A DNA stretch of 64,000 nt from Salinarchaeum sp. IM2453 (GTDB taxonomy: Archaea > Halobacteriota > Halobacteria > Halobacteriales > Salinarchaeaceae). The position numbers were made by a program, and so were the translations under genes. Positions 1-64,000 of the stretch are shown here, in pieces (the stretch's first letter is position 1; each line of letters opens with the position of its first letter). Under the pieces are notes generated by a model that was not told the origin of the DNA, searched no databases, and worked only from the letters and a program-made list of their open reading frames with translations. Where the stretch lies: NCBI RefSeq assembly GCF_019693215.1, contig NZ_CP081183.1:685226-749225 (forward strand), in the 5' to 3' direction.

Positions 1-116
1 GCTGTAAACGGGATGTAACGGTTGATGAATATGGCGGTGTTCGATGCCCATACTGCGGACACCGTGTCCTATTGAAGGATCGAAGCCCCGACGTCAAAGA
101 AGTCGACGTCAAGTAG
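1..116 (+). CDS. rpoP: RNA polymerase subunit Rpo12 (RpoP), 3' end only
   Basis: The window opens inside this gene; only the last 37 codons are present, read in the frame that starts at base 3. The peptide has CKRD, then [18 protein letters not shown], then KEVDV before the stop. This is the C-terminal half of the zinc-ribbon subunit of archaeal RNA polymerase (eukaryotic Rpb12/RPABC4 family), which ties together the Rpo3/Rpo10/Rpo11 assembly platform. The CPYC pair and an upstream Cys are visible zinc ligands. The stop codon directly abuts the next ATG (TAG-ATG), so rpo12 and pcc1 are almost certainly co-transcribed and translationally coupled. Rpo12 next to Pcc1 and prefoldin beta is a known haloarchaeal order. 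Confidence 0.9.
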
Positions 117-368
117 ATGGATCATACAGCCACGATCTCTTGCACTTACGACTCTACTGAAATTGCATCGGTAATTCATGATGCAATTGTTATTGAGACC
201 AAGACAATCACGGGTGACAGAGCAACGGCAACAATAAGCCAAAACAAAGCAACGGTGGTTATTAAAATTGATGCGAGAGATCCGCGAGCACTTCGGGCAG
301 CGAAACACACTTGGTTTTCACTACTAAAAGCCGCAGAAAAAACATCTGACGCTGTTTCTGCCGGGTGA
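117..368 (+). CDS. pcc1: KEOPS complex subunit Pcc1
   Basis: This 83-residue protein matches Pcc1 in size and context. Pcc1 is the small dimerising subunit of KEOPS, which makes the universal t6A37 modification of ANN-decoding tRNAs together with Kae1, Bud32 and Cgi121. The sequence has the alternating strand/helix pattern of the family, with the VVIKIDARDPRALRAA segment as the family-like stretch where a strand leads into the dimerisation helix. The start ATG follows the rpo12 stop with no gap, so it probably relies on coupling. A transposon-end hairpin begins three bases after the stop codon. The assignment rests on family pattern and gene order, not on a catalytic motif, because Pcc1 has none. 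Confidence 0.85.
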   Translation: MDHTATISCTYDSTEIASVIHDAIVIETKTITGDRATATISQNKATVVIKIDARDPRALRAAKHTWFSLLKAAEKTSDAVSAG

Positions 369-371
369 CTG

Positions 372-424
372 GTGAAGTACCTCGGGGTCAAGCCCCGAGG
401 CACTCTCGCTGTCTCTCTGTAGAC
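372..424 (-). repeat. Solo TnpB-element right end (hairpin)
   Basis: The plus strand reads GTGAAGTAC and then a perfect 8-bp stem (CCTCGGGG at 380-387, CCCCGAGG at 393-400) with a TCAAG loop. The same layout closes the intact TnpB element at 38014, where the tnpB stop codon lies in the hairpin; here, too, the minus strand reads GGGGCTTGA. No transposase remains beside it. The flank GAGGCACTCT...CTGTAGAC recurs at 20450-20475. It lies between pcc1 and pfdB and is oriented opposite to them. Confidence 0.7.
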
Positions 425-503
425 GAAGTGCGGTCATCTTCTTGATTACCGGATGACGTTGGCAATGGGGAGGTTTTTGTGTTTGGCGGACGATTATTTG
501 TGT

Positions 504-884
504 ATGCAAGGTAGTCTACCGCCTCAGGCACAGGAGAAAGTCGAAGAATTACAGGACCTTCAAGAGACTGCACAGGAAGTCGCTGTTCAGAAGAACGAAG
601 CAGAAACGCAGCTTCAGGACGCACAGACAGCTCTCAACGAGCTCGAAGGTATTGATGACGATGCGACAATGTATCGTGAAGTAGGCGAGCTGTTCGTTCA
701 GACGTCATACGACGACGCCAAAGACAGTCTTGAAGACAAGGTTGACACGCTTGAAATCCGCGTCGAAACTCTTGAGAAACAGGAAGAACGGGTCCAGAAC
801 CAGTTCGAAGAACTACAGGAAGAGCTTGAAGATCTCCTCGGAGGCGGCCTCGGCGGCGGTGCCGGCCCAATGGGCGGATCCTAA
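504..884 (+). CDS. pfdB: Prefoldin beta subunit
   Basis: This is a 126-residue protein with two long coiled-coil helices (about residues 5-45 and 75-110) around a short beta-hairpin region, ending in a Gly-rich tail ([13 protein letters not shown]). That is the beta-class prefoldin plan: four beta and two alpha subunits form a jellyfish-shaped ATP-independent holdase that hands unfolded proteins to the thermosome. I placed the start at the ATG at 504 because [16 protein letters not shown] matches the family N-terminus; the open frame extends further upstream to 453 but into transposon-end sequence. It is the third gene of the rpo12-pcc1-pfdB group, now separated from pcc1 by about 135 bases that include the hairpin remnant. 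Confidence 0.92.
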
Positions 885-1034
885 CGTAACGGTTCTTCTT
901 TCTTTTTCAGAACTTAATACCGGATCATAGCAGCAGCTGGAACACGGATGTTTATTACTTCTATGTCCTTAGTTATGTACAGAACAGCCTGCTGACTATT
1001 CCACACAAAACAACATGGCACGTGACAATTACTT

Positions 1035-1268
1035 ATGAGCGAAATTGATGACACACGCGTGGTTGAAACCGCGTCAGATGCAGCGCAGAACGTGATTTTC
1101 TCTCGGTATGAGCGATCAGAGATCAACGATATCGATATTACGATTCATTTTGAGGATGACGTTCTTGAAGTCGATATCTATCTTGATGCAGATCATGGCG
1201 ACCCAGATCAAGTCGCAAATGATGCAGCACTGGCAGCACGATCGGCTGTTGATCGACTGCTTGAGTGA
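1035..1268 (+). CDS. DUF3194-type small protein
   Basis: An acidic 77-residue protein (IHFEDDVLEVDIYLDA in the middle, ending in a helix SAVDRLLE). Archaeal proteins of this size immediately downstream of prefoldin beta are classed as DUF3194. No function is established for the family; the position suggests a link to the prefoldin/KEOPS/RNA-polymerase group. The start ATG has no obvious Shine-Dalgarno motif, and the ~150-base gap before it, with a T-rich stretch at 893-905, suggests its own promoter. The DUF label is from memory of the family and its context; a profile search would settle it. Confidence 0.65.
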   Translation: MSEIDDTRVVETASDAAQNVIFSRYERSEINDIDITIHFEDDVLEVDIYLDADHGDPDQVANDAALAARSAVDRLLE

Positions 1269-1370
1269 GAAAAAGCGTTGGTGAGAAGTACGGCAACAAC
1301 TACAGAACGACAAAAGACGTTCTTGGAACCGAGGCTAAGAGGAATTCTCTGTTTGTCCAGATAAACTTTG

Positions 1371-1417
1371 ACATCCTCCCCGCGCTGAAGCGCGAGGCGT
1401 TCGCCTCGAATCTTCCG
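1371..1417 (-). repeat. Solo TnpB-element right end (double hairpin)
   Basis: The plus strand begins ACATCCTCCC and continues into two back-to-back palindromes: CGCGCT/AGCGCG (1381-1394) and CGAGGCG/CGCCTCG (1393-1408). The ACATCCTC lead also opens the remnant at 48064. The reverse complement (hairpins followed by GGGAGGATGTC) is the form usual at the 3' side of haloarchaeal IS1341-type genes. No coding remnant accompanies it. Confidence 0.6.
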
Positions 1418-1435
1418 TAAAACGGTTGTACGATA

Positions 1436-1828
1436 CTATTTTTCGACCACAGTGACTTCGATGGTTCGTCTTCGTGGACCATCAAAATCAAAGAAAAGGA
1501 TTGATCCCCAAGTGCCAAGTGCCAATGATCCATCCCGAACCGGGACAGTCACGTCAGGTCCAATCAGCGTCGCACGCAGATGAGAATCGGCATTATTGTC
1601 GATAGTATCGTGTTTGTGCCCAGCAGAGGGAACGAGATCGTGTAAGAAAGATTCTGTATCAGTACGTAGGCCTGATTCATTCTCATTAACGGTTACTGCG
1701 GCTGTCGTGTGTGTGACATACACGGAGCAGATACCGTCGGTAACTGACTCTGGGATCGCCGCCGCCACATCATCTGTGATATCAATTGTTTCCATTCGGT
1801 TGGAGGATTCAATTGTCAGTTGCGGCAT
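1436..1828 (-). CDS. YjbQ / UPF0047 family protein
   Basis: This 130-residue protein has the full family layout: the early VYVTHTTAAVTVNENE segment, then HLRATLIGPDVTVPVRDGSLALGTWGSILFFDFDGPRRR near the C-terminus. The His and Asn/Glu residues around HTTAAVTVNE and the LGTWQ-like strand are the conserved features. Members have been reported to carry weak thiamin-phosphate synthase activity in bacteria, but the true role is unsettled. It is monocistronic, convergent with the preceding cluster and bounded on its 3' side by a transposon-end remnant. Confidence 0.85.
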   Translation of the reverse strand: MPQLTIESSNRMETIDITDDVAAAIPESVTDGICSVYVTHTTAAVTVNENESGLRTDTESFLHDLVPSAGHKHDTIDNNADSHLRATLIGPDVTVPVRDGSLALGTWGSILFFDFDGPRRRTIEVTVVEK

Positions 1829-2002
1829 GGGTTAATATAGACAAAGATAGTCAGAGCACCAACATTTAGCTGTCGATAAAAGAACTGTAGTTAGCAGAGA
1901 TATACCAGCAGTTGAAGTTGGTGGCATCAGAGAGCTATTGCTCTAAGATTGATCTGTCGGCTTTACCATACGAGTCAAAGAAAGCGTCAAGAGAAAACTA
2001 GG

Positions 2003-3976
2003 CTACAACCATTCATCTGGACGAGTATCGTAATCAATATCGTCTGCGGCGAGGTGTTCAACTTCAGTCCAATCTAACTCTTGATCTGTAAACGCATCGC
2101 CATCATATGTGATCAACAGGCCACTTTCTTCAGGCTCTGGCTCACGGTTGCGCCGTCGTGCGACTTCAAGGTCATGATCGGAAACTTCCTTGATGATTGT
2201 CTTGAGATGAACCGGACGTCCCCAAAGTTCGAATGCCCGTTCAAGGACTCGGCGAGCTTGATCAATATCAAGCATAATGCCGTTGTACTTGTGAGCTAAG
2301 AGCAACTCATTGCGGTTGTTGTAGTTGCCATCCTCGGCAATGATAGTTGGTTTGCCAAAGTTGGTGAATTGCAATAACAACTTCCGCTTGACGTCCATCG
2401 GGTCAACGCTTGCAACCCGCGGACCTTCTGAAGCACGGGAGTGCTCATAGGTGAAGTAATCATTAGCCTCAACAAACTCGGGGGTTAGATACTCATCGAG
2501 GAATGTCACATCATTGTGACTGGCACGAACCTCACGCATCCGGTCCCAGCCGGCGGCAACATCAACATCAGCAATCGCCTCCTCAACTGAATCATATCGG
2601 TCAACATCGAACAAATATCGACCGATACGCTCAAGCTCATCTTGCTTACAGTTTGAAAGGAACTGTCGATTCTGGGGCTTTGTCAGCGAGTAGTGCCGGT
2701 GAGCAAGTCCTTCATAAGTCAGCACTTTCCACGGATAAGTATCGACATCAATATCTCCTTCTCGCGCTTGTGTAAGGGCGTCCTGATCTACATACTGATC
2801 GGGCAGTTGCTCGATAGTATCAAGGTCAACTGTCACAAGCGGTTCCGGAGGTTCAAGCTGTTCAAGAACAGCATCGAAGTCAACAGCGTCTTTGAGGTTT
2901 CGCCACGTGATGCCTTTCACACGCAAGAGATGCTCAAGCACTTCTCGGCGGTTCGCCTGATTTTCGACGTACTGCCAGAGTTCGTACCCGAGTTTGTATG
3001 GATTGAGCCCAGGTGCACCGAGCACCTGAGACATATGATCAGCATACGTAACAAATTCATCACCAGCAGCGAAGTTTTCGCCGGCCATCATGATTGATTC
3101 CCAGTAGCTTGCCCAGCCTTCATTGAGGACTTTCGTCATACGCTGGGCAGCAAAGTAGTATGCCTCAGTACGGAGTATTTCAATAATCTCCTGTTGCCAG
3201 TCTTCAAATTCAACTGCTCGGTCGTTAGATTCGTCATATTGTTTCCCGTATTCACGGAGAAATGCCAGCACATCAGACTCTGGTGCAACAGTGTCGAGTT
3301 CATCATCTTCTGACTGCTGAGACTCAAGCCACTCGTCATCGAAAACAGTCTCTCGGACTTCGTCATCAAGGTCTAGTTGATCAAGTTGTTTGGCGATATC
3401 AGAGTCTGTGTCCGGTTCTTCACGGTTAAGTTCCCGAGAAAACGATCGATGTTGATCAATAGTATCGGCGAGCGATAGAATGTTATCGATCCATCGCTCA
3501 ACACGGTCACGGTCGACATCAGGGCGGTCCATGATCGACCGGATTCGGTTTGCATGCTGTGAGAGCATGGCTGTTGCACCACTATCTCCGTCGGGGAACA
3601 TACCGAACCACTCATTATTAGCGAAGAAGTCCGCATGGGCCTCAACATGTGTGATGACTGCTTTCTGATCAGCAAGTGTGTTTGATTGCTGGAGGAAGGC
3701 ATGTGCTGGTGAGTCGTTGTTCACGATTTCGAATGCCTTGCCACCAAGGTATTGGTCTTGCTTTTGCTGTTTATCGTATTTCATTCCCCAGCGCCAGTGT
3801 GGATAGCGCTCCTGAAATCCTCCATACGCAATCAACTGATTCATCTCATCGTGATCGACAATCCAGTAGTTAATCGGGGTCGGTTCCAAGCCCAGTCGTT
3901 CTGCAAGTGCTCTAGCTTCCGCGACGGGACGCTGGAGACGACTGGCTTCCTGTTGTGGGTCGTATGCGTTACTCAT
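2003..3976 (-). CDS. spoVR: SpoVR family protein
   Basis: This 657-residue protein has the SpoVR signature features: the N-terminal [34 protein letters not shown] segment, the [12 protein letters not shown] motif, and [10 protein letters not shown] further on. It is longer than typical bacterial SpoVR/YcgB (about 470-510 residues) because of acidic insertions near residues 180-250, common in halophiles. Biochemical function is unknown; B. subtilis SpoVR affects spore cortex and E. coli YcgB travels with YeaG/YeaH. Its ATG overlaps the stop of the upstream yeaH by 4 bases (ATGA), so it is the last gene of a coupled four-gene unit. There is no hint of sporulation here, so the cluster likely serves a starvation or stress role. 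Confidence 0.92.
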
Positions 3977-5283
3977 TCGTTATCACCTGCTTCGGTAGAG
4001 AGGATTTGATAGATTGCATCAATAACATCATCTGGTGTTGAGACACGGGCAACAGCAACGTCATCGCCTGAATCAAAGTGACGCTCCAGTTCCTCTGCGT
4101 GGGTTGCATTCGCTGCAGTCCCATCAGGCTGAGCCTCAACGTAGGCATGAAGATTGGCATCAATTTCTTTCATAAGTGGGATGACACGGTTCTCGGTGTC
4201 AGAGCTGGAGTTTTCACTGTCACCAGCCGCAAAGACATACCGATTCCACTCACTAAATGGATACTCAGTAAGCAATTCTTCTGCGAGCTCGTATGCCGAT
4301 GAGATTCGTGTGCCACCACCAGATCGAATCCCAAAGAACTCCTCGCGCTCAACTTTCCATGCATCTGCATCGTGTGCGATATAGATGAACTCCGCATTGT
4401 CGTATTTGCCCTGCAGGTACCAGTCAAGCGGAGCAAACGTGCGCTCGACAAGCTCACGCTTATTTTCTCGCATGCTGCCAGAGACATCTCGAATATTGAC
4501 GATTACCACATTTCGCTCGCGGCGCGTCTCTGGTTCAGGATGGCGGTACCGTTCGTCTTCACGGCGGAATGGAATGTGATCAATACCCTCCTTACGAATT
4601 CGTTCGCGTATTGGCGTGCGCTCAACAGAGGCCTGTACTTCATCAATTGATGTCCATTTCGATCGCTCTGTGTCGGGGATATCGTTGTATTCCGTCTGTA
4701 ACCATGCCAGTGATACTGGAATGCTCTGGTTCCGGGCCCAGTCATATGCTTCGTCAGGACCCCATCCTTCAATTTTCAGCACCTCACGCATGAAGTCTTC
4801 ATCAAACTCAGTAGCTAACTTGCGTTTTAAGCCCTCAGTGAACATTTGCTCAAAGTCAAGCGTCGAGTCTGGGCCAGTACGGGTAACATCTGTGTACGGG
4901 CCTTCCGTTTCAGTGCTGACTTTCTTTCCTTTGGGCTCTAAGTCAAGTCCAAGTTCTTCATCGAGTTCTTCTGCAAACTCTTCAGGATCCATCTCGTAGT
5001 ACTCATGCTCTGCACCTTCGTCACCGGGATCGCCATCACCATCGCCATCGTCATCTGCATCTGGGTCCATTTCTACTGGATCACCAACATCGGCTTCACC
5101 TTGTCCAACACCACCGACATCGTACGGGTCATACTCGAATTCAGGCAAATTAACGATCTTAATTGGGACACGTACCGTCTCATCGCCGTCGCGGAGATCA
5201 CCATATGAGATGAAATCCGTAAGATCCTGCCGTCGCTGTTCACCGACTTCACGGAATCGTTCAAGATCGTCTTTTAGTCCCAT
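3973..5283 (-). CDS. yeaH: YeaH/YhbH family protein (DUF444), von Willebrand A-like
   Basis: This 436-residue protein has a basic/acidic N-terminus ([15 protein letters not shown]), a long acidic Gly/Asp linker at about residues 58-115, and a C-terminal von Willebrand A-like domain beginning near residue 258, with the metal-site motif DVSGS at 266-270. The [19 protein letters not shown] segment is the usual second part of that domain. Members always travel with PrkA and SpoVR; in E. coli YeaG and YeaH act in nitrogen starvation and stress survival. It overlaps the upstream prkA2 by 10 bases and spoVR by 4, a strong sign of stoichiometric production and a complex. The acidic linker is probably a halophilic adaptation. 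Confidence 0.92.
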
Positions 5284-7550
5284 TTGTAACTCACCTCGTT
5301 CATAACATGCCGACTGGTCAACTCTGCTGAGGCCGGCGTGTAGTCGAATAGTTCAATCATATTCTCAATTGCTCGTTCTTTGATCTGTTCTGTCTGGGTA
5401 TCTGCTGGAGGGTCATCCCACTGATTCGGGTCAAAGTCATCATACCGCCGGGCAATGTCCTCCCAATCGTTTGATTGTAACACACTGCGGATAATCGGGA
5501 TCTCAGTGAGATCAACGTCTGAGACTGCAAAGTCTTCTCCGCGCTGCTCCCAAGCTCGTCGGTTAAGCGCGTTGATGACCTGCTCTCTGCGGAAGGACTT
5601 AACGACAGAGGTCGGCTCATTACCTCGGTAATCATCTTCCGAAAACCGACCCAAGTGTTCAATCTCAAAGATTTTCATCCGAAGCTGATCAGGACCAATC
5701 CGCTCGCCGCGGTCGTTAGTAAGGACCTCATCAGTTCCCCAAGCATAGACATGCTCAACGTATGCCTCGACTAGCTCTGGATCAACAGATTCGTTGTGTG
5801 TCATGGCGGTGATCACATCGTCAGCCTGTCGGTCGAAAATGTAGTTTTTGACAACAGCTACCCGGGACTCAAATTCTGATCGTTCTGAAGAGGAGAATAC
5901 TGGAGCCTTTCGAAGCCCATCAGCCATCTGATTAAGGATATCTCGAGGCATGATCACATCCTCAACGTCATACTCTGGATGACTGCGATCAGTTTCTTCT
6001 TGGAGCAACCGAGAGAAGGTATCACGAGTATATGTGACAGGAATCCCCCGACGGCCGTTGGTAGCCGACCCAACAGCAATGTCGTCTTTTGTGCGTCTGG
6101 TATCGTCCTCGACAAGATATCCGCGGTCGAAGAGCAACGCCTTGTCAACCAAATCGAGGTCCGAAGGAAGGTCTTCATCTTCCAGTCGGGTTACAACACT
6201 ATACAGTGCTGCTGCTTCGATAGTGTGGGGTGCGAGTTCCTTCGTGTGGTGCCATCCATTTCGCTGTACATCAACCTGAACTGGCTCGACAATCTTCTCA
6301 TCAAGGTCATTATAATCGTCAGCCTCCCAGACAGCCGTTTCATTTGTCAGTTCTCGTCGGATTAGCTGTGCTTCGAGGCTCAGGTTAGTTAGATAGGCAA
6401 ACTCATGTCGGTCAAGCCGTCGTTTCAGTGCTTTGAGTGGATCGGCATCCTGCCGGTCAGCATGCTGGTTGAGCGTTGCTTCCAAGTCGGGATTAGAGAT
6501 AACGATGATCTGTGTATCAATTTCCATCCCGATTCCAGTATCTAACTTAACATGCTTCTCATCAGGAACATTCAGCAGTTTCTGGAGGAGATCAGCATGT
6601 TGGGCTGCATCCTCAACGATGGTCAGACCGGAGTTACCCTGTGAAAGTACGCCGTCGTAGGAGAACGCCTGCGGATTCTTTCGTCCACGGGAGTCAAGCT
6701 CCTGTAGCATACCTGGCATCCATGTTCCGACCAACCGCTCTTTTGCTGATCCATCATCCTCAGCGTGCAACACGCCAATTCCTCGTCCAACGTCAACAAC
6801 GTAGTTTTTCACTCGGAGATGCTTTGGATCAGTGATCTGTGAGAACAGATCTTCAATTTCCTGCCGACGGTACTGCTCTTCAAGATGAGAGTATGCCTCT
6901 CTGGAGAATGGGTCAAGCTCCGTGTTAAGCCGAAGCGTGGTATGATCATCAGTCCGAAGGTCAAGCTCTGCAAGGATATCCTCCCGAACTGATTCAGGAA
7001 ATACGGCAAGTGGATGAACCTGAACTGGACTTTGATACCAGTCATCCTCGTCAACAGGTTCCTCACTGCCGTAGCTCAGACCACGACTTTCTGAAACGCC
7101 CTTGATATTCCACTCCAGTGTGTATCTACGACCAGCAGGCGTCTTTGAATATTCACGAAGGCCATTGACCAGACAACGCTTGAGTTCAGATTTCCCGGTT
7201 GCTGTTGGGCCAGCAAACCAGATCATTTTTTCTCCCTTGCCTCGACCGGTCGCAATTGATCGTAGATCATCAACAAAGGCGTTCAGCGTCTCAGTGTTAC
7301 CCAAGACTGCGTGTTCCCCATCGTTTGATGGGTCATCGAAGAATCGATATCGCTGCTTTTCTTCACCTTCCTCGACGACCGTTCGGGTGCCTGCTGCCTC
7401 AATTGCGTCGAGTAGATATTTGGCTGCATGCGAAGCTAGCTTCGGAGACTCAAGCAATGTCTCGACGTACTCCGCAAGTGACATCGGCTCGTCGTATGTC
7501 TCCTGAAGCGTATCGTCACTCGCACTGATGAAGGTTGATCCGTCAGTCAC
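5274..7550 (-). CDS. PrkA-family AAA+ protein, paralogue 2
   Basis: A 758-residue AAA+ protein. The Walker A motif GPTATGKS is at residues 114-121, followed by a long ATPase core with GILHAED and [13 protein letters not shown] stretches and a C-terminal PrkA-type helical domain. It differs from the upstream paralogue in the Walker A loop (GPTATGKS instead of GPVGSGKS) and in length, so the two have diverged and may form a hetero-oligomer. PrkA was first described as a serine protein kinase and later as an AAA+ ATPase with Lon-like features; which applies here is unknown. Its start overlaps the stop of prkA1 by 4 bases and its end overlaps yeaH by 10. Confidence 0.88.
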
Positions 7551-9616
7551 TGTTCCAGTTCCTCCCGTGCAACCTCTGCACCAGCAAATTCGAGCACCTC
7601 TTTAGCCCCTGCTTCAGAGTAGCCAAGCTCAATCAGTGCATCGACCCACTGGCTGTGTTCTTCGTCGTCTACTTCACTCGCCGACACCAGTGCAGAGAAG
7701 TTAATATTGTGTTTTTTGTCTTCCCATAGCTTGCGCTCCAGAGCACGGCGTAGTCGGTCGTTGTCTGTTGGATCAAATGCCTCGCCTTCACGAGCACGAC
7801 GGGAAACCCAATTGGAAACCTCTTGGCGGAAGTCATCTTTCCGGTCTTCAGGAACATCTAGTTTCTCTTCAACAGCACGCAGGAAGGTTTCATCTGGTTC
7901 CTGCTCAGTGCCAGTGAGTTCATCTGTGACCGTATCATCGTCGATATACGCCATGACATGATCCATATATTTCTCACCCTGTCGACGAATCTCATCAACA
8001 TCGTACGCAAGTGCATGACGGACATCTTCGATTGCCCGCTCTTTGTATTCCTCTCGGACCATCTCAAGGTAGCGGTAGTACCTTTCAAACCGCTCCTCTG
8101 GAATCGAACCATGGTGTTCAAGATTGTCTTCAAAGAACGTGAAGACGGTCAGTGGTGAGAGGAAATTCCGGTCACGGTGTTTGGAATCCATAATTGCCTC
8201 GGCCATTTCGTCGCCGATGAACCGGGAAGAGACACCTTCCATACCTTCACCAAGTTCAGCACTCTCCTCAGCTTCCTCGCGGAGCTTTGAAACATCAACA
8301 TCTTCGATAGCGTCTGTCTCTCCATTGTAGGCTTTTGCCTTCTGAAGAAGACTGATCGTCTCGACATCAGGTTCTTCGATTCGGGTTAGGACTCCGAATA
8401 GACCGGCCATCTCTAGAGTGTGAGGTTCTACGTGAATATCAGGAACATCCGCATTGCCGAGCATCTTCTCGTAGATTTTTGCCTCATCCTCGTAGGCAAG
8501 GACATATGGGAAATCAATGCGTTTGGTCCGATCATTGAATGCCTCCATCTTCTGGTCTCCCTTCTTGTCCTTGTATTCGGGCATATTCGTTCGTCCAACA
8601 ATGACCTGATCGATGTCGATCCGGGGGTTGTTCTTGGGTTTGATCGTCTGTTCCTGTGTGGCGTGGAGGAAGTCGTACAGGAACTCCCGTTGCAGTTTGA
8701 GTAATTCCTCCCCAGAGAACAGACCACGGTTAGCATTACAAAATGCACCGGAATAGTCGAACGCTCGGGGATCAGATTCTCCGTATACAGCAATTTTGCT
8801 GTAATTTACATCGCCGGTAAGCTCCGTCTCGTCCTGATTTTTCTTATCTTTCGGTTCGAACGTCTCCAGAGCCCGACGTTTGTTCTCATCCGCAACAAGT
8901 CGGATAACTTCGACGTGATTGTCTAGTACAGATTGTAGATCATCATCATAGTGGGCCAGAAGCTTCTCCATGTAGAATTCAGATTCAGGATCAAGTGCCT
9001 GATCGTTCCGAATTGTGTATGGTGCATCGAGCTGTTCGTTGATGTCATCAAGGATTTGCTGTCGTTGTTCTTGTGGAAGCAAGACCAGTGGATCCTGATT
9101 CATGGGGGATCGAACTGTATCGTCCGTCGGATCCTGATCTGCGATTACGTCAGTTAGGTTTGTCCAGCGGAATGTGTACATCCGCCCCTCTTCGCGCATC
9201 GTATAATCTTCGAAGTAACGTCGGAGTTGTGCGTCAAACGCTGATTTGCCTGACCCAACAGGACCGAGTAACAGCAAAATTCGTCGTTCTGGACCAAGTC
9301 CACGGGCACCACTTTTGACCTTGTTTACAAATTCATGGATGGATTCGTGGATTACTTGTCCATAAAACCGGTTTTCACCGTCATTGATCGGGTCTTCTGT
9401 AGCAAGCTTGTACTCAACGAGCCCAGTCTCATCGTCATATTCAGTCCCATAATAATCAAACATATCGGCAACCCGCTGGTGGGCTGCGCGTGCAATTTTC
9501 GGGCTGGAATACAGCTCCGAAAGGTACCAATCAAAAGAATGCGTTTCTCGTAGGTCTTCCGGAATTGACGCCTGATACTCCTGGCTTAGCGATTCAAGGG
9601 TAGTGTGTTCTGTCAT
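7547..9616 (-). CDS. prkA: PrkA-family AAA+ serine kinase/ATPase, paralogue 1
   Basis: A 689-residue protein with the full PrkA plan: an N-terminal helical region, Walker A GPVGSGKS at residues 118-125, a Walker B-like acidic stretch, the SGAFCNANRGLFSGEELLK sensor-like segment, and the C-terminal PrkA domain. It is the first gene of the leftward unit prkA1-prkA2-yeaH-spoVR. The 248-base spacer upstream, shared with divergent glyA, must hold its promoter. Family knowledge links the cluster to starvation and stationary-phase survival in bacteria; in haloarchaea the two-PrkA version is common but not well characterised. Confidence 0.92.
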   Translation of the reverse strand: MTEHTTLESLSQEYQASIPEDLRETHSFDWYLSELYSSPKIARAAHQRVADMFDYYGTEYDDETGLVEYKLATEDPINDGENRFYGQVIHESIHEFVNKVKSGARGLGPERRILLLLGPVGSGKSAFDAQLRRYFEDYTMREEGRMYTFRWTNLTDVIADQDPTDDTVRSPMNQDPLVLLPQEQRQQILDDINEQLDAPYTIRNDQALDPESEFYMEKLLAHYDDDLQSVLDNHVEVIRLVADENKRRALETFEPKDKKNQDETELTGDVNYSKIAVYGESDPRAFDYSGAFCNANRGLFSGEELLKLQREFLYDFLHATQEQTIKPKNNPRIDIDQVIVGRTNMPEYKDKKGDQKMEAFNDRTKRIDFPYVLAYEDEAKIYEKMLGNADVPDIHVEPHTLEMAGLFGVLTRIEEPDVETISLLQKAKAYNGETDAIEDVDVSKLREEAEESAELGEGMEGVSSRFIGDEMAEAIMDSKHRDRNFLSPLTVFTFFEDNLEHHGSIPEERFERYYRYLEMVREEYKERAIEDVRHALAYDVDEIRRQGEKYMDHVMAYIDDDTVTDELTGTEQEPDETFLRAVEEKLDVPEDRKDDFRQEVSNWVSRRAREGEAFDPTDNDRLRRALERKLWEDKKHNINFSALVSASEVDDEEHSQWVDALIELGYSEAGAKEVLEFAGAEVAREELEQ

Positions 9617-9827
9617 TGTGTCTTTGGGCTATGTTTGGGACGTGTCATATCGTTCCGTGTTAACAACAGTCACATCTTCTGCGACATCTCACGATATTGA
9701 ACACGTCTAAATCCTATCTAGTAAAGGTATTGGTACCACTTAACACTGTCCCATAACATTAATTAATAACAGAATGTGATCGAAATAAAGTATGTAAAAT
9801 ATCGGGAAATTCATCCGGCACCGATGC

Positions 9828-9833
9828 TTATAC
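9828..9833 (+). promoter_or_regulatory. TATA box of glyA
   Basis: TTATAC lies 32 bases before the glyA ATG within GATGCTTATACACGG. Transcription would start about 25 bases on, giving a very short or absent leader, which is normal in haloarchaea. No Shine-Dalgarno is needed and none is evident. Confidence 0.5.
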
Positions 9834-9864
9834 ACGGGAGGACATTGATAAGAGGTATAGAACT

Positions 9865-11163
9865 ATGGATCATGAAAATGTTCGTGAGGTCGATCCAGAA
9901 CTGGCAGACGCGCTCGAAAACGAAATCGAGCGACAAAACAGTGAGTTGCATCTAATTGCATCGGAAAACCACGTAAGCGAGGCTGTTCTTGACGCACAGA
10001 GTAGTGTTCTAACTAACAAGTACGCAGAGGGATACCCAGGAGCACGATATTATGGAGGGTGTCAATACGCTGACGAAGTTGAAGAGATGGCAATTGACTA
10101 TGCAGAAGAGCTGTGGGGTGCCGAGCACATTAACGTACAACCACACGCTGGGACGCAAGCAAATCTCGCAGTGTACTCAGCAATGCTTGAACCGGGAGAT
10201 AAAATCCTGTCCCTGGAGTTAAGCCATGGAGGACATCTGTCGCATGGACACCCAGCAAACTTTGTTGGACAAACCTACGAGGTAGAGCACTACGAAGTTG
10301 ACACGGAAACAGGATACATCGACTATGAAGGTCTGAAAGAGAAAGCAGAAACATTTGAGCCGGACATAATTGTCTCCGGATACTCAGCATATCCGCGGGA
10401 AATAGAGTGGGAAGAGATTCAGGAGGCTGCTGATGCAGTCGATGCATACCATCTCGCTGATATCGCACATATTACAGGTCTTGTTGCCGCTGGCGTTCAC
10501 ACATCACCAGTTGGCACTGTGGACTTCGTAACTGGCTCGACACACAAAACCATCCGCGCCGGTCGAGGCGGAATTGTCATGTGCAAAGAGGAGTACGCCG
10601 ACGATATTGACAAGGCAGTCTTCCCGGGTGCACAGGGCGGCCCATTGATGCACAATATTGCTGGGAAGGCAGCCGGATTCAAGGAGGCTCTACAGCCGGA
10701 GTTTGAAGAATACGCACAGCAGGTCGTCGATAATTCCGCTGCATTAGCAGACCAACTACAGGAGCATGGGATAGAACTTGTGTCTGGTGGAACAGACAAT
10801 CACCTTGTGCTTGCCGACCTTCGTGAATCTCACCCGGACGTATCCGGTGGAGACGCCGAAGAAGCTCTTGAGAGGGCCGGACTGGTACTAAACGGTAACA
10901 CAGTTCCAGGAGAAACACGATCAGCATTTGATCCAAGCGGGATTCGCGTTGGAACACCAGCAATCACGACACGTGGCTTTGATGAAGATGCCTGCCGAAC
11001 GGTTGCTGACCTAATAGTGAAAGTAATCGATGCAGTCGATGAAGGAACAACAGACGAAACAATTCCGGAAGTGAAAGAGCAAGTCGAAGAACTCTGTGAA
11101 GAGTACCCACTGTATGATACTCCACAGCAGTCAAAAGCATTAGCAGACGGTTCTGGCGAATAA
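9865..11163 (+). CDS. glyA: Serine hydroxymethyltransferase
   Basis: This 432-residue PLP enzyme interconverts serine and glycine with tetrahydrofolate, supplying 5,10-methylene-THF. Recognised by LIASENHVSEAV near the N-terminus, the TNKYAEGYPGARYYGG substrate loop (residues 49-65), HLADIAHITGLVAAG, and the PLP-lysine motif TGSTHKTIRAGRGG with K228. Length is standard. The neighbouring folD uses the product, and the two share direction, but the 324-base gap with a T-tract terminator at 11173-11179 and a transposon-end remnant argues for separate transcription. A TATA box lies 32 bases upstream. Confidence 0.97.
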   Translation: MDHENVREVDPELADALENEIERQNSELHLIASENHVSEAVLDAQSSVLTNKYAEGYPGARYYGGCQYADEVEEMAIDYAEELWGAEHINVQPHAGTQANLAVYSAMLEPGDKILSLELSHGGHLSHGHPANFVGQTYEVEHYEVDTETGYIDYEGLKEKAETFEPDIIVSGYSAYPREIEWEEIQEAADAVDAYHLADIAHITGLVAAGVHTSPVGTVDFVTGSTHKTIRAGRGGIVMCKEEYADDIDKAVFPGAQGGPLMHNIAGKAAGFKEALQPEFEEYAQQVVDNSAALADQLQEHGIELVSGGTDNHLVLADLRESHPDVSGGDAEEALERAGLVLNGNTVPGETRSAFDPSGIRVGTPAITTRGFDEDACRTVADLIVKVIDAVDEGTTDETIPEVKEQVEELCEEYPLYDTPQQSKALADGSGE

Positions 11164-11487
11164 CGAGCGTTCTTTTTTTATACTGGAGCATGGCATAGAA
11201 TCGGTTGTACACTCTGGAGTGATCTCGGTTGCATCGGTCAATCCACATCGCTACTGACCGGTTACTTCATCGAAATGTCGGTGAAACAAATTCCGCGTGA
11301 ATAATTCCCTGACACGTAGCTAGCGGAAGTCCACAGTCATCAGCCGTGGGAAGAGGTCAAACGCTACACACTGAGTTGATCATCGATTCATCACAAGCGG
11401 ATAGAATTCTGTTAATTGATACCATTATTCAGACGGTTCAGAAGCCCCTAGTTATAAGAGGTCGCCTTGAGAGGTGATGTATTAAAC
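11164..11487 (+). other. glyA-folD spacer with terminator and transposon-end remnant
   Basis: No gene is visible in this 324-base spacer. It holds a 7-T tract (11173-11179) straight after glyA, likely its terminator, a solo element end at 11326-11361, and an AT-rich stretch from 11400 that should carry the folD promoter (GTTATAAGAGG near 11452). A GAGGTGAT Shine-Dalgarno lies about eight bases before the folD ATG. Confidence 0.6.
11326..11361 (+). repeat. Solo TnpB-element right end, degraded
   Basis: The stretch CCACAGTCATCAGCCGTGGG followed by AAGAGGTCAA resembles the consensus at 13422 and elsewhere (stem, CCGTGGG, then GGAGGTCAA), but the stem is imperfect. Orientation is plus. No coding remnant is attached. 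It is the weakest of the plus-oriented copies. Confidence 0.45.
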
Positions 11488-12381
11488 ATGGCAGAAATTA
11501 TTGATGGAAAGGCAGTTGCACAGGACATCCGAGACGGACTAGGCAACGCAGTTAAAGAACTCGAAGAAGAGGGTATCACACCGTGTTTAGCAACAGTGCT
11601 GATGAGCGATGACCCGGCAGCTGAGAAGTACGTCTCAATGAAACAAAGTGACTGCGAAGAAGTTGGAATTGCAACGCGAGATCCAGAGATTACTGCAGAA
11701 GATTCTGCCGAGGACCTGTATAATCTAATTGAGGAGTTGAACAACGATCCAGAAGTACACGGAATACTGGTTCAGCTTCCACTTCCGGATCACGTGGAAG
11801 AGCAACCTGTTATTGACCAGATTAGCCCACAGAAGGACGTTGATGGATTCCATCCGGAAAACGTTGGAAAACTTGTGATTGGTAACCCGCGGTTTAAACC
11901 GTGTACACCACACGGAGTGCAGATGCTATTAGATGCATACGACATTGAAACGGAAGGAAAGGACGCTGTTGTCGTTGGACGGTCAAACATTGTTGGAAAG
12001 CCAATGGCGAACATATTTATCCAGAAGGCAGATGGTGGAAATGCAACAACAACGGTCTGTCACTCTCGAACTCAAGATCTAGAATCAAAGGTAAAACAAG
12101 CGGATATTCTCGTTGCTGCAGCAGGGGTTGCTGAATTTATCGACGGATCGATGATTTCTGAAGACACCATCGTTATTGATGTTGGCACAAACAGCGTAGA
12201 GCGAGATGGTGAACGGACACTGGTAGGCGACGTTGAATTCGAAAGTGCTGAGCAAAAGGCATCAGCGATTACGCCAGTGCCGGGCGGAGTCGGACCAATG
12301 ACCCGGGCCATGTTGCTATATAATACGGTCAAAGCCGCTGCACTACAGAATGACGTCGATGTTTCACTCCCGAAACAATAG
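11488..12381 (+). CDS. folD: Bifunctional methylene-THF dehydrogenase / methenyl-THF cyclohydrolase
   Basis: A 297-residue FolD converting 5,10-methylene-THF to 10-formyl-THF in two steps. Seen: the substrate motif EKYVSMKQSDCEEVGI with the catalytic lysine at K52, QLPLPDHV, the PQKDVDGFHPENVG motif, the Rossmann VVGRSNIVGKP, and PVPGGVGPMTRAML near the end. The ATG at 11488 was chosen because MAEIIDGKAVAQDI is the family start and GAGGTGAT sits about eight bases ahead; a longer in-frame ATG at 11467 has no support. The stop TAG ends exactly where a transposon-end sequence (GTGAACACAC) begins, so the G of the stop codon may belong to the insertion. Confidence 0.96.
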   Translation: MAEIIDGKAVAQDIRDGLGNAVKELEEEGITPCLATVLMSDDPAAEKYVSMKQSDCEEVGIATRDPEITAEDSAEDLYNLIEELNNDPEVHGILVQLPLPDHVEEQPVIDQISPQKDVDGFHPENVGKLVIGNPRFKPCTPHGVQMLLDAYDIETEGKDAVVVGRSNIVGKPMANIFIQKADGGNATTTVCHSRTQDLESKVKQADILVAAAGVAEFIDGSMISEDTIVIDVGTNSVERDGERTLVGDVEFESAEQKASAITPVPGGVGPMTRAMLLYNTVKAAALQNDVDVSLPKQ

Positions 12382-12412
12382 TGAACACACCTCAGGTGTC
12401 AAGTCCCAGAGC
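12381..12412 (-). repeat. Solo TnpB-element right end at the folD stop codon
   Basis: GTGAACACACCTCAGG followed by TGTCAAGTCCC aligns with the right end of the intact TnpB element at 38014 (GTGAACTCACTCCGG, then GGTCAAGCCCC). It starts at the last base of the folD stop codon. The hairpin is weakened by substitutions. Orientation opposes folD. Confidence 0.55.
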
Positions 12413-12504
12413 AGGCAGCTTGACCGCCTATACAACAACTCCAGAATTTGAGCAAACAAGCTAAAACCGGCATCAGAGATAACCAATCATAAATTTTATT
12501 TTGT

Positions 12505-12612
12505 TATGGTGGCATTTTTCATCTGACGCTTCGCTTGGAGGGCCGAAGCGTCAGCGGGGACCACATCGGCGGCACGACGGCCACAGGTTCTCGTGGCCGT
12601 TCTTTTATTTCT
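12505..12612 (+). ncRNA. Candidate structured RNA with two strong hairpins
   Basis: Two perfect stem-loops sit about 20 bases apart: an 11-bp stem (CTGACGCTTCG at 12523-12533 with CGAAGCGTCAG at 12544-12554) and an 8-bp stem (ACGGCCAC at 12577-12584 with GTGGCCGT at 12593-12600). A T-rich run TCTTTTATTTC follows at once and an AT-rich TATA-like stretch (ATTTTATTTTG) precedes. That layout fits a short transcript with its own promoter and terminator, or a folD terminator in two parts. I do not recognise it as a known RNA family. No open frame explains it. Confidence 0.35.
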
Positions 12613-12653
12613 CGTTTGAACTAGTATGTCACAAACAAAGACGAGTATATTAA

Positions 12654-12839
12654 CTTGTGCAGGCTACGTCCCCGTCCTCAAAGAGCGACCAACGGGAGCG
12701 AGTAGGACCGGGATACAGCCGTCACTTAGCCACAGCAAAAACAGTCAACTCAATTGCTAGCAAACACTGAATTGTGACAGGATTTACTCATGAGGTTGGC
12801 TTCGAGTGGGATCATACCCACGATCAGACTTCATCTCGC
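12654..12839 (+). mobile_element. 5' fragment of TnpB-derived miniature element
   Basis: About 186 bases, starting at the C of TTAAC and reading GCAGGCTACGTCCCCGTCC, closely match the left part of the complete 381-bp miniature element at 47313-47693, which also follows TTAA. Shared landmarks are AACGGGAGCGAGTAGG, GATACAGCCGTCACTTAGCC, and TTTACTCATGAGG. Similarity stops around CATCTCGCA, so the 3' half with the tnpB tail and right end is missing. Confidence 0.75.
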
Positions 12840-13085
12840 AACTATCGTTAAAGAGAGAAAGATCTTGATTATGTATAATAGATAATATATAGCACATACC
12901 ATACTTGTATAATTTACATTATTATTCAATTATTTTTGTATTCGAATCTGAAATCCCCCATGTATCCGTATTTGAGGCATTCATCAGCCGGATTTTAAAC
13001 AGAGGAATGTTGTTCTTTAGAATGTAATTCAGATTATCCGATAATTTTATGTTCGGAGAAAAGTAATAATCAACTAGATTATAAC

Positions 13086-13367
13086 ATGCACGATCTAACT
13101 GGTTTTCAGCGCGACCTGCTGTTCGTAATTGCCGGGGAGGAGGAGCCACACGGGCTGTCAATCAAGCAGGAACTTGAAGATTACTATGGAAAAGAGATCC
13201 ATCACGGACGGTTGTATCCAAACTTGGATACTCTTGTTGAGAAAGGGCTCGTTGAAAAAGGGCAGTTGGATCGGCGAACAAACTACTATGTTCTAACCAG
13301 CCGCGGAGAACGAGAAATTGATGCCCGCAGAGACTGGGAGGATCAGTACCTCGCCGCAGAGAACTGA
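13086..13367 (+). CDS. PadR-family transcriptional regulator
   Basis: A 93-residue single-domain winged-helix protein: TGFQRDLLFVIAGEEEPHGLSIKQELEDYYGKEIHHGRLYPNLDTLVEKGLVEKG matches the PadR winged helix, with a recognition-helix segment around HHGRLYPNLDTL and a C-terminal dimer helix. Haloarchaea have many such stand-alone PadR proteins; targets and effectors are usually unknown. ATTTTAT at 13044-13050 could serve as the TATA box, which would leave an almost leaderless mRNA. A palindrome GTCCGGAC plus seven Ts (13377-13391) just after the stop looks like its terminator. Confidence 0.9.
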   Translation: MHDLTGFQRDLLFVIAGEEEPHGLSIKQELEDYYGKEIHHGRLYPNLDTLVEKGLVEKGQLDRRTNYYVLTSRGEREIDARRDWEDQYLAAEN

Positions 13368-13376
13368 ATCTGATAG

Positions 13377-13391
13377 GTCCGGACTTTTTTT
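13377..13391 (+). terminator. padR terminator
   Basis: GTCCGGAC (palindrome, 13377-13384) runs straight into seven Ts (13385-13391), ten bases after the padR stop. This is a T-tract terminator of the kind archaea use. Confidence 0.5.
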
Positions 13392-13421
13392 GCTTTGGTT
13401 ACAGCGGTATCGAGGCGAAAG

Positions 13422-13452
13422 CCACCGGCTTTAGCCGTGTGGAGGAGGTCAA
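13422..13452 (+). repeat. Solo TnpB-element right end
   Basis: CCACCGGCTTTAGCCGTGTGG followed by AGGAGGTCAA is the usual plus-oriented form: a CGGC/GCCG-type stem with TTTA-like loop, then GGAGGTCAA. It lies between padR and mutY in the mutY direction. No transposase remnant accompanies it. Confidence 0.65.
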
Positions 13453-13515
13453 ATCGATAGCCCAACCGTGTTGGATTACGGAGGGCTGATATTGCTTCAG
13501 TCGAATCAACTGCTA

Positions 13516-14421
13516 ATGGAGGAGACGATCGATCTTGATGTTGATGTAGGACGGATTCAGCAGGAGCTATTACGGTGGTATGAAGAAAATCATCGAGAGT
13601 TTCCGTGGCGTAACACGACTGATCCGTACAAGATACTCGTATCAGAAGTGATGAGTCAACAGACACAGCTTTCTCGGGTCGAAACAGCTTGGAAAGCATT
13701 TATTGACCGATGGCCGTCAGTTAATGCACTCGCCAACACAGAACAGGCGGCAGTTGTTCAGTTCTGGACGGAGCAGAAGCTCGGATACAACAATCGAGCA
13801 AAATACTTACACACTGCTGCGCAGCAAGTTGTCGAAGATTATAATGGAGAGATTCCTGAATCACCAGAAGAATTAGAGTCGCTGACAGGGGTGGGTCCAT
13901 ACACAGCAAACGCAGTTGCCAGTTTTGCGTTCAACAATGGAAACGCTGCTATTGATACGAATGTGCGTCGAGTTCTGTATCGTGCCTATTCGGACCCAAA
14001 ACAAGAAGAAGAACCGCCGTACGAAGTGCTTGCAAATACTCTGCTGCCAGCCAATAACTCACGAGAGTGGAATAACGCAATAATGGAGTTAGGAAGCGAA
14101 GTCTGCAATAAAACTCCACGCTGTGATCGTGGCCCCTGTCCGTGGCGGTGGTGGTGCACTGCATATGCGACGGGAGATTTCACCGCACCAGACGTACCAA
14201 CACAACCATCATTTGAAGGATCACGCCGACAGTTTCGTGGACGGGTTATTCGAGCACTTGGAGAACATGAGACAATAGCAATTGATAAGCTTGGTTCAAT
14301 CGTACGGGTTGATTATACGCCAGAGGGAGAATATGGTCGGGAGTGGCTTCAGGGCTTACTTGATGATCTCAAAGAAGATGAATTAATTGAACAAAAAGAA
14401 AACATCATACAGCTAAAATAA
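13516..14421 (+). CDS. mutY: A/G-specific adenine glycosylase MutY
   Basis: A 301-residue HhH-GPD glycosylase that removes adenine mispaired with 8-oxoguanine. Seen: EFPWRNTTDPYKILVSEVMSQQTQ with the catalytic Glu near E44, the helix-hairpin-helix LTGVGPYTANAVASFAF (residues 123-139), catalytic Asp D147 in AAIDTNV, and the [4Fe-4S] loop C197-X5-C203-X4-C208-X5-C214. The spacing of that loop differs from bacterial MutY (X6-X2-X5) but is what I expect of haloarchaeal members. I set the start at 13516 because the family N-terminus begins shortly before the WYEENHREFPWR block; earlier in-frame codons cover transposon-scarred DNA. The C-terminal 8-oxoG-recognition domain is short and archaeal in type. 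Confidence 0.93.
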   Translation: MEETIDLDVDVGRIQQELLRWYEENHREFPWRNTTDPYKILVSEVMSQQTQLSRVETAWKAFIDRWPSVNALANTEQAAVVQFWTEQKLGYNNRAKYLHTAAQQVVEDYNGEIPESPEELESLTGVGPYTANAVASFAFNNGNAAIDTNVRRVLYRAYSDPKQEEEPPYEVLANTLLPANNSREWNNAIMELGSEVCNKTPRCDRGPCPWRWWCTAYATGDFTAPDVPTQPSFEGSRRQFRGRVIRALGEHETIAIDKLGSIVRVDYTPEGEYGREWLQGLLDDLKEDELIEQKENIIQLK

Positions 14422-14460
14422 TCACTCAGACAACATTTTTGAATCCTCAATTAGCATTGA

Positions 14461-14494
14461 GCTATCCCCCGGCTTTACCCGGGGGGGAGGACAA
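14461..14494 (+). repeat. Solo TnpB-element right end
   Basis: GCTATCCCCCGGC, a short loop, then CCGGGGGGGAGGACAA forms a long GC-rich stem (CCCCCGG/CCGGGGG) in the plus orientation. It begins with GCTA, like the copy at 29987. It lies between mutY and the UbiA/lycopene-cyclase gene. Confidence 0.65.
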
Positions 14495-14563
14495 CAAGAA
14501 GAATCCCGTAACATTTGGGATGTCGGAAGGGACTTACTTACCCGGGACTAGTTATCAATACAC

Positions 14564-15766
14564 ATGGCATTTGCACGCCACGAAAACGGAACACAGGCAG
14601 ATTTGCGGGCGCTTTTATCACAGGTACATCCAGTGTTTATGTTGCCACCGGTGGCATCCGCTGTATTTGGCGGGGCGGCAGCGGGCATTGTGACTGGTGA
14701 GGCGCTACTTGTTCACGTTGTGGCAATATTTTTGGCTGTATACACAGCTCACGTCAAGGATGGATATGTTGATTACTACATTCGCGGTGAAGACGAGGAC
14801 CATCCGTTAACTGCACAAGGATGTAAACTTGCACTCATAGGATCGACAACAGGATTTATCATTTTACTTGGAGTGTTGTATGTGATGGCCGGGCCGGTTG
14901 CCGTACTACTCACTGCGCCAACGTGGATACTAGGGTATCTACACGCTCCGCAGTTTGATACAAATCCAGTGACTGCAACGCTAGATTATCCGAGTGGAAT
15001 TGCACTCGCTATTCTTGGCGGGTACTACATCCAAGCAGGAACACTTTCACTGACTGCAGTTGGGTTTGCAGTTGTATTTCTGCTAATTCTATCAGGCGTT
15101 TCAATAATCGATGATGAACAGGATTACGAGTATGATCGCTCAATTAACAAGCGAACTGTCTCAGTTATTCTTGGCCCGCAACCAGGGAGAGAGTTCGCAC
15201 AACTATTGATCGCGCTGGGGCTAATTGGCATCCTTTGGGGAGCTGTTAGCGGTATTTTTCCTCCATCCGCACCAGTTGCCGCGATTGCATTCGGAGCAAT
15301 TGCTGTGGTTGCGACTCGGTTTGAACCTGAGTTAGCAACAATGGTTCTAGTACGAGGGGCATACGTACTACTGGGATTGTTGTTTGTGAGTGTCGTTCTT
15401 CAGCCACTGTCAGCAGTGACACTACCTGATATCACGATTCTTGGGTCATACACATACCTAGCGACCGAGGTCGTCTTCGGTGCAATTGCATTCATACTGC
15501 TATACCGTGCAAATGCACTCCGATCCGCCGCCAAAACTATCATTGTACTGTATCCGGTGGCCTACATCTGGGACTGGTATACGTTGGAGGTTGGTGTCTT
15601 CGATATTATCAAGCGAACAGGAATCGATCTTTTTGGTATTCCAATCGAGGAGCATATATTCATGATTGTTGTGCCAGCACTGGTCCTTGGGTTTCATGAA
15701 ACACTACGGAACACGAAGACAGCTAAGACGGCAGATAAGCAGAGTGAACGCTCAGAAAATAGCTAA
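14564..15766 (+). CDS. UbiA-like prenyltransferase fused to a lycopene-cyclase domain
   Basis: A 400-residue polytopic membrane protein with about nine or ten membrane segments. The N-terminal two thirds resemble UbiA prenyltransferases: an acidic loop DGYVDYYIRGEDED (residues 66-79) where the first Asp motif should be, and IIDDEQDYEYD at 181-191 as the second. The C-terminal third has lycopene-cyclase-domain marks: YIWDWYTLEVGVF (334-346) and IPIEEHIFMIVVP (359-371). The first Asp-rich loop is not the usual NxxxD, so transferase activity is uncertain. By analogy with haloarchaeal lycopene elongase and bisanhydrobacterioruberin hydratase it may work in C50 carotenoid or related isoprenoid synthesis, but no other carotenoid gene is in the window. 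Its start follows a solo element end by about 70 bases. Confidence 0.7.
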   Translation: MAFARHENGTQADLRALLSQVHPVFMLPPVASAVFGGAAAGIVTGEALLVHVVAIFLAVYTAHVKDGYVDYYIRGEDEDHPLTAQGCKLALIGSTTGFIILLGVLYVMAGPVAVLLTAPTWILGYLHAPQFDTNPVTATLDYPSGIALAILGGYYIQAGTLSLTAVGFAVVFLLILSGVSIIDDEQDYEYDRSINKRTVSVILGPQPGREFAQLLIALGLIGILWGAVSGIFPPSAPVAAIAFGAIAVVATRFEPELATMVLVRGAYVLLGLLFVSVVLQPLSAVTLPDITILGSYTYLATEVVFGAIAFILLYRANALRSAAKTIIVLYPVAYIWDWYTLEVGVFDIIKRTGIDLFGIPIEEHIFMIVVPALVLGFHETLRNTKTAKTADKQSERSENS

Positions 15767-15774
15767 CGGCACAT

Positions 15775-17304
15775 TCAGGACGTCCAATAGGATAGAGAAA
15801 ACAACACAAGAACTGGAATAATCTCGATACGGCCGACCCACATCACAAATATCATTGCTGCTTTCGTTGTCATCGGAAAGACATCATATGTACCGAATGG
15901 ACCAGCAGGACCGAATGCCGGGCCAATATTCAAAAAGGTCGATGCGGCAGCACCCATTGCGTCGAACTCAGTGAAGGTGCCCGCGTAGAATGCAGCATCA
16001 ACACCTTGATATGACGTATCAGCAATGATGAGAATTGTCGTGAGAACAAAGCCAATGAGAACAAGCAAGACATATGCATAGATATCACGGATTGTATCCT
16101 CATCAACAACTCCCTTGTTGACTCTGACGGGGCGAACGGCATCGGGATGAATTGCTGTGAAGATATCACGTCGGAGAGACTTAAATACCATCAACCACCG
16201 GATGGATTTGATTGAACAGGTCGTTGAACCAGCCATTCCACCAAGGAACATACCAAGAAAGAGGAAAAGCGTTGCGTACGGCGTCCAAATTGCAAAGTCA
16301 GCGTTTGCATAACCGGTTGTCGTGATAATCGAGACGACGTTGAACGTCGCCTGACGGAACGTTTCTTCGAATCCAGAGCCCGTTGGATTTCCGGAGGCAA
16401 ATAGCGTAACAATAACAAAACCACTGAAGAGAACGAGAGTGGTAAGATAAAAGCGGAGCTCCTCACTTTGTCGGATTCGGCTAAATTGCCCGCGGAGTAA
16501 AAATGCAAGCAATACAAAACTCGTTGAACCAACGATCATGAACGGCATAATAGCGTACTGAACAATCGGCTCAAACGTACGGAGGCTGCCAGCTTCAGGA
16601 GAAAATCCAGCTGTTGCAACGCTCGTAAAGGCATGGGCAACAGCGTTGAACAGCGTCATATTCGGAGCGAGATCAAAGAGATACAAAGTATACAACACGA
16701 CAATTGCAAGCCCAGTAAGACCAGCGTATATGGATCCAACTAGTCGAGCAGTATCTTTGATGTGAGGTGTCAGTTGTTTAGTATGTCGTCGGGTCTGGGA
16801 CTCTGTTTCCATTAGCTGTGCACCACCAACAGAGACCTTAGAAAGAATCGCGACAGCGAGAACAAGGATACCAAGCCCTCCAAGCCATTGGACAAGTTGT
16901 CGCCACATTAAAATCGATTGGGGGTGGTCAAAGTCTCGAAGAACGGTTGCTCCAGTAGTGGTAAGACCGCTCATTGATTCAAATAGCGCGTTTATCGGAT
17001 GTGCAATCGTACCGTTTCCTGCAGCAACAAATGGAATAGCAGAAACCATCGCAACAAAGAGCCACGACATTGAAACCATCAAGAACGCCTCTCTGGAACG
17101 AAGTTTTTTTCCAGAATCAATGTACTCAAGCCCATATCCAGCAAGAACGGTGATAGCAATTGCAACTAAAAACGGAACCGGCGACTCTCCATAGTACAGC
17201 GCAACAAGTGTCGGGAATAGCAGTGGAATTGCCAATATTTTCAAAACAGTACCAGTCAGTCCGAGACTACGACGCCAGTTAACACGAATATTCACGAATA
17301 GCAC
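15775..17304 (-). CDS. trkH: Trk-type potassium channel/transporter subunit TrkH
   Basis: A 509-residue membrane protein with the four-fold pore-loop plan of TrkH/KtrB. The four filter-like turns are visible: GLTTTGATVL, SVATAGFSPEAG, IITTTGYANADF and LNIGPAFGPAG. It moves K+ across the membrane, gated by an RCK-containing TrkA partner. A separate protein with an RCK N-domain lies at 24425, but not in an operon with this gene. The start is a GTG at 17304; another GTG three codons in is equally possible. The gene converges on the UbiA-fusion gene, with only 8 bases between stops, and is divergent from the alkyltransferase-like gene. Confidence 0.93.
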   Translation of the reverse strand: MLFVNIRVNWRRSLGLTGTVLKILAIPLLFPTLVALYYGESPVPFLVAIAITVLAGYGLEYIDSGKKLRSREAFLMVSMSWLFVAMVSAIPFVAAGNGTIAHPINALFESMSGLTTTGATVLRDFDHPQSILMWRQLVQWLGGLGILVLAVAILSKVSVGGAQLMETESQTRRHTKQLTPHIKDTARLVGSIYAGLTGLAIVVLYTLYLFDLAPNMTLFNAVAHAFTSVATAGFSPEAGSLRTFEPIVQYAIMPFMIVGSTSFVLLAFLLRGQFSRIRQSEELRFYLTTLVLFSGFVIVTLFASGNPTGSGFEETFRQATFNVVSIITTTGYANADFAIWTPYATLFLFLGMFLGGMAGSTTCSIKSIRWLMVFKSLRRDIFTAIHPDAVRPVRVNKGVVDEDTIRDIYAYVLLVLIGFVLTTILIIADTSYQGVDAAFYAGTFTEFDAMGAAASTFLNIGPAFGPAGPFGTYDVFPMTTKAAMIFVMWVGRIEIIPVLVLFSLSYWTS

Positions 17305-17421
17305 CCCCAGACAGAGATAGAGAAAATATAGAAGTCATTATTAAGTGCATGTTTGTGGACAATTGTTAGCGTTTCGACAGCGACGCGGGGATTCTTCTGT
17401 ACATACATGATATTAACATAT

Positions 17422-17886
17422 ATGACAGCAGAAGCAGGCATATATGCTCGAGAATTCCCAGCACTTGGCTGCTATGTACAGGTCGGCGTTGCTGGAGGCA
17501 AGATATTACGGCTCTCATTTCCAAAAGAACCAGATGAAGAAGCAAGTGAAGACAACCACGTGGTGTTTGACTGTATCGAACGGTATCTTGAGGGAGATCG
17601 AGAGACCTTCCGAGACATTGAGATTGCACTAACAGTGCCTACTGATCAGCGAAAGGTACTCGAACAGGTCCGGAAGATTCCGTACGGGACAACAATTTCA
17701 GCAGACTCACTTGCCAGTCAGGTACCAGGCCTTGAGAGTGATAGTGGAGAAGACATCAATCATATTCGGCAGACACTAGCAACAAATCCAATACCATTGG
17801 TCATTCCAAGCCATCGAGTAGCAAATACGCCAGGTCCAGTATCAGACGAGATACAACGGCGATTTCAAGCAATTGAGCGACAGTAA
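17422..17886 (+). CDS. Alkyltransferase-like protein (MGMT family, no active-site Cys)
   Basis: A 154-residue protein with the winged-helix DNA-binding fold of O6-alkylguanine-DNA alkyltransferases: KVLEQVRKIPYGTTISADSLASQ, then HIRQTLATNPIPLVIPSHRV. The canonical methyl-acceptor motif PCHR reads PSHR here (S130), so it cannot take an alkyl group on cysteine. Such alkyltransferase-like proteins bind O6-alkylguanine and flag it for nucleotide excision repair; a Thermus homologue also has PSHR. I chose the ATG at 17422 because the family fold starts here and earlier codons would extend into the promoter. It is divergent from trkH and alone. Confidence 0.82.
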   Translation: MTAEAGIYAREFPALGCYVQVGVAGGKILRLSFPKEPDEEASEDNHVVFDCIERYLEGDRETFRDIEIALTVPTDQRKVLEQVRKIPYGTTISADSLASQVPGLESDSGEDINHIRQTLATNPIPLVIPSHRVANTPGPVSDEIQRRFQAIERQ

Positions 17887-17906
17887 CTCTTAGGATTTGA
17901 CTCTTT

Positions 17907-17950
17907 TCCACGGCTGAAACCGTGAGAGGTTCTCCTACCACTTCTATAAG
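17907..17950 (+). repeat. Solo TnpB-element right end
   Basis: CCACGGCTGAAACCGTG followed by AGAGGTTCTCCTACCACTTC; the stem CACGG/CCGTG is intact. It starts about 20 bases after the alkyltransferase-like gene. A second small hairpin, GGGCG/CGCCC around 18000-18011, may belong to the same decayed element. Confidence 0.6.
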
Positions 17951-18057
17951 AAATAGCAGCGCAAGTGCCACAGGTCACTGCGTATGAGACACTTCACGGG
18001 GCGTTCGCCCTCATGGAAATACGGAGAAGGAGGCAATAATACTTATCCACAAGGGGA

Positions 18058-19083
18058 ATGACCATGTACATAGTGGCAACGGAATTGGTCGCCGAATTGG
18101 ATCCATCAACTTACCTCGTGATCGATACAATACGCGAGTTAGTCAGAGAAGCGGTTGATTGGTCACAGGAGTCGCTGGTGAGTTTTGCGTTGGCAGTTTT
18201 AATTGTCATTGTTGGGTGGTATATTGCACGAGGGGCTGTTCAATTACTCCGGCGTCCTGTCGCCAAGCGATTTGATCGGCCAAGTATTGTGCGAACAATA
18301 TTACAGACAGTCCGAGCAGCGTTAGTTACACTTTTTCTGGCTATCGCAGCAAGTATACTTGGGTTTGAGCTTAGTGAAATTCTCCTATCAGTCACAGTCT
18401 TCTCTGCAGTACTGGCGGTGATTTTAGCACCAATTGTTGGGAGTTTCATCAGCGGGTTGTTCGTACTCGCTGACCAGCCATATGAGATTGGTGACATGAT
18501 TGAATTGGTGAATGAAGATACACGGGGATATGTCGATGATATCACGCTCAGATATACCAAGATGTTTACACTTGATAACACATTCCTCGTAATTCCAAAC
18601 TCCACAATCCGCGAACGGGATATTGTAAACTATTCAGCAGAAGATGAGCGAACTCGAGAGTCACTATCGATTGTTGTAACATATGAAGGTGATCTTGATA
18701 AAGCGCGACGAACAATCGAGCGTGCGGCCCGAGATGTTGAAGATGTAGTTAGCGGGGGACCAGATATCAGGGTAACAAACGTCCGGTATCCAGCCCGACC
18801 TACCTGCTTTATTGAAGAGTTTGGGGACCACGGAGTCCATTTGACACTTCGATACTGGGTTGAGCAACCATACTGGTTGCCTCGTGTACGGTCAGAAGTA
18901 CAGGAGAAAATCTGGGAAGCAATCGAAGACATTGACGTAGAAATCGCGTACCCGCATCAGCAGTTGGTCTTTGATGAGCATAGCGGCGATCTGTCCGTAC
19001 AGTTGACAGACAAAGAGCAGTTATCTCCTGAGCAAAGTCCGCAACCCCCAGAACAATATGAGGATATTGAGTCTCAAGACTGA
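18058..19083 (+). CDS. mscS: Small-conductance mechanosensitive channel (MscS family)
   Basis: A 341-residue MscS-type protein. Three membrane helices occupy about residues 38-155, with the pore-lining third helix at VFSAVLAVILAPIVGSFISGLFVLADQPYEIGD leading into the beta domain; NTFLVIPNSTIRERDIVNYS is the conserved exit segment. The C-terminus is Gln/Glu/Asp-rich. It would release solutes on hypo-osmotic shock. AAGGGGA, a weak Shine-Dalgarno, lies just before the ATG. Its 3' end overlaps the convergent UspA gene by 10 bases. Next to trkH in the same neighbourhood, it suggests an osmotic-adaptation cluster, though the genes are separately oriented. Confidence 0.9.
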   Translation: MTMYIVATELVAELDPSTYLVIDTIRELVREAVDWSQESLVSFALAVLIVIVGWYIARGAVQLLRRPVAKRFDRPSIVRTILQTVRAALVTLFLAIAASILGFELSEILLSVTVFSAVLAVILAPIVGSFISGLFVLADQPYEIGDMIELVNEDTRGYVDDITLRYTKMFTLDNTFLVIPNSTIRERDIVNYSAEDERTRESLSIVVTYEGDLDKARRTIERAARDVEDVVSGGPDIRVTNVRYPARPTCFIEEFGDHGVHLTLRYWVEQPYWLPRVRSEVQEKIWEAIEDIDVEIAYPHQQLVFDEHSGDLSVQLTDKEQLSPEQSPQPPEQYEDIESQD

Positions 19084-19487
19084 TCAGGTGGAGAGACAAC
19101 AACGAGTTCAGCATCAATCCGGTCATTGAGAAATGAAGCAATATCAGGATCACTGAATAATCGACGAACGGCACGTCGCCATCTACTCAGTTGTTTGTGA
19201 CCGATAACGACAGTATCAGGGTTCTCAGACGCGACAGTCTCAAGGATTGTTTGTTCAACGATGAACCCCTGTCTGATAAGATATCTAGCATTTTCCATTC
19301 GACCAAATTCTCGTTCAACAGCACGTTTGAGCTCCGAGCGCGTGACCCGCTTTCCCTCCTGATAAACATTGATATGAAGAACGATGAGGTGGCCGTCTTC
19401 CACATCGGCGATATCAACCGCCTCAGCAAGTGTGCGCCGAGAGTGATCCGAAAGCGGATATCGAACAGGAGCGAGAACCGTCGTCAT
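19074..19487 (-). CDS. UspA-like universal stress domain protein
   Basis: A 137-residue single-domain protein with the Rossmann-like UspA fold: TTVLAPVRYPLSDHSRRTLAEAVDIADVEDGHLIVLHI at the start and NPDTVVIGHKQLSRW, then AELVVVSPP at the end. The GXXG-X9-G(S/T) ATP-binding motif is absent, so it is likely a non-nucleotide-binding member. The start at 19487 is preferred because MTTVLAPVRYPLSD matches the first strand; an upstream ATG adds 22 unrelated residues. It converges on mscS with a 10-base overlap of the ends. Confidence 0.78.
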   Translation of the reverse strand: MTTVLAPVRYPLSDHSRRTLAEAVDIADVEDGHLIVLHINVYQEGKRVTRSELKRAVEREFGRMENARYLIRQGFIVEQTILETVASENPDTVVIGHKQLSRWRRAVRRLFSDPDIASFLNDRIDAELVVVSPPDQS

Positions 19488-19635
19488 TAGAATACTAAAC
19501 GAGTGCCGGAATGAAAGCCGTTGTGGCCTCCAGATTATAAATGTTTCAGCCAAACTCCCATGTCAATTGTACGATGCAAAATTTGCTGAAAATTACCTCA
19601 ACATTTATAGCGTAGTGTGTGTAACGTTACCATGG

Positions 19636-19962
19636 ATGGAAAGCGCGACAACGGAGTTAACTGAACAAGCACAATCAATTTTTAGCCAACTTGGATACAC
19701 TGTCGTCGGCGACGGACAGCAATTCCGAGCTGAACGGGATTGGAAAGTTGTTCAGGTAACAGCAACAGCAAACGGCATTAGTCTGCCTGAATCTGGATCG
19801 CTACACTGCTTTGTAACACCGACATCAGAAGCGGAGCGTCTCCGGCAACAACTCCGTGATCGCGACCCCGACTATGAATGGGCAGTAATAAGCGTTGATG
19901 AGGAGCAGGACGACTACAGCGTTGAACGTGCCCCACCAGGACCACAACATGATCTCACCTAA
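19636..19962 (+). CDS. Conserved haloarchaeal protein of unknown function
   Basis: A 108-residue acidic soluble protein (TELTEQAQSIFSQLGYTV, then FRAERDWKVVQVTA, SLHCFVTP, DYEWAVISVDE and ending VERAPPGP). I recognise the pattern as a family common in haloarchaea close to arfC, possibly the one labelled DUF7116, but I am not certain of the number. No catalytic motif is visible. The start at 19636 fits the family length; an ATG one codon-phase away at 19632 is out of frame. It points toward arfC but about 550 bases of transposon debris now separate them. Confidence 0.6.
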   Translation: MESATTELTEQAQSIFSQLGYTVVGDGQQFRAERDWKVVQVTATANGISLPESGSLHCFVTPTSEAERLRQQLRDRDPDYEWAVISVDEEQDDYSVERAPPGPQHDLT

Positions 19963-20037
19963 GTCCTGGTGTGTTAATTGACTCCCTACAGTTAATTCGG
20001 GGGAGTTTCGACTTGCTACCACTGTAACACGCAGCCA

Positions 20038-20251
20038 GTGAAGTACCTCGGGGTCAAGCCCTGAGGCTTCCGTGTTTGGGTCTGCACCGCACCGGCAACG
20101 GAATGTAATTCCGCCCGACCTTCTCCACGAGGAGTCGGCTGGAATTAACACCCGAACACACTGTATGTCCGCGGGAGTCGGCGGCTCCACCACCGCCCGA
20201 CAACTCCCGTCTCACCGCCGTAGCGGGTGTTGAGAGGAGTCGCAGTTCCAA
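20038..20251 (-). mobile_element. TnpB-element 3' remnant with right end
   Basis: The plus strand starts GTGAAGTACCTCGGGG, the same end as at 372, with the loop TCAAG and a one-base-changed second arm (CCCTGAGG). On the minus strand an open frame of 65 codons finishes CRPKHGSLRA and stops inside the hairpin, just as the intact TnpB ends EAGSPGA at the same point. The upstream residues do not show the RuvC or zinc motifs, so at best it is a damaged C-terminal scrap. Confidence 0.55.
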
Positions 20252-20373
20252 ACTACTCCAACGACCAGCAACGGAAATGAGGTCTTCATTTCCATACTTT
20301 GAGTGGTTTGTTTCTAGTCGTTACCTGTTAGTACACTCTATTGATATTTAAAAGATGACCTTCTGACGGCATT

Positions 20374-20475
20374 CACCCTCGGGGGCAAGTGGTTCGAGAC
20401 GCAAAGCGTCTCGTCATCATGGAAATCTCCGATTTCCAAACGACCCCGAGGCACTCTGCCTGCTTTCTCTGTAGA
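20374..20475 (-). repeat. Multi-hairpin TnpB right end upstream of arfC
   Basis: An outer stem CCTCGGGG (20377-20384) pairs with CCCCGAGG (20444-20451). Inside are two further hairpins: GAGACGC/GCGTCTC with a 3-base loop (20396-20412) and GGAAAT/ATTTCC (20421-20437). The right flank GAGGCACTCTGCCTGC...CTGTAGAC matches the copy at 372. This looks like a fuller version of the same end with an extra two-hairpin insert, a cloverleaf-like fold. Confidence 0.65.
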
Positions 20476-20511
20476 CTCTGGCTTTTTGTATATGTCTCAC
20501 CGAGTAGTGAC

Positions 20512-21177
20512 ATGGACATCCTCGTAAACGCGGCAATAAGTGTTGATGGAAAGCTCTCGAATGCAGATCGGGAACAGGTTGCGATTAGTGGTTCTAGTGA
20601 TTTTGATCGTGTTGACCAGATACGGGCAGAACGTGATGCAATTATGGTTGGAGTGGGGACAGTAATTGCGGATGATCCGCATTTAGATCTTGATGATCCA
20701 GCGTTGCAACAGCAGCGGAAACAGCGGGGGGAGCAGCCAAACCCAATTCGAGTAGTTGCTGATTCAGATGGCCGAACTCCGTTAGATGCTCGAGTCCTTG
20801 ATGACGTTGCTGAAACGTATATACTAACAGCGGAAACAATCAACCCCAAGCGAAAGCGGCAACTCGAAAAAGCAGGCGCAACAGTGATAGTAGCAGGAGA
20901 TAATAAGGTTAACCTGCCAGCTGCGATTGATGAGCTTGAGGATCATGGAATTGAGTCGATGTTAATTGAAGGCGGTGGGGAGTTACTCTATTCAGTTTTT
21001 GCACACGGATTGGTCGATAAACTATCAGTGTACATTGGGTCGATGATAATCGGGGGACGAGATGCGCCAACACTCGTTGATGGGGAAGGATTTGACGAAG
21101 ACTTTCCAAAATTATCGCTTGAAACAGTCACGCAAATTGATGACGGGGTATTACTTGAGTATACACTAGAACGGTAA
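20512..21177 (+). CDS. arfC: 2,5-diamino-6-ribosylamino-pyrimidinone 5'-phosphate reductase
   Basis: A 221-residue RibD-C/DHFR-like reductase of archaeal riboflavin and F420 (FO) precursor synthesis; it reduces the ribosyl side chain to ribityl with NAD(P)H. Seen: LVNAAISVDGKLSN at the start, DAIMVGVGTVIADDPHL, NPIRVVADSDGRTPLDARV, and MLIEGGGELLYSVFAHGLVDKL near the end, all family hallmarks. The start at 20512 is the ATG where homology begins; the open frame upstream runs through the hairpin element at 20374 and should not be included. Confidence 0.92.
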   Translation: MDILVNAAISVDGKLSNADREQVAISGSSDFDRVDQIRAERDAIMVGVGTVIADDPHLDLDDPALQQQRKQRGEQPNPIRVVADSDGRTPLDARVLDDVAETYILTAETINPKRKRQLEKAGATVIVAGDNKVNLPAAIDELEDHGIESMLIEGGGELLYSVFAHGLVDKLSVYIGSMIIGGRDAPTLVDGEGFDEDFPKLSLETVTQIDDGVLLEYTLER

Positions 21178-21248
21178 CAATCCCCACGAAAATGCCGGTA
21201 TGCGTAGTATCTCGCAACGTTTTTTGCTCTTGGCAACCGACCGTTTAC

Positions 21249-22754
21249 ATGGCGAACAACGTTTCAGAATCAGGTTTTTTCTCCGAGAAATTGGACGTTC
21301 CGGAGGCGCTGACTTTTGACGATGTTTTATTACGGCCAAAAAAGAGTACTGTTGAGCCTGACGAAGCAAATCTATCAACACAGGTGTCAACAAATGTTTC
21401 GCTAAACGTTCCAGTACTGTCGGCTGCCATGGATACAGTAACTGAAAGTGAAATGGCAATTGGAATGGCCCGACAGGGGGGCCTGGGCGTTATCCATCGA
21501 AATCGTGATATTGAGTGGGCAGTTGAACAGGTCAATCGTGTCAAACAGGCTGACGAGCTAGTCATTGACCGAGAAGACGTTGTTACTGCCCGACCAGAGC
21601 AGTCAGTGCAAGAAGTTGATCGGATGATGGAACGAGAAGGAATTGGGGGTGCACCAGTCGTCGATGAAGATGACCGGGTTCTGGGAATTATTTCTGGAAC
21701 AGACGTGCGTCCGCATCTGGAAGTTGCTGAGGAAGATCCGGTGCGAGAAGCAATGACGGATGAAGTCGTCACTGCATCACAGGACATCGACGCTCGGGAA
21801 GCATTTGATTTAATGTACGAGCATAAAATCGAACGGGTTCCTGTTGTTGACAGTGAAAATAGACTCACGGGATTAGTCACGATGGCTGGCGTTATTGAGC
21901 GCCGTGAATACACGGACGCTGTTCGAGACGAGAACGGTAAGCTTCGTGTTGGTGTTGCAGTCGGGCCATTTGACTATGAGCGTGCACAGCGCGTTGATGA
22001 AGCTGGGGCAGATATTCTATTTATCGATACGGCACACGCACATAATCAAAACGTCATCGACGGAGCGAAGGAGATCAAAGCCTCCGTTGATGCAGATGTT
22101 GTCGTTGGAAACATTGGCACTCGCGAAGCAGCAGAAGACTTAGCTGAATTTGCAGACGGAATGAAAGTTGGTATTGGCCCAGGTTCAATCTGTACAACGC
22201 GAATTGTGTCCGGTGCTGGAATGCCACAGATTTCAGCTATTGCGCAAGTCGCTGATGTTGCTGCTGAGTATGACATTCCAGTAATTGCCGACGGAGGTAT
22301 CCGATACTCAGGTGATGCAATCAAAGCAATTGCTGCCGGAGCTGATGCAGTGATGCTTGGATCGTACTTTGCTGGTACTGACGAAGCGCCTGGCCGAGTT
22401 ATTACGATGAACGGCAAGAAGTACAAGCAGTACCGAGGAATGGGATCGGTTGGAGCGATGAAATCCGGAGACCCAGAAGAGAATCGATATCTCAAGGATG
22501 AGCCTGACGAGGAAGAGTATGTACCAGAAGGTGTTGAAGCAGCAACACCATACAAAGGAACGCTTGAAAGTGAGCTTCACCAGCTCACTGGTGGTATGCA
22601 GTCCGGAATGGGATATGTTGGTGCAGAGACAATCCCAGAATTCAAAGATCGTGCAGAGTTCGTGCGTGTTTCATCAGCTGGGCAGCGAGAAAGCCACGCA
22701 CATGACGTTGTCATAACAGACGAAGCACCAAATTACAGCCCAGATCAAGAATAA
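21249..22754 (+). CDS. guaB: Inosine-5'-monophosphate dehydrogenase
   Basis: A 501-residue IMPDH that oxidises IMP to XMP, the committed step to GMP. It has the full barrel with the catalytic loop GPGSICTTR (Cys315), [17 protein letters not shown] flap, and [18 protein letters not shown]; the two CBS domains sit at about residues 105-220. The start at 21249 follows from [28 protein letters not shown]; earlier codons (from 21192) read poorly. A 71-base gap separates it from arfC. Confidence 0.97.
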
Positions 22755-22768
22755 CGGGATAAAACGAA

Positions 22769-23164
22769 CTATTCCTCAGGTTCAAAGTCAAGTGCAACGG
22801 AATTGATGCAGAATCGTTTACCAGTTGGTTCTGGACCGTCCTCGAAGACGTGTCCCAGGTGTCCTTCACAGTTTTTACAGACAACTTCAGTTCGTACCAT
22901 TCCGTGGCTCCGATCTTCGCGATATTCTATTGTATCATCATTCGCTGCTTCCCAGAAGCTTGGCCAGCCACATCCATGATCGAATTTGGTGTCTGAGTCG
23001 AATAGCACAACACCACAGCCAGCACAGCGGTATGTGCCATCTTCAAAGCGATCAACATGTTCGCCTGTATGTGGCGTTTCAGTACCTGCCTCGCGGAGGA
23101 TATGATACTCTTCTGAATCAAGTTGCTCTTTCCATTCTTCTTCTGATTCGGGGAGTTTGGACAT
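22769..23164 (-). CDS. msrB: Peptide-methionine (R)-S-oxide reductase MsrB
   Basis: A 131-residue MsrB that reduces the R form of methionine sulfoxide. Zinc ligands are in YRCAGCG and VVCKNCEGHLGHVF; GCGWPSFWEA is the substrate pocket and RFCINSVAL carries the catalytic cysteine. No other cysteine is well placed as the resolving residue near the N-terminus. The start at 23164 gives MSKLPESEEEWKEQL, the normal family start. It converges on guaB with 14 bases between. Confidence 0.95.
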   Translation of the reverse strand: MSKLPESEEEWKEQLDSEEYHILREAGTETPHTGEHVDRFEDGTYRCAGCGVVLFDSDTKFDHGCGWPSFWEAANDDTIEYREDRSHGMVRTEVVCKNCEGHLGHVFEDGPEPTGKRFCINSVALDFEPEE

Positions 23165-23204
23165 AGCTAGAATAGGCTCTGTAGACACTTTACATGCGCG
23201 CCGC

Positions 23205-23813
23205 CTAACGATCCATATAGGTGCTGGGATACTCTGTGCCCGAGTCATCGTCATCAGCAAACATCGACATGACGCCGAACTGGAAGAGTATGCCAAAGGC
23301 AAAAACAAGGAGAAAGACTGCTCCAGTCATATCGAAGGCAATTGGGTCAAGCGATTGTGTTTCTGCAACTGATCGCAGATCATCAACAGTGATAGAGAAT
23401 GTGAGGACTGACGCCCCAGCGAATGATGTGAGCACGATCATAATAGATTTAAAGAGATACAACGCGAGGCCAGCGCCAAAGATAGCAAGGATAACCACAA
23501 GCGCAAACGTGCCAAAATCGCTGAGTCCATATTCAAATGCAGCCGCTCGACCGATCCAAGCCCCGAGGAAAAATCCGGGAAGCGCTACCAAAAATCGCTG
23601 AATGAAAACAAAAACAATAGCAGCGATGGCACCAACAATAACAGTGAGCAACAGCTGGATATCAGTCGAAGCACCTTCGATTGCAAAATACGAGTATGTG
23701 ATACCACCTCCAAGTCCAAATCCGAAAAGCGCGACCAGTAGCAGATATAACTGATAGCCGAACAGAAGAAATGCCAATCCAATCATAAATAGGCCTATTG
23801 TGAGTGTCTCCAT
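23205..23813 (-). CDS. Multi-pass membrane protein (DUF4203/TMEM198-like)
   Basis: A 202-residue hydrophobic protein with six or seven membrane segments and an acidic hydrophilic tail (ADDDDSGTEYPSTYMDR). The Gly-rich membrane segments LFGFGLGGGITYSYF and LPGFFLGAWIGRAAAF fit the TM7S3/TM198-like domain (DUF4203). The role is unknown. The start at 23813 begins directly with a membrane helix. It is co-directional with msrB, 40 bases upstream of it, so the two could form an operon. Confidence 0.6.
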   Translation of the reverse strand: METLTIGLFMIGLAFLLFGYQLYLLLVALFGFGLGGGITYSYFAIEGASTDIQLLLTVIVGAIAAIVFVFIQRFLVALPGFFLGAWIGRAAAFEYGLSDFGTFALVVILAIFGAGLALYLFKSIMIVLTSFAGASVLTFSITVDDLRSVAETQSLDPIAFDMTGAVFLLVFAFGILFQFGVMSMFADDDDSGTEYPSTYMDR

Positions 23814-24126
23814 AGACGACAGTAGACAGATACGGAACAAATACCTATTGTTAGCGAATTGTTCTTACCCAGATGAAATATCAGGCTCAGACCAATATTG
23901 ACTTTCACTATGTTCTGAAAGACGGAGACCTCCGCATTGGGAGTTTCAGGATTGCAGATCGGTCGACGTGACTGGGACGCTGGCGAAGACAAGCTGTCAT
24001 CTCCGATTCTAGCATGGGAGTCAGAGTTACCGTGTGCTGGAATTCGCGTCAAGCGGCCCGAAAGAGATTCCTTCAGACGTGGTAGGTACTGACGTATTTA
24101 CAAAGAAGTTCGGGGATACAAGAAAG
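23814..24126. other. Spacer with no recognised content
   Basis: 313 bases between the membrane protein and tRNA-Lys. I see no gene, element end or strong hairpin. Its middle (23930-24060) is richer in G+C than the flanks, so it could be a very decayed gene, but nothing supports a name. Confidence 0.4.
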
Positions 24127-24200
24127 CGGGCCGGGAGGGATTTGAACCCCCGACCGACGGATTAAGAGTCCGTCGCTCTCCCTAACTGAGCTACCGGCCC
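24127..24200 (-). tRNA. tRNA-Lys (anticodon CTT)
   Basis: Reading the minus strand: acceptor GGGCCGG/CCGGCCC, D arm GCTC...GAGC, anticodon stem ACGGA/TCCGT around loop CTCTTAA giving anticodon CTT, T arm GGGGG/CCCTC around TTCAAAT, discriminator G. There is no intron and no encoded CCA. ATAATATAAT about 15 bases upstream may be the TATA element. Confidence 0.97.
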
Positions 24201-24424
24201 AAGACATTATATTATCAACAACCGGCTCACAAATAGGTTTCCTTTCGGAAGTTCAACGGTGATTCTGTACGGTGGATGGATCGAGGAGACAACGGCACCA
24301 ATCGATAAGGAGCGTCAGACATTATAAAGCGTGTAAATTGCATTAAATTCAATTTAACAATTTTTGATGCCATAATATCAAATCCCCGAGTGTTAAGTAT
24401 TAGGCGGAGATACCTCAACATACC

Positions 24425-25864
24425 ATGAGTAGCGGAGTAGGTGTCTCGGCAATGTCTTCATATGCGATTCTCGGGTGCGGTAGTGTTGGATTTGCCGTTG
24501 CAGAGCGTCTTTCCGAGCAGGGAAAGGATGTGCTGATTATAGATCGTGATGAGGACAGAGTTGAGGCACTCCGCGATCAAGATTTGAACGCCAAGACGGC
24601 GGATATGACCGAACAGTCAACCGCCGAAGCAATTGCTAACCGAGATGTTGTGCTAATGATGGCTGCTGACGCGCAGACCAATCAAGCTGCACTTGAACAG
24701 CTTCGAGAAGTATCCGATGATCCATATGTTGTTGTGCGGGCAGATGACCCAATATCAAGTAACGAGCTCGAAGCGGCTGGTGCTGATGTAGTAATTAACC
24801 CATCTGACGTCATCGCAGATTATGCAGTTCGTTCGCTTGAGACGGGAGAATTGGAGCACAAGGTAGCCCAACTTGTAGAGGTGCTCGGGGAAGCCGACAG
24901 GAAAGTGGGGATTCTGACCCACGATAGTCCAGACCCGGATTCGATCGCAAGCGCAGCAGCGCTACAGGCAATTGCGGAGCACGTTGGAGTCGAGGCAGAC
25001 ATTCTCTATGACGGCGATTTAGGACATCAAGAGAATCGTGCATTCGTAAATCTGCTAGATTTAGGACTGCAAGAATGGGATGAGGTTGAGAAATCGGAAT
25101 ATGATCTCTTTGCGGTGGTCGACTTAGGCGAAGAGGAAGTTGACGCTGACTATGACATCCTAATTGATCATCACGAGCCAGAGGAGATACCTGAGATCAA
25201 ATTTGTCGATATTCGTCCGAATGTCTCCTCGACATCAACCATTCTCACAAAATATACACAAGAGTTGGACTTGAATGTCAGTGAGGCTGTGGCAACAGCA
25301 TTGTTGTACGGGATTCGTGCAGAAACCGTTGATTTCAAGGAAGAAACTACACCAGCGGACCTAACGGCGGCTGCATACTTACATCCGTTTGCTGATCATG
25401 ACACATTAGAGCAAGTTGAGTCGCCGTCAATGTCGCCTGAAACGCTCGATGTGTTAGCTGAAGCAATTCAGAATCGAGATGTCAGAGGATCACACTTAGT
25501 TTCAAATGCAGGATATATTACTGAACGTGATGCATTGAACCAAGCCGCTCAACACTTACTCAATCTTGAAGGGATTTCAACGACGGCTGTCTTTGGAATT
25601 GCTGAGGACACAATCTATCTTGCAGCCCGGTCTAAAGATATTCGTCTTGATATTGGGAAAGTTCTGCAGGATGCATACGAAGAAATCGGGGAAACAGCAG
25701 GTCACTCCACACAAGCGAATGTCAGGGTTCCAATGGGGATTTTTACCGGCGTGGAAGTCACAGAAGACAACCGAGATACCTTACTTGAGTTGACAGAAAA
25801 AGCTGTAAAGCAACGGCTCTTCGAAGCGATGGGCGTCGACAGTGGCGAAGGAAACGGGTCCTAG
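24425..25864 (+). CDS. RCK N-domain / DHH-DHHA1 phosphoesterase fusion
   Basis: A 479-residue protein that joins an N-terminal TrkA-N (RCK) nucleotide-binding domain (GCGSVG at residues 17-22, acidic IIDRDED after the second strand) to a DHH phosphoesterase domain with intact motifs (HDSPDPDS 166-173, DHH 248-250) and a C-terminal DHHA1 domain with GHSTQANVRVPMG. DHH-DHHA1 proteins hydrolyse short or cyclic dinucleotides (NrnA, GdpP, DhhP types). RCK domains sense nucleotides in K+ transport. The fusion therefore plausibly senses NAD(H) or a cyclic dinucleotide. The start may be 24425 or the ATG nine codons later (24452), where the RCK fold begins. Confidence 0.88.
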   Translation: MSSGVGVSAMSSYAILGCGSVGFAVAERLSEQGKDVLIIDRDEDRVEALRDQDLNAKTADMTEQSTAEAIANRDVVLMMAADAQTNQAALEQLREVSDDPYVVVRADDPISSNELEAAGADVVINPSDVIADYAVRSLETGELEHKVAQLVEVLGEADRKVGILTHDSPDPDSIASAAALQAIAEHVGVEADILYDGDLGHQENRAFVNLLDLGLQEWDEVEKSEYDLFAVVDLGEEEVDADYDILIDHHEPEEIPEIKFVDIRPNVSSTSTILTKYTQELDLNVSEAVATALLYGIRAETVDFKEETTPADLTAAAYLHPFADHDTLEQVESPSMSPETLDVLAEAIQNRDVRGSHLVSNAGYITERDALNQAAQHLLNLEGISTTAVFGIAEDTIYLAARSKDIRLDIGKVLQDAYEEIGETAGHSTQANVRVPMGIFTGVEVTEDNRDTLLELTEKAVKQRLFEAMGVDSGEGNGS

Positions 25865-25943
25865 TTCAGCAAGAGTCAAGAATCCATTTTTGTGAGATAC
25901 GCAGAACTAATCGCTAACTGCCTACATCGTGGTAACTGTTTAG

Positions 25944-26243
25944 CTAATTTTGATGTTCGTTACCTTCGGCTTCCTCTGGATCGTCTGAAACCCGCTCAAT
26001 AACATCACTGACAATGACAATATCACCGACTGCCTGAATCCATCGGTATGGAATAATTACACCACGGCTACGATTAATGTCATTATCAAACAAATCATCG
26101 TTGACACGATGAAGTGCTAATCCAGTTACCTGATTTGCACCTGAATCAATGCGGAGATCTTCAACTTTCCCAACATAAACACCACTGTTCGAATAAACAT
26201 CCAGATCAACAAGCGCAGTGATTTCCTGCGGTTCGTTGTTCAT
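25944..26243 (-). CDS. PRC-barrel domain protein
   Basis: A 99-residue protein with a PRC-barrel: ITALVDLDVYSNSGVYVGKVEDLRIDSGANQVTGLALHRV, then RGVIIPYRWIQAVGDIVIVSDVIERV. Archaeal stand-alone PRC-barrel proteins have been linked to cell division (CdpB family) or RNA processing; this copy has no further mark. C-terminal tail is acidic. It is single, on the strand opposite to the RCK-DHH gene. Confidence 0.82.
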   Translation of the reverse strand: MNNEPQEITALVDLDVYSNSGVYVGKVEDLRIDSGANQVTGLALHRVNDDLFDNDINRSRGVIIPYRWIQAVGDIVIVSDVIERVSDDPEEAEGNEHQN

Positions 26244-26332
26244 ATACGCTAAGTGTTGGCGGAGGTTATTAATTATGCAGGGAGTGATCTAAGAGACACA
26301 CCATTCTCGGTCCGTGCGGAGACAAGTGATCG

Positions 26333-26533
26333 TTACTCGGATGCCTCGTAGCCAGCCAACTCGACTTGTTCAATCAGGGTATCAATGTCGTCGACAGATC
26401 CCTCGACGATAGCAACCTTGTCATATCGGTCTGCTTCGGCAGACTCAACGCCGTCTGCCATCTCAAGTGCCTCTTCAACAACTTCTTCGCATTTCTCGCA
26501 TGTCATGCCTTCAACAGTCAATTCTGTTGTCAT
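26333..26533 (-). CDS. Heavy-metal-associated (HMA) domain protein, copper chaperone-like
   Basis: A 66-residue ferredoxin-like HMA domain: TTELTVEGMTCEKCEEVVEEAL carries the metal site MTCxxC, and EQVELAGYEA closes the fold. Such CopZ-like proteins carry Cu(I) to P-type ATPases; no ATPase or copper regulator is nearby. The start at 26533 is the ATG that directly precedes the first strand. Confidence 0.88.
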   Translation of the reverse strand: MTTELTVEGMTCEKCEEVVEEALEMADGVESAEADRYDKVAIVEGSVDDIDTLIEQVELAGYEASE

Positions 26534-26624
26534 CAAATGGCCATTTGATAGCATCGGAAAGAAGCGTTACGGTTGGCTGCCGAAAATCTGTGGAATAGAC
26601 CAGTCCAGAGGAATTGCAGACCTA

Positions 26625-27404
26625 TTATAGTACCTGATCTACAGCGGCCAATGAATCAAGAACATAATCTGGCCGGTGGTCTGAAGAAGAGATTGTATCT
26701 CGGTCAGTAATCCCAGTAGTCACAAGTGCAGTTGTCATCCCAGCACGGTTACCCATCGCGATATCTGTGTTTAGCCGATCACCAATGACAAGACAACGTT
26801 CTGGAGTAACAGAAAGTCGGTTTAGCGCTGTATCTGTAGCAATTGTAGAGGGTTTTCCGGTCGTAATATCTGGTGACCGGTCAGCAGCCGCTTCAAGTGC
26901 TGCAACCACTGCACCAGACCCGGGCATTGGCCGTCCGTCTGTTGGGATTGTCGGGTCAGGGTCAGTCAGTACGAACAAGCGCGCGTGCTCAAGAGCCTCC
27001 ACTCCGCGCGAGAGGACCTCATAATCAAAACCACGATCGATTGAGCCAACAACAATGTCGGCCTGTGTTGGATCAGAGGTTAGCGAGAGACCACGGTCAG
27101 TAAGGGCATCACGGAGACCGGATTCACCAACGACATAGAGATTAGCTTCAGGATGATTGCGAACAAGATATTCACCAGTAATCGTTGCTGAAGTCAAGAC
27201 AGAAGCTGTTTCGACATCAAAACCACAGGAAAGGAGCCGATCACGATAATAGTGTGCAGATTCGGTTGGATTATTTGAGAGTAACAATGGTTGAATACCG
27301 GCATCAACAAGCGTGTTAAATCCATCAACTGCACCAGAAATCGGTTCTGAGCCGACAACAAGTGTGCCATCTACATCAAGGATTACACCGTCAAACGTAC
27401 TCAT
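26625..27404 (-). CDS. HAD-superfamily phosphatase, NagD (class IIA) type
   Basis: A 259-residue HAD-IIA hydrolase. Motif I is GVILDVDGTLV, motif II LLLSNNPT, the lysine motif TGKPS, and motif IV VIGDRLNTDIAMGNRAGMTTALV. The squiggle and the large cap between motifs II and III put it in the NagD/4-nitrophenylphosphatase group. Substrate is unknown; phosphoglycolate-type and sugar phosphates are typical. It stands alone, divergent from the hydrolase-like gene at 27574. Confidence 0.87.
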   Translation of the reverse strand: MSTFDGVILDVDGTLVVGSEPISGAVDGFNTLVDAGIQPLLLSNNPTESAHYYRDRLLSCGFDVETASVLTSATITGEYLVRNHPEANLYVVGESGLRDALTDRGLSLTSDPTQADIVVGSIDRGFDYEVLSRGVEALEHARLFVLTDPDPTIPTDGRPMPGSGAVVAALEAAADRSPDITTGKPSTIATDTALNRLSVTPERCLVIGDRLNTDIAMGNRAGMTTALVTTGITDRDTISSSDHRPDYVLDSLAAVDQVL

Positions 27405-27573
27405 TACCAGTATAGTGGGGATTCAGGCCATTAACTGCATTGACATACATCAAACGAACTATATGATATCCGATCAGCAACCATCAATATTCACCGTTTG
27501 GAGTGATATTTATTCTTAGAGATATTTGATATGTTTCCTGAGAAATTAAGTTATTCCCACCCAATTACTACAT

Positions 27574-28503
27574 ATGACATGGCGCTCAAAGCTGGCATTG
27601 GCAGGGATCGGGGCTGTTGGAGCGGCGATAAACAAGAGTCTTGCAGAGAGTGGCGGAAGTATCTCCCCAGGAGTGCTCGGAGCACAGGAGACATACCGAT
27701 GGCGGGGACAGGATATTGCGTATACCGAGACAGGTCCCGAAGATGGACCTGAGGTCGTGTGCCTTCACGATGTTGATGTCGCAGGTTCAAGCTTTGAGTT
27801 TAGAGAACTCGTAGCTGAACTTTCCGAAACATATCGAGTTATTATTCCAGACCTGCCAGGATTTGGCCGATCAGATCGACCAAAGCTCAAATACTCAGCA
27901 ACACTGTATCAGTCATTTTTACAGAGTTTTCTTGAGGACGTAACCGACCAGCCATACATCATTGCATCAGGAACAACAGCAAGCTACGCAGCGAATATCG
28001 TAACACAAGATACAGCAGAGCAATTAACGTTGATTGAACCAGCGGACTATACTGTCGCTCGGTCAGCAACGATGCTGATGTTGCTCCGGTCACCTGTAAT
28101 TGGGACAGCGATGCATAATTTCATTACAAGTAAAGTTGGACTCTCATGGATTGGTCGGAAGGATTTCTACAGTGATGTGCAAGCTAACTCAGATATACTG
28201 GATTATCGGTGGAAAACAGCGCATCAACCGGGAAGTCGGTTTGTCACCGCAGCACGATTAACTGGATATCTTGATCCAGAAGAACGTCTTGAATCGATTC
28301 TTGCGGACGTTACTGTTCCGACGACACTGCTGTGGGGACGAGAGTCCACAACAGAGTCACTCAAGCGGGGTAGAACCCTCGCTAATGAAGCGGATTGCCG
28401 ATTGATAGTACTCGATGATACGCGGCGACGACCACATATGGAGTACCCGGCCGATGTTGCCGGAGCCCTTGTTGAACGTATCCCTGAGTTTGGCACACCG
28501 TGA
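27574..28503 (+). CDS. Alpha/beta-hydrolase-fold protein, probably non-catalytic
   Basis: A 309-residue alpha/beta-hydrolase: YTETGPEDGPEVVCLHDVD, VIIPDLPGFGRSDRP (a classic hydrolase segment), LLWGRESTTESLKRG, and HMEYPADVAGALVERIP. The nucleophile elbow should read GxSxG but is SGTTA at IIASGTTASYAA, with no serine at the turn, and the usual Asp after LLWGRE is not evident; the late His is present. So it may be a degenerate or non-hydrolytic member. The N-terminus is hydrophobic (LALAGIGAVGAAI), perhaps membrane-associated. It precedes the photolyase in the same direction by about 75 bases. Confidence 0.7.
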   Translation: MTWRSKLALAGIGAVGAAINKSLAESGGSISPGVLGAQETYRWRGQDIAYTETGPEDGPEVVCLHDVDVAGSSFEFRELVAELSETYRVIIPDLPGFGRSDRPKLKYSATLYQSFLQSFLEDVTDQPYIIASGTTASYAANIVTQDTAEQLTLIEPADYTVARSATMLMLLRSPVIGTAMHNFITSKVGLSWIGRKDFYSDVQANSDILDYRWKTAHQPGSRFVTAARLTGYLDPEERLESILADVTVPTTLLWGRESTTESLKRGRTLANEADCRLIVLDDTRRRPHMEYPADVAGALVERIPEFGTP

Positions 28504-28579
28504 GGAAGTTCAGAACTCAATAACGTCTTCTGGAGTCGAAAAAGCCCAAGTTGAAATTACCGGAGGAACATGTATAGGT

Positions 28580-29986
28580 ATGCAAATTCACTGGCATCGA
28601 CGTGATTTACGCGCAAGTGATAATATGGCTCTTTCGAAGGCCGCCAGTCAAGGATCAGTTCTTCCAGTGTTTATTTTTGATCCTGAGTTGCTCGATATCG
28701 CAGGGTCACCGCGAGTGGCGGCAATGCTGGATGCACTCAAGCACCTTCGATCGTGGTATCGAGAACAGGGAAGCGATCTGTTAGTTAAGCATGGAAACCC
28801 GCGGGAAATTCTTCCAGAGTTGGCAGAAGAATACGACGCGACAGGTGTAACGTGGAATCGTGCATATACAAAGATTGCTCGTGAACGTGACGCCGATGTA
28901 CGACAGGTACTAGATGATCATGATATCACACGTAATGCATATCACGATGCAGTACACCACAAGCCGGGATCAATCACGACAAACAATGGGGATCCATATT
29001 CGGTATACACATATTACTGGAAAAAATGGCGTGATCGGGACAAAGAGTCCTCGTATGGCACACCAGATAAGGAAAGCTTAGTTGAGATAACGGGGAAACC
29101 ACTGCCAACACTGTCGGATCTGGACATCGATCAGCCGGAAGCAACAGTGCCAGAAATTGGAACAGAACTTGCCCGAAAACGACTATTGGAGTTCTGCGAC
29201 GGACCAATCTATGAATATGAAGAAAAGCGGGACTATCCAGCAGCAGAGTGCACATCGCGGCTGTCAGCCGATCTTACCTTTGGCACAATAGGAATACGAG
29301 AAGTCTACGAGAAGACACAGGAAGCGTACGAGAACGCGGAGACAGACTCAGAGGAAGAAAGTGTCCAAGAATTTCAGTCACAGCTTGGGTGGCGTGAATT
29401 TTACATTCAGGTACTGTGGGCAAATCCCGACCTTGTCACAGAGAATTTCAAAGAGTATGAAAACGAAATTCAGTGGCGATCTGATCCGGAAGCACTCCAA
29501 GCTTGGAAAGACGGGAAGACAGGCTATCCAATTGTTGATGCTGGAATGAGACAACTCAGAGAGGAGGCATACATGCATAATCGAGTTCGAATGATCGTCG
29601 CATCATTCCTCACTAAAGATCTCCTAATTGACTGGCGTGAAGGATACAAGTGGTTCAAAGAAAAGCTCTCTGATCACAATACGGCAAACAACAACGGTGG
29701 ATGGCAGTGGGCAGCATCGACCGGAACTGATGCCCAGCCGTATTTCCGGATTTTTAATCCGATGTCACAGGGCGAACGGTACGATCCAGATGCTGAGTAT
29801 ATTAAGAAATACGTTCCTGAGCTGCAAGATGCTGATCCAGAAGTAATCCATTCGTGGAACGAGTGTTCACTGACACAGCGGCGAAGAGCAGCCTCTGATT
29901 ATCCAGACCCAATTGTCGATCACAGCGAACAACGAGAAAAAGCAATGCAGATGTTTAAACGGGCACGCGGAGACCTTGACGATTGA
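28580..29986 (+). CDS. phr: Deoxyribodipyrimidine photolyase
   Basis: A 468-residue class I CPD photolyase. The N-terminal antenna domain (IHWHRRDLRASDNMAL) and the FAD domain (ELGWREFYIQVLW-like block, GYPIVDAGMRQLREEAYMHNRVRMIVASFLTKDLLIDWREG, then DHNTANNNGGWQWAASTGTDAQPYFRIFNPMSQ) are complete. It reverses UV cyclobutane dimers with light, using FADH. The start at 28580 gives MQIHWHRRDLR, the family N-terminus; longer readings run back into the hydrolase gene. A transposon-end remnant begins directly after the stop codon. The next gene is sod. Confidence 0.96.
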   Translation: MQIHWHRRDLRASDNMALSKAASQGSVLPVFIFDPELLDIAGSPRVAAMLDALKHLRSWYREQGSDLLVKHGNPREILPELAEEYDATGVTWNRAYTKIARERDADVRQVLDDHDITRNAYHDAVHHKPGSITTNNGDPYSVYTYYWKKWRDRDKESSYGTPDKESLVEITGKPLPTLSDLDIDQPEATVPEIGTELARKRLLEFCDGPIYEYEEKRDYPAAECTSRLSADLTFGTIGIREVYEKTQEAYENAETDSEEESVQEFQSQLGWREFYIQVLWANPDLVTENFKEYENEIQWRSDPEALQAWKDGKTGYPIVDAGMRQLREEAYMHNRVRMIVASFLTKDLLIDWREGYKWFKEKLSDHNTANNNGGWQWAASTGTDAQPYFRIFNPMSQGERYDPDAEYIKKYVPELQDADPEVIHSWNECSLTQRRRAASDYPDPIVDHSEQREKAMQMFKRARGDLDD

Positions 29987-30027
29987 GCTACCCACGGCTG
30001 AAGCTGAGGGGATTTTCGCCCTGTCAT
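29987..30027 (+). repeat. Solo TnpB-element right end directly after phr
   Basis: The base after the phr stop begins GCTACCCACGGCTGAAGC, then TGAGGGGATTTTCGCCC. The stem is partly decayed, but GCTACCCACGGCT and the loop match the consensus, and GCTA is shared with the copy at 14461. Downstream DNA to 30234 is AT-rich, with no gene. Confidence 0.55.
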
Positions 30028-30234
30028 TTACTATAAATACGCTATCGGGTTTATATAATATAGCAGACACTATTTATAAAATATTATTATACCTATTTTA
30101 CATAACGTTATTAGCGAAAAATTAGCGGATGTATCGTAATCATCTTTTAGTGCTGCACTTAATTGTCCCCAATATTAGGGTACATGGGAAACTTTATCAA
30201 TAATCACGTTGTAGATATAAACAGGTTCTAAAAT

Positions 30235-30846
30235 ATGTCAGAGTATTCAAATCCAGAACTTCGTGAACTACCATACGAATATGATGCACTTGAGCCGCAT
30301 ATTTCCGAGCAGGTTCTAAAGTGGCATCACGACACCCACCATCAAGGATATGTGAATGGGTTAGCGGGAGCTGAGGAGACGCTTGCAGAAAACAGAGAAG
30401 CTGGTGAATTTGGTGGATCAGGCGCAGCAATCCGGAACGTTACCCACAACGGAAGCGGTCATTATCTCCACACGCTGTTCTGGGAGAATATGCATCCAGA
30501 CGGTGGTGGTGAGCCTGAAGGAGAACTCCGAGAACGGATTGAAGAAGACTTTGGCTCATACGAAGGATGGAAAGGAGAATTTGAAGCAGCCGCCAAAGCG
30601 GCAGGTGGCTGGGCACTGTTGGTATATGACCCAGTATCGAAGCAGCTCCGAAACCTCGTTGTAGACAAACACGACCAGGGTGCTCTCTGGGGATCTCACC
30701 CGGTCTTGGCACTTGACGTTTGGGAGCACTCGTACTACTACGACTACGGACCTGCCCGTGGCGACTTTATCGATAACTTCTTTGAAGTCGTTAACTGGGA
30801 CCATGTCGCCGAACAGTATCAGAAAGCTCTCGAAAATCACGAGTAA
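30235..30846 (+). CDS. sod: Superoxide dismutase (Mn/Fe family)
   Basis: A 203-residue SOD that turns superoxide into O2 and H2O2. The four metal ligands are visible in family positions: the His in KWHHDTHHQGYV, the His in HNGSGHYLHTLFW, and Asp and His in LALDVWEHSYYYDYG. Residue context (ALLVYDP, DHVAEQY) is haloarchaeal, where the enzyme uses manganese. A photolyase-like gene next to sod was also described in Halobacterium; here the two remain neighbours but are separated by 248 bases including an element remnant, so sod probably has its own promoter (TTTATCAATAAT near 30193). Confidence 0.96.
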   Translation: MSEYSNPELRELPYEYDALEPHISEQVLKWHHDTHHQGYVNGLAGAEETLAENREAGEFGGSGAAIRNVTHNGSGHYLHTLFWENMHPDGGGEPEGELRERIEEDFGSYEGWKGEFEAAAKAAGGWALLVYDPVSKQLRNLVVDKHDQGALWGSHPVLALDVWEHSYYYDYGPARGDFIDNFFEVVNWDHVAEQYQKALENHE

Positions 30847-31049
30847 ATAAACAACTGGCCTGAGATAACTGGCCGACCATTCTTGCTTTTTCATTTTGAG
30901 CTTCGTTCGTTCGACGCCAATTTCGACAGATGAGTCAATACAGAAGGAAAACAAAGCGATTTGAGTGTATTCGATTCACCCACAAGTGCGGCATATTAGG
31001 TATTTTTGCAACCAAGAGACTCTAAGTGGATCGCAAACAACGAATGCAT

Positions 31050-32411
31050 ATGGACTTATTCGGGACCGCTGGGATTCGGGGAGATGTAGCGGAGACAGTA
31101 ACACCTGAACTTGGGGTTAAGGTAGGACGGTCGGTTGCAAGTGAAGCAGAGGAGTCAACATTTGTACTTGGATATGATGGTCGAGTAACAAGCCAAGGAT
31201 TAGCCGCTGCGGTTACTGCTGGGCTAACAAGCGGCGGCGGGACGGTGTACAAAGTTGGCGAAGTGCCAACACCAGCATTAGCATACGCTAGCCAAGGTAG
31301 ACATGGAGTGATGATTACAGCAAGCCACAATCCGCCTGAAGATAATGGTATCAAATTGTTTGCAGACGGGGTTGAGTATAGTGAGGAGCAAGAGCACCAA
31401 ATTGAAACACGGTATAAGGAGGGAGTTGATACGGCAACATGGGAAAACTGGGGTAATACGGAAACGGAAGAGATTCTGGCCGAGTATCGGACACAAATAA
31501 GTCAGTATGTGATTGACAATGTTGGGAAAGTTAAGGAGATAACAGTTGCAGTCGGGTGTGGGAACGGGATGGCGGGACATGCAACTCCACAGGTGCTGAG
31601 TCAAATTGGAGCACAGCCGATTTCCCTAAACGCTAACGTTGATGGACGATTTCCAGCACGAGAAAGTAAGCCAACGCCAGAGTCGCTTGAATCGTTTCGG
31701 GCATTTGTTGCTGATCGAGAATGTGATCTTGGTATCGCACATGACGGAGACGCAGATAGAGTGGTGGTTGTGGATCAGGATGGTGAAGTAGTACATGAAG
31801 ATACAATTTTAGCAATTCTGGCAGCATGGTATACAGGTCAAAGTACAGCCGAAGATCCTGTTGTTGTGACAACTCCGAATGCATCAAGTCGGGTTGACGA
31901 ACAAGTAAGCGAAGCAGGTGGACGGACAGAGCGAGTTGCGTTAGGGAAACTGCATGAAGGGATAAGCCGAGAACGGGCTGATGGAACGGACGAGACTGCA
32001 ATTGTATTTGCCGGAGAGCCGTGGAAACATATCCATCCAGCATTTGGCGGCTGGATTGATGGCGTGGTTAGTGCAGCAATGATAACTGCTCTGGCAGGCA
32101 GTGAAGGCGGAATAAAATCCTTGACAGATCCAGTGACAGAGCGTCCATATAGGAAAAAAAGCGTTCCATGTCCGGACGAAAAGAAGGCGAAAGTTATGCA
32201 TCGAATTGAAAAGACAATATCTGATGTATTCCCAGACGGACGTGTCAAAACAGAGTACGGAGTTCGGGTTACACTACCAGATGAGAGTTGGATACTGATC
32301 CGACCAAGTGGAACAGAGCCATACATTCGTGTATACGGAGAAAGTGAGTCAGTTGATGCGTTGATCCGGCGAGCTGAGTCGCTTATCAAAGAACAGATTG
32401 CTGAAATTTAG
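31050..32411 (+). CDS. Phosphoglucosamine/phosphohexomutase (GlmM-like)
   Basis: A 453-residue alpha-D-phosphohexomutase. The phosphoserine site TASHNPP has Ser92, the Mg site is DGDADR, the sugar loop GEPWKHIHPAFGG, and the phosphate loop RPSGTEPYIRVY near the C-terminus. Haloarchaea have several such paralogues, with specificity (glucosamine, glucose, mannose, pentose) not readable from sequence. Neighbouring a nucleoside phosphorylase, a phosphopentomutase role is worth considering. I put the start at MDLFGTAGIRG (31050), which fits the family; ATGs at 31026 and 31044 are alternatives in the same frame. Confidence 0.87.
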   Translation: MDLFGTAGIRGDVAETVTPELGVKVGRSVASEAEESTFVLGYDGRVTSQGLAAAVTAGLTSGGGTVYKVGEVPTPALAYASQGRHGVMITASHNPPEDNGIKLFADGVEYSEEQEHQIETRYKEGVDTATWENWGNTETEEILAEYRTQISQYVIDNVGKVKEITVAVGCGNGMAGHATPQVLSQIGAQPISLNANVDGRFPARESKPTPESLESFRAFVADRECDLGIAHDGDADRVVVVDQDGEVVHEDTILAILAAWYTGQSTAEDPVVVTTPNASSRVDEQVSEAGGRTERVALGKLHEGISRERADGTDETAIVFAGEPWKHIHPAFGGWIDGVVSAAMITALAGSEGGIKSLTDPVTERPYRKKSVPCPDEKKAKVMHRIEKTISDVFPDGRVKTEYGVRVTLPDESWILIRPSGTEPYIRVYGESESVDALIRRAESLIKEQIAEI

Positions 32412-32459
32412 CTTAGTCGCCGAAAGTATCTTCTCAGTCCTAATTGCTAGTACAAAGGC

Positions 32460-33275
32460 ATGCGAGATAGCGAGGATCCAAATACAACAGAACAATATCA
32501 TCTAGAGGTTACGCCAGAGAATGTTGCGGACCGTGTACTGTTGCCCGGAAATCCAGAGCGAGTGGAGATTATTGCTGACCAGTGGGATCAATATCAAGAG
32601 GTTGCAAATCACAGAGAATATCGAACACTAACAGGAGTCCATAACGGAACAGATATCTCTGTCACATCGACTGGAATCGGCTGTCCGTCGACAGCAATTG
32701 CAGTTGAAGAATTGGCTCGTGTGGGAGTAGATTCAATGATCCGAGTTGGATCATGTGGCGCTGTACAATCAGACATTGAGCCAGGAGATCTTGTCATTAC
32801 AACGGCCGCAATGCGACAAGAGGGGACAAGTAAAGAATACGTTCCAGAAGAATACCCAGCAAGTGCTGATGATCGCGTCGTGAATGCCCTTGTGACTGCT
32901 GCGGAGCGACTTGGATATGACTATCATACCGGAGTGACACTAAGCACAGACAGTTTCTATGCCGGACAGGGCCGTCCAGGATACAATGGCTATCAGGCAA
33001 CTGATCCAGAAGCATTTATTGACCGTCTACAGCAGCAAAACATAGCAAACATCGAGATGGAGGCGAGCACAATCTGCACACTTGGAAATATATATGGGCT
33101 GCAAGCAGGTGCAGTATGTACAGTATATGCTAACCGGATTACAGGCGAGTTCAAAGTAACAGGAGAGAACAGGGCGGCAAAAGTTGGCTCAGAAGCGATG
33201 AACATTCTTGAAACAATGGAAAAAAGAGCGGCAGAAGCCGGTACAGACCGGTGGCATCCAGGATTAGGGCTTTGA
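32460..33275 (+). CDS. udp: Nucleoside phosphorylase (uridine phosphorylase-like)
   Basis: A 271-residue PNP/UDP-family phosphorylase: LLPGNPERVEIIADQW, STGIGCPSTAIAVEELARVG, RVGSCGAVQSDIEPGDLVITTAAMRQEGTS, NIEMEASTICTLGNI and VCTVYANRITGEF mark the Udp branch. It cleaves nucleosides with phosphate to base and (deoxy)ribose-1-phosphate. It follows the phosphohexomutase by 49 bases in the same direction. In haloarchaea nucleoside phosphorylases feed a pentose-bisphosphate salvage route; this link is inference. Confidence 0.88.
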   Translation: MRDSEDPNTTEQYHLEVTPENVADRVLLPGNPERVEIIADQWDQYQEVANHREYRTLTGVHNGTDISVTSTGIGCPSTAIAVEELARVGVDSMIRVGSCGAVQSDIEPGDLVITTAAMRQEGTSKEYVPEEYPASADDRVVNALVTAAERLGYDYHTGVTLSTDSFYAGQGRPGYNGYQATDPEAFIDRLQQQNIANIEMEASTICTLGNIYGLQAGAVCTVYANRITGEFKVTGENRAAKVGSEAMNILETMEKRAAEAGTDRWHPGLGL

Positions 33276-33420
33276 CTCTCTTATGACAGACCCAAGGAAT
33301 TCGTCTCGAACCGCTGTAAGGCGAGAGTAAACACAAATAAGCGATAACGCCGTTGTCTGCGATTTACCATCAAAAAGGAGTAAATGACAACGTGGCTAAC
33401 TGGGTTCTCAACTGTACAGA

Positions 33421-34575
33421 CTATAGATCTCCCCAAGCGTTCATTGCTCGGCTCCAGCTGGTAATGTCAGCAATCCATCTAGCAGCAATCATCTTTTTCA
33501 GTGTTGCTGCCGGAACAGAGCCAATGGATTTTATCGGCATGTAGACAACATCGTGGGCAACGGCATCTTCGCCGATTGAGATTGCTGTTCCTTTATCGAC
33601 GTGTGAGTAATCTTTCAGTGGCTCTCCGTTGATTGTATTGATGATGTTATCAGCAGCAACATCGGCAGCACGCCAAGCTGCCTGTGCTGTTGGAGGTACG
33701 GGATCATCTTCAGTTCCAAGTAGTGCACTGTCACCAACAGCAAACACGCGTTCGTCGGACGTCTGGAAGTTTTCACCTGCCATCAGTCGGTTATGCTCAT
33801 TTTCGACGGATATACCATTAAGTGCATCACGGCCGGTAATACCTCCGGTCCAAATCAGAACATCATAATCAAGTGCATCACGTTCGTCAAAATGGACTTG
33901 GTCACTTGTTGCCTGAACAATCGGATCATCAGTAAGGATATTCACGTCATTGGCTTCGAGTTTGCTTCGGAGTTTCTGTTGTACACCAGGATCATTCCCA
34001 GGATAAATTTCTTCAAGGGCTTCGACAAGATGAATATCAATTGGCGCATCGTTATGATCTCGATATTCAGCAATTTCACCAGCTGTTTGGATACCTGATA
34101 GTCCAGCACCGCCAACGACGACCTGTGCAGGGTCATCCTGACTCGCGTCGATGGATGCTTGTTCCACTTGATCGTGAATCTCAAGAGCATCATCAAGTGA
34201 TTTCAGCGTTAGAGAATTCTCTTCAAGCCCGTCAATGCCATAAAATGCAGTCTGGCTACCAAGTGCAACAAGGACATAATCATAAGAGACGTTTTCAGCT
34301 TCCGCAAGTTCAACTGTCTGCTCGTCAGTATCAAGTTTGGTTACCTCAGACTGAATAAACTCTGCACTATCAGGAATAAGATCATCAACAGAAATGGTAA
34401 TACTGTCTTGAACGGAAGGGTCACGGATACATCGGTGTACCTCGTGAAGGATTAAGTGATAGTCATGTTCAGAAATCCATACAAGCTCGCCGTCGTGGGG
34501 AAGGGATCGGCCAAGTCGCTGGATTGCACGGGTACCAGCATAGCCTGCTCCAAGTACCGCAATTGTAGTTGTCAT
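33421..34575 (-). CDS. FAD-dependent NAD(P)H oxidoreductase (NDH-2-like)
   Basis: A 384-residue two-dinucleotide-fold flavoprotein: FAD motif IAVLGAGYAGTRAIQRL at the start, NAD motif VVVGGAGLSGIQTAGEIAE in the middle (near residues 145-165), and the second FAD motif RVFAVGDSALLG in the C-terminal third. It resembles type II NADH dehydrogenases and sulfide:quinone reductases, but no conserved Cys pair of SQR is seen. The C-terminal segment could dock on the membrane. The start at 34575 (MTTTIAVLGAGYAG) is chosen over an upstream ATG because the fold begins there. Confidence 0.88.
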   Translation of the reverse strand: MTTTIAVLGAGYAGTRAIQRLGRSLPHDGELVWISEHDYHLILHEVHRCIRDPSVQDSITISVDDLIPDSAEFIQSEVTKLDTDEQTVELAEAENVSYDYVLVALGSQTAFYGIDGLEENSLTLKSLDDALEIHDQVEQASIDASQDDPAQVVVGGAGLSGIQTAGEIAEYRDHNDAPIDIHLVEALEEIYPGNDPGVQQKLRSKLEANDVNILTDDPIVQATSDQVHFDERDALDYDVLIWTGGITGRDALNGISVENEHNRLMAGENFQTSDERVFAVGDSALLGTEDDPVPPTAQAAWRAADVAADNIINTINGEPLKDYSHVDKGTAISIGEDAVAHDVVYMPIKSIGSVPAATLKKMIAARWIADITSWSRAMNAWGDL

Positions 34576-34658
34576 ACAGACGCATGCGGTACCGTTCAAT
34601 ACAAAGCCTTTGATACACGTTCGAGATTGTAGCGACAGTATATAAAGGAAAGCAGCAG

Positions 34659-35192
34659 TTATTTCTGAGGTGGTTCGGCTGGCGCTTCCATACCAGCAAT
34701 CTGGAGGATGATAATTCCATCAGTCTCGTCTTTGCCATCGACAATACCATCGATGACAAGTTTTGAAAGTGGAGTTGGGCCAACAGTGATTTCATCGCCT
34801 TCTTCGATGTCACGTACTGATCCTTGCAGGTGGATTTCTGCTCGGCACAGTTCAGGATGGTGAACAGAGGTCAGTCCAATCTCTTCGACATTTGCTTCAG
34901 GCATTGCCTCACCGTTCCGCTCAAGCGGTACAAATGCTGGTTCATCCATTCGTTGGACATCCAGCGCGTCGTATGCGTTGGCAGTTGGCTTGTACCCACC
35001 CTTTGGACCAGGCACTCCCTCGACAAGCTGAAGCGCTTTGAGGCTCTGCATCTGGTTACGGATTGTTCCCGGGTTTCGATCTACTTGTTCTGCAATTTCT
35101 TCTCCTTTTACTGCATCATCATCGCCGCTGTAAAGGTTTACAAGCGCACTTAGGATTGATTTTTGACTCGGAGTTAGTTCAATAGACGACAT
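34659..35192 (-). CDS. HTH transcriptional regulator (Rrf2/TrmB-like, haloarchaeal)
   Basis: A 177-residue protein with an N-terminal winged helix (TPSQKSILSALVNLYSGDDDAVKGEEIAEQVDRNPGTIRNQMQSLKALQLVEGVPG) and a C-terminal domain (VHHPELCRAEIHLQGSVRDIEEGDEITVGPTPLSKLVIDG) of unknown ligand. Haloarchaeal copies are variously annotated Rrf2- or TrmB-like. No Fe-S cysteine cluster of Rrf2/IscR is present: only one Cys is seen. A 16-bp palindrome containing GACAAATGTC lies 47-62 bases upstream, the same core as before the adjacent dtxR gene, so both are probably under one regulator. Confidence 0.75.
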   Translation of the reverse strand: MSSIELTPSQKSILSALVNLYSGDDDAVKGEEIAEQVDRNPGTIRNQMQSLKALQLVEGVPGPKGGYKPTANAYDALDVQRMDEPAFVPLERNGEAMPEANVEEIGLTSVHHPELCRAEIHLQGSVRDIEEGDEITVGPTPLSKLVIDGIVDGKDETDGIIILQIAGMEAPAEPPQK

Positions 35193-35238
35193 ACTGTAAA
35201 TATAGGTTACTGATTGCCTTAAATCCCCTGACCATTTT

Positions 35239-35254
35239 TACGACAAATGTCGTA
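35239..35254. promoter_or_regulatory. Operator-like palindrome before the HTH gene
   Basis: TACGACA-AA-TGTCGTA, a perfect 7-bp inverted repeat with core GACAAATGTC, lies 47-62 bases upstream of the HTH-gene start, just ahead of its likely TATA (ATTTAAGG). The same 10-base core, in the other orientation, is found upstream of dtxR at 35985. Binding by the DtxR-like protein is an inference. Confidence 0.6.
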
Positions 35255-35278
35255 CTGAAATAAACGTATTGGTATATT

Positions 35279-35947
35279 TCACTCGTCAATTGGATGAATA
35301 TGAACGGCTTTTGCGATTGACTCTGGGAGAGAGATTTGTTGCTGATCATCAGTGCGAACAGTGATCATTCCAAAAGGAGCAACATCCATAATCTCAAGTT
35401 CGCCGTTGGGTTTAAGCCCCCTTTCAGACAGATACTCAAGCGTTTCAGCGTCGTCGTCATTGATCCGAACCACAGTTGCTCTCATACCAGCATCGGCAGC
35501 TGAAAGTAGAATAGCCGATGGCTCTGCCGGTGGTTCAAGATCCTCACTTGGTATTGGATCACCGTGTGGGTCGGTCGTTGGATCATCAAGTTGTTCGGCT
35601 AATCGCTGTTCGAATTTTTCGCTAATATGATGCTCAAGCCGGTCAGCCTCATCGTGAACTTCACTAAAGTCGTAATCAAGGTGCTCTGTAAGGTAACTCT
35701 CAAGGAGTCGATGGTGACGAATAACTTCAATCGCAATTGTTTCCCCCTCATCAGTGAGAGTTACTCCTTCGTATTTCTGATAGTCAAGAAGCCCTCGGTC
35801 AGCAAGTTTCTCAATCATACTGCTGACGGTGGGTTGTGTAACATCGAGATGGTCAGCAATCTCCGAGGTAGAAATACGGTCATCAGAGCGGCGTTGTAGT
35901 TCATAGATACCCTTCAGATAGTCCTCCATTACGTCACTGAGCATCAT
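35279..35947 (-). CDS. sirR: DtxR/SirR-family metal-dependent regulator
   Basis: A 222-residue DtxR-family repressor: winged helix (LSDVMEDYLKGIYELQ, STSEIADHLDVTQPTVSSMIEKLADRGLL), dimerisation and metal-binding helices (VIRHHRLLESYLTEHLDYDFSEVHDEADRLEHHISEKFEQRL, with His and Asp/Glu ligands), and a C-terminal FeoA/SH3-like domain. It senses Fe(II) or Mn(II). It and the next gene, an HTH regulator, are in the same direction; each promoter carries GACAAATGTC. The first ATG (35947) and the second (one codon on) are both plausible starts. Confidence 0.9.
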   Translation of the reverse strand: MMLSDVMEDYLKGIYELQRRSDDRISTSEIADHLDVTQPTVSSMIEKLADRGLLDYQKYEGVTLTDEGETIAIEVIRHHRLLESYLTEHLDYDFSEVHDEADRLEHHISEKFEQRLAEQLDDPTTDPHGDPIPSEDLEPPAEPSAILLSAADAGMRATVVRINDDDAETLEYLSERGLKPNGELEIMDVAPFGMITVRTDDQQQISLPESIAKAVHIHPIDE

Positions 35948-35984
35948 TACTGGAACTTACTCGTTGGAAGACTTAACTTTTGCA

Positions 35985-35994
35985 GACATTTGTC
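35985..35994. promoter_or_regulatory. Operator-like core upstream of dtxR
   Basis: GACATTTGTC, the exact reverse complement of the core at 35242-35251, lies 38-47 bases upstream of the DtxR-family gene, overlapping the region expected for its BRE/TATA (AAAAGTTAAG follows). The outer bases do not extend the palindrome here. It is shared with the divergent arginase promoter region. Confidence 0.55.
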
Positions 35995-36122
35995 GGGAAA
36001 GATTTGAAAAAAGGTGGGAATATTGTTATTTCTGGCCTCTCCAGATGAACTCAGACAAGGTGATCGAAATATTACAAACCGAGGAAATCAATAGCGGGGG
36101 AATCATATGAAAAAAAGATAGT

Positions 36123-37022
36123 ATGAGCCAAGTGCAGTTACTCGGAGTGCCAACAGACTATGGAGCAAACCGACGGGGAGTTGATATGGGCCCTTCTGCG
36201 ATTCGGTATGCAGGTATCAAGAAGACACTAAAAGAGGCAGGCATCGCGTGCTCGGACGATGGCGATTTAGGGATATCACATCCGCATCCATCATCGGATC
36301 AACCGCCGGTAGATGATAAGTTGAAGTTTTTTGATCAGATCCGTGATGTCAATATCGCACTTGCTGATCGAGTTGCAACGATCAAGGAGAATGGAAATCG
36401 ACCCATTGCACTTGGCGGCGACCACTCTCTTGCAATTGGATCATTGGCTGGAACAACGCGCAATGATACACTTGGGGTGTTGTGGATAGATGCGCATGGT
36501 GATTTTAACACCCCAGAAACAACGCCCTCTGGAAATGTCCACGGGATGGCACTTGCCGCTGCCCTAGACAAGGGAATGTTTGCAGACATTCCATGGACAA
36601 CGGCTCAGCATTTACACCCAGAAAATATAGCACTGGTTGGGACGCGAAGTCTCGATCAGGGAGAACGGGAGTTATTGAATGAGAGTCCGGTGAGTGTATT
36701 TACAATCTCTGAGATTGACAAACGGGGGATCCACGCAGTCATGGAGGATGCAATAGATATTGTAACAGAGGGAACAGAAGGGATTCATCTCAGTTTGGAC
36801 TTGGACGTACTCGATCCGAATATTGCGCCTGGTGTCGGTACTCCTGAGCGAGGGGGACTAAGCTACCGAGAGGCACACGTAGCGATGGAGATAATCGCAG
36901 ACAATCAATTGCCTCAATCAATGGACATTGTTGAAGTAAACCCGATTCTTGACCAGAAAAATGCAACGGCAGAATTGGCGTGTGAACTGACCGCAAGTGT
37001 ATTTGATAAATCAATTCTCTGA
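36123..37022 (+). CDS. rocF: Arginase
   Basis: A 299-residue ureohydrolase: VPTDYGANRRGVDMGPSAIRYAG at the start, metal ligands in LGGDHS, WIDAHGDFN and SLDLDVLDP, plus the arginase-type substrate loop TPSGNVHGM and EVNP near the end. These favour arginase (arginine to ornithine and urea) over agmatinase, which has a different N-terminus and loop. Two Mn2+ per subunit are expected. It has its own promoter and a 175-base spacer upstream shared with dtxR. Confidence 0.92.
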   Translation: MSQVQLLGVPTDYGANRRGVDMGPSAIRYAGIKKTLKEAGIACSDDGDLGISHPHPSSDQPPVDDKLKFFDQIRDVNIALADRVATIKENGNRPIALGGDHSLAIGSLAGTTRNDTLGVLWIDAHGDFNTPETTPSGNVHGMALAAALDKGMFADIPWTTAQHLHPENIALVGTRSLDQGERELLNESPVSVFTISEIDKRGIHAVMEDAIDIVTEGTEGIHLSLDLDVLDPNIAPGVGTPERGGLSYREAHVAMEIIADNQLPQSMDIVEVNPILDQKNATAELACELTASVFDKSIL

Positions 37023-38030
37023 TCAGTAGGCGTCGTCACTCAAAGTCAAAGTGTTCAGTTGCCTGGTCCATGTCCTTGTCACCGCGGCCACTGAGATTGA
37101 CGATGATCGTATCGTGTTTGTCTGCAATATCACGGGTTAGAGCAATCGCGTGACTGGTCTCGAGTGCTGGAATAATTCCTTCAGATTCGCTCATGAGCTG
37201 GAATCCTTCGAGGGCTTCCTCATCGGTGACGCCAATATAATCACAGCGTCCAGTATCGTGGAACATCGCATGCTCAGGACCGACACCCGGGTAGTCAAGA
37301 CCAGCAGAAACGGAGTGAACTTCAGTATCGTCATCAATGACTCGTGTTTTCATGCCATGTAGTTCTGCCTCTTCACCGTCACTAAGTGGAGCGGCATGTT
37401 TGTTGCTGTCAGGGCCCTTTCCTGCGCCTTCTGCCCCGTAGAATGCAACATCATCATCACGGAAGGCATGGAACAACCCGATCGAATTGGACCCACCGCC
37501 AACACAGGCTACACAGGCATCTGGAAGCTCACCAGTCTTCTCCTGAATTTGTTCTCGGGCTTCTTTTCCAATAACAGACTGGAATTCACGGACCATCCGC
37601 GGGAATGGATCTGGACCAACAACAGAACCAACCAGATAATGAGTGTCCTCAATATTTTCTGCCATATCCTCGAGTGCAACATCAACGGCTTCGGCTAATC
37701 CTGCATCACCACGTGTGACTTCAGTAACTGTTGCACCCATCAGACGCATGCGTCGGACATTCATTTTCTGACGCTCAACATCCTTCTTTCCCATGTAAAT
37801 TTCAGTTGGAATATCAAGCGCTGCTCCGGCCATCGCAGTGGCAACGCCATGCTGTCCAGCGCCGGTTTCAGCAATGAGTCGATCTTTGCCTGCTTTTTTT
37901 GCTAACAGAGCCTGGCCAACAGCGTTATTGATCTTGTGAGCACCGCCATGTAGCAGATCCTCTCGCTTAAGATAGATGTCTGCCCCAAGCTCGTCCGAGA
38001 GGTTATCGGCGTAGTGAACTCACTCCGGGG

Positions 38031-39269
38031 TCAAGCCCCGGGGCTTCCTGCTTCAACGACGCGCTTTGCACTCACAGCCTCTCGTTGAGGCGTGAGCGTA
38101 GGGAGCGCAGTCTCCACAGGCGTGGATTCGGACTGTCCCAGCCCTAACTGCTTGAGTCCTCTGTAGAGAATATTCTTCGCCGCGTTGAGGTCGCGGTCTT
38201 CCGTATGACCGCACGCTGGACACGAGTGTTCCCGCACCCAGAGTGGCTTATCCGTCTCAACACAACACACAGCGCACTCTTTTGTCGTGCCTTCCGGCTT
38301 CACCTTTTGAACGTGTGTGCCGTGTAGCTCAGCCTTATATTCCAGTAGTTCAAGAAACCGCGACCATGCAGCATCTTGCTTGTTCTTGGCGTTCTGGCTG
38401 GTTTCCAGCATTGGTTTCACATCCAAGTCTTCGACGGCCACGACATCGTACTCTGTAACCAACCACGTCGTGAGCTTATGCTGGTAGTCTCGCACCTTCC
38501 GCTTGATTGTTCGTTTCGCTCGGGCCACCTTCCGACGCTGGTTCTCCCAGTTAGCGGAACCGTGTTCTTTTCGGGCGAGTTTCCGCTGTTCGCGGGCGTA
38601 ACGGTCGTACTCATCGGACAGGTCGAGTGTATCAACGGACAGGTTCTCCGAAGTGTGGATGTAGCTGGTGATACCAAGGTCAATGCCCACGCAGTCTTCC
38701 GGTTCAATCTCACTGAGTGGCGGCTTCTCGGGGGTGTCTTCGACAGTGGTGACGAGCGAGACGTACCATTCACCGGTTGTTTCTTTCTTGAGTATGACCT
38801 CATCAATCTCGTCTGCTGGTGGGACGTCGCGGTCTGCTCGAATTTTGAACCAGCCAATTTTTTCGAGTCGAAGTTGTACGAATCGGTCGTCGCCCGTGTT
38901 GTGATCCACGTTGAAGCGACTAGACTGATTGTACGACACCGACCGAAATTCGCCCGCTCCTTGCCAGCGCAACCGCCCAACATCGTAGCCTTCGTTTCGG
39001 CGTTCTTGGAGCGTCTTTAGGTCACTGTGAATCTGACTAATGGTTTGTTGTGCGGCGTGTTGAGAGGGTTCTGCAAAGGTGGGCCACTGGTCTGTCCAGT
39101 TTTTGAGTTTGCTGTGTTGGTCGTAGTCAGATGGCCTGTCGTTGTAGTCTGCGTTGTAGTAGTCTCGGACAGCGTGATTGCGAATCTGCCGGAGGATGTC
39201 GATGTGCCGCCACGCTTCGCTTGCTACGTCATCGGGCAGATACGCACGGAAGCGAAGCGTGTGTTTCAT
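38031..39269 (-). CDS. tnpB: RNA-guided endonuclease TnpB
   Basis: A 412-residue TnpB with an intact RuvC-like triad: Asp197 (VGIDLGITS), Glu280 (VAVEDLDV) and Asp360 (DRDLNAAKNI). A zinc-finger (C332-C335...C350-C353: CAVCC and CPAC) is embedded before the last motif. TnpB proteins cut DNA guided by an omega-RNA from the element's right end and help it persist after excision. The C-terminal tail (LGLGQSESTPVETALP, ending EAGSPGA) is what remains in the miniature element at 47313. The start ATG at 39269 lies 25 bases after the AbrB-like stop. Confidence 0.95.
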   Translation of the reverse strand: MKHTLRFRAYLPDDVASEAWRHIDILRQIRNHAVRDYYNADYNDRPSDYDQHSKLKNWTDQWPTFAEPSQHAAQQTISQIHSDLKTLQERRNEGYDVGRLRWQGAGEFRSVSYNQSSRFNVDHNTGDDRFVQLRLEKIGWFKIRADRDVPPADEIDEVILKKETTGEWYVSLVTTVEDTPEKPPLSEIEPEDCVGIDLGITSYIHTSENLSVDTLDLSDEYDRYAREQRKLARKEHGSANWENQRRKVARAKRTIKRKVRDYQHKLTTWLVTEYDVVAVEDLDVKPMLETSQNAKNKQDAAWSRFLELLEYKAELHGTHVQKVKPEGTTKECAVCCVETDKPLWVREHSCPACGHTEDRDLNAAKNILYRGLKQLGLGQSESTPVETALPTLTPQREAVSAKRVVEAGSPGA

Positions 39270-39291
39270 CGTTGGACGGTCGAGTTTTGGT

Positions 39292-39420
39292 TCAGTCGAG
39301 TTTTTCGACGGTAAGTTTCAGTTGGTCGCCTTCTTCGAGATTAAGCCCGTCTCGGACTTCTTCTGGGATTGTAACGACACCGCGCTGTCGTATCTTCGGG
39401 TAACATTCCATCTGACTCAT
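39292..39420 (-). CDS. AbrB/MazE/SpoVT-like small DNA-binding protein
   Basis: A 42-residue protein, MSQMECYPKIRQRGVVTI then PEEVRDGLNLEEGDQLKLTVEKLD, which matches the swapped-hairpin AbrB/MazE domain (RGVVTIPEEVRDGLNLEEGDQ is the family core, read in two parts). It sits directly upstream of tnpB inside the same element. Such proteins are found with haloarchaeal TnpB genes and may regulate them; there is no toxin beside it. The ATG at 39420 is preceded by a TATA-like ATAATACAGT. Two in-frame ATGs three codons apart are possible. Confidence 0.8.
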   Translation of the reverse strand: MSQMECYPKIRQRGVVTIPEEVRDGLNLEEGDQLKLTVEKLD

Positions 39421-39760
39421 ACTGTATTATACTTTTTGATTCAGTATAAAGCTGTCGGCTTCAACCCCGGGGCAGTCGCCTTGTACCGCCTGTACAATGA
39501 CGTCGGCCGTCCAGCAAAGTCTTTAAGAGTTTCTCGAAACTCAGACTGAAATTCATCAGATAAGCCAACTGTCTCAAACGTTTCAGCAATTTTCGCAAGT
39601 GGTTCCTGAAGCATTTCGGGGACGTGACGGCCACCGTATGAACCAAAGGTGCCCTGATCAGCGTTTTGACTCATTATATTCAAGGTAGACAGGATGTACA
39701 ATAAAAAATCCCCGATATAGCGTTTTCAAACAGAGAATTTAGAAACGCAGACAAAGTTGG

Positions 39761-42223
39761 TTACTCTGTTGAGCAACTATCCGAACAGAGAGTTCCAATA
39801 GCAGCAACGGAGTCTCCGGATTCAAGTTCCATCACAATCACTCCTTTCGTATTTCGCCCAACACGAGAGATGTCAGCAGCTCTCGTCCGCATAATCTGAC
39901 CGGAAGCACTGTAAACAAACAGATGATCATCGTCTTCAACAGGACGAACGGCTGCAACGGGACCGTTTCGCCCAGAGGTTTTGATATCAACGACACCCTT
40001 GCCGTACCGGGACTGAGGCCGATACTCAGAGAGAGGGGTCCGTTTCCCGTATCCATTTTCGGTAACAGTCAGAAGTGTTGTTGAGTCGGGATCAGAGATT
40101 GAGCTAACACAAACAGCGGTATCAGCCTCTCCAAGATTGATCCCTTTGACACCACGTGCAGATCGACCCATAGATCGGACATCAGATTCAGAGAAGCGAA
40201 TCGCCATTCCATTTCGGGAGCTGATCAGAAGATCATCGTCTCCGTCTGTTGTGGTGACATCTTGGAGTACATCTTCGTTTTCAATGTCAGCAGCTATAAT
40301 GCCGGTTGAGAGGATATTCTCGTATTCATCAACATGTGTGCGCTTGATATACCCCTGTTTAGTAATAGTGACAAGATACTCGTCGTCGACATCAGAGGCA
40401 TTAACGACCGCAACAGGTGACTCGTCTTCGTCCAAGTTGAGAACATTTACTGCAGCAGTTCCTCGGGCTGTACGGCCCATTTCAGGGACCTCATACCCTT
40501 TTGTAGAATAAACGGTCCCCTTGTCAGTAAACCATAGTAATCGGTCATGCGTGCTAGCACAGAGAACGCGGGCAACACGATCGTCTTCTTTGACATCAGC
40601 ACCGATGATTCCTTTTCCACCACGGCGCTGATCATCAAACTGGTCAACAGACATCCGTTTGACATATCCAGATTCAGTTAACACAATAACGGACTGCTCT
40701 TCGGGAATAAGGTCTTCATGTGTTACGTCTCGGTGGTCATCAATAATATTTGTCCGTCGTTCATCACCGTACTCAGATTTTGTTTCACGGAGTTCCTGTT
40801 TGACGACGGCGTTGAGTTCTGTTTCATCCTCAAGGATTGCGCTAAGCCGCTTGATGTCTTGCTGAACGCTTTCATACTCATCACGGATTTCGTCTGCTTC
40901 CATCGATGTCAGACTACCAAGCTGCATCCGGACAATGTGATCAGCCTGATCAGTAGAGAAATCAAAGGTTTCCCGCAGTGCATCTTTTGCATCTGATCGG
41001 TCCTCAGCTGATCGAATCAACTCGACAATATCATCCGCATTCTGGACAGCCTGAAGGCGACCTTCAAGGATATGGGAACGGTGGGTAGCTTCATCAAGTT
41101 CATATTCACTCCGACGCCGGACGACTTCTTTACGATGAGCGATGTACTCTTCGAGCGCCTCCTTCAGCGACAGGACCTGTGGTTGACCGTCAACGAGAGC
41201 AAGGAGAATAACGCCGAACGTGGATTCAAGATGGTTATCAAGCAGTTGGTTTTCGACAATATCGACGTTGGCACCACGCTTGCACTCGACGACAATCCGA
41301 ACACCGTCTCGGTCAGATTCGTCTCGAAGGTCAGAGATTCCTTCAATATCACCAGATTTGATATCATCTGCAATGCGCTCAACAAGACGAGCTTTGTTTT
41401 TCTGGTATGGAATCTCCGTGATAATGATTTTATCACTACCGCGATCAGATCGCTCAATCTCATAATCTGCTCTAACACGGAGACGACCACGGCCTTCAGC
41501 GTATGCCTTGTGGATACTATCTCGACCAACAATAGTCGCTCCTGTGGGGAAGTCAGGCCCCTTGACGTATTCCATCAGATCAGGCACAGAAGCCTCAGGA
41601 TTATCAATTAGATGAATTGTAGCATCAATTATTTCGCCGAGATTGTGTGGAGGGATTTTGGTTGACATGCCAACCGCAATCCCTGATGCACCGTTAACAA
41701 GCAAATTCGGAAACGCAGCCGGTAGGACATCGGGTTCAGTGAGCCGATCATCATAGTTAGATGAAAAGTCAACGGTGTCTTTATCGATGTCGTCAAGCAT
41801 CTCCTCAGCAATCGAAGCCATGCGAGCTTCGGTATATCGCATTGCGGCTGCCGGATCATCATCCATTGATCCAAAGTTACCCTGGCCATCAACGAGCGGA
41901 TATCGCATCGCAAAGTCCTGGGCCATTCGAACAAGGGTGTCATAAATCGACGAGTCGCCGTGTGGGTGGTAATTACCCATCGTTTCGCCAACAATTGAGG
42001 AGGACTTCCGATGTCCTGATGTTGATTTGACACCCATTTCATGCATCGCATATAGGATGCGTCGATGGACAGGTTTGAGACCATCGCGGACATCTGGAAG
42101 TGCACGACCAGCAATAACACTCATCGCATAGTCGATATAGCTTTGCTCCATCTCCTCTTCGATCCGGACAGCTTCAATATCGGCAGCTTCGATGTCAGGT
42201 TGATCTGAAATTTCTGAACTCAT
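39761..42223 (-). CDS. gyrA: DNA gyrase subunit A
   Basis: An 820-residue GyrA: the breakage-reunion domain starts with [36 protein letters not shown], the catalytic tyrosine is in [11 protein letters not shown], and [12 protein letters not shown] is the quinolone-region context. The C-terminal beta-pinwheel blades have repeated GxxxRGxRG/VGR-type segments ([29 protein letters not shown]). Gyrase introduces negative supercoils. The start at 42223 lies two bases downstream of the gyrB stop, so the pair is an operon. An earlier in-frame ATG at 42241 lies inside gyrB and is not preferred. Confidence 0.97.
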
Positions 42224-42225
42224 AG

Positions 42226-45489
<3,264 letters not shown>

Positions 45490-45510
45490 CTATAAGCGTT
45501 CATATGTGCC

Positions 45511-45528
45511 CGCGTGCGCGTGCGCGTG
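45511..45528. promoter_or_regulatory. Alternating (CG/TG) tract upstream of gyrB
   Basis: Eighteen bases of strict purine-pyrimidine alternation, CGCGTGCGCGTGCGCGTG, lie 52-69 bases before the gyrB start, immediately ahead of the likely promoter (CTTATAGG, 45490s). Such tracts adopt Z-DNA under negative supercoiling. It is one of few G+C-rich runs in the spacer. Confidence 0.4.
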
Positions 45529-45639
45529 GAGCGGTGCTCAAACGACTAAGTCGCTCAAAAACACAGTTCAGAGATCAATCCGGTAATCGCTACCTCGACC
45601 GTTGATACAAGCAAAGAAAGGACAATTGAGTTAACCTAC

Positions 45640-45888
45640 TCACCGACGATCACGGTATGTATAGAGATTATCCGTAAGGCGCTCTCGAAGGTCCTTGTCA
45701 GATTCGTCTTCCTCGTCATTTTCGTTTTCAACGGCCATCTTCGAAGCCGTTGACTCACCGTAGTCAAACTGAACCTCTCCTTTTCGGGAACTCACCCTGC
45801 GATATCGGAAGATAACTGCAAGGGTGATAACAGCCAACACAGCCGCAACTCCGAGAGAAGCGATCCACACAGTGTCAATCACCAGCAT
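45640..45888 (-). CDS. Small single-pass membrane protein
   Basis: An 82-residue protein: one N-terminal membrane helix (VWIASLGVAAVLAVITLAVIF), a basic stop-transfer (RYRRVSSRK), and an acidic cytoplasmic tail (NENDEEDESDKDLRERLTDN). I recognise no family and know no function. It is co-directional with gyrB and lies upstream of it; the 180-base spacer between argues for its own transcript. Confidence 0.55.
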   Translation of the reverse strand: MLVIDTVWIASLGVAAVLAVITLAVIFRYRRVSSRKGEVQFDYGESTASKMAVENENDEEDESDKDLRERLTDNLYTYRDRR

Positions 45889-46050
45889 GTATCTCCTTAG
45901 GCGCTAGCCGATCCCTTTAAATTATCGGATTGCGTTCGAGAGACGCTGGTTGAGAAAAGCGAGACCGAAGAGCAGTGTGATCAAGAAACATACCAAGCAG
46001 GAGGTGCTTTCGAAATTCTTTTTACTACGATTACTTGATTGATTGATAGA

Positions 46051-46124
46051 GCCGCCTTAGCTCAGACTGGGAGAGCACGCGACTGAAGATCGCGCTGTCC
46101 CCGGTTCAAATCCGGGAGGCGGCA
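46051..46124 (+). tRNA. tRNA-Phe (anticodon GAA)
   Basis: Acceptor GCCGCCT/AGGCGGC with discriminator A, D arm GCTC...GAGC, anticodon stem CGCGA/TCGCG around CTGAAGA giving anticodon GAA, and T arm CCCGG/CCGGG around TTCAAAT. No intron, no encoded CCA. TTTTTACTACG about 30 bases upstream is a candidate promoter. Confidence 0.97.
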
Positions 46125-46271
46125 TTCCGTTTTATTCGATAAGTGCAGTATAAAATGTACCCTGCCACGGTCAATATCGCGTAGTTTCGTCTCAGGTCGT
46201 GTTCTTTCGGAGAAAGAAGATATTCCATACGGCTAAATATTTAATATTTTGACAGTACATGGGTCAACAAA

Positions 46272-46730
46272 ATGCCAATCAGTGAAATTCTTCGGCGACT
46301 GCCGTGGCAGGCACTGTTTCAGATAACATACCTATTCCGCCGGTATGTATTTGCAAGGCAACCTGAGAGAGTCAATCATATGATCGTTGAGAATAAATCA
46401 CCTGATCAGTTACAGCGACTTTTTCTCAAACAAGGTCTGATGAAAGGCGACTATGCCTCATACTATTACTATGGAGAAAATCTGAATATGGTTAGAGGAC
46501 TCTTTAAGCGAGACAGGTACGAATGGTATCAGTATCACGTGCGAGGCTTTGAGAGAGACTCAGGTACGTTGTTACGGCCACACACTGAGCTGTACTGGCG
46601 AATGTATCCACGGAAACATATGCAGTTTGTAAATCTCGATGTCGATGAGGGGATCGAGATCACAAAGTCAATTCTTGATGCGGAAAACGTCGATTATACA
46701 ATTATCGAGGTAGATGAAAACAAGACGTGA
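46272..46730 (+). CDS. Orphan protein, unknown function
   Basis: A 152-residue protein that is basic and aromatic-rich at the N-terminus (ILRRLPWQALFQITYLFRRYVFARQPERVNHM; GDYASYYYYGENLNM; RYEWYQYHVRGF), in contrast to the acidic halophilic norm, and acidic only at the end (NLDVDEGIEITKSIL, EVDENKT). The pattern suggests membrane-surface or nucleic-acid contact, but no family was recognised. ATG at 46272 follows ATTTAATATTTT, a likely TATA. The next gene downstream is the chemotaxis-transducer pseudogene, convergent with it. Confidence 0.6.
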   Translation: MPISEILRRLPWQALFQITYLFRRYVFARQPERVNHMIVENKSPDQLQRLFLKQGLMKGDYASYYYYGENLNMVRGLFKRDRYEWYQYHVRGFERDSGTLLRPHTELYWRMYPRKHMQFVNLDVDEGIEITKSILDAENVDYTIIEVDENKT

Positions 46731-46769
46731 ACGACCAATATCAAACTACGTGCTGTATGTGAGAGCGGA

Positions 46770-48072
46770 TTATTCGTTGCGGTTGTTAGAGCCAGCAGGA
46801 CTATTATCAGAACGGACACTAAATTGGGCAAGTTTAGTGCTAAGTTCTTGCGAACGTTCAGAGAGAGACTGAGCACCCTGTGAGATTTGAGAAACTGATG
46901 CAGTTTGTTCCTCTGCGGCTGCAGCAACACTTTCAGCCTCAGCATTTGTTTCTTCACTGCTCTCAGTCGCCTCATCGAGCATGTTCACTACCTGCTGACT
47001 TGATGTAGCTTGTTCATCAGTGGCATCGTCAATTGCCTGAATGCCATCATCAACGTCAAGGATGCCGTCTGCAACCTCGTTGATTGCGTCAAGTCCTTCT
47101 TCAACATTTTCAACGCCGGTAGCGACATCCTGTCGCATAGCTCGAATTTCATCCACTGCTTCAGCAGTAGAAGCTTGAACGCCAGTGATAAGTTCATCAA
47201 CCTCGTTGGTGGCTTCGGCGGTCTCTTCTGCAAGGCTCTTGATTTCATCGGCAACGACAGCAAAACCCTCACTGTCGCCGCTGGTACGAGCAGCCTCAAT
47301 AGATGCATTTAACTTTTGCAGGCTACGTTCCCGTCCTCAAGGATCGATCAACGGGAGCGAGTAGGGCGGGGATACAGCCGTCACTTAGCCACAGCAAAAA
47401 CGTTCAAGTCAATTGCTGACGAACGCTGAATTGTGACGGAATTTACTCATGAGGCTGGCTTAGAGTGGGATCATAACCACGGTCAGACTCCATCTCACCG
47501 TCACCAGCAAGTAGGGTTGGGACAATCCGAATCAACGTCTGCGGAGACTGGCACCGCTGTGAGCCTGTCCCAGCGCAGGACAGGGCTTGCAAGTGCCGTC
47601 GTGGAACCAGAAACTCCTGTCCAAAAGGCAGGAAGCCCCGCACTCAACGAAGGAAGGGCACAGCCCGATCGGAGGAGAGCGGGGTAAGTTCACCGCGAGC
47701 ATATTTGTTTGTTCGGCAATATCATCGATGATGTCGACAATTTCTCCAATTTCGCTGATTTCGCCGTCAAGTTTCTCAACACGGGCAGTGATATCCTCTG
47801 CACGTTGGTCAAACTGCTCCATTTCATCTAATGCGTCAGTAGCAACGTCACTTGCATCATCAGCACGACTGGCAACGCGGTCAGAAACCGAGGCTACTTC
47901 ATCAGACGTTGAAGCAATCTCTTCAATAGTGGCAGAAAGATCATTCATTTCCTTTAAAACCTCTCGGAACCGCTCGGTCTGTCGTTCAGTTGCAGCAGAA
48001 ATCTCTTCAGCTGATCGGCTTACCTCATCACTCGCTTGATCTACTTCCTCAACGCCGATGGAAACATCCTCA
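46770..48072 (-). pseudogene. Methyl-accepting transducer, truncated and interrupted
   Basis: Only the cytoplasmic signalling half remains. Its N-terminal end (sensor, membrane helices, HAMP) is gone: the frame begins at EDVSIGVEEVDQASDEV, where a transposon-end remnant cuts in at 48064-48099. The hairpin tip is then split at IVDIIDDIAEQTNMLA / LNASIEAARTSGDSEGFAVVADEIKSLAEETAEATNEV by a 381-bp miniature element (47313-47693). Without the insert, codons A (GCG) and L (TTA) would join in frame. The C-terminal helix to SNNRNE at 46770 is intact. Two separate damages make it non-functional. Confidence 0.88.
47313..47693 (+). mobile_element. 381-bp miniature TnpB derivative in the transducer gene
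   Basis: Its left border follows TTAA and opens CTTTTGCAGGCTACG; its right border ends GGGGTAAGTTCAC before the transducer's CGCGAGCAT, both defined by restoring the transducer frame. It contains an 84-codon frame (47433-47687) whose second half, VGLGQSESTSAETG... and AGSPALNEGRAQPDRR, matches the tail of TnpB. So it is an internal-deletion derivative of a TnpB element, movable only in trans. The 5' half closely matches 12654-12839. Confidence 0.85.
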
Positions 48073-48099
48073 GGTCAAGCCCCGTGGCATCCGCCTCGG
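48064..48099 (-). repeat. Solo TnpB-element right end cutting the transducer 5' side
   Basis: ACATCCTCAGG then TCAAGCCCCGTGGC, sharing the ACATCCTC lead with the copy at 1371 and the loop TCAAG with the copies at 372 and 20038. It marks where the transducer's N-terminal half is lost. Confidence 0.6.
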
Positions 48100-48302
48100 T
48101 TATTCTATGAAATAGTCTCGGAGCAATTCCCGAAAGCACTCAGCCCGCGCTTCTGCTAGCTCCTCCAAGATTGATCTCTAAAAGGCGGACTCTGGTACTG
48201 GAAAACTTTCATACCAATCCAAAGGCCGATATATAGCCATTTCCTACAATCAGACAACAACCAGATGGTTACTCAGATGATGCAGCCACGGAGGCAAGAA
48301 GA

Positions 48303-49562
48303 ATGCGTTTTGATGTAAAGACACTTGAGACATTTAATCAACTTGCCCGTGAAGGAACAGAGAGTGCTGCTAACTCACTAGCAGATCTACTTGGGACACA
48401 AACAACAATTGATATTACGGCTGTAGAAATTGTACCGCTGCCTGATCTTGCACTTGAGTTTGCCGGAACAGAGGTTCATGGAGTTGAGATTGGGTTTGAC
48501 GGAGGAATGCGCGGGTCAGTGATCTTAGTATTCGATGAAGAAAGTGCTCAAACATTGGTACAGGAAATGATACCTACGTCAATGGCAACGGACGAAGCAA
48601 TGTATGAAAGTGGTGTAACCGAAGCAGCAAACATCATGATAGGAGGGGTACTTGGAGCATGGGGGGAGCATTTTGAAGAGAAGCTTCAGCCAGAACCACC
48701 AGAATACATCCACGGTGATTGGGAGATCGTAGTTCCACAGACAATGCCTGCATGGACGGGACATCAAGCAATTCTCTCATTTGCCAGTCGACTTCGGTGT
48801 GAAGAACAAGAACTTGATTTTGATATCTATATTCTTCCAGAAGAGCGGTCGTTTGAGTCGATGGTCGGAGCAGTAGACGGAGACGAGGCTTCTGAGCTAA
48901 GCGTCGAAAAACTCTCAGTGTTTAACGAGATGACGAAGATCGGAGCAAAAACCGCATCAAGAAAAATCACTGAGATGACTGATATACGAACAACGGTTGA
49001 TATCAGTCGTATTACTGTTGCACAAACAAGAGATATCGATGCTATTCTCGGAAGCTCAGAGCGGCTTGGAGCGGTGGCGACATTAGAAGAATCTCCAAAC
49101 GGGATTGTCGCAGTTCTATTTGATACAGACTCAGCCAAGACGGTCGGAGATGCAATGCTACCGATGGCAATTGAAAGTGATAGCCTGACAGATCAGCATC
49201 ATGCGGCGATTAAAGAAATCGGAAACATGATGATCTCAGGATTTATTGACGGATGGGCAAACGTGCTTGGCCGAACAATTCAGCATTCGCCACCGGAGGT
49301 AATCAAGGGCGGTGCCAAAGAGAAAATGATTGAATCACAGCTGGTCAATGCACACGATGAGGAACATGTGTTTATTATCAACTCAGCGATCAAGCAACCT
49401 GGAGGGGAAGTCGACTGTCATCTTGTTGCCTTACCGACTAAAGACGGGTTCCTGCAGATAATTGAAGACGTTTCTGTTGAGACAGCGACAGAGGCAGTCC
49501 ACCAGCCAGAGATGTTGCAAGCAGCAGACTACGAAATAATACAAAACGAAATAGAGGATTGA
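48303..49562 (+). CDS. cheC: CheC-family protein with two CheC domains
   Basis: A 419-residue protein made of two CheC/CheX-like halves (about residues 1-200 and 205-419). The first signature is SGVTEAANIMIGGVLGAWGEHF, the second AAIKEIGNMMISGFIDGWANVLG, both with the E-x-x-N core followed by PPE (EPPEYI, SPPEVI). CheC dephosphorylates CheY-P in chemotaxis. Tandem forms occur in haloarchaea. No other chemotaxis gene is intact in the window; the upstream transducer is ruined, so its role today is uncertain. Confidence 0.85.
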   Translation: MRFDVKTLETFNQLAREGTESAANSLADLLGTQTTIDITAVEIVPLPDLALEFAGTEVHGVEIGFDGGMRGSVILVFDEESAQTLVQEMIPTSMATDEAMYESGVTEAANIMIGGVLGAWGEHFEEKLQPEPPEYIHGDWEIVVPQTMPAWTGHQAILSFASRLRCEEQELDFDIYILPEERSFESMVGAVDGDEASELSVEKLSVFNEMTKIGAKTASRKITEMTDIRTTVDISRITVAQTRDIDAILGSSERLGAVATLEESPNGIVAVLFDTDSAKTVGDAMLPMAIESDSLTDQHHAAIKEIGNMMISGFIDGWANVLGRTIQHSPPEVIKGGAKEKMIESQLVNAHDEEHVFIINSAIKQPGGEVDCHLVALPTKDGFLQIIEDVSVETATEAVHQPEMLQAADYEIIQNEIED

Positions 49563-49597
49563 GATCGATAGGCCAAGCGAAGATATCAGTGTATGAC

Positions 49598-50608
49598 TTA
49601 GCTAGTTATTCGGGGGTGTCCATCCTCAATTTCTTCAACGGAAACTGAATAGCCAAATTTTGACAACAGTTGACTGTTCGTTTTGATATGATCAGTGACT
49701 GACGGGGCAATAATTGTACCACCATGTTGAACGAGGAAAATAAGCAGTTGATCGGCCATATGTTGATCGACCGTTGCTGGCGAATCAAGGAGTGAACGGA
49801 CATCAGCAGCAACTCCATTCGCAACTGCTTCAGCAGGTGTCCCTCGTTCGCCAAGGGCATCAAACCCAAAGATAGTGTTGTCAAACTTAAGGACTGCCGT
49901 TAAGAATGAGCCAGCAGAGTCCGCATTTGAATACAAAGCTGTTCGGTGGTGAACATCAATCCCATCATTATCCAACTCCGAAACAAGTTGCTTGGCCTGT
50001 CGTTCAGCGACGGACTGCTCAGCAAGCGATTCTGAAGCCCCTGAGAAAATAGACGTAGTATCAAAGTCACCTCGCTGAGTAATTGAAATCGATGACGGAG
50101 TAGAAGGAAAGACGTAGAGCGTAGTCATTCCGCCGCCAGCGGGATAAAATCCTCTTCGAGAGACATCGACGGTGGAATAAACCCCAAACTGTCGAAGCAA
50201 TGGCAACTTGGCATGGCGGAAATAGCTCATTGTTGGCGACCACTTGACGTCAGTACCACCAGACGCAGTTATTGATAGCGGGGCCTCAATAGCGCTAGCA
50301 AGTGGTAACACAGTATCAAAAAGCAATGTAACACTTCCGGCAGTGCCAATGTTGATCGTGTATTCCCCGGGGACAATGGTTTCTGGGATAAACCGGAGCG
50401 CTTCAGATCCAACTTCAACATCGGAAACTGTTGCATTGGAGATATCAGCCATTAACCGGACACAGGAAAGATGCTGAGGGCGTAATCCCGGTGTGGACCG
50501 ATTTCCACGAATATTGTGCATGTGTATCCCCTCTCCGGAGAGAACAGAACATGTCAGCGCAGACCTGAGAAGTTGCCCGCCACCAGCATTGCCATCGATA
50601 TCGATCAT
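49598..50608 (-). CDS. rtcA: RNA 3'-terminal phosphate cyclase
   Basis: A 336-residue RtcA that makes 2',3'-cyclic phosphates at RNA ends through an adenylated His. Seen: DGNAGGGQLLRSALTCSVLSGEGIHMHNIRGNRSTPGLRPQHL, the GGGTDVKWSPT-like block (ASGGTDVKWSPTMSYF), FYPAGGGMT, and catalytic His in VDQHMADQLLIFLVQHGGT. The start at 50608 gives MIDIDGNAGGGQ, the family start; a longer frame to 50653 lacks support. It is divergent from the M20 peptidase. Confidence 0.94.
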   Translation of the reverse strand: MIDIDGNAGGGQLLRSALTCSVLSGEGIHMHNIRGNRSTPGLRPQHLSCVRLMADISNATVSDVEVGSEALRFIPETIVPGEYTINIGTAGSVTLLFDTVLPLASAIEAPLSITASGGTDVKWSPTMSYFRHAKLPLLRQFGVYSTVDVSRRGFYPAGGGMTTLYVFPSTPSSISITQRGDFDTTSIFSGASESLAEQSVAERQAKQLVSELDNDGIDVHHRTALYSNADSAGSFLTAVLKFDNTIFGFDALGERGTPAEAVANGVAADVRSLLDSPATVDQHMADQLLIFLVQHGGTIIAPSVTDHIKTNSQLLSKFGYSVSVEEIEDGHPRITS

Positions 50609-50769
50609 ATTGATACTGGAAGATAGAAGTACAAAGGTATCTCGGGGGAACACCGTTAGAGCGGGTTAAGTTGAAAGTCAACAGAGAGAGCGGGAAGAAA
50701 CCAAGAAAAATAACGATTATTAAGGCAAGTTGAACAGATACATATTCATTAGGCAATAACTCAACGGCA

Positions 50770-51900
50770 ATGACGGAGATGCCGTATCGAGATCGCGTCG
50801 TCGACCTGACGACGGAACTGATGACATACAAATCGACGGAGGATCGGCCTGAAGAGATTGACGCTTGTATGGATCATGTTGCTGCATTCTTCGAGGATGC
50901 AGGCCTCGATGTACAACGCCATCGATTTGATGGGACTCCATCACTTGTCGCAACACCGGATGGATCAAAGGCGCCAGCAGTTATGTTCCATGGGCATATA
51001 GACGTAGTTCCGGGCAACGAACAACTGTTTGAGCCAACGATTGACGGGAATAAACTGCAGGGAAGAGGATCTGCCGATATGAAAGGAGGCGTGGCAAGTA
51101 TGATGCACGTGCTCTCGGACCTGCAGAGTCTTGAAGATCCACCGTCAATCGGGATGATGGTTGTGAGTGACGAAGAGCGAGGAGGTCTGCAGGGGGCGAA
51201 TGCGTTAATACAGGAAGGGTATCAACCAGAGTTCTGCATTACGAGTGAACCAAACAATCTTGACGGATATATTGATGTTATCAATAGACAGAAAGGGATC
51301 ATTCAGCTTGAGCTAACGGCAACCGGGATATCAGCACACGCCGCGACACCCGAAAATGGAGAGAACGCGATTGAAAAGCTCATGGAAACGTATCCAGAGA
51401 TACGCGATATCTTTGCAGAATACAAGGACGAGGAATGGGGTACAACAGTCAACTACGGGAGAATAGAAGGTGGGACAGTCATCAACCAACTTCCAGATGA
51501 AGCAAGGCTGTCTCTTGATGTCCGGTTTCCAAAGCTTGAGGACAAGGATGATATTCTCATGAAGTTGCGAGAGATCAGTACAATTGATGTAAAAAGCCGG
51601 GGAGAAGGGGCACCTGTTGACACAGATCCTGAGAATCCATATGCACAACAGCTAATACAGAAAGCCGAGGAAGTGATTGACCAAGAAGTTAAGTTTGCGA
51701 GTAAGCCACACGCAAGCGATCTTCGACACTTCGCACAGCAAGGTATTCCAGGAGTTGTGTTTGGCCCAGAAGCGTACGGTTCACATGAGCCGTTTGAGCA
51801 TCTAGTTATAGACAGTATCGATGACTACTGTCAGTCGTTGTATCAGTTTGGAAAGACAGTCACCAAGGCAAAACAGGATCAGACAATCAGTTCCCAGTAG
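50770..51900 (+). CDS. M20-family metallopeptidase (ArgE/DapE-like)
   Basis: A 376-residue zinc hydrolase: MFHGHIDVVP (first His and bridging Asp), GRGSADMKGGVASMM (zinc Asp and context), VSDEERGG with the catalytic Glu pair, and the late zinc His in ASKPHASDLRHF/GSHEPFEHL. Such enzymes deacylate or desuccinylate N-acyl amino acids or cleave dipeptides; the substrate is not readable. The dimerisation domain spans about residues 175-280. Its 3' end overlaps the convergent GNAT gene by 22 bases. Confidence 0.9.
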   Translation: MTEMPYRDRVVDLTTELMTYKSTEDRPEEIDACMDHVAAFFEDAGLDVQRHRFDGTPSLVATPDGSKAPAVMFHGHIDVVPGNEQLFEPTIDGNKLQGRGSADMKGGVASMMHVLSDLQSLEDPPSIGMMVVSDEERGGLQGANALIQEGYQPEFCITSEPNNLDGYIDVINRQKGIIQLELTATGISAHAATPENGENAIEKLMETYPEIRDIFAEYKDEEWGTTVNYGRIEGGTVINQLPDEARLSLDVRFPKLEDKDDILMKLREISTIDVKSRGEGAPVDTDPENPYAQQLIQKAEEVIDQEVKFASKPHASDLRHFAQQGIPGVVFGPEAYGSHEPFEHLVIDSIDDYCQSLYQFGKTVTKAKQDQTISSQ

Positions 51901-52892
51901 TCGTCGTGTTCTGCAGTGATTTGATATTCATAGCCAAGATGATCCAGTAGAACCTTCATACCGTTAATAAACTCAACATCTATATCTGGATCGTCTTTCA
52001 GATACTGGAAGATGACTGCGTCACGGTTTTCACCATCTTTATGCAACCAGTCAGGGATAACGCCAACTGGCGTAAGTCCATACTTATATGCTACCTCATA
52101 CAGAGATTTGGCATCAGGTGAGTTCATATCCGCTGCAAACATGATATGTGCTCCCTCACTGTGCAGCGCATCTTCAAGACCCTCAGCGGTATGATACCAG
52201 TCACCCATACCTGAAAGCTCAGGATCCCGCTCGATTGTTGGTTCTGGCTCGTCTACATCAAGTTCGATATACCGTACGTCTCGGTTGAGATACGAATCAG
52301 AGAAATGACCAAACGCATATTCAACAGCATCTCGCAATCGCTGAGGGACATACAAGGGACGTTCTTCCGTCGAAACGCTATTTTCGTGGAGAACAATTGC
52401 CTGGCTTTCAGGTTGATCACCGAAGAAAGGCGTCTGAAGACCCTTATGGAATGAAACAGGCATCAGACCACGTGAATTGAGATTCTGCTGGGAGTAAGGA
52501 TGTTCAGTCACAGCAGCAGAAAAGATCGGCCCAGAATGGCCAATATCTTCTAAATATCCAAGCCGGTGTTGAAGCAGGGCTCGAGCAAGGCCATTGCCTT
52601 GATAGTCTGGTTTAACAGCTAATTTACAAATTTCAGCGTTATCTGTATAGACAGAATTAAAACGGATTGAAGCTGTAGCCGCGATGTCACCATTGTCAGC
52701 CTCAACGGCAAATGTCACGAAGTAATCGTCGTTGAGCAGGCCGTTTTGTGCCTTCTTCGGGTTGGCATATGGATAGGTAGTGCCATCAGGGTATGCGGCT
52801 GAAAATACGCTTGCAATACCCTCAGCATCAACTTCTGTCGCTTCGCGAAGCGTAAAGCCGTCCGGTACCTCTGGATACAGTTCAATTGCCAT
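51879..52892 (-). CDS. GNAT-family N-acetyltransferase
   Basis: A 337-residue protein with a GNAT domain near the N-terminus: FTLREATEVDAEGIASVFSAAYP, then CKLAVKPDYQGNGLARALLQHRLGYLEDIG carrying the acetyl-CoA loop (Q-G-N-G-L-A). The C-terminal half (about residues 170-337) looks like a second, degenerate GNAT-type lobe or a partner domain and is not identified. Function is unknown. It converges on the M20 gene. Confidence 0.8.
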   Translation of the reverse strand: MAIELYPEVPDGFTLREATEVDAEGIASVFSAAYPDGTTYPYANPKKAQNGLLNDDYFVTFAVEADNGDIAATASIRFNSVYTDNAEICKLAVKPDYQGNGLARALLQHRLGYLEDIGHSGPIFSAAVTEHPYSQQNLNSRGLMPVSFHKGLQTPFFGDQPESQAIVLHENSVSTEERPLYVPQRLRDAVEYAFGHFSDSYLNRDVRYIELDVDEPEPTIERDPELSGMGDWYHTAEGLEDALHSEGAHIMFAADMNSPDAKSLYEVAYKYGLTPVGVIPDWLHKDGENRDAVIFQYLKDDPDIDVEFINGMKVLLDHLGYEYQITAEHDDYWELIV

Positions 52893-53011
52893 ATCTAATT
52901 ATTATGAATCAACTATTTGAGCCTACCGAGTCAATTTCAGACTTCATCTCAGATTACTAAAACTATAAATATAACAGTGCGCTCAAGAAACATCGAAGAT
53001 TGGGAACGGAG

Positions 53012-54661
53012 CTATAGGTCTTTGACTACGTATGGACCGTCTTGCTCGTATTCGAGTTTATTTCGATAGTACTCACGAGCGCCAATGCCACTGATAACAG
53101 CAAGTCGATCATATCCGGCGTCGGCAGTGATTTCCTCAGCCCGTGCGAGTAATTGTTTTCCGTATCCTTGATGTTGCCAGTCGTCACTTGATTTGCCAAT
53201 TCCGATCTGGTTTCCGTAGACGTGAAGTTCGCGAATGATCGCTGCGTTCTGGAGTTCAGGACGATGCGGGTTACCGGGGAATCGAAGTCGACAGAATCCG
53301 ATAAGAAGATCCTGGTCTTGATCTTCAAAGCTGAGGAAATATTCTGTACCGCCGACAGCCTCATACCGTTGTTCAAGAAGTTCAATTGAGTCAGGAGTCT
53401 CTTCGTTCATGCCGACCTCACGACAACGGATACACCGACATGTCTCTCCCCGATCTTCCAGTTCATGTCTTGCGAGTTGTCGAAGATTCGACTTCTGAAT
53501 ACCAGCAGAGATATGTCCTGCAGGAATATCACGCATCACACGCTGCAGACGCGTATACGGTGGAATCATCTCCTTAATATCAGCAATTAGTTCGGCTGCA
53601 CGCTCACTTTTTAATGGACTAAATTCGTCGCGATGGTGCATGTCATACACGACGGTGTCAGGAACTACAAGCGTCGGGTAGATTTTAAGATAGTCCGGAC
53701 GCCAATCAGATTGCTCGAAGATACGTCGGAAGTCTTCACGAACCATCTCAAGAGAAGTTCCTGGTTGTCCTGGCATCATGTGGAATCCAACTTTGAATCC
53801 AGCGTCGCGTAGACGACGGTTGGCATCAATTGATTCCTGAATGCCGTGCCCTCGACGCATCTCACGGTTGACACGCTCAAAGGTTGTCTGGACACCAACC
53901 TCGACTTTTGTACCTCCTAGGCTAAGCATGCGGTCGATTTGCTCAATATCGCACCAATCTGGTTTTGTTTCAAATGTAGTTGCAATATTACGGACACTCG
54001 CAGTTTCGTTTTCCTCGATTATATCCTCAAGATACTTGAACTCGTATTCGGATGGATCCTGAGCGAAGCTCTTTCCTTCTGCTGGGTTCGGTTCAGCTTC
54101 TGGATCAAAGTCATTCATTGCCTCAAGCGCCCGCTTGACAAAGAACTCCTGATAATCATGACTACGTGCAGGGAACGTTCCACCCATGACGATAAGTTCT
54201 GTCTTATCGACAGGGTGCCCAATCTCGCGGAGTTGATTGAGTCGAAGTGTAACTTGTCCATATGGATCATAGTCATTTTGTTCAGCTCGGGCTGCTGCTG
54301 GTTCATCGCCAGTGTAGCTTTGTGCTGATGAAAACTCAGAATCTGGTCCGCCAGGACAGTAGAGACACTGGCCATGAGGGCAAGTCTTCGGACTAGTCAT
54401 AATCGCAACGGGCGAGACACCTGAAGCTGTTCGGACAGGCTTACGTTGAAGAATTGCCTCTAGATCCTCACGGCGGCCATCAGGAGCGTGGTCAAGCAAC
54501 TCAGTATTTTTAGGGACACGAGGTGCTGAGTGCTCTGAGCAGACTTCTCGTTTGAGTGGCTCAATATCATCTCGATCAAGATCCTCTTGAAGAATTCGAT
54601 TAATGATTTCAGAGCAGACACGCTCAAAAGTATTTGATTCCGCCGCTGAACCTGTACTCAT
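53012..54661 (-). CDS. elp3: tRNA uridine-34 modification enzyme Elp3 (radical SAM/GNAT)
   Basis: A 549-residue archaeal Elp3. N-terminal radical-SAM cluster motif is C94-X4-C99-X2-C102 in CPHGQCLYC; MGGTFPARSHDYQEFF and VGFHMMPGQPGTS are family blocks. The C-terminal GNAT domain has the loop QHQGYGKQLLARAEE. Elp3 makes the carboxymethyl side chain at U34 of tRNA wobble bases using acetyl-CoA and SAM, alone in archaea without Elp1/2. Length is standard. Confidence 0.96.
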   Translation of the reverse strand: MSTGSAAESNTFERVCSEIINRILQEDLDRDDIEPLKREVCSEHSAPRVPKNTELLDHAPDGRREDLEAILQRKPVRTASGVSPVAIMTSPKTCPHGQCLYCPGGPDSEFSSAQSYTGDEPAAARAEQNDYDPYGQVTLRLNQLREIGHPVDKTELIVMGGTFPARSHDYQEFFVKRALEAMNDFDPEAEPNPAEGKSFAQDPSEYEFKYLEDIIEENETASVRNIATTFETKPDWCDIEQIDRMLSLGGTKVEVGVQTTFERVNREMRRGHGIQESIDANRRLRDAGFKVGFHMMPGQPGTSLEMVREDFRRIFEQSDWRPDYLKIYPTLVVPDTVVYDMHHRDEFSPLKSERAAELIADIKEMIPPYTRLQRVMRDIPAGHISAGIQKSNLRQLARHELEDRGETCRCIRCREVGMNEETPDSIELLEQRYEAVGGTEYFLSFEDQDQDLLIGFCRLRFPGNPHRPELQNAAIIRELHVYGNQIGIGKSSDDWQHQGYGKQLLARAEEITADAGYDRLAVISGIGAREYYRNKLEYEQDGPYVVKDL

Positions 54662-54910
54662 CGTATATTAACCAAGGTCGTCGCGTGAATAAGGATGACG
54701 GAGCACGTCGGAGCGAACAAGAAAGGTTTTCTAACGTATCTCCATGACACAGTGGACTTCCTGGCTACTCGCCGCCGTTGGCGGGGGCTTGAGGAAAGTA
54801 GCTTAGCGCCTGCTATCAGCTAAAATCAGCTAAATGTATTTATACTATTAGAAATGTAGTACCAAACACTAGAACAGTTTTCAAAACAACCGTAATGGAG
54901 AGAAATATAG

Positions 54911-56107
54911 ATGATTTCTGGTAGTTCACCTCTTGATCCGGATCAGATTTCGGAGTTAACCTCAGATGAGCTCCGACAACGCATGTCAGAGTTAGTGTAC
55001 TGGATTGAGGATGGAACAGCAGATAAACGGGTGACAGCTGCATGGGGACTATGCCAAGCAGCAACAGAGCATCCAAAGTTAGCAGATGAAATCCGTCATC
55101 AACTTAGACAGATAGCAACGAAGGAAGCAGACCTTGTCAGACAGTGGCTACGACAGCAGTTTCCACAGCAAATACAGCGGCGAGGGACACCACGTGACTG
55201 GCGAACTACGGACCCATTAGTAGGTGACAAAAAAGAGCTATCGAAGATACCGAAGGATAAAGTTGTCAAGGAAAACCGGATCACACTGGGGGTAGATCAG
55301 ACAGACGTCGCTATTGAGAAGGTGATGGAACGGCTCAATAGTAGCAGTTATACTAGAACCTACGTGGTTTTAATTCGAGAACAGAATAATCGACAAGCTG
55401 CACTACTGCGCACCTATGTACCACCAGAGAAAACTCCAGGAAAAGAATTCAAGCAGCAATGTAGGACAGCATTTAATGGATGGAAGCAGGTAGACGATCA
55501 TCCACACATTGCCACCGTATATGATTACGGAGTGTCCCCACATCCATGGATTGTCATCGAGTATGCAGATAGTTCATTGATTTCAGCAGAGAAGACATCA
55601 GTTGTAGCAGCGCTGGAAACAAGCTACCGGTTAGCAAAAGCTGTTGCACACGCACACGAACGAGGAATAGCACATACTGCAATTGATCCATCACAGGTTA
55701 TGGTACAGGACGATGACAAGGAGTTAATCGTCGGATTTGGCATTGATACTGTTCTCAGTAGTGTGGATAATACAATCTCGACTGACCCCCGGTTTGCAGC
55801 GCCGGAGTACTTTGGAGAGCAGTATGGACAACGAGACTGGGCAACAGATATCTATCATCTTGGCACGACGTTTTATTACATCTTAACTGGAGAGATACCA
55901 GCAATACAGACAAAAATGCAAACGACAAAGCAGGCACTTCGGTCAATTGAGCCACCATCAAGCATTCACGAAGATATCCCAGAAAGTACAGATAGGATTG
56001 TGCAAAAAGCACTGGCAACGCGAAAGATCAGGCGGTATGAATCAGCTGATGAGATGTGTAAGGATATCAGAGACGCAATGGCAACAGTAAGAACCGATCA
56101 TGACTGA
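54911..56107 (+). CDS. Kinase-fold protein lacking catalytic residues (pseudokinase)
   Basis: A 398-residue protein with an N-terminal helical, HEAT-like region (DGTADKRVTAAWGLCQAATEHPKLADEI) and a kinase-like domain from about residue 150. The fold markers remain: VIEYAD hinge, AHTAIDPSQVMV in the place of HRDxKPxN, GFGI in place of DFG, APEY (297-300), and DIYHLGTTFYYILTGE. Catalytic Asp (HRD) is Ala, the Asn is Gln, the DFG Asp is Gly, and the ATP Lys in strand 3 reads AALLRTY. All three catalytic positions are altered, so it should be a binding or scaffold pseudokinase. The following membrane gene overlaps it by 8 bases. Confidence 0.8.
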   Translation: MISGSSPLDPDQISELTSDELRQRMSELVYWIEDGTADKRVTAAWGLCQAATEHPKLADEIRHQLRQIATKEADLVRQWLRQQFPQQIQRRGTPRDWRTTDPLVGDKKELSKIPKDKVVKENRITLGVDQTDVAIEKVMERLNSSSYTRTYVVLIREQNNRQAALLRTYVPPEKTPGKEFKQQCRTAFNGWKQVDDHPHIATVYDYGVSPHPWIVIEYADSSLISAEKTSVVAALETSYRLAKAVAHAHERGIAHTAIDPSQVMVQDDDKELIVGFGIDTVLSSVDNTISTDPRFAAPEYFGEQYGQRDWATDIYHLGTTFYYILTGEIPAIQTKMQTTKQALRSIEPPSSIHEDIPESTDRIVQKALATRKIRRYESADEMCKDIRDAMATVRTDHD

Positions 56108-56825
56108 GATGTTTGGAACCGTTAGCACCACATTATCAGATGGCGGGGCATTGACGATACTGATTGGATATGTACTTCTTGTGATCGTGAGTGCTCGTAT
56201 GGGAATACTTTCATGGCGTGCCAGTCGTCGCGCTGGTCGGCCACAAATCGGCCTGTGGCGATATTTTCTGTTTGTCGGGCTCGCCGGGAGTATAACGGGC
56301 TTTGTTGGACTTCTTGAACTACTAACGGCGATGAGTGGGATGACTGCTGTGCTATTACTCGGAGTTGCAGTCTTGCTAGCGTTGACAATGCGAGAAGCGT
56401 ACTACACAACCACACTATCAAATACGGAGACAGAACGCTTTGGACAATTCCAGTTCCGGCAGGCAGGAGAAATACTATTAGTCGTAGTAGTACCGATTGC
56501 AGCAATTGGTGTATTTGTAACTAATTCACCAGTTATAACAGGCGCAGTTGCCATCGCTGCACTCATTGCCATCGGATACGGCGTCTACTTTCAGCAGAAG
56601 CGAATACGTGAGCCAGCTACTCGAGGGACACTGATTGACACGTTATTACGACAGTCATTACCAGTACTAGTATTCACGGGGGCGGCAGCAGTAGTCCCGC
56701 TCTTCGAGCAAATGGAAGATGGTGCTGCAATTAGTTATGCAGCAACAACAGCATTTGTACTCCTGAGCGTTGGATTTTTGTTATCAATCTCGCTCAAATT
56801 AAGCCAGCATCTAACAACCCGCTAG
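56100..56825 (+). CDS. Seven-helix membrane protein, unknown function
   Basis: A 241-residue membrane protein with seven predicted helices (such as ILIGYVLLVIVSARMGIL, TAVLLLGVAVLLALTM, ILLVVVVPIAAIGVFV, AATTAFVLLSVGFLLSI). Loops are short and no signature is visible; I do not know a matching family. Its ATG overlaps the pseudokinase stop by 8 bases, so the two are coupled and probably work together at the membrane. The gene ends 80 bases before the convergent RecJ-like gene. Confidence 0.65.
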   Translation: MTEMFGTVSTTLSDGGALTILIGYVLLVIVSARMGILSWRASRRAGRPQIGLWRYFLFVGLAGSITGFVGLLELLTAMSGMTAVLLLGVAVLLALTMREAYYTTTLSNTETERFGQFQFRQAGEILLVVVVPIAAIGVFVTNSPVITGAVAIAALIAIGYGVYFQQKRIREPATRGTLIDTLLRQSLPVLVFTGAAAVVPLFEQMEDGAAISYAATTAFVLLSVGFLLSISLKLSQHLTTR

Positions 56826-56904
56826 CGCACTAAGTGAGTGAAGCAACAAAAAGAACGAGCTATTTGTTGATTTTTCTAAGCGAATACAGGCCGGTTGAGA
56901 TCAG

Positions 56905-59001
56905 TTATTGTGATCCAACTTCGTTTGCAATTGCTCCAACGATTGCATCAAGTGCATCCTCACGAACACCAGAGAGGAACTGCACATATCCATCTTTGCC
57001 ACCGACACCAGAGACACTCGGAACAACTTCTGAGGCGCGATCAACGATTGCCTGCAGATCAATCGTTTCGGTCGAACGAACGTGGAGTTCATCAGTTCCA
57101 TATCCGAGCGTAACAAGTGGTCCGCCGATCTCGGTTTGTTCCTGTCGATGAAGTTCGTCTAACAGAAGTTCTGTTGGTGGATAGTCAAATCGATGGGTGA
57201 AACTATCGGTATCGAGTTTCAGGAACGTCACACCACCAGACTCTTTCCGGGATAGATTTTCACGAGCAGGCTGAAGGCTGGTCTCAAGCCGCTCACGGGA
57301 CTGCTCAGCAATGTGAGCAACAAGATCATCAACCTTGCCAAAGAGAAGATCCTGTATTAGCTCGCGTTTGTCATTATATGACTGATAGTGCGCTTCAAGT
57401 GCGAGTGCATCTTTGAGTTGCCGACGGTAATCCTGATCATAGCCTGCTGATTCGGCGGCTGTCTCATATGCGAGAACACCATCATGCCAGTAACTAATTG
57501 CTGGAAGATGCTGCAGATCATCAGCAATCTCATCGTTGATTGTCGCAGCGACTGCCGTTGACATAGCGGTTGTCGTCAGTTGCTCGTTAGTTGCTTCAAC
57601 AAGGTGTGGATTAACAACGGCCTCTGCCGCAGAAGTGATATCATCAGCCGGTCGGGTGTCGTCAATAACAACGCGATTAATGTTGTAGACATCAAGCATT
57701 TCGAAGGCATCTTTAGCCTCATTCGTGCTACCAACACCAACGAGCACCATCAGTGGTTTTCGCTCTCCGTAACGTTCGCATGTCTCAAGCGCATTTGAGA
57801 CGTCGCCTGTGACAGAGGACATACCGTAGACGAAGTTGTCGAGTGGTCGTCGTTTGAAGTAATGGTACTCAGCGTCACTTCGGGAGTGTTCCTCACGAAT
57901 CAATGGGAGCGCAGCCCGTTCCAGTGCAGCACCAGCAGCATATCCATCAATCGTCGCTGCATGACGAACGATAACCGGACGGGCATTCTTGATAGCTTTC
58001 CGGATAACAGTTGCAGCCTCGTGAATATCTCGCTCAAGCACGGAGGCAGGGTCATCTTCAATTGGATAGGTCACCTGATCTGGGCGAACAGCTTCGCTGA
58101 TAGCTGACTCTATTCGACCAGCAACGGCATCACGCTCTTCACCAGCAAGCTGGAGAATGGTTTCTGTCTCAACTTGAATGTCGTCATGTCGATATTCGAC
58201 AACACCATCAAGTCGGACATAGTCACCGACGTCAATCTCGGGGAATGCACGAACACCAGCACCTTCGAATGCAGCACATTCGATAGTTCCTGTCTCATCA
58301 CGAACCTCAAAGAGTGTTGGTCCACTAGTTTGTCGGACACCAGTTACTTCACCTTCAACACGAACAGCATCGTTAACGCGATCAGAAAGTGAGCTGATCG
58401 TCGCGATCTCAAAGTCTCGGCCAGACTGTTCAGACGATGTGTCTGGCTCGGGCTGGTCATCAGACTCTTGTTCAATAGGACTTGCTGGGCCATCTTGAGA
58501 GACCTCTTCAGATGAAGTCTGAGACTCAACGTCCGTAGAATCAGGTTCGACGGACGGCTCAGATTCCTGCTGTGTTGTCTCCTCGTCTTGCTGTGTCGTC
58601 TCCTCATCTTCAGAACGGTCATCGTCACGCCGAAGGTCACCGTTTGGCGTGTCAACGAGACTCCCACGGAATTCATTAACTGCCTGTCGAACAGACCAAC
58701 CAAGATCAACGTTACCATTGTCGCGGATGTTTTTCACCTGGACATACACCGTATCGCTGACTTCCCAGTCGAGACTCTCGATACGCTGGTCAAGTTCATT
58801 GCGGTGCAAAAGCCCGGTAACGCTATCGCCAATGTTGATGAAGACACCAAAATCAGCAAATCCATCTACTGTACCACGATAATATCGGTTGGGCGTCAAC
58901 TGATGCGGAGAGTCTCCTTCAAATATGAAGGCAACGTCTTCTTCATGAATAGGACAAACTTCCCCATCAGTTGAGGAGCCACAAATGATACACGAACCCA
59001 T
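56905..59001 (-). CDS. RecJ-like protein with Zn ribbon, S1, OB and DHH-type domains
   Basis: A 698-residue protein in the order: Zn-ribbon (CIICGS...CPIH, residues 4-19), S1 domain (about 38-105), acidic low-complexity linker (118-195) with a DEETTQQ tandem pair, OB domain (about 200-285), and a DHH-superfamily region from about 330. The catalytic motifs are altered: the first motif reads HAATIDG (347-353) where two Asp are expected, and DHH is DDT (447-449). It therefore may be an inactive partner, in the way Cdc45 derives from RecJ. It converges with the 7-TM gene. Confidence 0.85.
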   Translation of the reverse strand: MGSCIICGSSTDGEVCPIHEEDVAFIFEGDSPHQLTPNRYYRGTVDGFADFGVFINIGDSVTGLLHRNELDQRIESLDWEVSDTVYVQVKNIRDNGNVDLGWSVRQAVNEFRGSLVDTPNGDLRRDDDRSEDEETTQQDEETTQQESEPSVEPDSTDVESQTSSEEVSQDGPASPIEQESDDQPEPDTSSEQSGRDFEIATISSLSDRVNDAVRVEGEVTGVRQTSGPTLFEVRDETGTIECAAFEGAGVRAFPEIDVGDYVRLDGVVEYRHDDIQVETETILQLAGEERDAVAGRIESAISEAVRPDQVTYPIEDDPASVLERDIHEAATVIRKAIKNARPVIVRHAATIDGYAAGAALERAALPLIREEHSRSDAEYHYFKRRPLDNFVYGMSSVTGDVSNALETCERYGERKPLMVLVGVGSTNEAKDAFEMLDVYNINRVVIDDTRPADDITSAAEAVVNPHLVEATNEQLTTTAMSTAVAATINDEIADDLQHLPAISYWHDGVLAYETAAESAGYDQDYRRQLKDALALEAHYQSYNDKRELIQDLLFGKVDDLVAHIAEQSRERLETSLQPARENLSRKESGGVTFLKLDTDSFTHRFDYPPTELLLDELHRQEQTEIGGPLVTLGYGTDELHVRSTETIDLQAIVDRASEVVPSVSGVGGKDGYVQFLSGVREDALDAIVGAIANEVGSQ

Positions 59002-59100
59002 TTGCGGAAAATCAATAGGTCCGGCCTAAAACTGTTGTCGAAATGTTCGTCAACTATTGTCGGATCTCATAGGACAAAAATAAGATGTACAGGCAAAAAA

Positions 59101-59117
59101 TTCCTATAAACTAGGAA
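59101..59117. repeat. Inverted repeat upstream of the UPF0173 gene
   Basis: TTCCTA-TAAAC-TAGGAA, a 6-bp inverted repeat after an A-run, lies about 72 bases before the UPF0173 start in AT-rich DNA. It could be an operator or a small hairpin; no other copy was noticed. Confidence 0.3.
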
Positions 59118-59188
59118 ATAGTCTATATGACAGGTAAAATATGATTTGTTACAGGACAGTTAATAAAGTTCCGTGAAAATACATAGAT

Positions 59189-59905
59189 ATGGAACTCACC
59201 TGGCATGGACATTCAACCTGGGCTGTAACAGTTGGAGAAACAGAGTTTTTAATCGATCCATTTTTCGATAATCCACATACTGATCTGTCGCCAGAATCGA
59301 TGGAAGATCCAGATTATATCCTGTTAACGCATGGACACGCGGATCATATTGCACACACAGGTGTTTTTGATACATCGACAGTTGTCGGAGTACCAGAGCT
59401 AGTTGGCTTTGTTGAAGACGAATACGAAATAGAGGATACAATAGGGATGAACATCGGAGGAACAATCGAATGTGGAGATGCATATGTAACAATGCATCGT
59501 GCCGATCACACAAACGGTATTGAAACTGGATACAATCAATCAGCGGGAATGCCAGCCGGCTATCTCATCAGTGACACAGATCCGACAGCGATGCCGGCAG
59601 AAGAGGGAACAACATTCTATCACGCAGGAGATACCGGACTAATGAGCGAGATGAGAGATGTCATTGGGGAATACTTACAACCGGATATCGCGGCATTACC
59701 AATTGGCGATCACTTTACAATGGGCCCAAAGCAAGCCGCGATTGCCGCGGATTGGTTAGATATAGAGTATGCACTTCCAATGCATTATGATACATTTCCA
59801 CCAATTGAAATTAACCCAGAGCGATTTGAGCAGGCTGTTGAGAAGGTAGCGTCAGGGACAACCGTCAAGGTCATAGACGGGGATGAGACAGTAACTGTAG
59901 ACTGA
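59189..59905 (+). CDS. UPF0173 metal-dependent hydrolase
   Basis: A 238-residue metallo-beta-lactamase-fold protein: [19 protein letters not shown], metal motif [11 protein letters not shown], and later [20 protein letters not shown], and [10 protein letters not shown] supply the other ligands. The family (YtkL-like, UPF0173) has hydrolase activity on unknown substrates. It stands alone, with an AT-rich upstream spacer and a TATA-like TTAATAAAG about 30 bases before the ATG. Confidence 0.92.
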
Positions 59906-59930
59906 CATCAGCATCGCAAATCGACAGAGA

Positions 59931-59968
59931 TAGCAGGCAGAGTGTCTTCGGGCATGCCTTCAGAGCAG
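59931..59968 (+). repeat. Solo TnpB-element right-end fragment
   Basis: TAGCAGGCAGAGTGTCTTCG then GGCATGCCTTCAGAGCAG; its first part is the reverse complement of GCACTCTGCCTGCTTTC at 20451-20467 apart from small changes. So the piece is the flank of the multi-hairpin end in the opposite orientation, degraded. It lies between UPF0173 and the next gene. Confidence 0.5.
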
Positions 59969-60067
59969 ATTATCTGATCTGGCTCCCGGAAGGAGCATTG
60001 CGGATTTGCTTTTTCTGCCGTCTGGCGGCCGCAATTCTGATAGGTGCAACACACTATCTCATTATCA

Positions 60068-60517
60068 ATGGCAGATTGGACTGATCAGTTTATCGGTGAC
60101 AGGATGGCAGTTGACCAAGAGTTCTCTGACCGGATACAAAGCTCATCGTTTACGACGCAAGAGTGGGGAACAATTATGACAGCTGTTGAGTTTGTGATCG
60201 AGAGTCCAGAGGACCCAGAGTCAGCAACGCTTGTTGCAAGAACAGATGACATCGAACATGTGTTGCCGGCACTTGAGGATATGCAAGGGCCAATGGGACC
60301 AGCTGCCCCCGAATCATCTGGACAATCCGGCTCTGGCGGAATTGTCTCACGAATTCTGGGGTCACTCGGTATCGGGGAAGAAGAAGAAGAAAAGATCGAT
60401 GAAGAGCAACTACAGACTGCAAAGCAGCTTGCAGACGAATATGCAAGTGCATTTGAGGATCATCTAAAAGAGCAAGAAAAGTGGGAACAAGCCTGTAGTG
60501 TGGCTGCAGAAGAATGA
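60068..60517 (+). CDS. Conserved haloarchaeal protein (DUF5799-type)
   Basis: A 149-residue protein: ADWTDQFIGDRMAVDQEFSDRI, then EWGTIMTAVEFVIESPEDPESATLVA, a Gly/Pro/Ser linker (GPMGPAAPESSGQSGSGG), and a C-terminal helix with a Glu-run (GEEEEEKIDEEQLQTAKQLADEYASAFEDHL). I recognise the layout as the haloarchaeal family DUF5799, of unknown function. The start at 60068 gives MADWTDQ, the family start; an ATG 24 bases earlier is possible. Confidence 0.7.
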   Translation: MADWTDQFIGDRMAVDQEFSDRIQSSSFTTQEWGTIMTAVEFVIESPEDPESATLVARTDDIEHVLPALEDMQGPMGPAAPESSGQSGSGGIVSRILGSLGIGEEEEEKIDEEQLQTAKQLADEYASAFEDHLKEQEKWEQACSVAAEE

Positions 60518-60521
60518 GAGA

Positions 60522-61499
60522 CTACAGCTCTTCGATTACGGCACTGGTGAATTCTGAGGTTGTCGCGTCGCCACCAAGGTCAGGCGTGACAGGGCCAGAT
60601 GCAAGAGTGGATTCAACCGCCGTGCGAAGTTGATCTGCTTTTTCAGGATAGTCCAGGTGGTCTAGCATCATTGCGGCAGAGAACATCGTTGCCGCCGGGT
60701 TTGCAATATTTTCCCCAGCAATATCAGGGGCAGAACCATGGACCGGTTCGAAAAGAGCATTGTCATCTCCAAGGTTGGCACTTGGAAGTAGTCCTAATCC
60801 GCCAACAAGGCCGGCAGCCAAGTCAGAGAGAACGTCACCAGCAAGGTTTGGACAAATAACGACACCAAACTCTTCAGGATGCATAATAAGATGCATTGCT
60901 AATGCGTCCATCAACACAGTATCGTAGGCTGCACCTTTCTCATCTGCGACTGTCTCAGCTGCTTCAAGGAATTGTCCGTCTGTCGTTCGCATTACGTTTG
61001 CTTTGTGTGCAATTGAAATAGAGTTATATCCCCGGTCGGCTGCGTACTCAAATCCAAACTCAGCAATTTTACGCGAAGCGTCTTCAGTGATAACACGAGT
61101 AAGTGTTGTAACTCCGTCCGTGATCTCAGACTCAATGCCGGAGTAGACGCCTTCAGTATTTTCCCGGATAAACACAAGATCCGTCTCAGGCTGAAGTGCG
61201 TCTGTGCCTGGATACGCACGAGCAGGTCGAACGTTTGCAAATGATCCAACAAGTGATCGAAGTGGCAAAATAACGTCGGCCGCTGTTTCACCAGCAGCAC
61301 CAAATAAGGTCGCATCAGCGTCGGTAACGATTTGTTTCGTGTCTTCAGGGAGTGCAACACCGCGTTCTTCTTTGACGTGATCGCCAGCCTCAGCCTCGAC
61401 AAATTCAAGATCGACAAGATGATCGAGAACGTCGGTTGTTGCTGGAACTACCTCCTGGCCAATACCATCGCCCGGAATGACAGCAACTGTCTCTGTCAT
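60522..61499 (-). CDS. leuB: 3-isopropylmalate dehydrogenase-like (beta-decarboxylating DH)
   Basis: A 325-residue NAD-dependent beta-decarboxylating dehydrogenase: [24 protein letters not shown] (substrate arginines), [14 protein letters not shown], the active Lys in IAHKANVM, Asp in [10 protein letters not shown] and [23 protein letters not shown], and [12 protein letters not shown]. This fits LeuB; homoisocitrate or isocitrate-type members are close relatives and the exact substrate is not settled here. It lies alone, without leuA, leuC or leuD. Confidence 0.85.
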
Positions 61500-61604
61500 A
61501 GAGACAATGATGATAGTCTATTAAAATAGCATTCCGATTTGTCTCGTTGGACAGGCAATCTCAGAGTTAGTTAGGCATGATACTGACAGAATACTAGAAA
61601 GAGA

Positions 61605-63185
61605 CTATGTTGGGAGCGGGACCTCTACTAGATCCATTTCGTCAGAAGGCACAACAGATTTGAGGAGGTCTTCAAGCTCATCCCACGATTCAGGACGATA
61701 TCCATTGATACCAAAGCTTTCTGCAAGAGTTTTGAAATCAGGGTTCGTCAGTCGGGTGCCAAAGCTTTCGCTTGTCGACTCGATTTGTTTCTTCGAGATC
61801 AACCCATAGTCATTGTCATTAAACAGGAGGATAGTAAATCCAAGACCAAGCCGCTTGGCTGTTTCAATTTCAGCAGCATTCATCATGAAGCCGCCATCGC
61901 CGGTAGCTGCAACGACATTAGCATCAACGGCCATATCGGCAGCAACACCACCAGGAACGGCAATTCCCATGCTTGCTAGACCGTTCGAAATGATACATGT
62001 CCCAGGCTCGTATGTCGGGAAGTACTGTGCAATATCCATTTTATGACTGCCAACATCGGAGATAAGGATATCGTGATCTCCCATTGCTTCGCGAAGATAT
62101 GGTAGTGTCTTTTTTACGGAAAATGGTTCATCAGAATCAGGGAGCCCATAGGCATCTACCATAATCGGCTCGCGGTAGTCTTTACACCAAGTTGGACCAA
62201 GTGGTCCATCGATCTCCGCCATAAGCGATCGAAGTGTAGCTGAGATATCAGCGACTAGTTCGACATCTGGGTTGTAATGACGGTAGACCTCAGCAGGTTC
62301 ACTGTCGATGTGGATGATCCGCTTATCAAGGTCTGGATTCCACGATTTTGGATCATGTTCGGCAATATCATATCCAATTGAAACAACACAGTCGGCTTTA
62401 GACATTGCATCAGAAGCCTCATCATTTGCCCCCGAATCAAGCGTCATAAGTGAGCAGTTAATTCTGTCCGAAACAGCACCCTTACCCATGTATGTGGCGA
62501 CAACGGGCATTCCGGTTTGCTGAACCAATGCTCGAAGTCGTTCGGCTGCTCGGGTTCTGACTGCGCCATTACCGGCAAGGATCATCGGAGAGTCACTTCG
62601 CTTAAGCAACTCAACAGCACGTCGGACAGATTTCATATCTGGATCTGGACGGCGGACACGGGGTCGTGTTGGAAGAGGACGGGAATCATATGATTCTGTA
62701 GCAACGTCCTCTGGGAATTCAAGATGCGTTGCACCAGGTTTTTCCAGCTCTGAAAGCTTGAATGCTTTTCGTACTGATTCGGGAACCACTTCAGCTTCGG
62801 TAATTTGCGTGTTCCACTTGACAACCGGGTCGAAGATATTAACGATATCAAGGGCTTGATGACTCTCTTTGTGGAGTCGCTCACGGCTTCCCTGACCTGT
62901 AATTGCAACGACAGGAGACTTGTCTAGTTGGGCATCTGCAATACCAGTAATCAGATTTGTTGCACCGGGGCCCAGTGTTCCTAGGCATACACCAGCGTTA
63001 CCAGTAAGGCGGCCATGCACGTTAGCCATAAACGCCGCTCCTTGTTCGTGGCGAGTAGGAATGAACGTGATATCCGAATCACGTAACGAGAACATCAGAT
63101 CTTCAAGTTCCTCACCAGGGACGCCAAATACATGCTCAACACCCTCTGCCTCAAGGCTTCGTACGAGAAGGTCAGATGCCTTCAT
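61605..63185 (-). CDS. Acetolactate-synthase-like ThDP enzyme
   Basis: A 526-residue ThDP enzyme: the catalytic Glu in RHEQGAAFMANVHGRLTG (E47), GTLGPGATNLITGIADAQLDKSPVVAITGQ, the middle FAD/nucleotide-like domain, and the ThDP site GDGGFMMNAAEIETAKRLGLGFTILLFNDNDYG. It resembles catabolic AlsS and the IlvB/IlvG large subunit, with no small-subunit gene beside it. The start ATG overlaps the stop of the next aldehyde-dehydrogenase gene by 4 bases, so the pair is co-transcribed with the dehydrogenase first. Confidence 0.85.
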   Translation of the reverse strand: MKASDLLVRSLEAEGVEHVFGVPGEELEDLMFSLRDSDITFIPTRHEQGAAFMANVHGRLTGNAGVCLGTLGPGATNLITGIADAQLDKSPVVAITGQGSRERLHKESHQALDIVNIFDPVVKWNTQITEAEVVPESVRKAFKLSELEKPGATHLEFPEDVATESYDSRPLPTRPRVRRPDPDMKSVRRAVELLKRSDSPMILAGNGAVRTRAAERLRALVQQTGMPVVATYMGKGAVSDRINCSLMTLDSGANDEASDAMSKADCVVSIGYDIAEHDPKSWNPDLDKRIIHIDSEPAEVYRHYNPDVELVADISATLRSLMAEIDGPLGPTWCKDYREPIMVDAYGLPDSDEPFSVKKTLPYLREAMGDHDILISDVGSHKMDIAQYFPTYEPGTCIISNGLASMGIAVPGGVAADMAVDANVVAATGDGGFMMNAAEIETAKRLGLGFTILLFNDNDYGLISKKQIESTSESFGTRLTNPDFKTLAESFGINGYRPESWDELEDLLKSVVPSDEMDLVEVPLPT

Positions 63186-64000
63186 TCAATTGTCACCTCA
63201 TCATCCTCTTGGGTGGATGGTTGGACCCAGACAGTCTTCCGATTGACGAATTCTTTAATTCCGGCTTCAGAGAGTTCACGACCGTAGCCAGAGATGCCTA
63301 CACCGCCAAACGGAACGCGAGGATCAGATTTGACGAGTTCATTAATATATACGCATCCAGCGTCAATCTGCTCTGCAACATTTTGCCCTCGCTCGAGATC
63401 ATTTGTCCAGATGCTCGCGCCAAGGCCAAACTCGGTATCATTTGCAAGTGCAATCGCTTCGGACGGATCTGAAACGCGATAAACAGCTGCAACAGGGCCA
63501 AATGTCTCCTCGGAGTCAACAGGACAGCCGTCTGGAATCTCGGTTAGGACAGTTGGAGGATAGTAAGCTCCCTCGCGATTTAGAGGCTCACCTCCAGCAA
63601 CGACATTTGCTCCCATTTCAACACTTTTCTGTACCTGCTCGTGGAGATCCTCGAGTAAATCAGGACGTGCCTGTGGACCAATATCTGTTTCTTCTTCCAT
63701 TGGGTCTCCAATTGTCAGCGAGTCAATTTCATCAAGGAATCGATCAAGGAAGGTATCATAGACATCATCTACGACAATGAACCGTTTGGCAGCAATACAG
63801 GATTGTCCACCGTTTTGATTTCGAGCCCAGACACCGGTTGATGCTGCTGTATCGAGATCAGCATCATCAAGGACAATATATGGATCACTTCCACCGAGTT
63901 CTAGTACAGTTTTTTTGAGGTGTTCACCGGCAGTGGAAGCAACAGCTCGTCCAGCTGGACCACTTCCAGTAAGCGTTGCTGCTTTGACTCGGTCATCGCT
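63182..64000 (-). CDS. Aldehyde dehydrogenase (succinate-semialdehyde type), 5' part missing
   Basis: The gene runs off the right edge; 272 C-terminal residues are seen, starting SDDRVKAATLTGSGPAGRAVA. The catalytic Glu lies in VLELGGSDPYIVL and the active Cys in GGQSCIAAKRFIV; ETFGPVAAVYRVSD and VPFGGVGISGYGRELSEAGIKEFVNRKTVW complete the fold. This fits the NAD(P)-dependent succinate-semialdehyde dehydrogenase (GabD-like) branch. Its stop codon overlaps the acetolactate-synthase-like start by 4 bases. Substrate is inferred from family only. Confidence 0.88.
   Translation of the reverse strand, partial: SDDRVKAATLTGSGPAGRAVASTAGEHLKKTVLELGGSDPYIVLDDADLDTAASTGVWARNQNGGQSCIAAKRFIVVDDVYDTFLDRFLDEIDSLTIGDPMEEETDIGPQARPDLLEDLHEQVQKSVEMGANVVAGGEPLNREGAYYPPTVLTEIPDGCPVDSEETFGPVAAVYRVSDPSEAIALANDTEFGLGASIWTNDLERGQNVAEQIDAGCVYINELVKSDPRVPFGGVGISGYGRELSEAGIKEFVNRKTVWVQPSTQEDDEVTIE

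Follow-up and report, generated by a model that had tools for sequence, protein, structure and literature searches.

Membrane-associated pseudokinases are known from bacteria, and the families with membrane segments have been reviewed (PMC12599244). For example, in MviN/FhaA of M. tuberculosis and in ActPs3 a multi-helix membrane protein carries a pseudokinase domain that has lost all catalytic motifs; MviN combines its flippase core and extracellular portion in one polypeptide, its pseudokinase domain controls a lipid-II flippase pathway, and it is regulated by PknB phosphorylation. EssB/YukC of type VII secretion and ActPs2/GLW are likewise pseudokinases that associate with the membrane, where they serve a structural or scaffolding function. 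In archaea, seven of the eight kinases of Halorientalis regularis are counted as pseudokinases in a survey cited in PMC10211241, in whose accessible text they appear without a described operon partner, architecture or function.

The haloarchaeal gene pair described here, a pseudokinase with a HEAT-like front followed by a seven-helix membrane protein (7TM), resembles each of these systems in part. It shares with MviN and ActPs3 the lost catalytic motifs and the association with a multi-helix membrane protein, but is encoded by two genes, and it differs from MviN in its HEAT-like front, in a seven-helix partner that matches no MurJ family, and in a genome with no PknB-type kinase over the cut-off; the combination of a pseudokinase with a MurJ-type flippase in one chain is thus absent. 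EssB/YukC and ActPs2/GLW, in contrast, are bacterial, carry a (C-terminal) membrane anchor in the same chain, and have neither a 7TM partner nor HEAT repeats. Like the present protein, the surveyed archaeal pseudokinases are haloarchaeal kinase folds without catalytic residues, and some pseudokinases of the pair may be among those already counted in kinome surveys. An earlier sequence-only reading of this DNA had held that such a pair is not described in archaea. This stands for the pair, since searches of the open (non-subscription) literature found no description of a pseudokinase-7TM module or of the 7TM family, but it has to be narrowed for archaeal pseudokinases as such, which are already known from surveys (PMC10211241).

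The analysed stretch of DNA, hereafter the window, comprises 64,000 nucleotides (685226-749225) of a haloarchaeal genome that is 2.66 Mb long and assembled as one contig. The coordinates and frames of both genes were exact on re-check, as was the 8-base overlap that had been said to tie them together (Table 1).

Table 1 Features of the pseudokinase-7TM pair, in window positions unless residues are given.
Feature	Position	Strand	Basis
HEAT-like + pseudokinase gene, 398 aa	54911..56107	+	ORF; Pkinase E=3.3e-15; AlphaFold2 pLDDT 87.6
HEAT-like helical N-terminal region, residues 10-91	54938..55183	+	model helices; HEAT matches in homologues
Pseudokinase domain, residues 134-397	55310..56101	+	bilobal model strands/helices; Foldseek match with PknB of M. 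tuberculosis at E=4e-13
Beta-3 Lys position = Arg167	55409..55411	+	aligned with 16 intact kinases of the order (Lys in 14)
HRD position = His255-Thr-Ala257, catalytic Asp lost	55673..55681	+	Asp in 0/64 paired homologues vs 16/16 controls
DFG position = Gly-Phe-Gly (275-277)	55733..55741	+	alignment; Asp retained in 33/64 paired homologues
APE motif retained (297-299)	55799..55807	+	Pro298-Glu299 in 64/64
8-base overlap, kinase-fold ORF / 7TM ORF	56100..56107	+	sequence
Seven-helix membrane protein gene, 241 aa, no known family	56100..56825	+	AlphaFold2 pLDDT 90.3
7TM helices	residues 14-44, 47-75, 81-105, 110-140, 144-170, 178-204, 208-240	+	AlphaFold2

The product of the upstream gene has a protein-kinase fold. 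It matches PF00069 (Pkinase) over residues 178-382 at the E-value given in Table 1 and PknB at the sequence level (E=1.7e-18), and PF00069 is matched by all 38 of 38 members of the pseudokinase family. The AlphaFold2 model bears the assignment out: a mean pLDDT of 87.6 is reached over an all-helical front and a bilobal kinase, and the best fold matches in Foldseek are M. tuberculosis PknB and Stk1 (E=4e-13). The front consists of helices at residues 10-14, 18-34, 37-53, 57-65, 71-83 and 85-91, compatible with its earlier description as HEAT-like; HEAT models (HEAT_2, HEAT_EZ or HEAT) match 7-10 of the 38 homologues, while the window protein itself has no Pfam HEAT match. Within this region, R40 is conserved in at least 90%.

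The HRD Asp and the catalytic-loop Lys and Asn that mark a canonical Ser/Thr kinase (PknB/Hanks type) are all replaced in the window protein, where the Lys has become Asp259 and the Asn Gln262. With the beta-3 Lys and the DFG Asp missing as well, all three residues of which a pseudokinase lacks at least one are lost from a preserved kinase fold, which also retains the F-helix Asp313 and the H-helix Arg375. The sequence-only reading had called these three losses (here HTA, GFG and Arg167) and the retention of APE and the F-helix Asp correctly. Motifs were compared in common columns across 64 paired homologues and 16 ordinary kinases of the same order, and as the latter align with HLDLKPEN and DWG (Lys in 14/16, Asp and Asn each in 16/16), the motif alignment is right and misalignment can be ruled out. 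No paired homologue has an intact catalytic Asp, which is replaced by Gly (40), Ala (19), Ser (3), Cys (1) or Thr (1), while the APE Glu, the F-helix Asp, the H-helix Arg and the His of HRD are invariant across all 64. Whether all three residues are always lost had been left as a check, and the answer is mixed: the HRD Asp is gone throughout, and all three are gone in the window and its family (f1), but the beta-3 Lys survives in 5/64 (families f5 and f4, genus g28) and the DFG Asp in 33/64, mostly as DWG in families f17 and f12. The residues that bind nucleotide erode lineage by lineage, the catalytic Asp alone being always lost.

Some members may therefore bind nucleotide, as the DFG Asp or the beta-3 Lys is retained in part of the family, and SelO and SidJ provide precedents (PMC12599244) for a kinase fold that keeps an unusual catalysis, such as AMPylation or HRD-independent phosphotransfer. 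For the present family this is very improbable, as the catalytic Asp is lost in all members, the catalytic-loop Lys is substituted in almost all, no replacement residue is conserved, and the window member additionally lacks the beta-3 Lys and the DFG Asp. Even less probable is that the pseudokinase allosterically activates a canonical Ser/Thr kinase, a common mode of pseudokinase action with many eukaryotic cases (PMC12599244). Beyond the paired protein, nothing in the window genome passes the Pfam family cut-off for Pkinase (two of its four weaker matches were read and look RIO-type), and in its two nearest relatives the paired protein is the sole Pkinase match over the cut-off; the absence of any other such kinase disfavours this role. 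A defence-system kinase was ruled out, as the PADLOC matches (PD-T4-6, MAD6 and PglW defence kinases) are generic and limited to the kinase domain, with none to the 7TM protein.

The downstream partner is predicted by AlphaFold2 to form exactly seven long helices (pLDDT 90.3). Its earlier designation as a 7-TM protein of unknown family holds: among 40 family members no Pfam or NCBIfam model was matched over cut-off, a profile search of PDB sequences gave no match, and a Foldseek comparison of the model with solved folds returned nothing at E<=0.001. GPCRs and microbial rhodopsins, among them the sensory rhodopsin II (SRII) of N. pharaonis, head the list of non-significant fold matches (E 0.008-0.07, TM-score 0.4-0.65), the best GPCR-type match reaching E=0.0077 and a TM-score of 0.60 and so falling short of assignment to the solved receptors; such a ranking might be what any seven-helix bundle would give. 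Arg and Lys lie in the odd-numbered, predicted cytoplasmic loops, with loops 1 and 5 (40-50 and 166-180) and the C-terminus rich in both, suggesting an N-out/C-in topology. In this predicted orientation and in helix number the protein is like SRII and the GPCRs. In contrast to SRII, however, none of the 40 members matches the Pfam family Bac_rhodopsin, the hhalign probability between the 7TM profile and SRII is 0.6%, and no invariant retinal-binding Lys was found in helix 7, where the sole candidate column holds 26 Lys and 41 Arg. The profile comparison and the missing Lys rule out a rhodopsin.

Conservation of the 7TM protein is 1.2-1.3 on its outer face and climbs to 2.3 in the half nearer the cytoplasm, where W53, R98, Y160, G161, G176, T177, D180, Q185 and Q236 are conserved. 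This gradient fits the docking of a cytoplasmic partner without proving it. The charged and polar residues of the inner half (R98, D180, Q185, K/R233 and Q236) would also suit the main rival explanation, in which the 7TM protein functions as a transporter or as a membrane-bound enzyme, nothing is sensed, and the HEAT-pseudokinase is a cytosolic regulatory subunit, as in MviN. Membrane-tethered pseudokinases such as MviN and EssB are known (PMC12599244), and a solo 7TM branch shows that the membrane protein can also occur unaccompanied by the pseudokinase. We nevertheless consider this explanation rather unlikely, given that neither profiles nor solved folds yielded a transporter family or a significant transporter match and that 241 residues in seven helices are small for a transporter.

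Of 293 genomes in the order, 74 encode the 7TM protein, representing 19 of 87 genera, and a search of 393 genomes of the phylum with the 40-member profile gave 27 matches, all in the same order and none outside it. At 64 of 67 loci (66 others and the window), spanning five families, the kinase-fold gene immediately precedes the 7TM gene on the same strand, so that the linkage proposed as a check on the pair extends well into other haloarchaea. At the three exceptions, the kinase-fold gene is 3.4 kb away on the opposite strand (L073), or the 7TM gene has no kinase gene within about 9 kb (L079 and L109). Outside the Haladaptataceae (f17), an in-frame 7TM start overlaps or abuts the kinase stop in 41 of 46 adjacent loci, whereas within that family 28-1104 bases separate the two genes, and translational coupling of the pair is therefore not universal. 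The flanking genes vary from family to family; in the window's own family, 3/3 genomes have the pair flanked by Elp3 on one side and by another shared gene on the other. Viral contigs scanned with the exact 20-mer of the gene start gave no match.

The kinase and 7TM trees conflict with taxonomy in the same places, with genus g28 of family f4 falling among f5 and genus g80 of f5 grouping with f1. These common departures indicate that the pair moves as a unit. Pairwise distances of the two proteins correlate at 0.94 over 64 loci, a value that in part reflects species relatedness. The pair is thus inherited as a unit and has probably also been transferred between lineages as one; linkage at 64 of 67 loci in differing contexts, together with trees that depart from taxonomy alike, rules out chance neighbours. 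The pseudokinases form a single branch separate from the ordinary kinases (support 99). An unpaired branch in f4, with 13 members lacking the catalytic Asp, is nested inside the paired pseudokinases and fits a later duplication.

Several loci depart from this pattern. A second haloarchaeal pseudokinase branch (L145-L148, L150-L152 and L156-L161) has HGGIDP in place of HRDLKP and no 7TM neighbour, and some of its copies adjoin the gene for a thermosome-type chaperonin or for a regulator of the Lrp type. The solo 7TM branch (L181-L191; E about 1e-18) is distant, has no kinase neighbour and occurs in family f8, in genus g28 and, as a single case, in genus g42 (L189). At L085, in one genome, both genes look broken: the 7TM gene contains a stop and the kinase gene is spread over two frames, as though the two were decaying together.

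In family f4, genes for SRII and its transducer HtrII lie divergently beside the pair at about 16 loci in six genera with differing outer flanks (L066-L069, L071, L072, L074, L076, L082, L092, L093, L096, L099, L103, L105 and L106). This arrangement would suit a phototaxis or chemotaxis accessory of SRII and its transducer. Outside f4, however, the pair has no such neighbours, no SRII match was found in the window genome or its two relatives, and many genomes of genus g20 (f4) encode SRII without the pair. The link to SRII is therefore not obligate, and an accessory role is improbable, being unsupported as a general one outside f4. In f17, a HalX response regulator is encoded 2-4 kb downstream of the pair in most loci; neither the SRII nor the HalX neighbours reveal function by themselves. 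Elsewhere in the window, a methyl-accepting-transducer-like gene lies in pieces on the minus strand (46770-48200) and adjoins a CheC/CheX-like gene (48303-49562); a segment inside it (47309-47496) is 89% identical to window positions 12650-12837 and is probably a miniature mobile element that interrupts the gene. A GyrB frame of 1077 aa (42226-45459, minus strand) looks enlarged by a putative intein.

Given such consistent joint inheritance, the two genes probably make up a signalling unit of the cell membrane that is non-enzymatic and has not been described before. We lean towards a stable, non-catalytic membrane complex of two proteins, a receptor and a scaffold, for which we infer the physical contact, the sensing, the scaffolding and the effector. 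The seven-helix protein would act as the receptor, sensing something in or outside the membrane, and its conserved cytoplasmic face would dock the HEAT-pseudokinase. Rather than phosphorylating, the latter would serve as a scaffold that can be switched: its kinase fold would shift shape according to what state the 7TM protein is in, and its HEAT helices would form an arm that may hold or release a soluble effector. More tentatively, archaea may have a receptor system in which a 7TM protein of N-out/C-in orientation, with no relationship to rhodopsins, passes its signal on through a tethered dead kinase that bears a HEAT arm, conformational change taking the place that G proteins or phosphorylation have elsewhere.

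In the plasmid copies inspected, PGAP labels the two genes as 'HEAT repeat domain-containing protein' or 'protein kinase' and 'hypothetical protein', and labels this generic hide the module in current annotation. Kinase-fold signalling in archaea is poorly understood, and the pair adds to it a conserved archaeal pseudokinase described at residue level and an unclassified 7TM family. In the window genome, where the kinase is dead and no other canonical kinase passes the cut-off, a purely non-catalytic role would be testable without interference.
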